A stretch of 64,000 nt of DNA, from assembly GCF_012844345.1 (NCBI RefSeq), contig NZ_CP051625.1:2046001-2110000 (forward strand), given 5' to 3'. A model generated the notes under the pieces. The model was not told where the DNA came from. It saw nothing but the letters and a program-made list of their open reading frames with translations, and made no database searches. Shown in pieces: positions 1 through 64,000 of this stretch. This DNA is from Pseudomonas sp. gcc21 (GTDB lineage: Bacteria > Pseudomonadota > Gammaproteobacteria > Pseudomonadales > Pseudomonadaceae). Every line of letters begins with the position of its first letter. Position 1 is the first letter of the stretch. The translations under genes were made by a program, and so were the position numbers.

Positions 1-66
1 AGTCGCGCAAGCAGCGACTACGGCGAGGTACGCCTTCGTTCAACCGTTTCGCGTGTCTATAACTAA
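1..66 (+). CDS. C-terminal end of a minor pilin protein, probably PilX (partial)
   Basis: An open frame runs from the first base of the window and ends with TAA at 64-66, encoding the last 21 residues of a protein (ending LRSTVSRVYN). It lies 16 bases before pilY1 on the same strand. In Pseudomonas minor pilin operons the gene before pilY1 is pilX, so that is the likely identity, but the visible piece is too short to recognise by sequence. Confidence 0.5.
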   Translation, partial: SRASSDYGEVRLRSTVSRVYN

Positions 67-82
67 GCCAGGACGGCCAACC

Positions 83-3000
83 ATGAACATTTTAACTAAT
101 ACGGGCAGAACTTTTTATAGCGCAGGTGTTTTCGCTCTATGCTTTCACGCTGCAGGCTCTCATGCCTCAAACCTGGATATCAGCCAAAGCCCGCTCATGC
201 TGGTAGACTCGGTAGCGCCGAACCTAATATTCACGCTTGATGATTCTGGAAGCATGGAGTTCGCTTACGCCCCAGACGGCTTAAGTGATAAAAACTTCAA
301 AGTCAATGGAGTTACAGTTTGCCCCGACGACTCTAACGGATGTCGCGGCACTCGCAGAGCTAAATCGTCAGACTTTAATCCGATTTATTACAACCCTGAT
401 GTTGATTATATCATTCCAAAAAAGGCAGATGGCTCCAGCTATAGCACCTCTTTTACGTCGGCCCCATGGAACGGATTTACCGGATATAATAAAACTAATC
501 TTTCTAATAACTACATGCCGGTTTGGAACAATGATTGGAGCGGTGGGACTAAATGGGCGAAGCATCCAATCAACTCAGGATTCAATGATCGCGATAAAGG
601 AGCAAAAGCATATTACTATGTATACGACGAATCACTGAATAACTGCTCCGGGGTCAAACACGACGATAGGTGCTATAGGAAAGAAGAACCAGACACTAGC
701 GATGAAAAACAAAATTTCGCTAACTGGTATTCATTTTACCGAACCCGCGGTCTGGCCACGCTGAGCGCAGCCCATTTAGCGTTTTACGAATTGCCTTCAT
801 CCGTACGATTCAGTTGGCAGCGCATCAATCAAAGTAACAGCCCTCTCAGCACAAACTTTTCGGTTTACAGTAGCGATCACAAAACAGATTTTTTTAAATG
901 GATGAAAGACAATAGCTCTTTTAACGGCAGCACCCCCCTTCGCAGAGCAATGAAGCGCGCTGGCGTATTTCTCACCAGCGACAAAGCTTGGCAGAACGAA
1001 ATTGGATCGGGAAATAGCGGAAAGTATTCTTGTCGACCCGCCTATCACGTAATGATGGCAGATGGTATCTGGAACGGCAGCACACCCTCCGACCCTTCCC
1101 CATATAAGCATGACGATAAATCATGGAACACTCCCGACGGAACCAGCTATTCTCCGAAAGCTCCTTATGAAAGCGACGATGACGACACGCTCGCTGATTT
1201 GGCAATGCATTATTGGGCTACAGATCTCCACTCGATTGATAACAACGTAAAACCATTTACTAAATATAAAAGCACTAACCAAGACACCGAATACTGGGAT
1301 CCCAGAAACAACCCCGCCACATGGCAAAACATGGTCAACTTTACTGTCGGCCTTGGACTAACAACCTCATTAGTTGAGACCAACTTAGAATGGGAAACGG
1401 GCAAAGGAACTTTTGACAGTTCAGGCTATAAAAATATCGCAAGTGGAAGCGAAGATTGGCCTAGTGTCTCGTCGAATAACGGTAAAGTATATGATCTTTG
1501 GCACGCGGCAATAAACTCACGCGGCGAGTTCTTCAGCGCCGACAGCCCTGAAACCTTGGTGCAATCCTTCAAAGACATCCTCAATAGGATCGCCGAGCGC
1601 ACTTCGACTGCCGCAGCCGCAGGCTCCACCACCTCCGTAAGCGCTGACGACCCGGATGATCCTTACAATCTGACCATCCTAAACCGTGCTTTCTTTCCAG
1701 AATATAACAGTGAAGACTGGTCAGGTGATGTCAAGCGTTATGACATCAAACGTCTGCCTAACGGCGGCTCGAAGCGCGAACTAATATGGTCTGCCAAGAG
1801 CCTACTGACGAGCTCCGAAAACCGGAATGTTAAAATCGCTGGGGGGGATGCGGACAGCGGTCTCAGAGACTTTTCTTACGACAACCTGGGCGATGAGGTG
1901 CAATCGATTTTCGATATGAATCCAGATGCCTCCGGAGTGGTTACCGATAATAAGGGTTCCAACCGAGTTCGTTACCTACGCGGAGCCCGCGATGCCGAGG
2001 GTAGCAGTTCCACTAATTTCCGAGTCCGTAGTTCCGTTCTGGGAGATATCATAAACTCCACTCCAGTCGTGGTAGGAGCGCCCTCATATTTGCCCTATAT
2101 TGCCGATAAAATAGACGGTGACGCTGGCGAATATCTGACTTTTTTCGAGAACAACAAAGCTAGACCCGAGCTTGTGTACGTCGGCGCAAACGACGGCATG
2201 CTCCATGCGTTTTCTGCTGATAATGGAAACGAAGTGTTCGCTTTTGTGCCCTCTGCGGTGCTTAAGCACATGCCAAAACTCACTGGCCAGACATACAAGG
2301 GCGGAGCGCACCGATTTTTTGTGGACGGCACACCTACGGTCCGGGACGTTTATTTTGACAGCGCTTGGCATACCGTACTGGTCGGCACTCTTGGAGCGGG
2401 CGGTAAATCGCTTTTTGCTCTAGACATTACTAACCCCGGCGAAGATGGCAGCGGCATCAAACTGCTATGGGAAGTTACAAACGAGTCAGACGGGTTCGCA
2501 AATCTCGGTTATTCCTTCCCTGAACCGGAAATCGTACGCCTCCATGGGGGGCAATGGGCAGTCCTTCAAGGAAATGGGTATGACAGCGAGAAGGATGCGG
2601 CGTCTCTACTGATTATAAATATCAAAGACGGCACCCTCATCAAGGAACTGATTGTCGATAGCGGTGGCAACGAGAATAGCGCTAACGGCTTATCTAGCGT
2701 TCGCGGCGCAGATAACAACGGGGATGGCATCGTCGACTACGCTTATGCAGGAGACCTCTTGGGAAACCTCTGGCGCTTCGACTTGGTAGTGCCAGTTCCA
2801 GCTGAGAAAGAGGTTGCAGACCCATTCAGCAAGACTGAACAAGCTTCCTTTACCGATGCTCACTATAAAATCTCCTACGGCAGTACCCCGCTATACCGTG
2901 CGACCTATCCAATCGAAGAAAACCAAACCCGTGTTCAGGCGATAACTTCCCCGCCCTCTCTTGTTCGCCATCCGACTCGACGGGGCTATATCGTCATGTT

Positions 3001-3688
3001 CGGTACCGGGAAGTACTTCGAGAACTCTGACGCAGCTCCGGACACCACCAAAGCCCACAGCATTTACGGTGTCTGGGATCGCCTAACAAAAGCACAGCCC
3101 ACTGTCAGTTCTGATGCAGGCTCGCTCACCCGTAGCAACCTTCAGCAGCAAACAATAGAAGCGCAAAGCAGCACCACTTTCACCGGCGAGGTTAATGTCG
3201 AACGCACCGTCCGCTATATTTCTGACAATCCCGTCCAATGGTATGTAAACGGTACTACTCCCGCAGAAGAGTCTAACAAGAATAAGGTCCTTAAATGGGG
3301 GTGGTATGTCGATTTGGAGGTCGACAGCAAAAAAGGCGAAATGATGGTCGATAGAATGGTCGCTCGCGGCAATACACTTCTATTCGGGACTATTACGCCC
3401 AATGAGGATCCATGCGCGGATGGCGCAGCTTATTGGGCATATGGCATCAATGCGCATACAGGAGCACGCACCAAGCACCCAACCTTTGATTTCAGCCAGG
3501 ATGGCTCGTTTGACAGCAAAGACAGCGACCAAGGTAAAGCACCTTCGAGTTATGAATCCGATTCGCCTATCACCCTGACCCGGGACGGAAGTGTGATTGA
3601 TACCGAAACTTCTGTAGGTTTCGCCACGTCACCCGAACTGCAAGGTCGGCAAAGCTGGCAGGCTATCCCCTTGGAGACTGAAGAATGA
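83..3688 (+). CDS. pilY1: PilY1, type IV pilus tip adhesin/assembly protein
   Basis: A large secreted protein of type IV pili, which primes pilus assembly with the minor pilins and acts in adhesion and surface sensing. The ATG at 83 has AGGA 9 bases upstream and starts a signal peptide (MNILTNTG... to SHAS); an upstream GTG at 53 would overlap the preceding gene and spoil the leader. Near residue 55 the motif DDSGSM gives a DxSxS MIDAS-like site of a von Willebrand A-type N-terminal half. The C-terminal half carries the PilC/PilY1 beta-propeller, with a calcium-loop motif [10 protein letters not shown] at about residues 875-885. At about 1200 residues it is of usual size. Its stop overlaps the pilE start (ATGA), so the two are translationally coupled. 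No pilY2 is present between them. The first kilobase looks AT-richer than most of the window. Confidence 0.93.
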
Positions 3689-4107
3689 GGTCAATCAAAC
3701 CAAGCGCTATCCGCGGCTTTACGTTGATCGAGGTTATGATTGTTGTAGCCATTATCGGCATCCTGGCATCCATTGCGCTGCCTAGTTATCGGGAATATGT
3801 ACTTCGCGGTAACCGGGCAGAAGGGCAAGCGTTCTTGACCGCAGCAGCCGCTCGGCAGGAACGGTATCGCGCCCAAAACAGCGGTTACGCGGATACGCTT
3901 ACCAAGCTATATGGCGAGACTTCAAAGAAATCCGAAACCGGCAAATACTCTCTTGGAGTAAGCGTGGCCGGTGATGGCACTGATGGGGGCTTTGCCCTCA
4001 CGGCCACGCAGTCATTCGGTGATACCGATTGTGGAAACCTGACGTTGAATGGACTAGGTGAAAAAGGCGTCAGCGGATCCAAGGACGCAGAAGATTGCTG
4101 GAAATAA
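3685..4107 (+). CDS. pilE: PilE, type IV minor pilin
   Basis: A minor pilin that joins the tip complex of the type IV pilus. The N-terminus has a short basic leader ending in glycine followed by [18 protein letters not shown], the prepilin peptidase site with Glu at mature position 5 and the hydrophobic helix that anchors the subunit in the inner membrane. Two cysteines near the end (DTDCGN and DCWK) could form the C-terminal disulfide loop. 140 residues is the normal size. The ATG overlaps the pilY1 stop by four bases, which supports this start and cotranscription. It closes the minor pilin operon. Confidence 0.9.
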
Positions 4108-4236
4108 TAGGTATTACATTCGCCAATGGGATGGTTGCGATACGGGCCAAGCTCGAAACCGTCCCACGGCATTACGTCACGCCGGCTATTGTCGTAAGCT
4201 CCCCGTCGCGCCCTCGTGATTCAATTTTCAATTACC

Positions 4237-4722
4237 TCAGCCCCACCCCACCAACAAATCCCCCGGCCCGTGCACATCATCCCGCGTGCTACCAATCATC
4301 CGCACCGCACTTGCAGCCCGCTCAGGCTGAAATACAAAACAAGCCCCGGACCGCGCCTTCAATACCTGGCCCGCATCCCGGATCTGGTCGAGATCGATTC
4401 CCTTGCTGGCTGCGACCATTACTGCCCGTCGTTGAACGTATAGCGCTTCAAGCGTCTTGTCGTCGAGTGCTTCTTCTGCCCATGGGAATATGCTGCGCAG
4501 GTCTTTTCCGTTGAACGCATCGTCGCTGTCGATCCTGGTGCCGCGCAGGCGCCAGTCGAGCAGTTGCTCATCGTTGAGCCATAGCTGTGCATGACGATAC
4601 TCGTACATGGCGCCGATTACCTTTGCCACATATTCACGTCGTCCCGGCCGCAGCGCCTGTGACAGCGCGACCATGAGCAGGTCGTACTGGTGCGTGCACT
4701 GTTGCTTACCATCAATTTCCGC
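4237..4722 (-). pseudogene. Truncated DUF2889 gene copy (3' two-thirds only)
   Basis: This stretch encodes about 159 residues that align without gaps to residues 87-246 of the intact DUF2889 protein at 6701-7456, roughly 85 percent identical by eye (for example CTHQYDLLMVALSQALRPGR in both). The first third of the gene, including the WTICP motif, is missing. Homology stops at 4722, where a tandem palindromic repeat begins. The open frame runs on to 4788 through repeat sequence, so a chimeric short protein with an unrelated N-terminus is possible, but no good ribosome site was seen. Best read as a decaying duplicate; differences from the intact copy are mostly substitutions that keep the frame. 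Confidence 0.8.
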
Positions 4723-4934
4723 GAAAATATTGGGGTCAGATGAACATTTTTGCGTTGCCCCTTGGGATCCGCCAACTTGATGATTCATTTGTCCCGGCTG
4801 CAGAGTGGTCGGGGCAGCCTTGATACGGAAAAATATTGGGGTCAGATGAACATTTTTTGCGTTACCCCTTGGGGTCCACCAACTTGATGATTCATTTGAC
4901 CCGGCTGCAGAGTGGTCGGGGCAGCCTTGATACG
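4723..4934. repeat. Tandem direct repeat of a palindromic unit (105 and 107 bases)
   Basis: Two near-identical units lie head to tail, 4723-4827 and 4828-4934, differing by a few substitutions and two single-base length changes in A and T runs. In the second unit GGGTCAGATGAA (4839-4850) and TTCATTTGACCC (4891-4902) form an inverted repeat with one mismatch, and ACCCCTTGGGGT (4864-4875) is a perfect inner palindrome, so each unit can fold into a stem-loop. This resembles REP- or MITE-like intergenic elements. It sits exactly at the truncation point of the DUF2889 fragment. Confidence 0.85.
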
Positions 4935-4986
4935 AGCTGGTGCTCGCCCTCCAAAGCCGGCGGGTGCAGCAGTTCTCTCGACGAGG

Positions 4987-6270
4987 TTATCCGTTCGCTA
5001 CGCTCACCCATCTCCGCTTATCGCTCAGCAAGCTTCGCATGGTCCCTCTATCCCAAGCATTGAGCATTTTGGTCCCAATATCGGTGAAGCAATCGACTTC
5101 ACTTATATGCTGGCGCAGTTCGATGGCGGCTTTACTGATTCCATCGGCTACCTGTTCAAGCAGCTGCGCGACCTGCGTTTCACCCAACCCGCAGGAAATT
5201 CTGCCGAAGTTGTAAAGCAGCTTGTGCTTTGGCCAGTTCTTCGAGCCGGCCAACATCAAAGCCATATGGTCTTTGGGCAGATAGGCGGTGGTGGTAATGA
5301 GATCAAACGCCGGCGCCAGGCGGATGTCAGCATCAATACCTGTATGGTCGTAAAGCAGTCCATAGTTTTTCAGGTGAGCGTCGCCGTTCTGTATCGCTGT
5401 GGTAAGCGCAACACTCACAAATAACTCTTGCAGCGCTCGGGCTCTGCGCTCTACGGGCAGGTAGGCGTTGATGATCCGCGCGCAGGCTTCGTAGCTTGAG
5501 TCATACTTTTCGTCGGTTACCTTGCCACTGAGCACGCAGAAGTCCTCAAAGCCCAAGTAACCCCCTTCAGCCACATCGAAACGCTCGATTATTAGAAACT
5601 TGCCGCCTGAGCTCAGCTCATGCCTGGCGACATTGAGTCCTGCATATGTGGCTGCGCGCAGACAGAAGTATTCATTGGTCGCCAGTTCGGGATATTGGTT
5701 GGCTTGCCAAGCCTTGACGATGTGCGTCGCACCGCGATGGGTCAGGCGGGTTACGTCCCCGCCCGCATCATCGCGCACCAATACTTTGGGTTGCACACCG
5801 GACACACCAGAATAAGCGGCATAGGTAGATAAAAGATCGTCGAATAAATCCTGTGCGCCATCATGCACCAGCAACTCCTGGATCGAGGTACCAGGCATAG
5901 GCCTGCGCTGCTGTTGGCCAAGGGTAATGCGACCCAGCTGATATGGCCCAATCACGCTCAGCAGTTGCAGCGCGTCAAAGCTGGCCACGGCTTTGCGAAA
6001 CATGTTCATGAGCGCCATGCGTAGATGGCCTTCTGGCATGTTCATGTCGAAGATGGGGTGAATGCCTTCATATGAATAGGGCCGAGCCCGGACAGGCATA
6101 TTCAGCGAGACAGCTAAGCGCTCCGAAATCGCCGGCTCATACCCGAACAGGTGTTCTCGCCGCTTGCCACGGCTGGATATTGATTCCAGATTGCCGACCG
6201 CTACGTCAGAAACGCGCACCGCCAGCCTGACACTGCTCGCGTTTTTGTCTGCATCAATTGGCTCAGTCAT
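4987..6270 (-). CDS. hipA: HipA-family serine/threonine kinase toxin
   Basis: Toxin of a type II toxin-antitoxin pair. HipA kinases phosphorylate a cellular target (GltX in the E. coli family member) and cause growth arrest and persistence; the target here is not known. The N-terminal HipA_N-type domain is followed by the kinase core, with SGVSGVQPK at about residue 155 (the autophosphorylation and phosphate loop), NGDAHLKN at about 296 (catalytic Asp and Asn) and AFDLIT at about 322 (metal-binding Asp). At 427 residues it is close to full family length. The ATG at 6270 overlaps the hipB stop by eight bases; a TTG one codon upstream is less likely. The stop codon lies in a 17-base stretch that also occurs in the intact DUF2889 gene (7312-7328), so the 3' end of the module is joined to DUF2889-like sequence. 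All key residues seem intact. Confidence 0.9.
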   Translation of the reverse strand: MTEPIDADKNASSVRLAVRVSDVAVGNLESISSRGKRREHLFGYEPAISERLAVSLNMPVRARPYSYEGIHPIFDMNMPEGHLRMALMNMFRKAVASFDALQLLSVIGPYQLGRITLGQQQRRPMPGTSIQELLVHDGAQDLFDDLLSTYAAYSGVSGVQPKVLVRDDAGGDVTRLTHRGATHIVKAWQANQYPELATNEYFCLRAATYAGLNVARHELSSGGKFLIIERFDVAEGGYLGFEDFCVLSGKVTDEKYDSSYEACARIINAYLPVERRARALQELFVSVALTTAIQNGDAHLKNYGLLYDHTGIDADIRLAPAFDLITTTAYLPKDHMALMLAGSKNWPKHKLLYNFGRISCGLGETQVAQLLEQVADGISKAAIELRQHISEVDCFTDIGTKMLNAWDRGTMRSLLSDKRRWVSVANG

Positions 6271-6514
6271 CAAAACCCCACTCCTTCAGCTCATCCAGAG
6301 TGGGGCGGCCGCTTTGTTCTTTAACCGCCAGGGTATGCCCGAGCGCATTAAGCAACCTCTCATACTTGCGTACGCCGAGTTCTACTATCGTATTGTTCTC
6401 GATACCCGATACCGTTGCCCGGCTGATACCCACCTGGGCTGCCAGTTCAGCCTGGGTGAGGCCTCGCTCTTTACGCAACTGATGGATGGTTTTCCCGAGC
6501 TCTTCGACGCTCAT
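6263..6514 (-). CDS. hipB: HipB-like antitoxin, XRE-family repressor
   Basis: Antitoxin and autorepressor for the adjacent hipA. The 83-residue protein is almost all one XRE helix-turn-helix domain (LTQAELAAQVGISRATVSG at about residues 19-37), followed by a short tail ending WGFDD; HipB tails often end in a bulky residue that seals the toxin pocket and is targeted by proteolysis. It precedes hipA in the same operon with an eight-base overlap, the usual antitoxin-first order. The ribosome site is weak (GGAT). The promoter at 6552-6579 holds two direct repeats that may be its operator. Confidence 0.9.
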   Translation of the reverse strand: MSVEELGKTIHQLRKERGLTQAELAAQVGISRATVSGIENNTIVELGVRKYERLLNALGHTLAVKEQSGRPTLDELKEWGFDD

Positions 6515-6547
6515 ATGTCATATATCCAATACAAAAATGGTATTGAC

Positions 6548-6579
6548 CGACATTATGCATTGAATATTCGACATTACAA
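6548..6579 (-). promoter_or_regulatory. hipBA promoter with paired operator repeats
   Basis: On the minus strand, TTGTAA (6574-6579) and CATAAT (6552-6557) are separated by 16 bases and form a plausible -35/-10 pair upstream of hipB. TAATGTCG occurs twice, at 6569-6576 and 6548-6555, exactly 21 bases apart (two helical turns). One overlaps the -35 box and the other the -10 box, as expected for an autorepressor site. HipB as the binder is an inference. Confidence 0.6.
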
Positions 6580-6700
6580 ATTTGATTTCCGGATACGGTC
6601 ATCCCTGGAACCGTCGCGGATCTTGCCGGCTTGATGGATGACTTGTGGCTGCGAGTTGTTTGCTGGTTCTGGTACGAGCTGACGCTCGAACCTCCCGGCG

Positions 6701-7456
6701 TCACGTCTCTGTTGACGGTTCGCCCCACCCTACCAACAAGTTGCCTGCATGCTGCACATCGTCGCGGGTACTGCCAATTACTCGCACTGCACTGTCAGCC
6801 CGCTCAGGCTGGAAGACAAAACACGCCCCGGAACGCGCCTTCAATACCTGACCAGCATCCCGAATCTGGTCCAGATCAATGCCCTTGCTTGCCGCAACCA
6901 TCACGGCGCGCCGCTGCACATAGAGGGCTTCCAGGGTTTGGTCATCCAGATGCACTTCTGCCCAAGGCATGATATTGCGTAGATCACGCTGATCGAACTG
7001 GTCATTACTGTCGATCACGGTACCGCGCAGGCGCCAGTCGAGTAACTTCTCGCCATCAAGCCAGAGTTCGGCATGCCGATATTCATGCATGGCGCCGACT
7101 ACTTTAGCTACATATTCTCGCCGCCCGGGCCGGAGCGCCTGGGATAGCGCAACCATCAACAGATCATACTGGTGAGTGCATTGCTGCTTGCCATCAATGT
7201 CCGCAAGGTTGACGGCGATGCGTTGACGCAGCGGCCGGCCTACGAACTCCTGCAGCTTCGTCGCAGCCTGGGGGCAAATGGTCCAGGGCGTGCGCCGGGC
7301 GATGCTGTTAACCGAGGTTATCCGTTCGCCGTCATGCTCCAGGTTGAGAACAAAATAATGGTGCTCATCCTCCATCGCTACCTGGCACTCGGACGCAGTC
7401 ACGTCGAAGACCACGCGGCGATAGAAAACGTGGGGGGGTAATTGCGGCACATGCAT
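6701..7456 (-). CDS. DUF2889 family protein, function unknown
   Basis: A 251-residue protein with the DUF2889 hallmarks: an early strand-rich section (FYRRVVFDV, then HDGERITSV), PWTICPQA at about residues 57-64 and QCTHQYDLL at about 92-100. No signal peptide or membrane segment is seen, so it is probably cytoplasmic. Family function is not known to me. The ATG at 7456 has GGGAG seven bases upstream and starts after the end of the preceding J-domain gene, so an upstream start that would overlap it is rejected. It lies 22 bases after that gene and is probably cotranscribed with it. Its 3' two-thirds is duplicated at 4237-4722. Confidence 0.75.
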   Translation of the reverse strand: MHVPQLPPHVFYRRVVFDVTASECQVAMEDEHHYFVLNLEHDGERITSVNSIARRTPWTICPQAATKLQEFVGRPLRQRIAVNLADIDGKQQCTHQYDLLMVALSQALRPGRREYVAKVVGAMHEYRHAELWLDGEKLLDWRLRGTVIDSNDQFDQRDLRNIMPWAEVHLDDQTLEALYVQRRAVMVAASKGIDLDQIRDAGQVLKARSGACFVFQPERADSAVRVIGSTRDDVQHAGNLLVGWGEPSTET

Positions 7457-7478
7457 TGGCTGGCTCCCGGCGAATTTC

Positions 7479-8582
7479 TCACTCAAATTCGAAGCTGTAA
7501 TCCTGCATATATTCCAGCCGCGCCTCAAGATAGGGCTTGAGCTTGTTCAGGCTCGTTGCCTGTTCGCGGAACAGCCGGAGATTCGTAATGTTTCGTTTTA
7601 GATCAGAGAGGTGAGCCTCTATGTTGCTCCACGTCGCCTTATCCGTCTTCCTATGAAATCGCTCATACAACGCACCCGCAAAGGGATCCTCATAGAGAAT
7701 GTCTTCCTGTTCGACGCGCAGGAACTCGTATTGATTTTGTAGCAGCTCGGTTGCCCCGGCTAGGTCGCCGCCCAGATCCTCCAGCGGTGACTTTCCGACA
7801 TGCTCTGTGTACAAGGCGAATAGCCTGACGAGGTCCTTGCTGTCTCGTGCCTCGACCAGCTCGCTCATCAAGCGGTTCTTTTCAGCACGGGCGTCCTCAT
7901 CCTGCTCAAGATCAGGATGAAGCACGCGGGCCACCTTACGAAACAGCTTGTTGATGGACGAGCCCTTCATTAGCTTGTTCATCGCCTGCTCTGTAGCTTG
8001 CCGCTCTTTTTCAAAGGCTTGCTGACGCGCAAATTCAAATGAGTCCTGCTCGCCAAAGGCAGCTTCCTGCTCAAACTCGGCGAAAAGGTCCTCGAACATG
8101 TCGTCCATACGCTCATCATCTGCTGCATCGGATGGTTCCTGGTAGTTGCCAGCGTCAGCAGAATCCATTGCCTCTGACAATTCCGACGTTATCCCCGGAT
8201 GCATTTTTTCCAGCATGGCCTCCACCTGTTGAAGCAGCGGGGCCATATCAATATCGCCAGCAAAGGGATTGTTGTGGATGGTAGACATACAGTCTGCGAT
8301 CCAATCCATCAGTACTTGCCGTTGCCATTGCGTCAAGGATTTGCGGCCATAAAAAACCAGAAGATGCTCGCAGGTTTGGTACAGCGTATCGACGTAGGCT
8401 TTTTCCTGATCCTGAATGGCCTCGCTGACACGCTGCGAGAAGGCCTTCATTTCCTCTCGTAGCTTGGCATTCTTTTTTTGCTGACTAATCACTCGCTCCC
8501 ACGCCTTTTCGAACAGGGCTTCGGGCGACCGGTTGTCTTTTTTTGTCTGTTTCGAGGATTTTTTGTGGACCTTGATGTTCAT
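7479..8582 (-). CDS. J-domain-like protein (DnaJ-related)
   Basis: A 367-residue, highly charged soluble protein. Residues 205-250 (KLFRKVARVLHPDLEQDED...) resemble helices II and III of a J domain with the HPD motif at about residues 222-224, which suggests it recruits an Hsp70 partner. The rest is helical, with a very acidic stretch at about 150-180 (DDERMDDMFEDLFAEFEQE). There is no zinc-finger or classic DnaJ substrate domain. The ATG at 8582 is preferred because the 43 codons upstream encode a low-quality Gly/Pro/Asp-rich stretch; GAAGAG lies about nine bases before it. DUF2889 follows by 22 bases, so the two form a unit of unknown job. Confidence 0.65.
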   Translation of the reverse strand: MNIKVHKKSSKQTKKDNRSPEALFEKAWERVISQQKKNAKLREEMKAFSQRVSEAIQDQEKAYVDTLYQTCEHLLVFYGRKSLTQWQRQVLMDWIADCMSTIHNNPFAGDIDMAPLLQQVEAMLEKMHPGITSELSEAMDSADAGNYQEPSDAADDERMDDMFEDLFAEFEQEAAFGEQDSFEFARQQAFEKERQATEQAMNKLMKGSSINKLFRKVARVLHPDLEQDEDARAEKNRLMSELVEARDSKDLVRLFALYTEHVGKSPLEDLGGDLAGATELLQNQYEFLRVEQEDILYEDPFAGALYERFHRKTDKATWSNIEAHLSDLKRNITNLRLFREQATSLNKLKPYLEARLEYMQDYSFEFE

Positions 8583-8843
8583 GTGCCAACTCTTCGGGTT
8601 TTGATCATTATGCGGCCTGCGGTCACCACCACCGTCATCATCCACGACTGATAAAGGCGTTGCAAAGGGGCTTGCTTGAGTCCGACTACCAATACCAATG
8701 CCTGCTCCCAACGTGAACCTGCGCGCAAATTCAGGCGACGGACGGACCTATAACGGATCACTGTCCTACAATTCCCATGTCGAACCGTTCAGGTTCATTC
8801 CGGGCATATGGCAGTAGCCCGCTTACGTCAAGGAGGACAGGCC

Positions 8844-9362
8844 ATGCGGTCACACGGATTCACATTACTGGAGCTGATGGTGGCGCTGGCCATTCTCGGC
8901 ATCATGCTGGCGATCGGGGTGCCTGCGTTTGGTACTGTCATCGACAGTCAGCGAATGGATGACGGCGTCAATGGTCTGGTGCGGGGCCTCAACTATACCC
9001 GCACTGAAGCGGTACGCCGCAACCGTCCGGTCACGGTGTCGCCAATCGATGCGGATTGGAACGCGGGCTGGCGGATTTTCCTTGATCGTAACAACAACGG
9101 GCTGTACGAGGCGGGCGAGACGCTGCTACGCGAAGACATACCCGCTGACGTCGCTTTCGTTCATGCCAACAACAATGTCGCCAGCTATGTGCGGTACAAC
9201 CCGCATGGTGAATCAGTATTGCTCAACGGCGGCTTTCAAGCGGGAACATTCAGGTTCTGTCCCCGCAAAGCCGAGACGCAAGGCAGGAAGCTGATCATCA
9301 ATCGCATCGGACGGGTACGGCTGGAGCGCGAAGTAATCGATGCTCAATATTGCTCTGGCTGA
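8844..9362 (+). CDS. fimT: FimT/GspH-type minor pseudopilin, candidate DNA-binding pilin
   Basis: A type IV pilin-like protein of 172 residues. MRSHG is the leader and FTLLELMVALAILGIMLAIG the prepilin peptidase site and membrane helix, with Glu at mature position 5. The remainder fits the GspH/FimT domain. Close to the C-terminus is GRVR (about residues 156-159), matching the GRxR motif reported for FimT proteins that bind DNA during natural transformation. The ATG at 8844 has a strong AAGGAGG site upstream; a start at 8808 would put 12 extra residues before the leader. It stands alone, about 4.7 kb from the pilE end of the minor pilin operon, and converges on argJ. FimU is the main alternative name. 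Confidence 0.8.
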   Translation: MRSHGFTLLELMVALAILGIMLAIGVPAFGTVIDSQRMDDGVNGLVRGLNYTRTEAVRRNRPVTVSPIDADWNAGWRIFLDRNNNGLYEAGETLLREDIPADVAFVHANNNVASYVRYNPHGESVLLNGGFQAGTFRFCPRKAETQGRKLIINRIGRVRLEREVIDAQYCSG

Positions 9363-9370
9363 CAAGACAA

Positions 9371-9394
9371 CGAGGCCCTCACATAAGGGCCTCG
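9371..9394. terminator. Bidirectional hairpin between fimT-like gene and argJ
   Basis: CGAGGCCCT (9371-9379) pairs perfectly with AGGGCCTCG (9386-9394) around a six-base loop. It lies between two convergent genes. There is no strong T run on either side, so efficiency is uncertain. Confidence 0.6.
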
Positions 9395-9412
9395 CCTGGT
9401 CCGGAGACGGGG

Positions 9413-10630
9413 TCAGGTGCGGTATTCAGCGTTGATGCGTACGTATTCATGCGAGAGGTCAGTCGTCCAGAGCGTTTCGTTGAAGTCTCCCCGGCCCAGC
9501 TCGATACGGATGGTGATTTCCGCCTGAGCCATCACCTTTGCGCCCTGCTCTTCGCGATACTCTTCCGCTCTCCCGCCGTTGCGTGTAATGCAGATATCAT
9601 CGAGATAGACGTCGATCTGTTCCACGTCCAGGTCCGGCACGCCTGCGCGGCCTACGGCGGCCAGAATACGTCCCCAGTTCGGGTCCGAAGCGAACAGCGC
9701 GGTCTTGATCAACGGAGAATGCGCTACCGCGTATCCCACATCCAGGCACTCATTCCGGTTCGCACCGCCATTCACCTGCACCGTAACGAACTTGGTGGCA
9801 CCCTCGCCATCACGGACGATAGCCTGTGCCAGTTCGAGCATAATGGCTTTTACTGCTTCAGCCAGCACCTGGTACTCCGCACCGGAGGTCTCGCTAATTG
9901 GCGCCATGTCGGCTTGACCGGTGGCGATCAGCATGCAGCAATCATTGGTCGACGTATCGCCATCAATGGTGATGCGATTGAATGAGAGATCAGCGGCTTC
10001 CCGCAACAGGCTCTGCAACACCGGTTGCGCTACCTTCGCGTCAGTGGCGACGTAGGCCAGCATGGTGGCCATGTTGGGCTTGATCATCCCCGCGCCCTTG
10101 GACATACCGGTGATGGTGACGGTTTGCTCACCAATCTTTACCTGCCGACTGGCACCCTTGGGCAGGGTGTCGGTGGTCATGATGCCCGTGGCGGCTGCAG
10201 CCCAGTTTTCAGGGCTCAGATCAGCCAGCGCTGCGGGCAAAGCATTGATAATTTTCTCTGCCGGTAACAGCTCGCCGATCACACCTGTGCTGAAGGGAAG
10301 GACCTGCTCCGGAGACACCTTCGCGAGTCCAGCCAGAGCCTCGCACGTCTGCTGTGCGGCCTGCATACCTGGTTTGCCTGTCCCGGCATTGGCATTGCCG
10401 GTATTGACCAGCAGATAGCGCGGGGCGGCCTGCATATGCTGTTTGGCCAAGGTAACCGGCGCCGCGCAGAAAGCGTTGGTGGTAAATACCCCGGCAATGG
10501 CTGAGCCCTCTGCCGCTTCCATGATTACGACATCCTTGCGGCCCGGCTTCTTGATACCTGCCGAGGCGATGCCAAGACGAAAACCAGGGACGGGATGAAG
10601 GGTTGGAAGCGGGCCGAGTCCGACTGCCAT
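9413..10630 (-). CDS. argJ: ArgJ, glutamate N-acetyltransferase / amino-acid acetyltransferase
   Basis: Ornithine acetyltransferase of arginine synthesis: it moves the acetyl group from N-acetylornithine to glutamate and recycles it. The 405-residue precursor has the family signature [25 protein letters not shown] region, where the protein cleaves itself before the Thr of ATML to give two subunits and expose the catalytic Thr. [11 protein letters not shown] and [16 protein letters not shown] are further conserved blocks. The ATG at 10630 matches the usual N-terminus (short, then HPVPGFRLG). It follows secA in the same direction after a 356-base gap filled with hairpins, so it may have its own promoter. 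Confidence 0.95.
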
Positions 10631-10986
10631 GGGGTTATCTCCAATTGGGATTCAAAGCGGGAATGATACAGCTGGGCGGGCTGTGACGCCTAGAGCGTGA
10701 GATTGATTGTCGCTTGTTAGTGCACGCTCGGTGGGTTTTCTGAGGCTGCTTTGCGCTGGGGTCTTGCTTGTGGGAGTTACGTTGAGATTGCACGTTCGAT
10801 GGAGGGCCGGGTTCCATCCCGGCCTGGGTGCTCGCGGGTACACTGCTGGTCGAGATGGAACTCGACCTTCCATCGTTTGGCTTCATTCTGGCCGGGAGTG
10901 CTTGTCGAGAACCTCTGTGGTCGAGTCCTACCGCTGCCCTTGGAGTTCTACCTTCCCAAGGACCGCGGCCTATTAGACGGATGGAT
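10631..10986. other. Gene-free gap between secA and argJ with a hairpin cluster
   Basis: No convincing gene is present in these 356 bases; the open frames have no domain resemblance or ribosome site. The main content is the nested palindrome at 10797-10875. Further on, CCTTGG and CCAAGG near 10939-10962 could form another small stem. The argJ promoter should be here but I could not pick one with confidence. Confidence 0.6.
10797..10875. repeat. REP-like nested hairpin pair
   Basis: GGCCGGG (10805-10811) pairs with CCCGGCC (10818-10824) around the loop TTCCAT, and GGTCGAG (10848-10854) pairs with CTCGACC (10861-10867) around the loop ATGGAA, which is the reverse complement of the first loop. 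CGATGGA (10797-10803) and TCCATCG (10869-10875) close the whole unit. Two hairpins in opposite orientation inside an outer stem resemble a bacterial interspersed mosaic element built of REP sequences. It may also act in termination or mRNA end protection for secA. Confidence 0.7.
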
Positions 10987-13722
10987 TCAGATCTGGCCGT
11001 GGCAGTGCTTGTACTTCTTGCCAGAGCCGCACGGACAAGGGTCGTTGCGGCCGACCTTCGGGCCTTCACGGGTGACAGGGGCACCAGTCGGCACAGGAGC
11101 ACCCTGCTCTTCCTGATCACTTCCCTCGCCCACCGGAGCGACTTCCTCATGCTTGAATTGCATCCGCTTGGCCATTTCTTCAGCCTGGCGGCGCTGGCGC
11201 GCTTCTTCTTCCGCCGGATCTTCGCGGCGAACCTGAACATGACTCAGGATGCGGATCGTGTCGTGCTTGATCGACTCCAGCATCTCCTCAAACATGTTGA
11301 AGGCTTCGCGCTTGTATTCCTGCTTGGGATTCTTCTGGGCGTAGCCGCGTAAATGAATCCCCTGTCGCAGGTGGTCCATAGTCGCCAGATGTTCTTTCCA
11401 CAGATCATCCAGGACACGCAGCAGCATTTGTTTCTCGAACGTACGCAGAGCCTCGGCGCCGGTCATTTCTTCTTTTTCTTTATAGGCTTTTACCAGCTCT
11501 TCAAGAATGCGCTGACGCAGGCCGTCTTCATGCAAGCGGTCGTCATCGTCCAGCCATTGCTGTATCGGAAGCTTGAGCGCAAATTCGTTTTCCAGGTGCT
11601 GCTCCAGGCCCGCCACATCCCACTGTTCAGGCAGGCTTTGCGGCGGGATGAACTGGCTAACCGCCGAAGCAACTACGTCTTCACGAATTGCGGTGATGGT
11701 CTCTTCGACGTTATCGGCAGCGAGAATCGAGTTGCGCTGACCGTAGATAACCTTACGTTGCTCGTTGGCGACGTCATCGTATTCCAGCAACTGCTTACGA
11801 ATGTCGAAGTTGCGGCCTTCAACCTTGCGCTGAGCCTTTTCGATCGCGTTGGACACCATGCGATGCTCGATCGCCTCGCCCTTCTCCATACCCAGCGCCT
11901 TCATGAAGTTCTTCACCCGGTCAGAGGCGAAGATCCGCATGAGATTGTCTTCCAGAGACAGATAAAAGCGGCTGGAGCCCGGGTCGCCCTGACGACCGGA
12001 ACGACCGCGCAGCTGGTTATCGATCCGGCGTGATTCGTGGCGTTCGCAGGCAATAATATGCAGACCGCCTGCATCCAGCACCTGCTGGTGACGCTCCTGC
12101 CAATCAGCCTTGATCTGTGCGACCTTCTCCGGTGACGGGTCCTCGAGGCTGGCAATTTCAGCTTCCCAGCTACCACCCAGAATAATGTCCGTACCGCGGC
12201 CAGCCATGTTGGTCGCAATAGTGACAGCGCCCGGGCGACCGGCCTGGGCGATGATCTCGGCTTCTTTCTCGTGGTATTTGGCGTTGAGTACCTTGTGTTC
12301 GATGCCTTCCTTGTTTAACAGCTGGGACACGACTTCCGAGGAATCGATGGTCGCGGTACCCACCAGCACCGGCCGGCCGCTTTCCCTGCAACCCTTGATG
12401 TCGGCAGCAATCGCAGCAAACTTTTCTTCTATGGTCAGGTAGACCAGATCGTTGTAATCCTTGCGGATCATTGGCTTGTTAGTCGGAATAACGACCACGT
12501 CCAGGTTATAGATCTGGCGGAATTCAAACGCTTCGGTATCGGCCGTACCGGTCATACCGGACAACTTGCTGTACAAACGGAAGTAGTTCTGGAAGGTGGT
12601 AGAAGCCAAAGTCTGGCTCTCAGCCTGAATCTTGAGTCCTTCTTTAGCCTCGATGGCCTGATGGAGCCCCTCGGAGAGACGGCGGCCAGGCATGGTGCGG
12701 CCGGTGTGCTCATCGACCAGCAATACCTGGTCATTCTGGACGATGTACTCAACATTGCGATGGAAGAGGGTGTGCGCCCGCAGTGCAGAATGCACGTGCT
12801 GCAGCAGCCCAAGATTCTGTGCCGCATACAGGCTGTCGCCCTCCGGCAGCAGACCTTCTCTTACCAGCAGCTCTTCGACATACTGGTGGCCACCTTCATT
12901 CAACTCGACCTGGCGGGTTTTTTCGTCGATGTAAAAATGACCCTCGACTTCTTCCTGGCCTTCTTCCGCCGGGTAGCCTCGCTTGAGCATGGGGATCAAT
13001 TTATTGATCGCCGTGTACATCTGAGAACTGTCTTCGGCCGGTCCGGAAATGATCAACGGCGTCCGCGCCTCGTCGATAAGGATTGAATCCACCTCATCGA
13101 CAATAGCGAAGTTCAGCTCGCGCTGGGCCTTGTCTTCCAGCCGGAACGCCATGTTGTCGCGCAGGTAATCGAAACCAAATTCGTTGTTGGTGCCGTAGGT
13201 GATATCGCACTGATAGGCTTGGCGTTTCTCCATCGGAGCCTGGAAAGGAACCACCACACCCACGGTCAATCCGAGAAACTCGTGAAGCGGACGCATCGAA
13301 TTTGCATCCCGGCGCGCCAGATAGTCGTTTACGGTGACAACGTGTACGCCCTTGCCTGAGAGGGCATTGAGATAAGCCGGTAGGGTCGAAACAAGGGTCT
13401 TACCTTCCCCGGTCTTCATCTCTGCGATCTTGCCTTCATGCAGGACCACGCCACCAATCAACTGGACGTCAAAATGGCGCATACCCATGACGCGTTTACT
13501 GGCTTCACGTACGAGAGCGAAAGCTTCCGGCAATATCTGGTCGAGGGTTTCGCCCTTGGCCACCCGCTCCTTGAATTCGCCTGTTTTGGCCTTCAACTGT
13601 TCATCGCTTAGCGAGTTCAGGTTTTCTTCGAGAGCATTGATAGCGCTGACAATCCTGTTCATACGCTTCAGCTCACGCTCGTTCTTGCTTCCAAACAGTT
13701 TCTTCAATAAAGGCGCAAACAT
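10987..13722 (-). CDS. secA: SecA, preprotein translocase ATPase
   Basis: The motor of the Sec pathway, which pushes unfolded preproteins through SecYEG using ATP. Walker [10 protein letters not shown] is at about residues 102-110 and the DEAD-type Walker B region [13 protein letters not shown] at about 208-220. The preprotein cross-linking domain and helicase II region ([23 protein letters not shown]) follow. The C-terminus keeps the zinc-binding [14 protein letters not shown] tail that contacts SecB and lipid. The ATG at 13722 gives 911 residues starting [11 protein letters not shown], the family norm; the 33 codons upstream do not resemble SecA. No SecM-like regulator gene was seen upstream. 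Confidence 0.97.
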
Positions 13723-13944
13723 AGTCGACTTCGATATCCGTTTGATGGTTGGCGGGTCCAGATCAATCCGACCTGGCCCTTGCCGGGGATCTGGCATTCT
13801 ACTCTGAATCCGACGAGACAATAAACCGCACGAAAATCAACCCGGGGCTGTGCCCTGCAGGCAACTGACACGTCGCAACGCAGCCTACCATGACGAACAA
13901 ACCGGTAACGGAAGGAGCGCAGACTTTTAGCGCTCAGATAAGGA

Positions 13945-13965
13945 CCCGCACCTTGAACGTGCGGG
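13945..13965 (-). terminator. Hairpin after the M23 peptidase gene
   Basis: CCCGCAC (13945-13951) and GTGCGGG (13959-13965) form a perfect seven-pair stem with a seven-base loop, 30 bases past the stop of the M23 gene on the minus strand. The sequence after it (TCCTTATCT on that strand) is only moderately T-rich. Likely a terminator separating this gene from secA. Confidence 0.5.
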
Positions 13966-13995
13966 ACCAGAGACGGGAAACGAAGGCAGGCTGAA

Positions 13996-14916
13996 TTATT
14001 TCAGAGCAATATGACGGGCCGGGTTAACGGCCCGGCCATTGCTGAAGATCTCAAGATGCAGGTGCGGGCCAGTCGAGCGTCCAGTCGAGCCGACCTGGGC
14101 GATAACTTCGCCTTTCTTGACCAGATCACCTTTTGCCACTTCTAGTTTGTGCGCGTGGGCGTAACGACTTTTCAGACCGCTACCATGCGTAATCTCGACC
14201 ATATTGCCATAGGCGCCCTTTCGCCCGGAAAAGGTAACCACACCAGCCCCGATCGCATGAATCGGTGTGCCACGGGGGGCGGCAAAATCAAGTCCTGAAT
14301 GGTGAGACATACGCCCACTGATGGGGTCGGTGCGTCGTCCGAAACCTGATGAGATATAGCCTTCCTTCACAGGGAGATAATCAAGGAGCGCGTTGGCATC
14401 GGTCTGACGGTTGAGCACCAGTTCCTCAAGCAGCCGCAACTGCTGGGTGCGATTATCAATACGTTCCGCCAACTGGTCGATCACCGACTGAACCTCCGGG
14501 CCCTCATAGCGCATACTGTCCTTGCGCAATTCCGGACCACCCATACCAGGGTCAGTATTGAAATCGAATTCCCCATCGGACATATCGACCAGCTCGGTCA
14601 GACGTTCGCCGAGCGCATCCAGGCGGGTGAGTCGTGTTTGCAACCGGCCGAGCTGCTGAGTCATGCGTTCCAGCTGGGCTTGAGATTCTTCGGAAGAGGC
14701 GTCGGCCTGGTATTCCTGCAGCGTGTCATGCCACAGCTGGTCATAGTCGACCACTTGATTGGACAGGGTGGCTCTGGAATCCAGCGCTTGCCAGGTCAGG
14801 ACGGCAGCGGCGGCGGGCATTGCGAGGATGATTACCGCTGCAAGAATTACCCAGGGCGTACTTAAAGTAAGGGCCCTGGCGGAGCCGTGGCGGTCAGTAA
14901 GTATAATGATGTTCAC
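13996..14916 (-). CDS. Membrane-anchored M23 (LytM) peptidoglycan endopeptidase
   Basis: A cell-wall hydrolase or hydrolase activator facing the periplasm. A short cytoplasmic start leads into one membrane segment (about residues 20-44, VILAAVIILAMPAAAAVLTW), then a coiled coil (about 70-115) and a C-terminal LytM domain. The zinc ligands are present: HHSGLD (His about 206, Asp about 210) and HLHLE (about 285-289), so it is likely active rather than a degenerate EnvC-type protein. The GTG at 14916 has GGGGA eight bases upstream; a TTG at 14934 is an alternative. In Pseudomonas this gene lies between secA and dciA, as here. It diverges from dciA. Confidence 0.85.
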   Translation of the reverse strand: MNIIILTDRHGSARALTLSTPWVILAAVIILAMPAAAAVLTWQALDSRATLSNQVVDYDQLWHDTLQEYQADASSEESQAQLERMTQQLGRLQTRLTRLDALGERLTELVDMSDGEFDFNTDPGMGGPELRKDSMRYEGPEVQSVIDQLAERIDNRTQQLRLLEELVLNRQTDANALLDYLPVKEGYISSGFGRRTDPISGRMSHHSGLDFAAPRGTPIHAIGAGVVTFSGRKGAYGNMVEITHGSGLKSRYAHAHKLEVAKGDLVKKGEVIAQVGSTGRSTGPHLHLEIFSNGRAVNPARHIALK

Positions 14917-14993
14917 GTCATGATCCCCAGACAACTGGCTTCGTCATTCTGATAGGATGCCGGTTGCTCAATAACTCCGGTTCGCACTTTCTC

Positions 14994-15446
14994 ATGGCTT
15001 TTACTCCGCTGGATGCTCGCCAACCTGGTGACTTGATACGCACCCATTCGACGCTGAAGGGCCTTTTCGCAAAGGCTCGAGCAGTTGAGCGCCTGCAGAT
15101 ACTGCTGGAAACAGTCATGGAACCGGCTGCACGTGAGCATTGCCGTGTTGCATCCTTGCGCGATGGTGTACTGCGGCTGGTGGTCACGGACAGCCATTGG
15201 GCGACCCGGATGCGCTACCAGCAAAAACGGCTGATACGCCAATTGCAGGCGTACACAGAGTTTGCAACCTTAACGAAAATACATTGTAAAGTTCAACCGC
15301 CACTGATCAAAAAAGCACCACCAGTTCGCAAAATGAGACACTCAAGAGTAGCGGCAACCAGCCTGCGCGAAACGGCCATGCAGATTGAAGACACATCACT
15401 CAGGGCCGCGCTTGAGCGCCTGGCAAAACATCACGAAGACGACTGA
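14994..15446 (+). CDS. dciA: DciA, replicative helicase loader (DUF721)
   Basis: A DUF721 protein. DciA is the ancestral bacterial factor that loads DnaB helicase in species lacking DnaC. Residues 1-95 hold the KH-like DUF721 core (LKGLFAKARAVERLQILLE, then LRDGVLRLVVTDSHWATRMRYQ), and the basic C-terminal tail is probably flexible. The position between lpxC and the M23/secA genes is the same as in Pseudomonas aeruginosa. The ATG at 14994 is chosen over a TTG at 14964; no strong ribosome site precedes either. It is the only plus-strand gene between the fimT-like gene and the end of the dcw cluster. Confidence 0.85.
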   Translation: MAFTPLDARQPGDLIRTHSTLKGLFAKARAVERLQILLETVMEPAAREHCRVASLRDGVLRLVVTDSHWATRMRYQQKRLIRQLQAYTEFATLTKIHCKVQPPLIKKAPPVRKMRHSRVAATSLRETAMQIEDTSLRAALERLAKHHEDD

Positions 15447-15493
15447 CGACTCTGCTCGTCCTGTCTGAACAGGCAGCACGCCTTTAGTTCACC

Positions 15494-15520
15494 AAAAAAA
15501 ACGGCCACCCGAGGTGGCCG
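15494..15520 (-). terminator. Rho-independent terminator of lpxC and the dcw cluster
   Basis: On the minus strand CGGCCACC and GGTGGCCG (15502-15520) form an eight-pair stem with a three-base loop, followed directly by eight Ts (15494-15501). It starts 20 bases after the lpxC stop. A textbook terminator. Confidence 0.92.
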
Positions 15521-15540
15521 CAGAAACGAAACGAAACGGT

Positions 15541-16452
15541 TTAGACCGCAGCCGCCGGGCGCATAAAGGAGATGGGCGCTGTGCCGGCGTCTTCGAAAGT
15601 AACTATTTCCCACGCATCCTTGGTAGCAAGCAGAGAACGAAGCAGCTTGTTATTCAGAGCATGTCCAGATTTGAAACCACGGAACTCACCAACCAGACTC
15701 TTGCCCAGCAGATACAGATCACCGATGGCGTCCAGTATCTTGTGTTTTACGAACTCGTCCTCATAGCGCAGGCCGTCTTCATTCAACACACGGTATTCAT
15801 CCACCACGATGGCGTTATCCACGCTGCCACCCAACGCCAGGTTTTGCGAACGCAGGTATTCAATGTCGCGCATGAACCCGAAGGTCCGTGCTCGACTGAC
15901 TTCCTTTACAAAGGAAGTGCTGGAGAAATCCACGCTGGCAAACTGGCTGCGACCACGAAATACCGGATGATCGAAGTCGATTCCGAAAGCCACTTTGAAA
16001 CCTTCAAAAGGCACAAAGGTAGCTGTCTTGCCGTCTTCCTCAACCGTTACTTCACGTTTAATGCGGATGAACTGCTTGGCAGCATCTTGCTCCTCGATTC
16101 CTGCAGACTGAATCAGGAATACGAAGGGGCCGGCGCTGCCGTCCATGATCGGCACCTCTGGTGCGCTGAGTTCAACGTAGGCGTTATCGATTCCCAGGCC
16201 CGCCATGGCGGATAACAGGTGCTCGACAGTGTCGACCTTGGCACCATCCTTTATCAGGGTGGTGGACATGGTCGTCTCACCTACGAACTCGGCACGCGCC
16301 GGAATCTGTACCACTGGGTCAAGATCCACTCGGCAGAACACAATTCCGGTATCTACTGGCGCGGGTTTCAGCGTGAGATACACCTTCTCACCCGAATGCA
16401 GACCAACACCAGTGGCCCGGATGATGTTCTTCAGTGTGCGTTGTTTAATCAT
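15541..16452 (-). CDS. lpxC: LpxC, UDP-3-O-acyl-N-acetylglucosamine deacetylase
   Basis: Zinc amidase that carries out the committed step of lipid A synthesis in the cytoplasm. Zinc ligands are visible as His78 in [11 protein letters not shown], His237 and Asp241 in HKILDAIGD, and the catalytic His264 is in KSGHALNN. At 303 residues it has the Pseudomonas length. It is the last gene of the long minus-strand envelope cluster, 115 bases after ftsZ, with an extended -10 promoter of its own in that gap and a strong terminator behind it. Confidence 0.97.
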
Positions 16453-16499
16453 GTACGGGTTCCGCTTAGTTGCGAATAGTTTTCAACAAGTCGGCGTGC

Positions 16500-16508
16500 A
16501 TCATAGCA
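16500..16508 (-). promoter_or_regulatory. Extended -10 promoter for lpxC
   Basis: On the minus strand the gap between ftsZ and lpxC contains TGC directly followed by TATGAT (16500-16505), an extended -10 element about 50 bases before the lpxC start. No good -35 box is found at the right distance (TTCAAC sits 15 bases upstream), which is common for extended -10 promoters. This would let lpxC be expressed apart from ftsZ. Confidence 0.45.
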
Positions 16509-16567
16509 AAACACGCCTTTGTTGAATACTGATCAGACCTATACGAGTGATTGACAGAGTCTATCTC

Positions 16568-17737
16568 TCAGTCAGCCTGCCTGCGCAAGAACGCCGGAAT
16601 ATCCAGGTAATCCAGATCTTCGGCCGGCTGGCTCAGGCGCGCGGCCGCAGCATTGCCGCCTACACTCGGATTACGCATGACGGTAGGACGGTCCAGTTCA
16701 TTATAGTTGGGCGCGGAGCCTTCGGTATGACGATGGCGTGTCGCGGGCGTATTGTCGACGACCTTGACCGGCTTCTCGATGCGCGGACCCAGACCCGTGG
16801 CCACAACAGTCACTCGCAGCTCGTCACGCAGCTCAGGATCAATAACGGTGCCTACAACCACTGTAGCAGTCTCCGAGGCAAACTCCTCGACGGTGCTACC
16901 TACTTCAGAGAACTCGCCCAGCGACAGATCCGGACCGGCCGTAATATTGACCAGAATGCCGCGAGCGCCCATCAGGTTCACGTCTTCCAGCAACGGACTG
17001 CGGATAGCCGCTTCAGCCGCTTCGCGCGCACGGTTCGGGCCGCTTGCATGACCGGTACCCATCATGGCCATGCCCATCTCGCTCATGACTGTCTTCACGT
17101 CAGCAAAGTCGACGTTGATCATACCTGGACGCATGATCAGATCGGCGATGCCCTGGACCGCGCCGAGCAGCACGTCGTTGGCCTTGCTGAAGGCAGCCAA
17201 CAGGCTGGCGTCCTTACCCAGAACCGTCAGCAGCTTTTCGTTGGGGATGGTGATCAACGAGTCCACATGCAGGCTCAGCTCGCGGATGCCTTCCTCGGCA
17301 ATCTGCATACGCTTACGGCCTTCAAACGGGAACGGCTTGGTTACTACGGCAACGGTCAAGATGCCCATTTCGCGAGCGACTTCGGCAACAATCGGCGCAG
17401 CACCCGTACCGGTACCGCCGCCCATGCCTGCGGTGATGAAGACCATATCCGAGCCTTGCAGTACCTCAGCAATGCGCTCGCGGTCTTCAATGGCCGCTTC
17501 ACGACCGATCAACGGGTTGGCACCAGCGCCCAGGCCCTTGGTGACTTCAGAGCCAAGCTGCAGAACCGTGCGTGCGCTGATGTTCTTCAGCGCCTGAGCA
17601 TCGGTGTTGGCGCAGATGAAATCCACGCCTTCGACGTTGTTGATGACCATATGCTGGAGCGCATTACCGCCGCCGCCACCGACACCAACTACTTTTATAA
17701 CTGCGTTTTGAGGAACGTTATCAATTAATTCAAACAT
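16568..17737 (-). CDS. ftsZ: FtsZ, tubulin-like GTPase of the division ring
   Basis: Polymerises at mid-cell into the Z ring and recruits the divisome. The GTP-binding signature GGGTGTGAAP begins at about residue 105, and VVGVGGGGGNAL near the N-terminus is the first nucleotide loop. The C-terminal peptide DYLDIPAFLRRQAD is the conserved docking site for FtsA, ZipA and ClpX. 389 residues is normal. It follows ftsA after 59 bases, with a small hairpin in between. Confidence 0.98.
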   Translation of the reverse strand: MFELIDNVPQNAVIKVVGVGGGGGNALQHMVINNVEGVDFICANTDAQALKNISARTVLQLGSEVTKGLGAGANPLIGREAAIEDRERIAEVLQGSDMVFITAGMGGGTGTGAAPIVAEVAREMGILTVAVVTKPFPFEGRKRMQIAEEGIRELSLHVDSLITIPNEKLLTVLGKDASLLAAFSKANDVLLGAVQGIADLIMRPGMINVDFADVKTVMSEMGMAMMGTGHASGPNRAREAAEAAIRSPLLEDVNLMGARGILVNITAGPDLSLGEFSEVGSTVEEFASETATVVVGTVIDPELRDELRVTVVATGLGPRIEKPVKVVDNTPATRHRHTEGSAPNYNELDRPTVMRNPSVGGNAAAARLSQPAEDLDYLDIPAFLRRQAD

Positions 17738-17777
17738 GGTTCCATCTCCTGAGTTTTAACTCGTTTCGTTATTTCGG

Positions 17778-17791
17778 CCCGCTTTAGCGGG
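17778..17791 (-). promoter_or_regulatory. Small hairpin between ftsA and ftsZ
   Basis: CCCGCT (17778-17783) and AGCGGG (17786-17791) form a six-pair stem with a two-base loop in the 59-base gap before ftsZ. The loop is tight and no T run follows, so it may be an mRNA-processing or partial attenuation site rather than a terminator. Function is a guess. Confidence 0.3.
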
Positions 17792-17796
17792 TCTGT

Positions 17797-19026
17797 TTAA
17801 AAATTGCCCTGGAACCACTTCTTCATGCGTCCCAACGGCGATGTTTTGCCCTGCTCCGGGCTACTGCTACCTTGCTCGTGGTGCTTGATGCCGTAGTGCA
17901 ACAAGCCGACCCCTGTTGAATAAATGGGGTTACGCACCACATCAGTCAGTCCCTTGAATTCCTGTGGTACGCCGAGGCGTACCGGCATGTGGAATATCTC
18001 TTCTGCCAATTCCACGGCGCCTTCCATTTTTGCGGTTCCGCCGGTCAGTACGATGCCGGCGGGGACCATGTCTTCGTATCCTGAGCGACGCAGTTCAGCC
18101 TGGATCAGGGTGAACAATTCGTCGTAGCGCGGCTCAACCACTTCGGCCAGCGCCTGGCGCGAGAGGTCGCGGGGCGGACGTTCGCCGACGCTCGGAACCT
18201 TGATGGTTTCTTCCGGGCCGGCCAGTTTGGCCAGCGCGCACGCGTAACGGATCTTGATTTCTTCGGCGTACTGCGTAGGCGTACGCAGTGCCATGGCGAT
18301 ATCGTTGGTGACCTGATCACCGGCGATCGGAATTACCGCGGTGTGCCGGATCGCGCCTTCGGTGAAGATGGCGATATCCGTGGTACCGCCACCGATGTCG
18401 ACCATGCACACGCCCAGCTCTTTTTCGTCCTCGGTGAGTACGGCGTAGCTGGAGGCGAGTTGCTCGAGAATCACGTCCTCGACCTCAAGCCCGCAGCGGC
18501 GGATGCACTTCTCGATGTTCTGCACTGCGTTGAGCGCGCACGTCACCAGGTGTACCTTGGCTTCCAGACGCACGCCCGACATTCCCAATGGCTCGCGCAC
18601 GCCTTCCTGGTTATCGATCACGTATTCCTGCGGGAGGATATGCAGCACCTTCTGGTCAGCCGGGATCGCAACCGCCTGCCCCGCGTCGAGAACGCGTTCT
18701 ATGTCTGCCTTGACCACTTCCCGATCACGAATGGCGACGATGCCGTGAGAGTTGAGGCTGCGAATATGATTGCCAGCCAGCCCTGCAAACACCGAATGAA
18801 TCTGGCAGCCAGCCATCAGCTCCGCTTCTTCAATAGCGCGCTGGATTGACTGCACGGTGGATTCGATATTGACCACTACGCCTTTTTTCAGGCCTCGGGA
18901 GGGATGAGAGCCGATGCCGACGATTTCGAGTTCGCCGTCAGAGCCAATCTCACCCACAAGCGCGACCACCTTGGAGGTGCCAATATCGAGCCCGACTATC
19001 ATCCTGGTACCCTGCTTGCTAGCCAT
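17797..19026 (-). CDS. ftsA: FtsA, actin-like membrane tether of the Z ring
   Basis: Actin-fold ATPase that anchors FtsZ to the membrane and signals to the septal synthases. Phosphate-1 loop GLDIGTSKVVALVGE is near residues 13-27 and phosphate-2 MVDIGGGTTDIAI at about 203-215. The C-terminal SPLGRMKKWFQGNF is the amphipathic membrane-targeting helix. The ATG at 19026 (MASKQGTRMIVG) matches the Pseudomonas N-terminus and starts 10 bases after ftsQ; a start at 19053 would overlap ftsQ and is rejected. Confidence 0.97.
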   Translation of the reverse strand: MASKQGTRMIVGLDIGTSKVVALVGEIGSDGELEIVGIGSHPSRGLKKGVVVNIESTVQSIQRAIEEAELMAGCQIHSVFAGLAGNHIRSLNSHGIVAIRDREVVKADIERVLDAGQAVAIPADQKVLHILPQEYVIDNQEGVREPLGMSGVRLEAKVHLVTCALNAVQNIEKCIRRCGLEVEDVILEQLASSYAVLTEDEKELGVCMVDIGGGTTDIAIFTEGAIRHTAVIPIAGDQVTNDIAMALRTPTQYAEEIKIRYACALAKLAGPEETIKVPSVGERPPRDLSRQALAEVVEPRYDELFTLIQAELRRSGYEDMVPAGIVLTGGTAKMEGAVELAEEIFHMPVRLGVPQEFKGLTDVVRNPIYSTGVGLLHYGIKHHEQGSSSPEQGKTSPLGRMKKWFQGNF

Positions 19027-19036
19027 AATCTTTCGG

Positions 19037-19903
19037 TTACTCTCCCGTTTCATCTTGAGCAGCCGGCTCGTGCCAGGCTACTGCCATGCTGTTGCTGTAA
19101 CGCAAATCAACCCGCGCTATCTGATCCCGCCGCTCTGACAACACGAGCTGGTCGATGGTCAGGAATCGCTTCATTTTTTCTACGACGTCATCGCGTCCTA
19201 GCAATATCTGGATCCCGTCCTGGGTGGTCAGGAACCAGCTACCGCGCTCGCGCAGTTCCAGCTCAGCTACACCGTGGCCGTAAGGCCGTAGCAGTCGGTT
19301 GAACTGCTGATAGTTCTGCATCACCCGCCGCTTGGCGCGCTCCGGCCCGGTCAGACGCGGCAATTCGTCGAAGCGGTCGATATGTTCAGGCGAGAAGGCC
19401 TCGCCGGCGTTATTCAGCAGGGCGGTATCGCCCCACCGCGCGACCGGCAATTGCTCGTCCAGATTGACTACCAGACGGTCAGGCCAAACCCGTTTTACCG
19501 ACGCTCCGGACACCCAGGACATGGCGTTGAGCTCGGCACTCAGCCCGTCGATATCGATGCCGAGAAAACTCTCGTCCAGATAGGGCTGGATAACCTGCTG
19601 CACCGCCTCGCGGTCGATGTATTGCAGATCCCCTTCGACGTTGATCACACTGATCGGCCGATCCGCTTGAGGCATCAGCTGGGTACCAAGCGCGTAAAGG
19701 CCGCCTGCGAGAACCAGCAACAGCACCGGCCACATCAGTTGCTGCAGGCGATCGCCCATTCCGGTCAGCCGGGGCCAACGCAGGTTCGGCCGAGACCACT
19801 TGCGTGGTGCGGGCGTCACGACGCGCACAGCACCACGAGCCGGGGACTGACGTCGCACCAGAGACTTGCTCGTACGCTGATCACGCACCATCAACCCCAA
19901 CAT
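19037..19903 (-). CDS. ftsQ: FtsQ, divisome bitopic membrane protein
   Basis: Part of the FtsQLB complex that controls septal peptidoglycan synthesis. A basic cytoplasmic part of about 60 residues precedes one membrane helix (LMWPVLLLVLAGGLYALG). The periplasmic POTRA domain begins ISVINVEGDLQYIDREAV and the FtsQ beta domain follows. The ATG at 19903 has GAGG about eight bases upstream and gives 288 residues, the Pseudomonas length; upstream codons overlap ddlB. It starts 10 bases past the ddlB stop. Confidence 0.95.
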   Translation of the reverse strand: MLGLMVRDQRTSKSLVRRQSPARGAVRVVTPAPRKWSRPNLRWPRLTGMGDRLQQLMWPVLLLVLAGGLYALGTQLMPQADRPISVINVEGDLQYIDREAVQQVIQPYLDESFLGIDIDGLSAELNAMSWVSGASVKRVWPDRLVVNLDEQLPVARWGDTALLNNAGEAFSPEHIDRFDELPRLTGPERAKRRVMQNYQQFNRLLRPYGHGVAELELRERGSWFLTTQDGIQILLGRDDVVEKMKRFLTIDQLVLSERRDQIARVDLRYSNSMAVAWHEPAAQDETGE

Positions 19904-19913
19904 GGTCCGGCCC

Positions 19914-22274
<2,361 letters not shown>

Positions 22275-22285
<11 letters not shown>

Positions 22286-23348
22286 GGGCGACCTCCAGGC
22301 AGGCGTTGATCACGTCTGCGGTTGCATTGGGTGCGGCCTGCTTGCGAGCGTTGTCTGCCATCTGTTGCAAAATCTCCGGATGGGTAAAGAGGTATTCCAT
22401 TCGTTCCGCCAGTAGTTCTTTGGTCAGCGTGGCCTGGGGCAGCAGCTCGGCCGCGCCATGGTCGGCCAGGAAACGCGCGTTTGCGCTCTGATGGTCGTCA
22501 ATCGCGTGGGGCAAGGGCACCAATAATGACGGGCGCCCTGCTGCTGCGAGTTCACATACGGTGAGCGCGCCGGAGCGGCATACCACCAGGTCAGCCCAGG
22601 CATAGGCTGCAGCCATGTCAGCGATGAATGGCTCGACCTTCGCCTCGACGCCCGCGCTCTTGTATGTCTCGCTGGTCAGCTCAATATGCAGCTTGCCGCA
22701 CTGGTGCCAGATTTCCGGACGCTTGGATGCATCCACCGCGCCCATCGCTTCGGGCAGCATGCGGTTGAGCGGCAACGCGCCAAGACTGCCGCCAAGTACC
22801 AGCAGGCGTGGACGACGCTGGCCGTCCCAGCTCATAGCCGGTACCTGAAAGATTTCTTCCCGCACGGGGTTACCGGTGCTGCGACGCTTGCTGTCGTTCG
22901 CAAAGCTGCCCGGAAAGCCTTCGCAGCGGCGGGCCGCGATGGTCGCCAACAGCCGGTTGGCTGTACCGACTACCGCGTTCTGCTCGTGAATGATCACAGG
23001 AATCCGCTTCATCCAGGCTGCCAATCCACCGGGACCGGTCACATAGCCACCGGCGCCCAGTACGAAGGCCGGCTGGACCGTACGAATCACTTGTAATGAT
23101 TGACGCAGTGCGCGAGTCAGACTCAGGGGCGCTTTCAAAAGATCGGCTTTGCTCTTGCCGCGCAGCCCCTGAATGTCGATGTAATGGATCGGGAAATCCG
23201 CCGCCGGCACCAGCTCACTTTCAATCCCGCGCCGCGTGCCCAGCCAGTGCACGTCATAGCCCTTGTCGCGCAGTAAACGCGCGCAGGCCAGCGCAGGGAA
23301 CACATGTCCTCCGGTGCCGCCAGCCATGACCAGAACGCTATTTTTCAT
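22275..23348 (-). CDS. murG: MurG, lipid II synthase glycosyltransferase
   Basis: Membrane-associated GT-B enzyme that transfers GlcNAc onto lipid I at the inner face of the membrane. [14 protein letters not shown] at the N-terminus is the glycine-rich lipid-binding loop, and [16 protein letters not shown] near the C-terminus is the UDP-GlcNAc-binding region. The ATG at 23348 ([11 protein letters not shown]) gives 357 residues and overlaps the ftsW stop by 11 bases. The upstream extension is Cys/Ala-rich and unlike the family. Confidence 0.96.
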
Positions 23349-24516
23349 TGCCGGCCTCCCGTAACGCCTGACGGCGCTCCCAGTCGATCCGCAGCAACAA
23401 GCCCAGGCAGATACAGCACACGACAAGCGAGCTGCCGCCATAACTCAGAAACGGAAGCGTCAAGCCCTTGGTCGGAAGCAGGCCTACGTTCACGCCCACA
23501 TTGATCAGGATCTGGCCGCACCACATGATGGCCAGGCCGTAGGCCAGATAAGCGGAGAACAGCCGACCCGCGCGCTCAGCCCACAAACCGATATAAAGGC
23601 TACGGACCGCCACGAATATCAACAGGCCAAAAGCGGCCAGCGCACCGATAAGGCCCATCTCTTCGGCCAGCACGGCGAAAACGAAATCGGTGTGTGCTTC
23701 GGGCAGATAGAACTGCTTCTGCACACTATTGCCCAGACCGGTGCCGAACCAACTGCCGCGGCCAAAAGCGATCAATGCCTGAGTAAGCTGGTAGCCGGTG
23801 CCGAACGGATCGGTCCAGGGGTCCAGAAAGCCCGTCAGACGCTGCAGACGATAGGGTTCAAATAACACCAGGAGCCCGCCAAGCGCGCCAAGAGCACCAA
23901 ACAGCAGCGTGAAGCGGAACAAGCCCACCCCTCCCAGGAACAGCATGCCAGTTGCAGCACCCATCAGGACAACGGTCGCACCGAAGTCCGGCTCGATGAC
24001 CAGCAGCCAGGCCATGGGGCCAAGCACCATGAATGGCTTGATGAACCCAAACCACTTCTCCTTGACCTCTTTCTGGCGCTGCACCAGATACCCGGCCAGA
24101 AATACCACTGCAAACAGCTTCGCCAGCTCGGAGGGCTGAATATTGATCGGGCCGACCGCAATCCAGCGCCAGCTGCCGTTAACCTCACGACCGATACCGG
24201 GAATCAACACCGCAATCAGCAAGCCGAAGCCGACGAACAACAGTGGAAAGCGGAACTGCTGCCAAAGATTCACCGGAATCGACAGCACGACGACCAGCGC
24301 GCCGATAGCGATCGCCAGATAGATCAGCTGGCGGATCATGTAGAACAACGGGTTACCCAGCTGACCGGCGGCGACTTCCATCGATGACGAGGTGACCATC
24401 ACCACACCCAGGCCCAACAGGCACAGCGCGGCTACCAAAAGCGGCATATCCATATCGAAACGCCGCTCACCCAGGAGCGGTGCGGCGGAACGCTGTAACA
24501 CATCAGTCAAGATCAT
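23338..24516 (-). CDS. ftsW: FtsW, septal SEDS glycosyltransferase
   Basis: Polytopic membrane enzyme that polymerises lipid II at the septum together with FtsI. About ten membrane segments are visible. Conserved SEDS blocks include GSWRWIAVGPINIQPSELAK, IEPDFGATVVL (with the catalytic-region Asp) and GLTLPFLSYGGSS. 392 residues. It starts inside the end of murD (14-base overlap). Confidence 0.96.
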   Translation of the reverse strand: MILTDVLQRSAAPLLGERRFDMDMPLLVAALCLLGLGVVMVTSSSMEVAAGQLGNPLFYMIRQLIYLAIAIGALVVVLSIPVNLWQQFRFPLLFVGFGLLIAVLIPGIGREVNGSWRWIAVGPINIQPSELAKLFAVVFLAGYLVQRQKEVKEKWFGFIKPFMVLGPMAWLLVIEPDFGATVVLMGAATGMLFLGGVGLFRFTLLFGALGALGGLLVLFEPYRLQRLTGFLDPWTDPFGTGYQLTQALIAFGRGSWFGTGLGNSVQKQFYLPEAHTDFVFAVLAEEMGLIGALAAFGLLIFVAVRSLYIGLWAERAGRLFSAYLAYGLAIMWCGQILINVGVNVGLLPTKGLTLPFLSYGGSSLVVCCICLGLLLRIDWERRQALREAGNEK

Positions 24517-25861
24517 GTGTCAGCCTCCCTACCGCTTCGGCGAACAAGCGTCCGCGCTCTTCGAAGTTCTTGAACATATCCAGGCTGGCGCAGGCTGGCG
24601 ACAACAGGACCGCATCACCCGGCTGTGCCACGTCGGCGGCGGCTGTTACGGCCTGCTCGATCGAATCAACGCGGATGACTGGTACGACGTTGCCCAGCGC
24701 CTGAACCAGCTCAGCTGCATCGCGGCCCAGCAATACGGCGGCCCGACAATATCGGCTGACTGGCTCGCGTAGCGGTGTGAAATCGGCACCCTTGCCGTCG
24801 CCGCCCGCAATCAACACCTGTTTACCTTGCAGGTCCGCACCGAAACCCTCGATCGCAGCGAGCGCGGCTCCCACGTTGGTAGCCTTGGAATCATCGTAAT
24901 AATCAACGTCAGCATGTTTGCCGACCCACTGACACCGATGCGGCAAACCGGTGAAACTACGCAGCGCATCCAGCATGGCCGGGAACGGCAGCCCGGCAGC
25001 ATGACCCAGCGCCAGCGCGGCCAGCGCGTTCGACTGATTATGCGCGCCGCGGATCTTTAGCTCGGCAACCGGCATCAGTGCCTTGAATTCGAAGGCGAGC
25101 CAGGTTTCGCCGCCCTCTTCGATCAAACCGAAGCCTTTGAAATCGGGGCGTGACAGGCCAAAGGTCCATTGCGGTAATTGATCAGCCACCAGCGGCCGGG
25201 AAAGCAGGTCGTCGCGGTTGATGACTACCTGACGCGCGCCGCTGAAAATCCGGTGTTTGGCCTGATGATAAGCAGCCAGGTTGGCATAGCGGTCCATATG
25301 GTCTTCGCTGACGTTGAGGACCGTTGCCACTTCGGCATTGAGCCGCTCGGTAGTTTCCAGCTGAAAGCTTGATAGCTCGATCACATAAAGACCAGCGTGT
25401 TGGTCAAGCAAGTCCAGCGCAGGCTTGCCGAGGTTGCCGCCGACTGCCACGCGGATCCCGGCGGCGCGCGCCATCTCACCAACCAGGGTGGTCACTGTGC
25501 TTTTGGCGTTCGAGCCGGTGATCGCAATGATCGGCGCCTTCGCCTCGCGGGCGAATAATTCAATATCGCCCACCAACTTGACGCCAGCCTCGCGCGCCTG
25601 CTGCAACGCCGGCGTCGACAGCGCTATACCCGGGCTGACAACCAACTCCGCAGCCGAGCACAGCACGTCCGCATCCAGCTCACCGAGATAGAGATCCGCC
25701 ATCGGCGCAAAACGCTTCAGCTGATCCAGGCCCGGCGGATGTTGACGGGTATCCGCCACGCCGAATGGCATCCCACGGCCGGCCAGAAAACGGGCGACCG
25801 AGAGCCCGGTGCTGCCGAGCCCGACGATGATCCGTTTCTTGTCCGTGGTTATCAATGACAC
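24503..25861 (-). CDS. murD: MurD, UDP-MurNAc-L-Ala--D-Glu ligase
   Basis: Adds D-glutamate to the growing stem peptide. IIVGLGSTGLSVARFL is the N-terminal UDP-binding fold and GSNAKSTV at about residues 116-123 is the ATP loop (the family usually has GTNGKST; N-A at these positions is seen in Pseudomonas). YDDSKATNVGAALAA is the later conserved block. 452 residues. It starts 10 bases after mraY. Confidence 0.96.
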   Translation of the reverse strand: MSLITTDKKRIIVGLGSTGLSVARFLAGRGMPFGVADTRQHPPGLDQLKRFAPMADLYLGELDADVLCSAAELVVSPGIALSTPALQQAREAGVKLVGDIELFAREAKAPIIAITGSNAKSTVTTLVGEMARAAGIRVAVGGNLGKPALDLLDQHAGLYVIELSSFQLETTERLNAEVATVLNVSEDHMDRYANLAAYHQAKHRIFSGARQVVINRDDLLSRPLVADQLPQWTFGLSRPDFKGFGLIEEGGETWLAFEFKALMPVAELKIRGAHNQSNALAALALGHAAGLPFPAMLDALRSFTGLPHRCQWVGKHADVDYYDDSKATNVGAALAAIEGFGADLQGKQVLIAGGDGKGADFTPLREPVSRYCRAAVLLGRDAAELVQALGNVVPVIRVDSIEQAVTAAADVAQPGDAVLLSPACASLDMFKNFEERGRLFAEAVGRLTHDLD

Positions 25862-25871
25862 AGTTTCTTCC

Positions 25872-26954
25872 TCAGCGCAGCTTCAGGGTGGCCAGTCCGA
25901 TCAGCACCAGCACGACGGTGATGATCCAGAAACGCACAATGACCCGGGGTTCGGGCCAACCCTTCAATTCGAAATGGTGGTGAATGGGCGCCATGCGAAA
26001 CACCCGTCTACCGGTCAGCTTGAATGAAGCGACCTGCACAATGACCGAAAGCGTTTCGACGACGAAAATGCCGCCCATGATGAACAGTACGATTTCCTGG
26101 CGAACGATCACGGCGATCACGCCCAGTGCGGCACCGAGAGCCAGCGCGCCCACATCGCCCATAAATACCTGGGCGGGATAAGTGTTAAACCAGAGAAATC
26201 CGAGTCCGGCGCCAATCAGCGCACCGCAGAATATGACCAGTTCGCCAGCGCCGGGCACATGCGGAATCAGCAGGTATTCAGCGAAACGAACGTTGCCGGA
26301 GAGATAAGCGAAAATGCCCAGCGCACCGCCGACCATCACCGTCGGCATGATTGCCAGACCATCAAGCCCGTCGGTCAGGTTGACCGCGTTGCTCGAGCCG
26401 ACGATTACGAAATAGGTCAAAACGATGAAGCCGAGTCCCAGCTGGAACTCGACATGCTTGAAGAACGGCACGATCAACGTCGTTTCGATCGGCGTCTTTG
26501 CGGTCAGATAAAGAATCACTGCGGCAACCAGACCGAACACTGACTGCCAGAAATACTTCCAGCGCGACGGCAGGCCGCGGGAGTTCTTCTCCACGACCTT
26601 GCGGTAATCATCCACCCAACCGATCGCACCAAACGACAGTGTGACGCCAAGGACAACCCACACATAGATGTTGCGCAGATCTGCCCATAATAACGTGGCG
26701 ATTGCGATAGCGATCAATATCAATGCGCCGCCCATGGTCGGCGTGCCGGCCTTGGACAGGTGCGACTGCGGGCCATCATTACGTACGGACTGACCAATCT
26801 GCCGGAAGCTCAGTGAACGGATCATCCACGGACCAACAAACAGCGCGAGACCGAGCGCGGTAAGCACGCCCAGAATCGCCCGCAGTGACAGGTACTGAAA
26901 TACCGAGAAACCGGTATGAAATTGCTGCAGGTATTGGGCAAGTAAAAGCAGCAT
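25872..26954 (-). CDS. mraY: MraY, phospho-MurNAc-pentapeptide translocase
   Basis: Integral membrane enzyme that makes lipid I by moving phospho-MurNAc-pentapeptide to undecaprenyl phosphate. About ten membrane helices are present. [17 protein letters not shown] (catalytic Asp) and [14 protein letters not shown] (the HHH motif) are clear. 360 residues. Its start overlaps the murF stop by one base. Confidence 0.97.
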
Positions 26955-28328
26955 TAGCCGACCTTCCTGTCGTTATCGTCATCCAGAGTGGCGACCAGAC
27001 CTGCTACCACCTCCTCCATTCCTGCGCTGCGCGACCCCTTGACCAGGACGCGAACATCCGGGCCAAGCTGCGCTTTCAGCGCTTCGATCAGTTCTTTTTT
27101 GCTCGCGAAAACAAACGCGCCTTCACCAAACCGGTCAGCCGCCAGAGCCGACAGGCGGCCCACGGCGTACAGCGCCTCGATACCCTGTTGACGAGCGTGC
27201 TCACCTACTTCCTGATGGGAATCGCTTTCCCACTCACCGAGCTCCGCCATATCACCCAGCACCAGAATGCGGCGGCCATCGAAACAGGCGAGCAGATCAA
27301 TCGCAGCCTTTACCGAAGCCGGGCTGGCGTTATAGCTATCGTCGATGACAATGGATCCAGCAAACCCTTTCCGGCTGGCAGCGCGACCCGACATCGGTTG
27401 CACACTGGCCAATCCGCTGCGGATGTACTCAAGTTCAACATCCAGCGCCAGGGCGGCACCCGTGGCGGCCAGCGCATTGGCAACGTTGTGCTCACCGAGC
27501 AGATTCAACTGGACGCTGACTTCGCCTTTAGGCGTGACCAGCCTGAAGCCCGGGCAGCCCCGCTCATCAAGCTTGATTGACTCCGCGCGCACCTCAGCTG
27601 TCGGGTTCTTGAGGCTGAACACGTAGCTTTTGCGCTTGCCCAGCAGCTGGTACCAGCTCTCAAACCAAGGGCTATCCAGGTTGATAACGGCCTTACCCTT
27701 GGTGCTGAGGCAGCTGAAAATCTCGCCCTTGGCCTTGGCGATATTGTCCAGACTGCCGAAGCGCCCGACATGGGCATTGCCTGCATTGGTCAACACGCTA
27801 ACCGTTGGCTTGGCGATTTCCATGCTGTACGCGATATCGCCACGAGCAGCAGCGCCCATCTCGATCACGGCATAGCGGTGCTCATTGCTCAGGCCGAGCA
27901 ACGTCATGGGAACACCGATTTCATTATTCAGGTTGCCCTGGGTTGCCAGCACCGGGCCAAGCGGTCGCAGAATCGCAGCGACCATTTCTTTTACGGTTGT
28001 CTTGCCGCTGGAGCCGGTAATTGCAACCAACGGACCGCTGTAGGCTGCCCGGGCAAGGCCGGCCAACTGCCCCAGCGCGCGCAGGCTGTCATGCACCAGC
28101 AGCTGCGGGAGCGGATCTTCAACGAGATACTCGACCATCGCGCAGGTTGCGCCACGTGCGCGAGCGTCGGCCAGGTGATCGTGTCCATTGGTGCGCGTTC
28201 CGGCAAGCGCGACGAACAAGCCACCCGGCTGGATCGCGCGGCTATCAAAGGCAACGCTGTCAAACTCGGCGTCAACGCCCTTCAACGTTGCAGCGAGAGG
28301 GCTGACCAGATCGGACAGGCGCATGGCT

Positions 28329-28336
<8 letters not shown>
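26954..28336 (-). CDS. murF: MurF, D-Ala-D-Ala adding enzyme
   Basis: Adds the D-Ala-D-Ala dipeptide made by DdlB to UDP-MurNAc-tripeptide. The ATP loop [13 protein letters not shown] is at about residues 108-120, and [15 protein letters not shown] is the conserved C-terminal block. The ATG at 28336 ([10 protein letters not shown]) matches the Pseudomonas start and overlaps murE by eight bases; the 16 codons upstream are not family-like. 460 residues. Confidence 0.95.
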
Positions 28337-31832
<3,496 letters not shown>

Positions 31833-31833
<1 letters not shown>

Positions 31834-32771
31834 CAGCGTTTCTCCGCGATTCGCAGCATGGCACTGCGCGCACGTGGATTACCCGCGACTTCCTCAGCCG
31901 AAGGTTTGATGGCTTTGCCGATCAGGTTGATGCTGACCGGGATATCGATTTCACGTATGGGCAGCCCGCGGGGAATGGGCGCACCCTTGGCCTCGCGGCG
32001 CATGAACTGCTTGACCAGACGATCTTCCAGCGAGTGGAAGCTGATCACCACCAGGCGGCCGCCTGGCGCCAACACATCAAGCGCAGCCTTGAGCCCGTCA
32101 GCCAGGTCCTCCAGCTCGCGGTTGATGAAAATACGGATACCCTGGAAAGCGCGTGTCGCCGGGTGCTTGTGTTTCTCCCAGGCAGGATTGGCTTCCTTGA
32201 TGACTTCCGCCAGATCGGCAGTGCGAGTAAAGGGTTGCTCGGCGCGGCGCATGACGATGGCGCGCGCCATCCGCCGGGCGAAACGCTCTTCGCCGTATTC
32301 CTTCAGAACAGTGGCGATATCCGCTTCTTCTGCGCTGTTGATCCACTCAGCTGCGCTTTGTCCCTGAGCGGGATCCATGCGCATATCCAGCGGGCCATCA
32401 TTCAGAAAACTGAAGCCGCGCTCGGCATCATCGAGCTGGGGCGAGGACACACCCAGATCCAGTAACACACCGTTGACCTGGCCGTGCAAACCAAGCTGCC
32501 GCAGCTCTTCAGCCATATCGGCAAAGCTGCGGCGTACAACGACAAAGCGGCCGTCATCGGCCGCCAGTTGAGTTCCGACCCGAATTGCCTCCGGGTCCTT
32601 ATCAAAACCGATGAGCCGTCCGACTTTGGAAAGTCTGGATAGAATGGCTCTACTATGCCCTCCTCGGCCAAATGTGCCGTCCACGTACAAGCCGTCCGGC
32701 TGCACCGCCAGGCCCTTGAGCGCTTCGTCAAGCAGGACACTTATATGCTGGAACACGGGAGACTGACTCAT
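31833..32771 (-). CDS. rsmH: RsmH (MraW), 16S rRNA m4C1402 methyltransferase
   Basis: SAM-dependent N4-methyltransferase acting on C1402 of 16S r[13 protein letters not shown] at the N-terminus, [14 protein letters not shown] (SAM loop), [20 protein letters not shown] and [16 protein letters not shown] are the family blocks. 312 residues. It overlaps mraZ by four bases. RsmI at 33971 modifies the same nucleotide on the ribose. Confidence 0.97.
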
Positions 32772-33220
32772 AGGCTCAACGACTGCAGTTCAACCGGCAA
32801 TTCGCCAGCATCCTGCACCTCAAGATAGGCTTCGGTCGTCGCGTTCCACTCGTCCTCGCTCCACAATTCGAATTTGTTCAGCTGACCTACCAGCATGACT
32901 TTCTTATCGAGACCGGCGTGCTCGCGCAGTAATGGCGGCACCACGAAACGGCCGTTACCGTCCAGCTCGATCTCGTTAGCGTTACCAATCAACAACCGGT
33001 TCAGCCGTTTTACTGCAGGGTTCATATTGGGGGCCTTCTTTAACTGCTGTTCTACTAGTTCCCATTCCTGCAGCGGATAGATCCACAGGCAACGCTCTTC
33101 GAGGGCAATCGTCGCTATCAAGTGGCCACCGCAGGACTCAAGCAGCCGATCGCGATACCGAGCCGGCATGGCGAGGCGCCCTTTAGCGTCCAGATTGATG
33201 GCACTCGTTCCTCGAAACAC
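32768..33220 (-). CDS. mraZ: MraZ, transcriptional regulator of the dcw cluster
   Basis: AbrB-like DNA-binding protein, first gene of the dcw operon. It has the two MraZ repeats, each with a DxxxR core: [15 protein letters not shown] at about residues 9-23 and [16 protein letters not shown] at about 85-100. 150 residues. In other bacteria MraZ forms a ring that binds TGGG-type direct repeats spaced 10 bases apart upstream of itself; such repeats are present at 33253-33287. Confidence 0.96.
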
Positions 33221-33252
33221 GCTCCTGCTACCCCCACTGAATGGCTATCCCT

Positions 33253-33287
33253 GCCAAAAAATCCCACTTTCGTCCACATCACACCAC
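33253..33287 (-). promoter_or_regulatory. MraZ boxes (operator of the dcw operon)
   Basis: On the minus strand GTGGT (33283-33287), GTGGA (33273-33277) and GTGGG (33263-33267) are spaced exactly 10 bases apart, followed by a degenerate TTGGC at 33253-33257. This is the layout of MraZ recognition repeats. They lie just downstream of the predicted transcription start, where binding would block the promoter. Confidence 0.75.
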
Positions 33288-33295
33288 TTCGGCAC

Positions 33296-33324
33296 ACTAT
33301 AGGAATGCGCCAATAGACCGTCAA
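33296..33324 (-). promoter_or_regulatory. Promoter of the dcw operon (Pmra)
   Basis: TTGACG (33319-33324) and TATAGT (33296-33301) on the minus strand are separated by exactly 17 bases, close to the sigma-70 consensus. Transcription would begin near 33289, about 70 bases before mraZ, with the MraZ boxes in the 5' leader. Confidence 0.8.
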
Positions 33325-33517
33325 GTGAGCATTTCACTGAAACGCCTTTAATGACGAAGGGTTAGCAAAAAAGCGGGGCAATACTGTGGTATACGGGGAC
33401 GTGAGCGCCAGACAAAATATTGACGTCTCAAGCAGATATGACTGGAACTTAATGTGAACTATTACCAGGGATTATTTTTTGATCAGAAAAGAGAATGCGA
33501 TAGGCGGGGAAAAAATA
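33325..33517. other. Spacer between rnpB and the dcw promoter
   Basis: No gene is seen. On the minus strand the end next to rnpB continues as TTATTTTTT, which could serve as the rnpB terminator tail; the rest is AT-rich with no clear structure. Confidence 0.5.
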
Positions 33518-33862
33518 AGAGTTGGCCTGTAAGCCGGGTTCTGTCGAGGACAGTCATTCCTCTACGACAGCCATCACTGACTGCCTCTAGCAACCTACCC
33601 GAACCCAGTGCGGGCCGCACCAACGGGTTCCTATTTGGTCTTGCTCCGAGCGGGGTTTACCTAGCCACAGACTGTTACCAGCTGTGCGGTGCGCTCTTAC
33701 CGCACCATTTCAACCTTACCGGCGCTTGCGCGCTTAGGCGGTATATTTTCTGCTGCACTTTCCGTAGGCTCGCGCCCCCCAGGTGTTACCTGGCACTCTG
33801 CCCTATGGAGCCCGGACTTTCCTCCCTACCGCAAGCGGTACGGCGACTGTCCAGCCAACTCT
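33518..33862 (-). ncRNA. rnpB: RNase P RNA (bacterial class A)
   Basis: Catalytic RNA of RNase P, which matures tRNA 5' ends. On the minus strand the molecule begins AGAGTTGGCTGGACAGTCGC and ends with CCAACTCT, so the two ends pair as helix P1. The conserved core GAGGAAAGTCCGGGCTCC lies near the 5' end, and the region near the 3' end contains CAGAACCCGGCTTACAGGCC. About 345 nucleotides is normal for the group. Placement between mraZ and rsmI agrees with Pseudomonas. Confidence 0.96.
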
Positions 33863-33868
33863 TGGACG

Positions 33869-33898
33869 CAAGGTTAGCGAGCTTCCTCAGGATGAGCA
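33869..33898 (-). promoter_or_regulatory. Possible rnpB promoter
   Basis: On the minus strand TTGCTC and TAACCT are spaced 17 bases apart and end about seven bases before the first nucleotide of RNase P RNA. The -10 box is a weak match, so this is tentative. Confidence 0.35.
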
Positions 33899-33910
33899 AG
33901 CACTCTTTGC

Positions 33911-33930
33911 AACGCTCTATAATGAGCGTT
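33911..33930. repeat. Palindrome with TATAAT loop between rnpB and rsmI
   Basis: AACGCTC (33911-33917) and GAGCGTT (33924-33930) form a perfect seven-pair stem with TATAAT in the loop. It lies 41 bases after the rsmI stop on the minus strand. It could be a weak rsmI terminator or a protein-binding palindrome. Confidence 0.5.
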
Positions 33931-33970
33931 TCCGAAAGACGGACCAATTAGCCGGCAGCACGAACGCGAC

Positions 33971-34825
33971 TCATGCCTTGCCGGTTTTTTCCAGCGCGAT
34001 CTGATACAGGCGGTTTTTCTTCACGCCGGTCAACTGAGCAGCAAGGGACGACGCCTGCTTCACCGGCAACTCGGTCAGCAGAATATCCAGCACACGTTCA
34101 GCCTCCGGGTCCAGCCCGTCTCCTTCCGGCAGCGCCGGCATGCCTTCGACCACCAGCACACATTCGCCGCGCTGCTGATCGGAGTCACTACGTACCCAAC
34201 CAACCAACTCGGCAAGCGGCGCGCCCTTGATTGTCTCAAAGGTTTTGGTCAGCTCCCGGGCAAGCACTACATGCCGTTCAGGCCCGAGCAGAGCCAGCAT
34301 ATCCTCAAGGCACTCGAGCAGCCGATGCGGCGCCTCGTAAACCATCCAGGTGCGGGGCTCGGCCGCCAGCGCCTGGATACGGGCCCGCCGCCCATGGGAT
34401 TTGGCTGGCAAAAATCCTTCGAAGGCGAATCTGTCCGAGGGCAAACCGGCTGCACTGAGAGCTGCGATCAACGCGCAAGCGCCTGGAACCGGGCACACTC
34501 GAATACCGGCTTCGCGCGCCTGACGCACAAGATGGTAGCCAGGGTCGGAAATCAACGGCGTCCCCGCGTCTGAAATGAGCGCCATGTCTTCACCCGCACA
34601 CATCCGCTCGATCAAGCGCTGACTTTTATCGCGCTCATTGTGGTCGTGGCAGGCGGTAGTCGGGGTGGTTACCCCAAAATGCTGCAGCAACCGGGCGCTG
34701 TGCCGGGTGTCTTCAGCGGCGATCAGCTGCACAGTACGCAGCACCTCCAATGCTCTAGGCGTAAGGTCCTGCAGATTGCCAATCGGCGTTGCGACAATGT
34801 ACAGGGTTCCGGCGCTGGCGGACAT
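33971..34825 (-). CDS. rsmI: RsmI, 16S rRNA 2'-O-ribose C1402 methyltransferase
   Basis: Tetrapyrrole-methylase-fold enzyme that methylates the ribose of C1402 in 16S r[22 protein letters not shown] at the N-terminus, [23 protein letters not shown] and the [16 protein letters not shown] region are family blocks. The ATG at 34825 ([14 protein letters not shown]) has AGGTAA just upstream; a start at 34858 adds 11 Pro/Ser residues and is less likely. 284 residues. It diverges from lpoA across 153 bases. Confidence 0.95.
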
Positions 34826-34978
34826 ATCATTACCTGAAGACGGGACTGGAACCGGCATTGTACAGGACGTGAGCAGGTTCCCGCGAAGCGCATGGCGGTC
34901 ACCCCGCCCCTTGGTTACAATGACTGCCTCACAGTTACGGAGCCTTGTCAGCGAGGCTCACCGTGTAAGGATTGCCTG

Positions 34979-36804
34979 ATGCCCCGCATGAATCGCCTGT
35001 CGCTTACAGCCCTGGCCATTGCCGTAATGCTTGGGGGCTGCGCAACCCCACCGCCCTCTCAATTGTCTGATCTGCCACGCACACCGGACGCAAGCGTTGA
35101 AGAAATCCTTGAGGATGCCGAGCGTTATTCGGGCGCCGAGGCGTACCTGCTGCGCTTGTACGCGGCACAGGCCGCATGGAGCACCAATCAGCCTGAGCGG
35201 GTGCGCAGCATCCTCAGCAGGATTCCGCAAAGTGAACTGCCGCCGGACCAGCAATTACGCTTCGCCGAACTCCAGGCGCGTAGCGCGCTGGCGCTGGAGC
35301 AGCCGGAAGCGGCTTTGCTCGCATTAAGGCACCCCTCGATGATCCATCTCGAGACTCAACCTATCGAGGACCAGCTGGCCATCCAGCAACTGCGTGCAGA
35401 GGCCTTTCAGGCTACTGGCGACCCGCTCAGCGCCGCCCGTGAGCGCACATTCATTGACGGCATGCTCCCACTGGGCGAGCGCGAAGCGAATCACCAGGCG
35501 ATCTGGGAAGATCTCAATCGCGCCCCGCTGGAAGATCTGCACAAGGCGGCCGGCGAGGCCACAGGCGAATTCGCTGGCTGGGTGCAGCTGGCCCTGATTA
35601 GTCGCGAACAAAACAATCTGGATCTGCAGGTCCAGGGCGTCAACAAGTGGAAGGAAACCTTTTCCGACCATCCGGCAGCCAAGCTGATGCCTGACTCAGT
35701 CGCCCAGCTGCTCGAGCTGCATGCAAACCGTCCTACCCACATTGCTCTGTTCCTGCCTTTCGAAGGTCCGTTGGCAGCCGCGGCTCAAGCCCTTCGGGAC
35801 GGCTTCATGGCCTCGCAATACCAGGCCCATAGCCAAGGCCTGGAGCAGCCACAAATCAGCCTGTATGACAGTACTGCCTACGCCGACCTCATGGCCTTCT
35901 ATCGCGATGCCCAGGCCGAGGGTGTGCAATGGGTAATCGGCCCGCTGGAGCGTGATCAGGTGAGCCGTCTGGCGGGTATGCCAGAACTCCCCTTGCCAAC
36001 CCTCGCGCTTAACTATACAGACAGCTCGATCAGCTCCGATCAAACGTTGTTCCAGTTCGGCCTGGCCCCGGAGGACGAAGCCCGCTCCGCTGCACGGCGC
36101 GCCTGGGACGACGGTCACAGGAACATGGCCGCATTGATTGCCCAGACTGATTGGGGGCAACGCTCCTTCGAGGCTTTTCAGGCGGAATGGGAAGCACTGG
36201 GCGGACGATTGGTTGGCCGCGAAGCAATCAATGAACCCGCAACCATTTCACGACAGATCGCCGACCTGCTGAATATCCGCGAGAGCGAACAACGCGGCTC
36301 CCGCATCCAGAGCACCCTAGGCAACAAGGTCGTCGTGCAGCCAACCCCGCGCCAGGATCTGCACGCGCTGTTTCTTGCCGCCACGCCACAACAGGCCCGA
36401 CAGATCAAGCCGACGCTGGCCTTTCAATACGCGGCCGACCTCCCCGTTTACGCCACCTCCCATGCGTATCAACTAGGCGTGGATGCGGCGGATAACGCTG
36501 ATCTCGATGGCATGCTGGTAGCAGAAATCCCTTGGCTGCTGACCCGGTCGGATGCCTTGTATGATTCTGTCAGCCGCAGCTGGCCGCAGGCAACCGGCGC
36601 AATGGGCCGCCTGTACGCAATGGGCGCCGACGCCCAAAGGCTATTCAGCCGCCTGCCGCAACTTCAGCGCTACGAAGAAGCCAGCATCGAAGGCGCAACC
36701 GGTCGTCTGACGCTAGGCCCGGACGGCCGCGTGCATCGCAGCCTGGGCTGGGGCGTAATCCATGAAGGACGCATCGTTCCGGTTGACGAGGTCATCAGCG
36801 CGCC

Positions 36805-36808
<4 letters not shown>
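34979..36808 (+). CDS. lpoA: LpoA (LppC/YraM), outer-membrane lipoprotein activator of PBP1A
   Basis: Periplasmic lipoprotein that reaches through the wall to stimulate the class A synthase PBP1A. A short basic start and hydrophobic stretch lead to the lipobox LGGC, with Cys at residue 21. An N-terminal helical repeat (TPR-like) domain is followed by a periplasmic-binding-protein-like domain from about residue 245 (HIALFLPFEGPLAAAAQALRDG). The ATG at 34979 has AAGGA eight bases upstream; ATG 34988 is an alternative. 609 residues. The next gene starts four bases inside its end. Confidence 0.92.
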
Positions 36809-38355
<1,547 letters not shown>

Positions 38356-38363
38356 TAAGTCTT

Positions 38364-38392
38364 GGCCGGCCTCAGAAAGCCGGCCCAATCTT
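38364..38392 (+). terminator. Terminator after dolP
   Basis: GGCCGGC (38364-38370) and GCCGGCC (38379-38385) form a seven-pair stem with an eight-base loop nine bases past the dolP stop, followed by a T- and C-rich stretch. It lies between convergent dolP and sspB. Confidence 0.6.
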
Positions 38393-38428
38393 CCTTCCCC
38401 AAAGCCCGGTCGGCTTCGATAAATCCTT

Positions 38429-38842
38429 CTATTTGACAACCTTCAACGACGGCCGCCCGGACGGCTTGGCTTCCGTTCTGGCGTCGTCAGTACCATCCTT
38501 GTCGTCTTCAGGTGGCGGTGTGACCGGTTCTATTTCGAAGACCATGCCCTGGCCGTTCTCGCGCGCATAGATAGCCATAATGGCCTGAGCCGGCAGCCAC
38601 ACCTGCTGCGGGCGGCCGCCGAAACGGCCGTCAAAACTGATCTTGTCGTTATCCATCTCGAGATGCCGGATCGCACTGGGCGAGACATTAAGAACGATCT
38701 GCCCGCCTTCAACGAAACTATCGGGCACTACCGTGTCCGGATATTCCGCATTGACCAGAAGATAAGGGGTGCACTGATTGTCGAGAATCCACTCGTATAG
38801 CGCACGTACCAGATAGGGCCGGCTTGAGCTCATCTGAGCCAT
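38429..38842 (-). CDS. sspB: SspB, ClpXP adaptor
   Basis: Adaptor that delivers ssrA-tagged proteins to ClpXP. The N-terminal substrate-binding fold (RPYLVRALYEWILDNQCTPYLLV) is followed by an acidic flexible linker and the C-terminal RPSLKVVK, the ClpX-binding module. 137 residues. AGGAGG lies five bases before the ATG at 38842, so this start is favoured over one three codons in. It is 28 bases after sspA, probably one operon. Confidence 0.95.
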   Translation of the reverse strand: MAQMSSSRPYLVRALYEWILDNQCTPYLLVNAEYPDTVVPDSFVEGGQIVLNVSPSAIRHLEMDNDKISFDGRFGGRPQQVWLPAQAIMAIYARENGQGMVFEIEPVTPPPEDDKDGTDDARTEAKPSGRPSLKVVK

Positions 38843-38870
38843 GCATGCCTCCTGAAATTAAGGTGAATGG

Positions 38871-39500
38871 CTACTGCATATCCTTTTCAGCGGACGAGAG
38901 GCTTCCGATAAAGCCGTCACGCTGGAAAATGCGATCCATGTAGTCCTGCAAGGGCTTGGCCTGTTTGGGCAGCTCGATCCCCAGCATGGGAAGACGCCAC
39001 AGAATCGGCGCTATACAGCAATCCACAAGACTGAATTCATCGCTCATGAAAAAAGACATTTCAGCGAATACCGGAGCAACGCCGGTCAGACTCTCACGCA
39101 ACTCCTTGCGTGCTTTCGCCGCAGCCGCAGCCGGCGTCCGTGGGTCTACTATCACGTCCACCAGATTGCACCAGTCGCGCTGCACGCGGTACATCAGCAA
39201 GCGCGTGTTGGCGCGTGCCACCGGATAGACGGGTAACAGTGGCGGATGCGGGAAACGCTCGTCCAGATACTCCATCATGATGTTGGGCTCGTAAAGCACC
39301 AGATCACGGTCAAGCAAGGTCGGAACGGTGTTGTAGGGATTGTTTTCGATAAGCTCCTGCGGATGATCGCCTGACTCGACGTTAATCACATCGACGGTAA
39401 CCCCTTTCTCTGCCAAAACAATGCGCACGCGGTGACAATAATGGTCCCGTGGATCTGAGAAAAAAGCCATCGACGAACGTTTGCTGGCGGTAACACCCAT
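38871..39500 (-). CDS. sspA: SspA, stringent starvation protein A
   Basis: Glutathione-transferase-fold protein that binds RNA polymerase and aids stress and virulence gene expression. The N-terminal thioredoxin-like part ([38 protein letters not shown]) lacks the usual GST catalytic pattern, as in SspA, and the helical domain contains [15 protein letters not shown]. 209 residues. GAGGG lies upstream of the ATG at 39500. Confidence 0.95.
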
Positions 39501-39599
39501 ATATCAACCCTCATCCTTAGCGCGTTGCGGTAGCAGCATGCATGCGTTGCCACGGCCGCGCAAACCAGGGATACCCCGGCCGCTATCAATTAGGCGGGC

Positions 39600-39605
39600 A
39601 TTATA
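39600..39605 (-). promoter_or_regulatory. -10 box candidate for sspA
   Basis: A perfect TATAAT on the minus strand about 100 bases upstream of sspA. No convincing -35 is found, since the preceding bases are the GC-rich petC terminator stem. Confidence 0.4.
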
Positions 39606-39617
39606 CCCCAGAAACAG

Positions 39618-39641
39618 GCGCGCGCCCCTAAGGGCGCGCGC
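39618..39641 (-). terminator. Terminator after the bc1 operon
   Basis: GCGCGCGCCC (39618-39627) pairs with GGGCGCGCGC (39632-39641) as a ten-pair stem around a four-base loop, 24 bases past the petC stop on the minus strand. The following sequence has only short T runs, but the stem is very strong. Confidence 0.65.
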
Positions 39642-39665
39642 AATTGATCCAGTTAAAGCTGCGGA

Positions 39666-40445
39666 TCAGTGAACGTCTTTCCAGTACTCGCGTTTCAGCA
39701 GGTAAGCAAAGATGAACAGGAAGGCCAGGTACAGCAGCACGTAGATGCCGATACGATGGCGCTCGAGCTTGATCGGGTCAGCCGAGTAAGCCAGGAAAGC
39801 GACCAGATTGCGAACAGTCTCGTCAAACTCCTCTTCGGTCTGCGTGCCAGTGCCCGGCACCACAGTCAGCACATCGCACTGCTCTTCCTGAACGGTTTCA
39901 CCCGTTAGCGTATCGCGCATGGGCTTGCCATCTTCCATGACCGGCATCGCTTTACAGCCGATTACCTGATCACCCTGAAGCTCCGCAAGAACATTCGGCA
40001 TCCCTACGTTCGGGAAAACCATATTGTTGGAGCCCAGCGGCCGCGAAGGATCGTTATAGAAAGTACGCATGTAGGTGTACAACCAATCCTCACCGCGCAC
40101 ACGGGAAACCATGGTCAGATCCGGCGGTGCAGCACCGAACCAGACCTTGGAATCTTCAGGACGCATGCCGTTCTTCATGTGGTCACCGATCAGAGCACCA
40201 GTGAAGACCATGTTCTCCATCATCAGCTCTTCAGGGATACCCAGATCAGTAGCGACACGCTCATAGCGCTGAAACTGAGCAGAGTGGCAACCCATGCAGT
40301 AGTTAACGAAGGTACGCGCACCATCCTGCAGAGAAGCCTTGTCGGTCAGGTCAATATTGGCCTCGTCCAGCTCGTATCCGCTGGCAGCGCCGAGCGCAAC
40401 ACAGGGCATCAGGGCAAATAACAGGGCAATTAGTCGATTTTTCAT
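39666..40445 (-). CDS. petC: Cytochrome c1 of the bc1 complex
   Basis: Haem c subunit of ubiquinol-cytochrome c reductase. An N-terminal signal peptide (to about residue 20) precedes the haem-binding CMGCH at residues 50-54. A single C-terminal membrane anchor (IGIYVLLYLAFLFIFAYLL) is followed by KREYWKDVH. 259 residues. Overlaps petB by one base; last gene of the petABC operon. Confidence 0.96.
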   Translation of the reverse strand: MKNRLIALLFALMPCVALGAASGYELDEANIDLTDKASLQDGARTFVNYCMGCHSAQFQRYERVATDLGIPEELMMENMVFTGALIGDHMKNGMRPEDSKVWFGAAPPDLTMVSRVRGEDWLYTYMRTFYNDPSRPLGSNNMVFPNVGMPNVLAELQGDQVIGCKAMPVMEDGKPMRDTLTGETVQEEQCDVLTVVPGTGTQTEEEFDETVRNLVAFLAYSADPIKLERHRIGIYVLLYLAFLFIFAYLLKREYWKDVH

Positions 40446-41668
40446 TAGCCAGGAATCCTCTCCGGAACGGCCTTGGTCTTCTCCATGCGGGTATAGAACG
40501 GCATGAGTATGAAGAAGGCGAAATACAGGACTGTACAGATCTGCGAAATCAGCGTCCGGGTATCGTTACCCGGGATCGCACCCAGAATGCCCAGCACCAC
40601 GAACACGATGCAGAAGATAGCCAGCCAAAGCTTGCTCATCCAGCCCTTGTAACGGATCGAGCGTACCGGACTACGGTCCAGCCAGGGCAGCACGAACAGC
40701 ACAGCGATAGAAGCACCCATCGCCAGTACACCCGGGAATGCGGAGCCGCCGATTGCAGGTACAGCGCGGAGAATCGCGTAGAACGGTGTGAAGTACCAGA
40801 CCGGAGCGATGTGGTCAGGCGTCTTCAACTGGTTGGCCACTTCAAAGTTAGGATGCTCAAGGAAGTAACCGCCCATCTCAGGGAAGAAGAAGACCACGGT
40901 GCAGAACACGAACAGGAACACCACCACACCCACGATATCCTTCACGGTGTAGTAAGGGTGGAACGGAATGCCATCCAGCGGCTTGCCGGCTTCGTCCTTG
41001 CTCTTCTTGATGTCGATACCCAGCGGGTTGTTCGAGCCCACTTCATGTAGCGCAATGATGTGCAAGACGACCAGACCCAACAACACGATCGGTAGTGCAA
41101 TAACATGCAGTGCGAAGAAGCGGTTCAGCGTAATACCGGAGATCAGGTAATCCCCACGCACCCACTGCGCCAGATCCGGACCAATGAACGGGATAGCACC
41201 GAACAGGGAGATGATTACCTGGGCACCCCAATAGGACATCTGACCCCAGGGCAGCAGATAGCCCATGAAGGCTTCACCCATCAGCACCAGATAGATCAGC
41301 ATACCGAACAGCCATACCAGCTCACGGGGCTTCTGGTAGGAGCCATACATGATCCCGCGTAGCATGTGCAGGTAGACCACCACGAAGAATGCGGACGCGC
41401 CAGTCGAGTGCAGATAGCGCAGCAGCCAGCCGTAATCCACATCACGCATGATGTATTCGACAGATGCGAAGGCGCCCGCTGCCGAAGGCTCGTAGCTCAT
41501 GGTCAGCCAGATACCAGTGATGATCTGATTGACCAGCACCAGCAGGGCCAGGGATCCGAAGAAGTACAGGAAGTTGAAGTTTTTCGGTGCGTAATACTTG
41601 CTCAGGTGGTCTTCCCAAACCTGAGTGACGGCCATACGTTCGTTGACCCAGTTAAGCAGCTTGCTCAT
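40445..41668 (-). CDS. petB: Cytochrome b of the bc1 complex
   Basis: Haem b subunit holding both quinone sites. About eight membrane segments are present, with haem-ligand histidines in helices B and D (RYLHSTGASAFFVVVYLHMLRG; RFFALHVIALP...LHIIALH). The Qo-site region has PEWY-like sequence as PVWYFTPFYAILRA. 407 residues. Overlaps petA and petC by one base each. Confidence 0.96.
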   Translation of the reverse strand: MSKLLNWVNERMAVTQVWEDHLSKYYAPKNFNFLYFFGSLALLVLVNQIITGIWLTMSYEPSAAGAFASVEYIMRDVDYGWLLRYLHSTGASAFFVVVYLHMLRGIMYGSYQKPRELVWLFGMLIYLVLMGEAFMGYLLPWGQMSYWGAQVIISLFGAIPFIGPDLAQWVRGDYLISGITLNRFFALHVIALPIVLLGLVVLHIIALHEVGSNNPLGIDIKKSKDEAGKPLDGIPFHPYYTVKDIVGVVVFLFVFCTVVFFFPEMGGYFLEHPNFEVANQLKTPDHIAPVWYFTPFYAILRAVPAIGGSAFPGVLAMGASIAVLFVLPWLDRSPVRSIRYKGWMSKLWLAIFCIVFVVLGILGAIPGNDTRTLISQICTVLYFAFFILMPFYTRMEKTKAVPERIPG

Positions 41669-42261
41669 CAGGCTGTCTCCTGATCCACGCCGACCACCAG
41701 AATGTCATCGGACTCATAGGAATGGGGTGGAACCGGAAGGTTCAGGGGAGCCGGCTGGCCCCGATGTACCCGACCGGACATGTCATAGCGGGAGCTGTGG
41801 CAGGGGCAGAAATAGCCACCCTTCCACTCCGACCCCATATCCGCCGAAGCGACTTCCGGGCGGAACAATGGCGAGCAACCGAGATGCGTACAGATCCCCA
41901 TTACTACCAGCACGTCAGGCTTGATCGAGCGCGTTGCCGGGTCAACGTAATCGGGCTGATCAGATGCCTCGGACTGCGGATCCGCAAGTACCCCGGTATT
42001 TTCTTCCAGAATAGCCAGCGCCTCAGGCGTTCGGCGGGATACGAATACAGGCTGACCACGCCATTCAGCGACAATCTGCTGACCGGGCTCCAGCTTGCTG
42101 ATATTAACCTTCACCGGCGCACCAGCCGCCTTGGCTCGGGCGCTCGGGAACCAGGACCCTATAAAGGGAACTGCTACCCCCACTACACCGGCGGCACCTA
42201 CAACACTCGTGGCTGCCACCAGGAAGCGACGCCGGCCGTTATTAACGCCGTCATTACTCAT
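41668..42261 (-). CDS. petA: Rieske iron-sulfur protein of the bc1 complex
   Basis: [2Fe-2S] subunit that takes the first electron from ubiquinol. A twin-arginine signal (RRRFLVAATSVVGAAG) precedes the membrane anchor. Cluster ligands are in CTHLGCSP and CPCHSSRYD. The ATG at 42261 has GGGAG eight bases upstream; a start five codons earlier is possible. About 197 residues. Confidence 0.96.
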   Translation of the reverse strand: MSNDGVNNGRRRFLVAATSVVGAAGVVGVAVPFIGSWFPSARAKAAGAPVKVNISKLEPGQQIVAEWRGQPVFVSRRTPEALAILEENTGVLADPQSEASDQPDYVDPATRSIKPDVLVVMGICTHLGCSPLFRPEVASADMGSEWKGGYFCPCHSSRYDMSGRVHRGQPAPLNLPVPPHSYESDDILVVGVDQETA

Positions 42262-42341
42262 CCAGTCGTCTCCCATCAGCTAAACAGGCCTTTTTACAAG
42301 GCTTTGAAGTTTTTTTGTACTGCTTGCACAAAATGAAACAG

Positions 42342-42370
42342 ATGGTAATGAAAAAGCCCTTTTTTGACAA
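42342..42370 (-). promoter_or_regulatory. petABC promoter
   Basis: TTGTCA (42365-42370) and TACCAT (42342-42347) on the minus strand are 17 bases apart, about 80 bases upstream of petA, within an AT-rich leader. Confidence 0.55.
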
Positions 42371-42477
42371 GGAGATATCCATACCACCTCTAGCCCGCAA
42401 GCCTCTGCCAGAGCGCGTCATTCGGGGTTTCCAGCGGAGCGACCAGGGCGCGTGACACCATGTCGCAGATACGACAA

Positions 42478-42506
42478 CGCCCGGCATCCTTTGGGGAAAC
42501 CGGGCG
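42478..42506 (-). terminator. Hairpin after rpsI
   Basis: CGCCCGG (42478-42484) and CCGGGCG (42500-42506) can pair with a 15-base loop, 22 bases past the rpsI stop on the minus strand. No strong T run; probable terminator of the ribosomal operon. Confidence 0.45.
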
Positions 42507-42527
42507 CTGTTGACGCAAGCGCGGAAA

Positions 42528-42920
42528 TTAACGCTTGGAGTATTGCGGACGCTTACGCGCTTTACGCAGACCGACTTTCTTACGCTCAACCTCACGGGCA
42601 TCGCGAGTAACGTAACCAGCCTTGCGCAGTTCACTGCGCAGAGTCTCATCATATTCCATCAATGCACGAGTGATACCGTGACGGATAGCACCGGCCTGAC
42701 CAGTAGTACCACCACCCTTGACGGTGACGTATACGTCAAACTTCTCGGTGCTGTTAGTCAGCTCGAGGGGCTGACGAACGACCATACGTGCAGTCTCGCG
42801 ACCGAAGAAGTTCTCGATGCTGCGGCTGTTGATGGAGATATTTCCGTTACCCGGACGCAGAAAGACCCGAGCAGTGGCAGTCTTACGACGGCCGGTACCG
42901 TAGTTTTGTGTTGCCGACAT
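42528..42920 (-). CDS. rpsI: Ribosomal protein S9
   Basis: Small-subunit protein whose C-terminal tail reaches the P-site t[20 protein letters not shown] at the start and the terminal [11 protein letters not shown] are the family signatures. 130 residues. Eleven bases separate it from rplM, the usual pair. Confidence 0.98.
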
Positions 42921-42931
42921 AATCAGTTCCC

Positions 42932-43360
42932 TTAAATCTTGAGTTCTTGAGGCTGCTGAGCCGCATGCGGATGAGCTGCACCTTTGTACACTTTCATCTT
43001 GCGGTACATTGCACGACCCAAGGGGTTTTTCGGCAACATGCCTTTTACGGCAGACTCGATCACGCGCTCTGGAGCACGATTGATGAGCTTTTCAAAGTTG
43101 ATTGACTTGATGCCGCCCGGAAAACCGGAGTGGCTGTAGTAGATCTTGTCCTGAGCCTTATTACCGGTCACATGCACCTTTTCGGCATTAACGACAACGA
43201 TGTAATCACCGGTATCGACGTGTGGGGTGTATTCGGGCTTGTGCTTGCCGCGCAGACGTGTAGCGATTTCAGTAGCCAGACGACCCAGGGTGAGACCACT
43301 GGCATCTACTACGTACCAATCACGTTTGACGGTTTCCGGTTTGGCGCTAAAGGTTTTCAT
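42932..43360 (-). CDS. rplM: Ribosomal protein L13
   Basis: Early-assembling large-subunit protein. [20 protein letters not shown] is the N-terminus and [27 protein letters not shown] the conserved blocks. The ATG at 43360 gives the standard 142 residues; codons upstream are not L13-like. Confidence 0.98.
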
Positions 43361-43401
43361 TAATCCTAGCCTCAGAGGCCACTCTAATAAACAGAGGGCG
43401 A

Positions 43402-43430
43402 ATCTTACAGAATGAAATGTGTTTTTACAA
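43402..43430 (-). promoter_or_regulatory. rplM-rpsI promoter
   Basis: TTGTAA (43425-43430) and TAAGAT (43402-43407) on the minus strand, 17 bases apart, about 40 bases upstream of rplM. Confidence 0.65.
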
Positions 43431-43617
43431 GACAACAAAGCCTAGACAGACACTCAGTGGGGGCTCTGTGGGTCTGGTGGCATCTGCGCTGTAAACCACG
43501 ACAGGCTAGGCATCCTGTCGAAAGTGGCGGGCATTATGCCAAGAGAGGCAAAAATTTCAACCTTTATTTCCAGCCATGGTACTAATAAAGGCTTTCGCCA
43601 GCAGCAGGAGTTTCCCC

Positions 43618-44658
43618 ATGCAATACCGCCCTCTCGGCCGCAGCCAGCTCAAAGTCAGTGCGCTATGCCTAGGCACCATGACCTGGGGTGAGCAGAACAC
43701 CCAGACTGAAGCGTTCGCACAGATCGACCGCGCCCGCGATGCCGGCGTGAATTTCATCGACACCGCCGAGATGTATCCCGTTCCGCCGCGCGGAGAAACC
43801 TACACGGCAACCGAAACCATCATCGGTAACTACTTCCGCGAGCGTGGCGGTCGCGACAAATGGGTAGTTGCCAGCAAGATTGCCGGCCCGAACCGGGACA
43901 TGCGCCACATTCGTGATGGCCAGACACGCTTCACCCGTCAGCATATTACCGCCGCACTGGACGGCAGCCTGCAGCGCCTGCATACCGATTTCATCGACCT
44001 GTACCAACTTCACTGGCCGGATCGCAGCACCAACATGTTTGGCAATCTCGGCTACCGGCACGACATCGATGAACAGCTGACCCCGATCGAAGATACGCTT
44101 GAGGTGCTCGACGAGATGGTCCGGGCCGGCAAGATTCGTCACATCGGGCTGTCGAACGAGACGCCCTGGGGCGTCAGCCGATTCCTGCATCTGGCAGAAA
44201 GCCGCGGCTGGCCGCGTATCGTATCGATCCAGAACCCCTACAATCTGCTCAATCGCAGCTATGAGGTCGGCCTCGCGGAAATATCGATGCGCGAGCAGAC
44301 CGGCTTGCTGGCCTATTCTCCACTGGCATTCGGCACATTGACGGGCAAATACCTCAACGGCCTGCGACCGGAAAAGGCGCGACTCACCCAGTTCAGCCGC
44401 TTCACTCGTTACACCAATCCGGAAGCGCAGCACGCCTGCGCACGCTATGTGCAGCTCGCCCGCGACCATGGAATGGACCCGGCGCAGATGGCCCTGGCCT
44501 TTGTGACACGCCAACCTTTTGTGACCAGCAATATCATCGGCGCCACCAATATGGATCAGCTCAATCGCAACCTGAGCAGCATCAACATGGGCCTGTCCGA
44601 TGCCATCCTCGAGGCCATAGCTGCCATACACCGGAGTCAACCCAACCCTGCGCCCTAG
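43618..44658 (+). CDS. NADP(H)-dependent aldo/keto reductase, Tas-like
   Basis: TIM-barrel oxidoreductase of 346 residues related to E. coli Tas. MQYRPLGRSQLKVSALCLGTMTWGEQN is the typical N-terminus; catalytic Asp and Tyr are in FIDTAEMYPVPP and the Lys in WVVASKIAGP. SNETPWGVSRFL and IIGATNMDQL (cofactor binding) follow. The substrate is unknown. The ATG at 43618 has CAGGAG eight bases upstream. It follows rplM divergently, as in Pseudomonas aeruginosa. Confidence 0.92.
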   Translation: MQYRPLGRSQLKVSALCLGTMTWGEQNTQTEAFAQIDRARDAGVNFIDTAEMYPVPPRGETYTATETIIGNYFRERGGRDKWVVASKIAGPNRDMRHIRDGQTRFTRQHITAALDGSLQRLHTDFIDLYQLHWPDRSTNMFGNLGYRHDIDEQLTPIEDTLEVLDEMVRAGKIRHIGLSNETPWGVSRFLHLAESRGWPRIVSIQNPYNLLNRSYEVGLAEISMREQTGLLAYSPLAFGTLTGKYLNGLRPEKARLTQFSRFTRYTNPEAQHACARYVQLARDHGMDPAQMALAFVTRQPFVTSNIIGATNMDQLNRNLSSINMGLSDAILEAIAAIHRSQPNPAP

Positions 44659-44678
44659 ACGCTGACAACGGCACAACG

Positions 44679-44703
44679 AAAAAGGCCGCCTTTCGGGCGG
44701 CCT
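44679..44703. terminator. Terminator between the aldo/keto reductase gene and zapE
   Basis: AGGCCGCC (44683-44690) and GGCGGCCT (44696-44703) form an eight-pair stem with a five-base loop. Five As precede it, giving a T run on the minus strand, so it best serves zapE, and probably also ends the plus-strand gene. Confidence 0.8.
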
Positions 44704-44709
44704 CTTGCG

Positions 44710-45801
44710 TCATGGCTTGTGCGGCCGCGACAGAAACTCATGGGACTGCATTTCCAGCAGCCGACTGAGGGTGCGCTGGAATTCGAACTCGAGCCGGCCG
44801 CCGGTATAGAGGTCCTTCAGCTCGACTTCTGCGGAGATGATCAGCTTCACATTGCGGTCGTAAAACTCGTCGACCATATTGATGAAGCGCCGCGCCATAT
44901 CGTTCTTGGACACATCCATCTGCTCGACATTGGCGATCAGCACTGCGTGAAAGATCTTCGCGAGCTCGATGTAATCGTTCTGGCTCCGCGGGCCATCACA
45001 CAGTTCCCGAAACTCGAACCAACCCACATCATCGCCCACCCGGACCGACTGCACGGGGCGGTTGATAACCGTCAGGGTTTCCCCTTCGACGACGTCAGCC
45101 AACTCGGGTACCAGACTCTCGAAACTGCGCCGCAGGCTGGCTTCAGCCTCCTCATCAAGAGGACAGTGGTAGAGCTCAGCCTGTTCCAGGGCGCGCAACC
45201 GGTAATCAACGCCACTGTCGACGTTGACTACTTCGGTGTGGCTGTTCAGCAAAGCAATGGCAGGCAGAAAGCGGGCACGCTGCAAACCATTCTTGTACAG
45301 GCCGTCAGGCACGATATTAGAGGTCGCCACCAGCGTTACGCCGTTGTGGAACAGCTCCTCCATTAGCGTCCCGAGGATCATTGCATCAGTGATATCCGAA
45401 ACGAAAAACTCATCGAAACAGATCACCCGCGCTTCGTCGGCGAAGCGCTTGGCAATCAGCGAAAGGGGGTTCTTCTCACCCTTGAGCTTATCCAGCTCAT
45501 GATGAACGCGCTGCATGAAACGATGGAAATGCGTGCGCATTTTGCGCTCGAAGGGTAGCGCATCAAAAAAGGTATCTACCAGGTACGTCTTGCCGCGCCC
45601 TACCCCGCCCCAGAAATATAACCCCTTCACCGGCTCCGGCTTCTTGCCCAGCAGCTTGCCGATCAGACCCGGCTTTGCTGATTCCTTCGCCACCAGTTCG
45701 TCATACAACCGCTGCAAATGGCGTACGGCATTTTCCTGGGCAGGATCGTGAAAGAAGTCCGGACGCTGAAGGTCCGCCTGATAGCGTGAAAGAGGCGTCA
45801 T
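44710..45801 (-). CDS. zapE: ZapE, divisome-associated AAA+ ATPase
   Basis: AFG1-like ATPase that binds FtsZ and acts on the Z ring late in division. Walker A GGVGRGKT is at about residues 65-72 and Walker B VICFDEFFV around 126-133; SNIVPDGLYKNGLQRARFLPAI holds sensor and arginine-finger residues. The ATG at 45801 (MTPLSRYQADL) gives 363 residues; the 45-codon upstream extension overlaps nothing but is Ser/Thr-rich and unlike the family. Confidence 0.93.
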   Translation of the reverse strand: MTPLSRYQADLQRPDFFHDPAQENAVRHLQRLYDELVAKESAKPGLIGKLLGKKPEPVKGLYFWGGVGRGKTYLVDTFFDALPFERKMRTHFHRFMQRVHHELDKLKGEKNPLSLIAKRFADEARVICFDEFFVSDITDAMILGTLMEELFHNGVTLVATSNIVPDGLYKNGLQRARFLPAIALLNSHTEVVNVDSGVDYRLRALEQAELYHCPLDEEAEASLRRSFESLVPELADVVEGETLTVINRPVQSVRVGDDVGWFEFRELCDGPRSQNDYIELAKIFHAVLIANVEQMDVSKNDMARRFINMVDEFYDRNVKLIISAEVELKDLYTGGRLEFEFQRTLSRLLEMQSHEFLSRPHKP

Positions 45802-45835
45802 GCTGGGTCCACTGGAATACGGGAGGGCCGATACT

Positions 45836-46486
45836 CTAACCGTCAGATCCGGAGTTGGCAATCTGGCGCAAGTACTGCTCCACTGCGTCCTTGAGCTCAA
45901 CCAGCCGACCATGAAAGAAGTGGCCTGTGTCCGCAAAGCGCTCCATGGCTACGCCTGACTTACCTTCCAGCAGCTCGAATACAGCAGCCGAGGCCACCAC
46001 GTCGTCCGCCTCACCCATCATGACAACCGCGGGCCCTGCCAGCGGCATCAATTCATCAAAAGGCAACTTTTCGACAGAAGGCGCAACCAGCACCAGGCGA
46101 TCCGGCCAGCTAACCAGCTGACTCGCGGCCGCAGCAGCCACGTAGCCGCCAAAAGAGAATCCCATCAGCCATAGCTTATCTGCGCCGAGATTGGCTCGGG
46201 CCCAGCCAATAACCGCCAGACAATCCTCGATCTCGCCTATACCATCGGCGTGCGCACCAGCGCTTTTACCCACACCCCGGAAATTGAATCGAATGGTGCT
46301 TGCGCCCTGATCCCGCGCCGCGCGCATCAACGTGTGCACCACCTTGTTCTGCATCGTTCCGCCATGCAAGGGGTGCGGATGACAGATCACAGCTACCGAA
46401 TCCGCACCTTCGACTTTAGTGACCAGCATTTCAAGCAGGCCAGCCGGCCCTTCTATTAGCTGGACGTGTTCTGCTACTCGGCTCAT
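45836..46486 (-). CDS. Alpha/beta hydrolase (small serine hydrolase)
   Basis: A 216-residue cytoplasmic alpha/beta hydrolase. HPHPLHGGTMQNKVVHT is the oxyanion region, GFSFGG has the nucleophile Ser111, and the likely acid and base are Asp161 (GEADDVV) and His189 (DTGHFF). It is like the short dienelactone-hydrolase-type proteins next to zapE in other Pseudomonas. The substrate is not predictable. It ends 34 bases before zapE on the same strand. Confidence 0.85.
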   Translation of the reverse strand: MSRVAEHVQLIEGPAGLLEMLVTKVEGADSVAVICHPHPLHGGTMQNKVVHTLMRAARDQGASTIRFNFRGVGKSAGAHADGIGEIEDCLAVIGWARANLGADKLWLMGFSFGGYVAAAAASQLVSWPDRLVLVAPSVEKLPFDELMPLAGPAVVMMGEADDVVASAAVFELLEGKSGVAMERFADTGHFFHGRLVELKDAVEQYLRQIANSGSDG

Positions 46487-46730
46487 GGCCCACTCCCGTG
46501 ACTGTTATTGATCAAATGGCGTCGGATGCTCACAAGACTAACAGCTGTCCTGATTCACATACATGTCAGACGCGCCGTCAGGGTGCGACCAGACGCTGCG
46601 CAAACCTGACCCATGGACGTGCCTCGCGGGCGCAGGCGCGCGCATCACTAAAGATCAACAGACCCTAGCCTTGTACCCGAAATGCCGTTACCGTAACCCC
46701 ATGCAGTGATCGACTTGATGAGGAACCAAG

Positions 46731-47192
46731 GTGGAACCAAACGAAAACCTCTGGATTGCAGTACTGATTTCCCTGGCGCTGGGCATAGTGATCGGCGTCG
46801 TCATTGCGCGCCTGACCAAACGCGTCGGCGGTGGCGGCGGAACCGGCACGCAAGCCCAGCTTGAAGGCCTGCAGCTGCGGTTCGAGGAGTACCAGCAGGA
46901 AGTCGCCAGTCATTTCAATACCACGGCGAGCCTGGTGTCGAAACTGAATCGCAGCCATCAGGAGATGCAAGCGCATCTGACGCAGGGCGCAGTCGAACTG
47001 GCTCCTGACGAGATGACACGCCAGCGCTTGCTCGCTGCACTGGAGGACGATTCCGATCCAATCCATAGCAGCAGACGCGAACGCCTGGACCCGGTGTTCG
47101 ACAGCTTCGAGCCCCCACGCGACTACGCCCCGAAACTGGAAGATAGCCCCGGCACGCTGTCGGAAGAATACGGCGTCAAGCACAAGCGCTAA
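46731..47192 (+). CDS. zapG: ZapG (YhcB, DUF1043), inner-membrane envelope protein
   Basis: One N-terminal membrane helix (LWIAVLISLALGIVIGVVIARL) followed by a glycine-rich linker and a coiled coil (LEGLQLRFEEYQQEVASHFN). The family links division with cell-envelope growth. The GTG at 46731 has GAGGAA seven bases upstream. 153 residues. Confidence 0.88.
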   Translation: MEPNENLWIAVLISLALGIVIGVVIARLTKRVGGGGGTGTQAQLEGLQLRFEEYQQEVASHFNTTASLVSKLNRSHQEMQAHLTQGAVELAPDEMTRQRLLAALEDDSDPIHSSRRERLDPVFDSFEPPRDYAPKLEDSPGTLSEEYGVKHKR

Positions 47193-47199
47193 AGGCCGC

Positions 47200-47220
47200 C
47201 CCTGCACACTTAGTGCAGGG
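47200..47220 (+). terminator. Hairpin between zapG and the MCE operon
   Basis: CCCTGCAC (47200-47207) and GTGCAGGG (47213-47220) form a perfect eight-pair stem eight bases past the zapG stop. No T run follows, so it may only partly terminate. Confidence 0.55.
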
Positions 47221-47240
47221 CTCACTTCGGGAATCCTGGC

Positions 47241-48377
47241 ATGTCGGCGCTCCCCGAAAACCCTTTCCTGTCCCACAGTCCCGGTGACCCGCTGCACCTG
47301 GTCATCACCGGCGACTGGACCCTGCCGCACTATTCACAACTACGTCGGTTAATTGAAGGCCGTGGCGGCGCCAAGACAGCCTTGATGCAAGCCGACCTTG
47401 GCGGCCTCGGCGACCTCGATACAGCCGGCGGCCAGTTATTGGCTGAGTTGCTCGGTAGCGAATTACTCGAAACCGCTGCCGAGCAACAGCCGGACATGCC
47501 GGAAGAACGCCGCATCCTGCTACGGCGCATTGCGCGCAGCCTCGCTCCGGAAAGCGCACCTCGGGCAGACGGAAATGCGCTGGGCGATATGCTCGCGCAA
47601 GTGGGCAAGAGCATGCTTCTGTTCTGGGAGCATCTGGTATCTCTGCTCGGCTTTATCGGCCTGACGCTTGCCGGTCTGGCACGCAACCTTTTACGACCTG
47701 GCAACTGGCGAGTTACCGCCGTTGTCGCTCAGATAGAACAAACAGCACTCAACGCCGTACCGATAGTCGCCCTGCTGAGTTTTATGGTGGGCGCAGTGAT
47801 CGCCTTTCTTGGTGCCACCGTACTGGCGGAGTTCGGGGCGAGCATATTCACCGTCGACCTGGTTGCGTTTTCCTTTTTACGTGAGTTCGGCGTCCTGTTG
47901 ACGGCCATTCTTATGGCTGGTCGCACGGCCAGCGCCTTTACCGCCCAAATTGGCTCAATGAAGGCAAACGAGGAAATTGATGCCATTCGCGCTCTGGGCT
48001 TGAACCCGCTCGACCTACTGGTAATACCGCGCGTATTGGCCTTATTGATTGCCATGCCAGCGCTCACTTTTATCGCGATCCTGTCCGGCCTGTTCGGCGG
48101 TGGCATGGTGTGCGCCCTGGCACTGGATATATCGCCCACCATGTTCATCGGCCTCCTGCAGCAGAACGTTGACATGCAACACTTTCTGCTTGGCATGGCC
48201 AAGGCACCGGTGTTTGCCTTCCTCATTGCAATCATCGGCTGCCTTGAAGGGTTCAAGGTCAGCGGTAGCGCGGAGTCAGTCGGCGAACATACGACGTCGG
48301 CGGTGGTGCAATGCATTTTCGTTGTCATTCTGGTAGACGCCATGGCTGCCCTTTTCTATATGGAGATGGGCTGGTGA
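47241..48377 (+). CDS. MCE-system ABC permease, STAS-MlaE fusion
   Basis: Inner-membrane permease of a phospholipid transporter. Residues 1-95 form a STAS domain (LHLVITGDWTLPHYSQLRR...) fused to the MlaE permease domain (about 120-375, about five membrane segments, with MAGRTASAFTAQIGSMKANEEIDAIRALGL region). In the Mla system the STAS protein (MlaB) is separate, so this is the fused type, like PA3211 of P. aeruginosa. First gene of a four-gene operon. Confidence 0.9.
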   Translation: MSALPENPFLSHSPGDPLHLVITGDWTLPHYSQLRRLIEGRGGAKTALMQADLGGLGDLDTAGGQLLAELLGSELLETAAEQQPDMPEERRILLRRIARSLAPESAPRADGNALGDMLAQVGKSMLLFWEHLVSLLGFIGLTLAGLARNLLRPGNWRVTAVVAQIEQTALNAVPIVALLSFMVGAVIAFLGATVLAEFGASIFTVDLVAFSFLREFGVLLTAILMAGRTASAFTAQIGSMKANEEIDAIRALGLNPLDLLVIPRVLALLIAMPALTFIAILSGLFGGGMVCALALDISPTMFIGLLQQNVDMQHFLLGMAKAPVFAFLIAIIGCLEGFKVSGSAESVGEHTTSAVVQCIFVVILVDAMAALFYMEMGW

Positions 48378-49177
48378 GTCAGGAACAGAACACACCGCTG
48401 GTAGAAGTACGCGGCCTGGTTAACCGGTTCGGTAGCCAGGTTATTCATGAGAATCTCGATTTGGATATTCACCGCGGCGAGATCATCGGCGTGATTGGCG
48501 GCTCAGGCACCGGCAAGTCAGTGCTATTACGCTCGATCATCGGGCTCAAGCCGCCAGACGCAGGCAGCGTCAAAGTGTTCGGCCAAGATCTTACCCGGCT
48601 CGATGCAAAGCAACGTTCGCATATGGAGCGGCGTTTCGGCGTGCTATTCCAGCGCGGTGCACTCTTCTCATCCCTGACCGTCAGCGAAAATGTGGCCGTG
48701 CCACTGATTGAACACGCTGGCCTGAGCCGGAACGATGCCGAACATCTGGCATGCATGAAACTCGCTCTGGCTGGCTTGCCGCCGAACGCAGGCAGTAAAT
48801 ATCCGTCAGAATTATCAGGCGGCATGATCAAGCGCGCTGCGCTCGCGCGGGCCCTGGCGCTGGATCCGGACATTCTGTTCCTGGACGAGCCCACTGCAGG
48901 GCTCGACCCGATCGGCGCTGCTGCCTTTGATCAGCTGATCAAGACACTGCGCGATGCGATGGGCCTTAGTGTATTCCTGGTCACCCACGACCTGGACACG
49001 CTGTATGCGATATGCGATCGGGTCGCAGTACTGTCAGAACGGCGCGTGTTGGTAGCTGATTGCCTGGAGCGCGTGGCCGCCACCGACAACCCCTGGATTC
49101 AGGATTACTTTCATGGCCCTCGCGGTCGGTCTGCGGCAAACGCTGCCAGCCTGTCCCGGCAACTGGAGCAAGATTGA
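48374..49177 (+). CDS. MCE-system ABC ATPase (MlaF-like)
   Basis: ATPase that powers the MlaE-like permease. Walker A GGSGTGKS is at about residues 42-49, the signature LSGGM at about 143, Walker B ILFLDEPTAGLD follows and the switch His is in LVTHDLD. The GTG at 48374 overlaps the permease stop (GTGA). 267 residues. Confidence 0.92.
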   Translation: MSQEQNTPLVEVRGLVNRFGSQVIHENLDLDIHRGEIIGVIGGSGTGKSVLLRSIIGLKPPDAGSVKVFGQDLTRLDAKQRSHMERRFGVLFQRGALFSSLTVSENVAVPLIEHAGLSRNDAEHLACMKLALAGLPPNAGSKYPSELSGGMIKRAALARALALDPDILFLDEPTAGLDPIGAAAFDQLIKTLRDAMGLSVFLVTHDLDTLYAICDRVAVLSERRVLVADCLERVAATDNPWIQDYFHGPRGRSAANAASLSRQLEQD

Positions 49178-50115
49178 TGGAAACCCGCGCGCATCATGTA
49201 CTGATCGGCCTCTTCACCCTGCTTGCCGCGGCGGCAGCCATAATCTTCGCTATCTGGCTGAGCAACGCCAGCTCCAGTCGGGCTTACAAGGAATACATCG
49301 TTGTTTTCAACGAAACGGTTACCGGGCTGTCCACCGGCGGCGCGGTGCAATACAGCGGCATCCGCATCGGAGACATCACCCGGTTGCGGCTGGATCCGGA
49401 AGACCCACGCAGAGTGCTTGCCAATATCCGTATCGAACCGGACGTTCCGATCAAGCAGAACACCCAGGCGCGCCTGCAGCTCACCGGCATCACTGGCACC
49501 TCTGTCATTGAACTCAGCCAGGGCACACCGCAGAGCCCGCCATTGCGCGCGCCAAGTGGCGAAACACCCGTGATCGTCGCGTCGCCCTCGCCAATATCGA
49601 CATTGCTGACCAACGGCGAAGACCTGATGACCAATATCAACCAACTCGTCGCCAGCGCCCGCGACATCCTCTCCGAAGAGAACGTCGAGCGCATCGGCAA
49701 TACACTCGCTTCAATTGAGCGCGCCACCGGCGTGATTGCCGGTCAGGGCGAGGACCTTGAGTACCTGCTGGCCGAGCTGACCAAGGTCAGCGCCCAGGCA
49801 ACCCGAACCCTCGAGCAGACCGACCAGCTAATGAGCAATGCCAACACGCTACTCACCGAACAAGGCAGCAGAACCCTCGATGGCGCCGACCAGGCATTGA
49901 ACTCGATAGCACGTACCAGCGCGGTGCTGGAGAACATGCTGACCGAGAATAGCGAGGCGTTTGCGAATGGCATGCGCGGGCTCGGCCAGCTGGAACCGGC
50001 CATCAGCGAGCTACGCGGCAGCTTGTCGTCCCTGCGCAACATTACCCGTCGACTCGAAGACAACCCGACCCGCTTCATTCTGGGGCGCGACTCGCTTGAG
50101 GAGTTCGAACCGTGA
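49177..50115 (+). CDS. MlaD-like MCE substrate-binding protein
   Basis: Membrane-anchored periplasmic lipid carrier. One N-terminal helix (VLIGLFTLLAAAAAIIFAIWL), one MCE domain (about residues 40-120, with GLSTGGAVQYSGIRIGDI) and a long helical tail that probably forms a barrel or tunnel. 312 residues. ATG 49177 overlaps the ATPase stop (TGATG). Confidence 0.9.
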   Translation: METRAHHVLIGLFTLLAAAAAIIFAIWLSNASSSRAYKEYIVVFNETVTGLSTGGAVQYSGIRIGDITRLRLDPEDPRRVLANIRIEPDVPIKQNTQARLQLTGITGTSVIELSQGTPQSPPLRAPSGETPVIVASPSPISTLLTNGEDLMTNINQLVASARDILSEENVERIGNTLASIERATGVIAGQGEDLEYLLAELTKVSAQATRTLEQTDQLMSNANTLLTEQGSRTLDGADQALNSIARTSAVLENMLTENSEAFANGMRGLGQLEPAISELRGSLSSLRNITRRLEDNPTRFILGRDSLEEFEP

Positions 50116-50735
50116 ACATGCTGTCTCGCCTGCTTGGCACCAGTACATTGATCGGCGGCCTGCTGTGGCTCAGCGCCTGCACCGTGCTACCTGAATCCGA
50201 ACCCATGACGGTATATCAGTTTCCGGCACCGCCAATGCAGACTGCAGGCTCTGGTGAAGCGATACCCGTGTCACTGCGGATCAACACGCCGCTGACCGGC
50301 TTCACTCTGGCCGGCCCGCGTATCCTGGTCAACCCTGACGGGCATGAGCTGAAAACCTACAAAGGCGCGCGCTGGTCCGATCCCTCCCCAGCCCTGCTGC
50401 GTGAATACATCGCCCAGTCATTCAATCAACACGGCGGTATCGCCACGGTGAGTACCGATGAGCACGGACTGCATGCCGATGTTCACCTGAGCAGCAATCT
50501 GCGCCGCTTTCAGGTCGTATACGCTGACGGCGCGGAAGTCGTTATCGAGCTCGACGCGCGCCTGGTGGAGGCTGGCACGCTGCGGGTGCTCTCGGACCGG
50601 ACATTCGTTACCCGGCATCCGCTGAAGGACGAACAGCTGCCCGGCGTGGTCGCCGCCTACGGTCAAGCCAGCGAGAAGCTTATCGCAGCATTACTGCCGT
50701 GGACCTTGTGCGTCCTGCAGACGCAGGACAGGTAG
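50112..50735 (+). CDS. ABC-type transport auxiliary lipoprotein (PqiC-like)
   Basis: Lipoprotein with lipobox LSAC (Cys23) and the ABC_trans_aux fold, the outer-membrane end of PqiABC-like MCE systems. PLTGFTLAGPRILVNPDG and ARWSDPSPALLREYI are family blocks. The GTG at 50112 overlaps the MCE gene by four bases; ATG 50118 is an alternative. 207 residues. Last gene of the operon and convergent with the acyltransferase after 18 bases. Confidence 0.85.
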   Translation: MNMLSRLLGTSTLIGGLLWLSACTVLPESEPMTVYQFPAPPMQTAGSGEAIPVSLRINTPLTGFTLAGPRILVNPDGHELKTYKGARWSDPSPALLREYIAQSFNQHGGIATVSTDEHGLHADVHLSSNLRRFQVVYADGAEVVIELDARLVEAGTLRVLSDRTFVTRHPLKDEQLPGVVAAYGQASEKLIAALLPWTLCVLQTQDR

Positions 50736-50753
50736 CTCTGCCGCCGAGCAGTC

Positions 50754-52649
50754 TCACAGGTCGTTGATATACGCAACCATCGGCCCCATGAGCCCCAAAG
50801 AGTGAACGGCCCCGTCAAAGGTAAAATGACCGTAATCAAACGCGATCGGGACATTTTCTGCCGTCACGCTCTGGCATTGTTTGCCCTCAGAACAGAGCGT
50901 GTCGATCACGCTCAAGTATTCCGCCCGGTCTTTATTCACAGCTTTTTTCAACTCGCCGTCCACCGAGAATCGGTCGTCGTTTCTGAAATGTTCCAGCATC
51001 TCGGGCTCAGCCCCATAGAGAGATGCCTGCACCAACAATGTTGGCAGGTCTTTACTATATTCAACAGTGGGTCCGATTATGAAGATTTTATCGGCGAATT
51101 GATTCAAGTAAGGCAAGGTGAATTCCAGCCTTTCTGAATCAGATAGCTGCCAACGGCCCGACAGAATAATCACATCCAGCTTTTCTCCTTCAGGAAGAAA
51201 CGTATTGAAAACATAGTCATTCAGATCAACGCAGCGCTTTTCCCCCGTCAATGGCAGCAGGGGAAGGCAACCGGATGACGTCGCCTGTAAAACATTCGTA
51301 TTGGGATAAAGATGCAGCAATGCGCTGTTGAGATGTGCAGCATGAGAGTCGCCAAATAGAAGAATATCGGCTTTCTTATCTGATATATCCAAACATTCGT
51401 CGGCATTAAAGAAGGCAAAATTATCCTCCTTCGTAGTCAGGAAACATTTCCCGACTCTTGCCCCGCCAAGCCAGTCGTCGGATTCGTTGTATTCCAGATA
51501 ACTGATGTATTCGACATCGTCGCCCACCATCTTATTATCAAAAAAGGCCCGGTTATCGATACCAAACCCTAACAACACGAAAGAAGCCAGGCCGATACCA
51601 CTGACGGGGAAGACAAAACGCTTCTCGGACAACTTACCACTGCGAAAAGGCGCCTCCACAAACCGCCAGCTAAGATAGGAGATGACCAGTACCACAAGGC
51701 ACAGAACCACCATTGTCATGTATGTGTAGTTGTCGAGCAGAGTATATTTTGCTAATGCGAGCACCGGTTGGTGCCATAAATAGGCGCTATAGCTTATCAA
51801 CCCAATCCCCACCATAAGCCGACTGGCGAGCAGCTTATAGACCAGGGATCCTTCTACCGTAAACACAATCAGCAAGCACACCCCAACGATAGGGACAAGC
51901 GCATAAAGCGAAGGAAAGGGTGTGGAACTGTCGTACGCAAAGAAAGAAAACATTATGAGCCCGAAGCCCGACAGGCTCATGATTTCGGCGGTATTTCTTG
52001 AGAAGGCAGGCTTTTTGTCTCTCAGGTAGAAAGCAACCAGCGAGCCCATCAATAACTCCCAGGCTCGGGTTGGCAGCAGATAGTAGGTCGCCGTGGGTTT
52101 GTTATAGGCGCCCCAGTGCGCGACGGCAAGACTGATAACAGCAATTAACACGATGGAAGCTATAACGAACTTTTTACCCCAGCGCCAGGAGGCCATAAGA
52201 AACAAGGGGAAGAAAATATAAAACTGCTCCTCAACTGCCAGACTCCAGGTGTGAAGAAGCGGCTTCAATTCAGCAGATGTGTCGAAGTATCCACTCTCCA
52301 TCCAGAACAGTATGTTCGAGGAAAAGATCGAGACAGCCCCCACGCTTTGCGCAAAATCGTCAAAATCCCTGGGCATCAATAACATGTAGCTGAAAGGAAC
52401 AGATACAGCGACCACTAGAAACAGGACAGGCAATATCCTTCTGGCTCGCCTCAGGTAAAAATCAGCCAGACTGAACCTTGCATTCGCCAGTTCGCTGATC
52501 AAGATTGAGGTGATTAGATAACCGCTGATGACGAAAAAGATATCTACACCGATAAAACCGCCACTGATGACGGAAAATCCGGCGTGAAAAAGGATGACTG
52601 GGATGACAGCTAGCGCTCTTAAACCGTCGATTTCAGCTCGGTATTGCAT
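50754..52649 (-). CDS. OafA-type membrane acyltransferase with SGNH domain
   Basis: Residues 1-350 are an acyltransferase-3 domain with about ten membrane segments; YRAEIDGLRALAVIPVILFHAG at the start is the family signature. The C-terminal part is a periplasmic SGNH hydrolase-like domain with GDSHAAH (catalytic Ser, about residue 433) and FDYGHFTFDG (Asp/His, about 605). Such proteins O-acetylate O-antigen, peptidoglycan or exopolysaccharide; the acceptor here is unknown. The ATG at 52649 is chosen (MQYRAEIDG). The gene looks AT-richer than its neighbours by eye, suggesting transfer. 631 residues. Confidence 0.9.
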   Translation of the reverse strand: MQYRAEIDGLRALAVIPVILFHAGFSVISGGFIGVDIFFVISGYLITSILISELANARFSLADFYLRRARRILPVLFLVVAVSVPFSYMLLMPRDFDDFAQSVGAVSIFSSNILFWMESGYFDTSAELKPLLHTWSLAVEEQFYIFFPLFLMASWRWGKKFVIASIVLIAVISLAVAHWGAYNKPTATYYLLPTRAWELLMGSLVAFYLRDKKPAFSRNTAEIMSLSGFGLIMFSFFAYDSSTPFPSLYALVPIVGVCLLIVFTVEGSLVYKLLASRLMVGIGLISYSAYLWHQPVLALAKYTLLDNYTYMTMVVLCLVVLVISYLSWRFVEAPFRSGKLSEKRFVFPVSGIGLASFVLLGFGIDNRAFFDNKMVGDDVEYISYLEYNESDDWLGGARVGKCFLTTKEDNFAFFNADECLDISDKKADILLFGDSHAAHLNSALLHLYPNTNVLQATSSGCLPLLPLTGEKRCVDLNDYVFNTFLPEGEKLDVIILSGRWQLSDSERLEFTLPYLNQFADKIFIIGPTVEYSKDLPTLLVQASLYGAEPEMLEHFRNDDRFSVDGELKKAVNKDRAEYLSVIDTLCSEGKQCQSVTAENVPIAFDYGHFTFDGAVHSLGLMGPMVAYINDL

Positions 52650-52839
52650 AGATACATCCCTGTAGCGGAGGGCCAATCAGAAGCTCAGGCCCACCCCCTA
52701 CAAAAATGGTTCAGACTTACCTTGCGAAATGCGACGTAGTCAGCAAATTAATATCAAAAGAAAGCGGGGCGCGAGCATCGACCGCGTCACAGCCTGCCAA
52801 CCTCAAAAAAACGACTCACTGCCACTCGATTACGAATAG
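52650..52839. other. AT-rich spacer upstream of the acyltransferase gene
   Basis: No gene is seen. It contains the degenerate copy of the guaA end at 52816-52830. A promoter for the acyltransferase should be here. Confidence 0.5.
52816..52830. repeat. Third copy of the guaA 3'-end repeat (candidate att site)
   Basis: TCACTGCCACTCGAT, one mismatch from the 15 bases covering the guaA stop. Same orientation as the copies at 54275 and 55520. Confidence 0.6.
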
Positions 52840-53151
52840 TCAATCTCCATGGCGTGCTGTCGCATGGACCTCGATGGGGGCCGTAACGCCGGGACGGATC
52901 AGCATCCAGGCCAACGCCGTCTGGGCGGGACGGGCATTGCCCTGTATATCTTCCCGGCCACGATACTTTCCAGTTAGAAAGCCGCTGGCAAACGAGAAGA
53001 AACTGACCACACCGATTTCCCGCTCTTGCGACACGTCAAGCGCCTGACGTAAACGCGAGGCGAACATGTCGGCAAAAGACATTTGTTGGGTGATCGCCAG
53101 CCGCGCGGCCTCGGCGTCGCTAATGCTGTGCAACCCACTGATCAGTTCCGC
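52840..53151 (-). pseudogene. Aldo/keto reductase remnant with internal deletion
   Basis: The frame after the ddh stop encodes recognisable aldo/keto reductase pieces: EIGVVSFFSFASGFLTGKYRG, joined almost directly to ARPAQTALAWMLIRPGVTAPIE. About 50-60 residues that normally separate these blocks are missing, as is the whole N-terminal barrel. No start codon or ribosome site is apparent. It ends next to the repeat at 52816-52830. A broken gene. Confidence 0.75.
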
Positions 53152-54114
53152 CTAGACGTCGCGCGCGATTAGCTCGTCCAGCGGGGTAGGTGATATCAGG
53201 TAAGGAGCGACTTCCAGCACTGTAAAGGCACCGCTCTGACCGGCAGCTTTCAAACGGTGTGCCGCACGGCCGTAGGCCACCTGGACAGCGGCGGTGAAGT
53301 CCGGATTGCGGTCCAGCTTCAGGATGTACTCGATAGTGTGACTAAAACCGCCGGTGTCGCCGGTGGTGACCACATGGCCGCCATGCGGCATGCCGGTGTG
53401 CTCACGGTCGAAGGTCTCTTCATCAATGAAGTGGACCTCGGTCTGGTAGCCGACGAAGTAGTCCGGCATGGTGCGGATGTCGTTCTCGATGCGCTGCTGA
53501 TCGGCCTCATCCGCGACTATCCAGCACTGGCGCACATGCGCCTGCTTACCACTCAAATCTCCCGCCTCGCCCTTGCGGGCCAGCTCCAGCGCCGCTCCGG
53601 AGGGCAGCGTATACTGCACACCCTTTTTCACACCCGCGACACGGCGCACCGCATCGGAATGCCCCTGCGACAAACCCGGCCCCCAAAAGCTGTGCTGCTG
53701 AGCGTTCGGCAGGATGGCCTCGGCCAAAGTCCGATTCAGGGAGAACATGCCCGGGTCCCAACCGGTGGACACCAGCGCAACATTGCCGGCCTTCCTGGCT
53801 GCTTCATCCATCACCTGACGGTGGCGCGGAACGTCGCGGTGGTTATCATAGGTATCCACGGTGTTGGCGAACTTCGCGTACTGCGGCGCGAGCTCGGGGA
53901 TATCCGTGGCGCTGCCCAAACAGAGGAAGAGCACGTCCACCCGATCGGCGTAATTAGCGATCTCGTCGATCGGAAAAACCGGGGTCTCGGTGTCCAACTC
54001 GGTGCGGCGGGAGAAGATGCCCACCAGCTCCATATCCGGCTGCAGCCCGATAATTTTTTCCACGGACTTGCCCAGGTTGCCGTAGCCGACGATAGCGGCG
54101 CGGATAGTGCTCAT
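53152..54114 (-). CDS. ddh: Meso-diaminopimelate D-dehydrogenase
   Basis: NADPH-dependent enzyme that makes meso-diaminopimelate in one step from tetrahydrodipicolinate, a bypass of the succinylase route. RAAIVGYGNLGKSVEKII is the dinucleotide-binding loop; VSTGWDPGMFSLNR and FWGPGLSQGHSDAVRRV are conserved substrate-side blocks. 320 residues. AGGAG lies eight bases before the ATG. The gene is patchy in Pseudomonas and here lies between two copies of the guaA-end repeat, which suggests it was acquired. Its product feeds MurE. Confidence 0.92.
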   Translation of the reverse strand: MSTIRAAIVGYGNLGKSVEKIIGLQPDMELVGIFSRRTELDTETPVFPIDEIANYADRVDVLFLCLGSATDIPELAPQYAKFANTVDTYDNHRDVPRHRQVMDEAARKAGNVALVSTGWDPGMFSLNRTLAEAILPNAQQHSFWGPGLSQGHSDAVRRVAGVKKGVQYTLPSGAALELARKGEAGDLSGKQAHVRQCWIVADEADQQRIENDIRTMPDYFVGYQTEVHFIDEETFDREHTGMPHGGHVVTTGDTGGFSHTIEYILKLDRNPDFTAAVQVAYGRAAHRLKAAGQSGAFTVLEVAPYLISPTPLDELIARDV

Positions 54115-54195
54115 ATGATTGGCTCCTACAAAGTTTTTCCGATGATGTTTCCGTGTATGAGGTTACCAGCGCGGGCCTCCGACAGACGAAAAATG

Positions 54196-54222
54196 AAAAA
54201 CCCGCAAATGTGCGGGCTTTTC
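54196..54222. terminator. Bidirectional terminator upstream of ddh
   Basis: CCCGCA (54201-54206) and TGCGGG (54211-54216) form a six-pair stem with a four-base loop; As precede and CTTTT follows it, so both strands have a T run. It would stop leftward transcription before ddh. Confidence 0.75.
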
Positions 54223-54274
54223 GCTACGCTATGAATTGTCTATGAACTCGGCTCTGGGCATGCCAAGCGGTAAG

Positions 54275-54289
54275 TCACTCCCACTCGAT
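54275..54289. repeat. Second copy of the guaA 3'-end repeat (candidate att site)
   Basis: TCACTCCCACTCGAT, identical over 15 bases to the guaA end at 55520-55534 and in the same orientation, 1245 bases away. The flanks differ on both sides. This is what an attachment-site duplication would look like. Confidence 0.7.
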
Positions 54290-54668
54290 TATCAGCAGAT
54301 AAAATTTTACCTTAAAAATCAGTGTATTAAAAATAAACACCCAAGCAATACCATAACAATACCATCCCAAATATTTACTCTTAAAAGCGCTAGAAACAGC
54401 GATAAGCCGAGCAGCCACTTTGACGCGACGCCTGGAGCGGGTAACGATCTACCACATCAAATCGGCAATTCAAGCATCGAAAAAAGCGAACTATATTGCA
54501 CAAAATTAAATTGTGAACAATGGTTATCAGCAGCCCATAGGAGGATCACAGGCTAACTGCTAATTTTGAATAGCAATAATGAAAGCTTATCGTATCTCGC
54601 ACGGTGAAACTATTGATGGACTGCGGTTGGAGAGCCTTGTCGACCGCCCTCTTGCCCCATACGAAGTA

Positions 54669-54695
54669 AAGCCCGCAGTCATGAACTACGGGCTT
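54669..54695 (-). terminator. Hairpin after the PurC-like gene
   Basis: AAGCCCG (54669-54675) and CGGGCTT (54689-54695) form a seven-pair stem with a 13-base loop, 36 bases past the PurC-like stop on the minus strand. ACGAAG and CTTCGT flank it as a possible extension. The following T run is poor. Confidence 0.55.
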
Positions 54696-54730
54696 CGTGG
54701 AGTTGATGCTGTTAGCTGTGCCCCAGCACC

Positions 54731-55444
54731 CTAGCAAATCAGCTGTTCGTACAGCGTCCCGTGTTCCAGCACTTTGCCTTCGCCGTCCATGACCCGCATC
54801 GCATCTGCCGAGACCTCGTCGATGACCACGACCTCGCCATCGACGAAGCCGATTTCGATCTTCATGTCGATCAGACTGAGTCCCTTGTCGGTCAGGTCTG
54901 ACTCGACAATACGGCACACCTGACGGGTGAGATCCTTGGCCTGATCGAGATGCTGTTGGCTAAGGAGGCCGAGGGCAACGATGGTGTCGTCGTTGATGAG
55001 CGGATCACCGCGTTCGTCGTCCTTGATGGTGATCTCGACGAGGTAGTCGAGCGTACTCGTAGTTTCACCGATGTAATTTTGGTAACGGCGCTGGAAGCTG
55101 CCCCAAGGCCGGGTGCGGCAGATGAATTCGAGGCCGCCCTTGCCGCTGATATCCTTGCCCAGGGGCTCGGCGCGACGGACTTCCATGCTGGCCTGCTCGA
55201 GGTCGAGACGCACCAGATGGGTAGGGATGCCAGCGGCATGGAGACACTTGAAGAAATGCTCGGTCATGGCGAGAGACTTTCGGCCCTTGCCTTCAACCTG
55301 ACCGATGACGGTGTTGGCACCCGGTTCGATGACGCCATCCTCACTACCGGTGACGTCGTCCTTGAAGACGAGAAGGATGTTGTCATTCGCCAGGGCGTAC
55401 AGGTCTTTTGTCTTGCCGGAATAGATCTTTTCGCTGCTGTTCAT
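54731..55444 (-). CDS. Divergent SAICAR synthetase-like protein (PurC family)
   Basis: A 237-residue protein of PurC size and order: IYSGKTKDLYALANDNILLVFKD at the start (ATP loop), then FICRTRPWGSFQRRY where classic PurC has VVRNYAAGSLVKR, and GLSLIDMKIEIGFVDGEVVVIDEVSADAMRV matching the PurC block with the metal-binding Glu and Asp. PurC joins CAIR and aspartate in purine synthesis. The altered central motif suggests a distant paralogue, so the substrate may differ. The ATG at 55444 follows a weak GCGAG site. It lies 75 bases beyond guaA, between two copies of the guaA-end repeat. Confidence 0.75.
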   Translation of the reverse strand: MNSSEKIYSGKTKDLYALANDNILLVFKDDVTGSEDGVIEPGANTVIGQVEGKGRKSLAMTEHFFKCLHAAGIPTHLVRLDLEQASMEVRRAEPLGKDISGKGGLEFICRTRPWGSFQRRYQNYIGETTSTLDYLVEITIKDDERGDPLINDDTIVALGLLSQQHLDQAKDLTRQVCRIVESDLTDKGLSLIDMKIEIGFVDGEVVVIDEVSADAMRVMDGEGKVLEHGTLYEQLIC

Positions 55445-55519
55445 CGGTTTACTCGCTGGTAGTTCCACTATCCCCTTCGGGGGCAAAGACGGGGTACCGG
55501 AGCGCCCCGCTGCTGCAAC

Positions 55520-55534
55520 TCACTCCCACTCGAT
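55520..55534. repeat. guaA 3' end serving as repeat source (candidate attB/attL)
   Basis: TCACTCCCACTCGAT covers the guaA stop codon and its last four sense codons. It recurs at 54275 (perfect) and 52816 (one mismatch). The 3' end of guaA is a known insertion site for genomic islands in other bacteria. Confidence 0.65.
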
Positions 55535-57097
55535 AGTGGCCGGCGGCTTGCTGGAAATATCGTAGGTCACCCGCGATATACCGCTGATTTCGTTGATGAT
55601 GCGGTTGGATACCAGTTCAAGGAACTCGTAGGGCAGATGCGCCCAGCGCGCCGTCATGAAATCGATGGTTTCCACCGCGCGCAGCGCGATTACCCATTCG
55701 TAACGACGACCATCCCCGACCACGCCGACCGAGCGCACTGGCAGAAAGACCGCGAACGCCTGGCTGGTCTTATGGTAGAGGTCAGCCCGGCGCAGTTCTT
55801 CGATGAAGATGTGATCGGCGCGCCGCAGAATCTCCGCGTATTCTTTACGCACTTCCGCAAGAATCCGTACACCCAGGCCCGGGCCGGGGAACGGATGACG
55901 GTAGACCATATCGTAGGGCAGCCCGAGCTCGAGGCCGATCTTGCGCACTTCATCCTTGAACAGCTCACGTAGCGGCTCAACCAGATCGAACGCCATGTCA
56001 TCCGGGAGACCGCCCACGTTGTGGTGGGATTTGATTACGTGAGCCTTGCCGGTCTTGGCTCCCGCCGACTCGATCACGTCCGGGTAGATAGTGCCCTGGG
56101 CCAGGAAGCGGATGCCTTCCAGCTTGGTCGCTTCCTGATCGAATACTTCGATGAAGCTGCGGCCAATGATCTTGCGCTTCTCTTCCGGGTCGGTAACGCC
56201 CAGTAGCCTGGACAGGAACATATCCTCGGCGTCTACGCGAATTACTTTCACGCCCATGTTCTCGGCGAACATGGCCATGACCTGATCGCCCTCATGCAGG
56301 CGCAACAGACCGTTATCGACGAATACGCAGGTGAGCTGATCACCGATAGCCTGATGCAACAAGGCAGCAACGACAGAGGAATCCACGCCGCCGGAAAGGC
56401 CCAGCAGCACCTTGGCGTCACCGACCTGCTCGCGCACTGTCGCAATGGCGTCCTCGACAATATTGGAGGGCGTCCAGAGCGCTTCACAGCCGCACAGCTC
56501 CAGCAGGAAGCGCGACATCAGGCGCAAGCCCTGCTTGGTATGGGTTACTTCAGGATGAAACTGCACCCCGTAGAAGTGGCGGCTCTCATCGCCCATAGCC
56601 GCGATCGGACAACTGGGCGTGCTGGCGATGATATGAAAGCCCTCAGGCAGGTCCATGACCTTGTCGCCATGACTCATCCACACGTCCAGTCCGAACATGC
56701 CATCAGCGTCAACGTGATCTTCTATGCCGTCCAGCAGCGCGCTCTTGCCAACGATATCAACGCGCGCATAGCCGAATTCCTGCTTGTCTGAACCCTTGAC
56801 GCTACCACCGAGCTGCGCTGCCATGGTCTGCATGCCATAGCAGATGCCCAGCACTGGCACGCCCAGTTCATACACCACTTCCGGCGCACGCGGTGAACCC
56901 TCGTTCGGCACGGACTCCGGTCCGCCAGCCAGGATGATGCCTTTGGGGGCGTAAGCACGAATATCCGCTTCGTCCATATCCCATGCGCGAATTTCGCAGT
57001 AGACACCGATCTCGCGTACGCGACGGGCGATCAATTGAGTGTACTGGGAGCCGAAATCGAGGATCAGGATCCGGTGCGCGTGAATATCGTGAATCAT
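55520..57097 (-). CDS. guaA: GuaA, GMP synthase (glutamine-hydrolysing)
   Basis: Converts XMP to GMP with glutamine as nitrogen donor. The N-terminal glutamine amidotransferase has Cys86 in LGICYGMQ and the FHPEVTHT triad His. The ATP pyrophosphatase loop SGGVDSSV follows at about residue 235, and the C-terminal dimer domain ends PPATIEWE. 525 residues. GAAGGAAAG lies upstream of the ATG. It forms the guaBA unit with guaB. Its last 15 bases are repeated downstream. Confidence 0.97.
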
Positions 57098-57130
57098 GTG
57101 CTTTCCTTCGGAAAGAGCGTGTAGCTAAAA

Positions 57131-57188
57131 GCCGGAAGCCGGTAGCGGGACGGCGAAGTGACTTCGCATCCCGCCGCCCGCTTCCGGC
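57131..57188. repeat. Long hairpin between guaB and guaA
   Basis: GCCGGAAGC (57131-57139) pairs with GCTTCCGGC (57180-57188); inside, GCGGGA pairs with TCCCGC and GCGAAGT (57153-57159) with ACTTCGC (57161-57167). The 58-base structure fills much of the 157-base gap. It may be a REP-like element that tunes guaA expression relative to guaB. Confidence 0.7.
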
Positions 57189-57254
57189 ACCTTATATTTG
57201 CTGGAAACTCAAGCGAGCCTGCCGCAGCGCTGAGCGTTGGCACGTTCAGTCCAA

Positions 57255-58796
<1,542 letters not shown>

Positions 58797-58904
58797 TCAC
58801 GCAGGCGGACAATTTAATATTGCACACTTGTCTGGTGACTCGCAGCCTTGGCCAGACGGCACCAGACCCTAACCCCCCGCCGCGTTCCGCGTTAAGATGC
58901 ACCG

Positions 58905-60287
58905 ATGAATGACAATGCCATATTCCAACGCCTGAATACCGAGCGCGAAATCCTTACCGTCAGCCAGCTTAACGCGCGCGCGCGCAGCCTGCTCGAGGAG
59001 GTATTTCCGCGTATCTGGGTCGAAGGTGAACTGTCCAATCTGTCGCGTCCCTCCTCCGGCCACATGTACTTCACCCTGAAGGACAGCAAGGCTCAGGTGC
59101 GCTGCGCGCTGTTTCGCCAACACGCCGCACGGGTTCGCCTGGACCTGCGTGACGGGTTGCTGATCCGCGCCCGCGGCCGGGTAAGCCTGTATGAAGGGCG
59201 TGGCGATTATCAATTGATCCTCGATAGCATCGAGCCAGCCGGGGACGGGGCATTGCGCCAGGCATTCGAGGCGCTCAAGGCCAAACTGCAGGCCGAAGGT
59301 TTATTCGATGCCGCCAGCAAACGGACGTTACCGACTCACCCTCGGCGCATCGGCGTCATTACCTCGCCGAGTGGCGCGGCGGTGCGCGACATCATCAGCG
59401 TGTTCGGTCGCCGTGCGCCCTTCGTGGAGCTGGTAGTCGTACCTACACCCGTTCAGGGCCGCGACGCCGCACCACAGATCGTCAAGGCTCTTCAGCTGGC
59501 GGACCGCAGCGGCTTTGACGCGCTGATCATGGCCCGCGGCGGTGGCTCACTGGAAGATCTCTGGCCGTTCAATGAGGAGGCCGTTGCCCGTGCGTTGCAT
59601 GCGTGCGTTACGCCGACCGTCTGCGCTGTCGGACACGAGACCGATGTGTCCATCAGCGATTTTGTTGCCGACGTGCGAGCCCCGACCCCCTCTGCCGCAG
59701 CCGAATTGCTGAGCCCGGATCAACAGGCGATGCTGTCACAGCTTGAACGCGTCCAACGCCAGCTACGCCAATGCATGCGCGCCCACCTGGGTCGCGAGCA
59801 GGCGGCCCTGGATAGCCTGCGCAAGCGATTGCGCCATCCTGGCGAACGGCTCTCACAGCAAGCGCAAAAGCTGGACGACCTGGAGTTACGGCTGCGGCGT
59901 GCCCAGATGCAGCAGCAATTACGTTTCACGCAACGATTCGAGCGCCTGCAAGGGCGGCTACAGGCGCAGCATCCAGGCCAGACCATTGAATTACTGCGTC
60001 AGCAATTGGCGCATCTGGACCAACGCTTGCCGCGGGCGATGCACCAGTCGCTCGAGACCCATCGTCAGCGACTCGGCAATCTTGGTCAGACCTTGCATCT
60101 GGTCAGCCCCCTGGCCACGCTTGGCCGCGGATACAGTATCCTGCTCGACCAGCAGGGCCGCGCGGTACGCAGCCATACTGATGCACGGCCCGGGCAGCGT
60201 CTTGAAGCCCGCCTCAGCGACGGGCGTCTTGCGCTTCGGGTCGAATCGAACTCTTCCGAGCCCCACACACTTCCGCTATTAGACTGA
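58905..60287 (+). CDS. xseA: XseA, exodeoxyribonuclease VII large subunit
   Basis: Catalytic subunit of ExoVII, which degrades single-stranded DNA from both ends. An N-terminal OB fold (SQLNARARSLLEEVFPRIWVEGELSNLSRP) precedes the nuclease domain (HPRRIGVITSPSGAAVRDII; MARGGGSLEDLWPFNEEAVARA; VGHETDVSISDFVADVRAPTP). A long coiled coil follows. 460 residues. It diverges from guaB. Confidence 0.96.
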   Translation: MNDNAIFQRLNTEREILTVSQLNARARSLLEEVFPRIWVEGELSNLSRPSSGHMYFTLKDSKAQVRCALFRQHAARVRLDLRDGLLIRARGRVSLYEGRGDYQLILDSIEPAGDGALRQAFEALKAKLQAEGLFDAASKRTLPTHPRRIGVITSPSGAAVRDIISVFGRRAPFVELVVVPTPVQGRDAAPQIVKALQLADRSGFDALIMARGGGSLEDLWPFNEEAVARALHACVTPTVCAVGHETDVSISDFVADVRAPTPSAAAELLSPDQQAMLSQLERVQRQLRQCMRAHLGREQAALDSLRKRLRHPGERLSQQAQKLDDLELRLRRAQMQQQLRFTQRFERLQGRLQAQHPGQTIELLRQQLAHLDQRLPRAMHQSLETHRQRLGNLGQTLHLVSPLATLGRGYSILLDQQGRAVRSHTDARPGQRLEARLSDGRLALRVESNSSEPHTLPLLD

Positions 60288-60289
60288 AC

Positions 60290-61120
60290 ATGATCCGCAA
60301 ACTGTTTTTCCTGTGCTTATTAAGCAGCCTGAGCCTTTCCGCCCTGGCGGAAGGTTTCCTGACCCGGCTGCTTAACAAACCCGTGCCCGGTGGCGTAGCC
60401 GTCATCGGACTACCGGAACAACCGCAGGCGCCGCGCGCCCGCTATCGCGACAATCCACTGCTGATCGTACGGGAGGACGGCACCCGCTGGATCGCAATTG
60501 CCGGGATCCCGCTGAACACTTCGCCCGGAACCGAGCATATCGTCCTGGCTGATGGCACGCGCGTGCCGTTCAGCGTCAAGCCCAGAGAGTACGAATCCCA
60601 GCACATCACACTCAAGAATCAACAACAGGTGACACCCGATGCCGCGCGCCTCAAGCGCATCCAGCGGGAGCTGTCGGAACAGACCAGCGCCTACCAGACC
60701 TTCAGCCCACGGCAACCGAGCAATCTTCTGTTTGACCGGCCGGTTGATGGGCGACTATCCAGCGCGTTCGGCCTGCGTCGTTTCTTCAATGGAGAAGAAC
60801 GCAACCCGCACTCGGGCCTCGATTTCGCAGCGTCCGCCGGCACGCCGATCCAAACGCCAGCAGCGGGAAGAGTCATATTGGTTGGCGATTATTTCTTCAA
60901 CGGTAAAACCGTCTTCGTTGATCACGGTCAGGGGCTGATAAGCATGGTCTGCCACCTGTCAGCCGTTGACGTGCAAGTCGGGGACGAACTGGAGCGTGGC
61001 GCAAAACTCGGCAAGGTTGGCGCGACCGGGCGCGCCACCGGCCCTCACCTTCACTGGAATGTCAGCTTGAACAATGTCCGCGTGGACCCGGCAATATTCA
61101 TCGGCTCGTTCACCCCCTGA
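60290..61120 (+). CDS. Secreted M23 peptidoglycan endopeptidase
   Basis: Periplasmic cell-wall peptidase. A signal peptide ends near residue 20 (ALAEG). An N-terminal beta domain (about 30-110) precedes the LytM domain, with His174 and Asp178 in NPHSGLDFAA and His253/His255 in GPHLHWNVS, so the zinc site is complete. 276 residues. It starts two bases after xseA and is likely cotranscribed. Similar to the M23 protein near xseA in Pseudomonas aeruginosa. Confidence 0.9.
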   Translation: MIRKLFFLCLLSSLSLSALAEGFLTRLLNKPVPGGVAVIGLPEQPQAPRARYRDNPLLIVREDGTRWIAIAGIPLNTSPGTEHIVLADGTRVPFSVKPREYESQHITLKNQQQVTPDAARLKRIQRELSEQTSAYQTFSPRQPSNLLFDRPVDGRLSSAFGLRRFFNGEERNPHSGLDFAASAGTPIQTPAAGRVILVGDYFFNGKTVFVDHGQGLISMVCHLSAVDVQVGDELERGAKLGKVGATGRATGPHLHWNVSLNNVRVDPAIFIGSFTP

Positions 61121-61171
61121 GTCTGCAAGCTACCGAGTATCATCCTTGTCACGGAACCTAACGAGAGCACC

Positions 61172-62467
61172 ATGAACGATCTTTATAACGATGCCCAGGA
61201 ATGGCTTGAACACTACCCCTACCTGTACACACTCATTGCGGTGGGCTTGCTTGTCCTGGCCGCCTGGCTGGCCAATTGGCTCGTCAAAAAGGTCCTGATT
61301 CGCGGTCTTCTGCGCCTGATCAGGGCAACACCCCTGGGCGGGGGTACCTCCGAGGTGCGCCAGTCACATGTTATCTCGCGCCTCGCCAACGTTGTGCCGG
61401 CCATCATCCTGTCTATCGGGATCGGACTGGTTCCGGGCATGCCGGAAGTAGTCGTCATCGTGGTGCGTAACGTGTGCAGTGCGTTCATCATTCTCACCAT
61501 CGCACTGGCCATTACCAACACGCTGACCCTGATCAACACAATTTACGAGCGACGACCCAAGGCGCATCTCAAGCCAATTAAAGGTTACGTGCAGATCGTC
61601 AATATCGTGATCTATGCGCTGGCGACCATTCTGATGATCGCCACCCTGATCGACCGCTCACCGCTCATCCTGTTGTCAGGTCTGGGGGCGATGGCGGCGG
61701 TTCTCATGTTGATTTTCCAGGACACCTTGCTCTCGTTGGTCGCCAGCGTACAAATCAGCTCAAACGATATTCTGCGCGTCGGTGACTGGATCGAGATGCC
61801 CGCACTGAGCGCCGACGGTGATGTAATCGATATTGCGCTGCATACCGTCAAAGTGCAGAACTGGGACAAGACGATCACCACCATCCCGACCAAACGCCTG
61901 ATCTCTGAGCCATTCAAGAACTGGCGTGGCATGCAGGAAAGTGGCGGCCGGCGCATCAAGCGCAGCATCATGCTGGACCAGCAGAGTGTGCATTTTCTCG
62001 ACGGCGACGAAACCAGTCACCTGCGGCGTTTCCGCTTACTGAGAGAGTATCTCGACGAGAAACAGCTGGAGATCGAGGCCTGGAACAAGGAACTGCTCGA
62101 GCAGGGGAAGGAGCCGGTCAATACCCGCCGGATCACCAACATCGGAACCTTCCGGGCTTATGTGGAGCGTTACTTGCGCAGCCATCCCGGCATTCACCAG
62201 CACATGACGTTGATGGTGCGGCAGATGAACCCAACGGCCGATGGTTTGCCGCTGGAGATTTACTGCTTTACCAACACCGTTTCCTGGGGTGTATACGAAG
62301 GCATCCAGTCGGATATCTTCGACCACCTGTTCGCGATATTGCCGGAGTTTGGCTTACGCGTGTATCAGCACCCCAGCGGCATGGACCTTCGCGATCTGCG
62401 TGATATGCGCCTGCCCGGCGCATCAAACGCTGAGTCTGAACCCGGAGTAACGTCTCTGGGCACCTGA
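61172..62467 (+). CDS. Miniconductance mechanosensitive channel, YbdG-like
   Basis: MscS-family inner-membrane channel that opens on osmotic downshift. Five membrane segments are visible in residues 1-180, and the pore-lining helix and beta domain follow (LMLIFQDTLLSLVASVQISSNDILRVGDWIEMP). VQNWDKTITTIPTKRLISEPFKNWRGM is typical of the YbdG/MscM branch, which has an extra C-terminal insertion. 431 residues. It starts 51 bases after the M23 gene. Confidence 0.9.
   Translation: MNDLYNDAQEWLEHYPYLYTLIAVGLLVLAAWLANWLVKKVLIRGLLRLIRATPLGGGTSEVRQSHVISRLANVVPAIILSIGIGLVPGMPEVVVIVVRNVCSAFIILTIALAITNTLTLINTIYERRPKAHLKPIKGYVQIVNIVIYALATILMIATLIDRSPLILLSGLGAMAAVLMLIFQDTLLSLVASVQISSNDILRVGDWIEMPALSADGDVIDIALHTVKVQNWDKTITTIPTKRLISEPFKNWRGMQESGGRRIKRSIMLDQQSVHFLDGDETSHLRRFRLLREYLDEKQLEIEAWNKELLEQGKEPVNTRRITNIGTFRAYVERYLRSHPGIHQHMTLMVRQMNPTADGLPLEIYCFTNTVSWGVYEGIQSDIFDHLFAILPEFGLRVYQHPSGMDLRDLRDMRLPGASNAESEPGVTSLGT

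Positions 62468-64000
<1,533 letters not shown>

Follow-up and report, generated by a model that had tools for sequence, protein, structure and literature searches.

Two Small Candidate Cargo Units in Tandem at a GIsul2-Type Attachment Site Behind guaA

Genes and repeated cores behind guaA

The window, i.e., the whole stretch of DNA that was analysed (64,000 nucleotides of contig NZ_CP051625.1, positions 2,046,001 to 2,110,000), carries guaA on the minus strand, followed by two short intervals delimited by copies of a 15-base segment. The features are given below, starting from guaA (positions are those of the window).

55520..57097, minus strand: guaA (GMP synthase, 525 aa), by reading frame and Pfam; its 3' end is the attachment site
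55520..55534, minus strand: core copy 1, attL-like, at the guaA stop codon; the guaA strand reads ATC GAGTGGGA GTGA
55445..55519, minus strand: leader of 75 bp between core and purC-like gene; the order core, leader, purC is common to G003, G033, G004 and a diverged G029
54731..55444, minus strand: purC-like gene of the SAICAR synthetase family (Pfam SAICAR_synt 1e-37; NCBIfam purC 114.5 bits, below the cut-off of 189.9)
54579..54668, plus strand: 5' stub (30 codons) of a zinc-type quinone oxidoreductase gene (tblastn 90% to L028:1128-1217; blastn blocks)
54290..54578, no strand: AT-rich end of the purC unit (38% GC), homologous to the far end of the G003 unit
54275..54289, minus strand: core copy 2, attLR-like, with GAGTGGGA intact
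53152..54114, minus strand: ddh, meso-diaminopimelate dehydrogenase, full length at 320 aa (DAPDH_C 4.7e-67; NCBIfam TIGR01921 (DAP-DH) 1-324, above cut-off)
52840..53133, minus strand: aldo/keto reductase remnant (Pfam 2.9e-4, below cut-off)
52816..52830, minus strand: core copy 3, attR-like, with one change within the core (GAGTGGCA)
50754..52676, minus strand: acyltransferase-3/SGNH gene (48.5% GC), a neighbour between core 3 and the Mla/MCE operon
47241..50735, plus strand: genes for MlaE permease, ABC ATPase, MlaD and auxiliary lipoprotein, a neighbouring operon that directly follows guaA at empty sites

The gene content proposed in the preliminary description (purC-like, ddh and a broken aldo/keto reductase) was borne out by Pfam and NCBIfam, as these three are the open reading frames of at least 80 aa within 52816-55534 that have a Pfam match, and six overlapping ones have none. 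By-eye comparison with the full-length homologs L079 and L080 showed that the reductase remnant is without its N-terminal part, one internal piece and its C-terminus. Among the scanned reading frames of both intervals there are no integration or transfer genes, and no integrase, mobilisation genes, ars operon, CR2 or sul2; the cargo is the purC-like gene, or ddh with the reductase remnant, in place of rcr2 and sul2 between attLR and attR. It had also been proposed that each interval carries a hairpin terminator. Such sites do exist, but a scan of 52600-55600 gives 3 against 3.2 expected, the site of the ddh interval is upstream of ddh (54195-54222), and a hairpin noticed by eye behind purC (about 54667-54700) is not among the sites of the scan. 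With no excess over shuffles, terminators were rejected as evidence of unit structure.

The 15-mer TCACTCCCACTCGAT occurs exactly at 55520-55534 and 54275-54289, and with one mismatch at 52816-52830, always on the same strand, so that the coordinates, mismatch counts and single orientation reported earlier agree with ours. The core-to-core spacing is 1.245 kb for the purC interval and 1.459 kb for the ddh interval. A scan of the whole genome (3,983,233 bases, at most one mismatch) places the 15-mer at three sites, all of them behind guaA, and the reversed pattern has no match in the genome at this level; the segment is therefore not one that recurs elsewhere by chance. As a control, 3 of 1563 guaA 15-mers recur (at most one mismatch) in 52000-55519. 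The stop-codon 15-mer is the only one recurring twice there, and another of the three is that site offset by one base. When up to three mismatches are allowed within the window, 5 matches are found against 1.66 expected, a number reached by 3 of 100 shuffles, and thus the strength of the repeat lies in its near-exact copies.

The 15-mer includes GAGTGGGA, the core of guaA 3'-end islands, which is given for GIsul2 in PMC9376610 and for ICERspD18B in PMC7775301, and this agrees with the earlier proposal that the guaA 3' end is an island attachment site. The window units share with GIsul2 this insertion point and this core. The purC unit has both of its cores intact; the change in the far core of the ddh unit suggests that core copy 3 is probably impaired. 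The 15-mer could also be explained with no integration at all, if it were regulatory, another kind of short repeat or a duplication of the guaA end by slippage, and the fact that it precedes two metabolic genes in the same orientation would suit such an origin. However, all three genomic copies are at this locus, they contain a published attachment core, and homology and gene content change at the 15-mer in several species, which makes this explanation extremely improbable.

The guaA locus across the genus

The genus, which we take to be probably the one now called Halopseudomonas, was sampled with 37 species, with the window genome denoted G000; our literature search found no paper combining Halopseudomonas and guaA, and four that combine GIsul2 with guaA. 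The guaA loci were read in 36 of the 37 genomes, several of them cut by contig ends, as G021 gave only a locus without guaA. The Mla/MCE operon, its families being assigned from the window genes, starts 54-114 bp past guaA in 8 of the 36 (G009, G013, G014, G016, G017, G032, G034 and G035). In a guaA tree of 33 of the 37 genomes (G021, G024, G027 and G029 were omitted since guaA was missing or short), the window genome groups with G017, G035 and G032, all with empty sites, and the six other purC carriers included fall in a separate clade. Compared with G017, the window genome has approximately 4.7 kb extra, consisting of the purC unit, the ddh unit and the acyltransferase gene left of core 3.

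It had been expected that empty sites in relatives would join the sequence left of 52816 directly to guaA. The nearest species are indeed empty, but this particular junction is not present in them, as they do not have the acyltransferase gene (50754-52676) either. The flank left of core 3 did not align significantly to the empty sites, with shuffles as good in 80 of 1000 cases for G017, 446 for G035 and 708 for G032. At the other guaA loci that were read, the acyltransferase-3/SGNH gene was not found, and in the window its far end showed no core.

As had been predicted, the same core is occupied in other species by different cargo or by integrase islands. GIsul2-type integrase genes are found at guaA in 6 of the 37 genomes: they adjoin guaA in G007, G033 (95%), G004 (93%) and G025 (59%), and are truncated in G003 and G005. 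The G007 integrase is 95% identical to plasmid-borne integrases, including that of Acinetobacter baumannii ATCC 17978, whose plasmid is a named GIsul2 carrier in PMC9376610. In G033, the published CR2 end sequence stands after the second core, and another contig has a sul2 gene next to purC, across the core that precedes the purC leader. In G029, a 2.0-kb abiEi/abiEii stretch, with no integrase, is situated between guaA and a degenerate core preceding purC; this core has two mismatches, a level at which chance matches also occur (two on the opposite strand among the 37 loci), so its sole support is the position before the purC leader. The suggestion that an integrase linked to the same core might be present in the window genome itself did not hold, as no GIsul2-type integrase was found there at E <= 1e-30 (18 matches to the tyrosine-recombinase family were found), and such integrases are present in the relatives.

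Origin of the purC and ddh units

At 1e-80, 8 of 398 family genomes carry the purC-like gene, and all 8 belong to the genus of the window; at 1e-70, a search of 369 genomes of the class gave one carrier, the window genome itself. The protein search gave scattered named relatives, e.g., Pusillimonas, Pollutimonas and Advenella (among the best 120 of 1117), and plasmids gave none at 1e-40; in viral contigs, two stretches matched a pattern and no relative was found. A second, housekeeping copy of purC is present in the window genome (G000:C1:162708-163382), and the idea that the purC-like gene replaces the housekeeping one was rejected, since 8 of the 8 carriers in the genus have both.

By blastn, the purC interval matches G003 in two blocks, one of 867 bp at 91.0% and one of 397 bp at 82.1%. 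The match spans 54275 to 55534, i.e., it runs exactly to the outer bases of both 15-mers, while the guaA genes of the two genomes are 81.0% identical in DNA. In the flank check, identity inside the unit is 90% and 81%, and outside it on the guaA side 60% (random 59 +/- 7); outside core 2 a stretch of 44 gapped columns is 77% identical, which exceeds the random mean of 59 (the maximum among 300 was 82), though blastn did not extend there. Because the interval is common to the more distant G003 from core to core, its sequence indicates that the purC unit is att-bounded and moved between lineages.

In the preliminary description this interval was taken for a one-gene insertion, which was not borne out: it appears as a deleted form of a 2.7-kb unit, which in G003 comprises purC-like, marR and quinone oxidoreductase genes. 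The window copy is without 1.46 kb of this, that is, the MarR-family gene and the quinone oxidoreductase gene beyond 30 codons, so the G003 form is the fuller one, and the derivation of the window form from a G003-like form by deletion would be the simpler direction, not a proven one. A parent unit with an integrase inside the same purC unit was not seen; the loss of 1.46 kb relative to G003 is. Three cores are present in G003, where the purC unit is separated from guaA by an island of 14.4 kb; this island starts with a GIsul2-type integrase gene truncated to 229 aa.

The same purC leader is preceded by an element-type arm and a core in G033 and G004. In G015 and G022, purC has no leader and begins 4 bases past guaA, and the sequence ahead of purC in G005 showed no core; with purC so tightly attached to guaA, or with no core, the gene looks partly resident in that clade. 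The relationships of purC were taken from the tree and blastn, not from pairwise identities. In the tree (8 rows), G000 pairs with G022 (94/98) and not with G003, within a well-supported group of G000, G003, G022 and G033. The simplest account is that one clade has long carried purC behind guaA as a partly resident gene, and that one core-bounded form of it entered the lineage of the window.

This raises the question of whether homologous recombination, by natural transformation or transduction, could have brought the guaA end together with purC from the other clade, with core boundaries that are coincidental or inherited from the donor. The attachment of purC to guaA in G015 and G022 would favour it, as would the guaA end of the window, which is not clearly of the G017 type: in the last 60 bp before the core G017 is 83% identical, no closer than many other species, and in the preceding 60 bp a value of 95% is shared by G017 and G004, although the latter is from the other clade. 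Given this ambiguity, a short tract of homologous exchange may lie at the guaA end. However, there is no clear donor-like guaA tract (the best identity for the last 60 bp is 90%, in G035, G034, G018 and G009, none of them in the purC clade), and the block common with G003 ends at the second core on the far side, so we consider this explanation very unlikely.

The ddh unit is less certain than the purC unit. Its far core is mutated, and the DNA search of 398 family genomes gave no core-bounded relative of the ddh interval, so its standing as a separate insertion depends on the repeat; 77 genomes had some match (ddh genes, short reductase pieces and short near-chance matches). The window ddh is unlike the ddh genes of the genus (about 64-67% DNA identity over longer stretches), which in G003, G007 and G022 lie 0.5 Mb or more away from guaA. 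The nearest ddh proteins have identities of 93-86% (among the best 120 of 7904; 7997 candidates were scored) and include that of Corynebacterium sp. A21 (88%). A Methylophaga metagenome-assembled genome (MAG, L092) has a ddh at 88%, followed by Corynebacterium and other actinobacteria at 64-76%. Plasmids gave one ddh match, in Actinomyces, at 45% identity.

The Methylophaga MAG is also an argument for a single composite, in which the purC-like gene and ddh came together behind guaA and core 2 is a later internal event. The contig with its 88%-identical ddh begins with a purC-like tail about 300 bp upstream of that gene, and a separate contig of this MAG stops at a GIsul2-type left end, which follows guaA and is identical over 40 bp to that of G033. 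In addition, the longest contig of another ddh cluster and that of a purC-like cluster are both of 5861 bases, and may be one and the same. In the window, however, a core and an AT-rich unit end part the purC-like gene from ddh, and the purC unit of G003 stops at that core, with no ddh. Full-length purC-like genes were found in 0 of 24 genomes of the MAG's genus at 1e-60, in a search that had no positive control and also missed the purC tail of the MAG. A joint arrival is, in our opinion, unlikely.

The reading that we prefer, with a probability of about three in four, is that of an old tandem of eroded CIME-like units, two in number, at a GIsul2-type site, their integrase having been lost or supplied in trans. 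The order would be guaA, core, purC-like unit, core, ddh unit and mutated core, with no mobility gene found in the units, and each unit was most likely placed by recombination between GAGTGGGA cores. Two routes could lead to this: a unit may have arrived within a larger island whose integrase module was deleted later, or a cargo-only circle may have been moved by an integrase from elsewhere, by analogy with the CR2-sul2 unit, for which this was found experimentally. Integrase activity as the cause and the order of events are both inferred, and a like history is presumed for the ddh unit. Judging by the core sequences, the purC unit could still be mobile, and the ddh unit less likely so. The initial proposal of cargo-only elements accumulated serially at guaA with no integrase therefore stands as regards att-bounded cargo and the series, but not as regards single genes, as the purC unit appears to have had more than one originally, and for ddh its separateness depends on the repeat.

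Comparison with known systems

The units appear to belong to a known type, here unusually small and free of resistance genes, and they look like stranded mobile cargo with no integrase of their own. In PMC9376610, the CR2-sul2 unit is described as integrase-less and core-bounded (attLR, attR), located behind an integrase island, and the GIsul2 integrase excises and integrates it in recA-deficient E. coli. The window units are likewise integrase-less and bounded by guaA-type cores; they differ in their metabolic cargo (purC-like, ddh), in a size of 1.2-1.5 kb, and in lacking both rcr2 and a resistance gene. For the stacking in the window there is a direct precedent, cited in PMC9376610 as well: in Aeromonas caviae, a guaA island has a pair of such units one behind the other at its attR.

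If GIsul2-family integrases run an integron-like trade at guaA, in which small cargo-only units that carry defence or ordinary metabolic genes (purC-like, ddh, abiE), each unit ending in a guaA core, are captured serially and exchanged between genera (this one and Methylophaga), the resistance-carrying CR2-sul2 unit would be a single case of a wider system; this generalisation is tentative and we hold it to be doubtful for now. The locus is of interest as a very small non-resistance example of cargo-only units at a GIsul2-type site, and a single genus combines empty sites with a donor-like clade and an arrangement of three cores. How such units originate, by island deletion or by capture in trans, thereby becomes testable, as does the question of whether ordinary metabolic genes are also moved by the family of integrases that moves sul2 units.

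With GIsul2 and ICERspD18B the window units share the target guaA and the GAGTGGGA core, with a GIsul2-type integrase at this site in the same genus, although no integrase, replication or transfer gene was found in the units themselves. A CIME, as described in PMC5704250, is an element that has lost its integration and transfer genes and keeps attL and attR; it arises by decay, after which elements accrete in tandem at the end of a target gene. The window differs from this in that its units are very small, the far att of the second is mutated and no parent ICE or IME was identified; it resembles it in the serial accretion behind a single target gene, with no integration or transfer genes found.

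The gene beyond the third core

Beyond the last of the three copies of the core, the attachment-site sequence at the guaA 3' end, lies the following gene:

50754-52676, acyltransferase-3/SGNH gene, 48.5% GC

This gene is probably one more acquired gene. Reading the guaA loci of other genomes in the genus did not turn it up, and no core was seen at its far end.

The purC-like gene in other genomes

In two genomes of the genus (G015 and G022; loci L040 and L051), 4 bases separate the guaA stop from the start of the purC-like gene, and the two form a tight two-gene unit that lacks the leader found in other carriers. Positions 1-1345 of a contig (L092) from a MAG of Methylophaga, a genus distant from that of the window, hold an unusual pairing: the tail of a purC-like gene and, after it, a ddh with 88% identity to the window ddh.

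Other guaA ends and GIsul2

In G029, a 2.0-kb stretch with guaA on one side and a degenerate core on the other (L010, G029:C174, 124-2200) holds abiEi/abiEii (type IV toxin-antitoxin), and is possibly a further cargo-only unit at the guaA site. G025 (completeness 75%, contamination 5%) has two guaA ends within a single genome (L006, L007), and is perhaps a mixed assembly.

In G021 (L046, G021:C35), the CR2 end sequence follows the core, with guaA absent from the stretch read. In G033, sul2 lies about 0.3 kb past the core located before the purC-like gene (L012, G033:C35, 15160-17062), and L013 bears an integrase island with the CR2 end sequence after its second core; taken together, these look like one GIsul2 island divided between two contigs.
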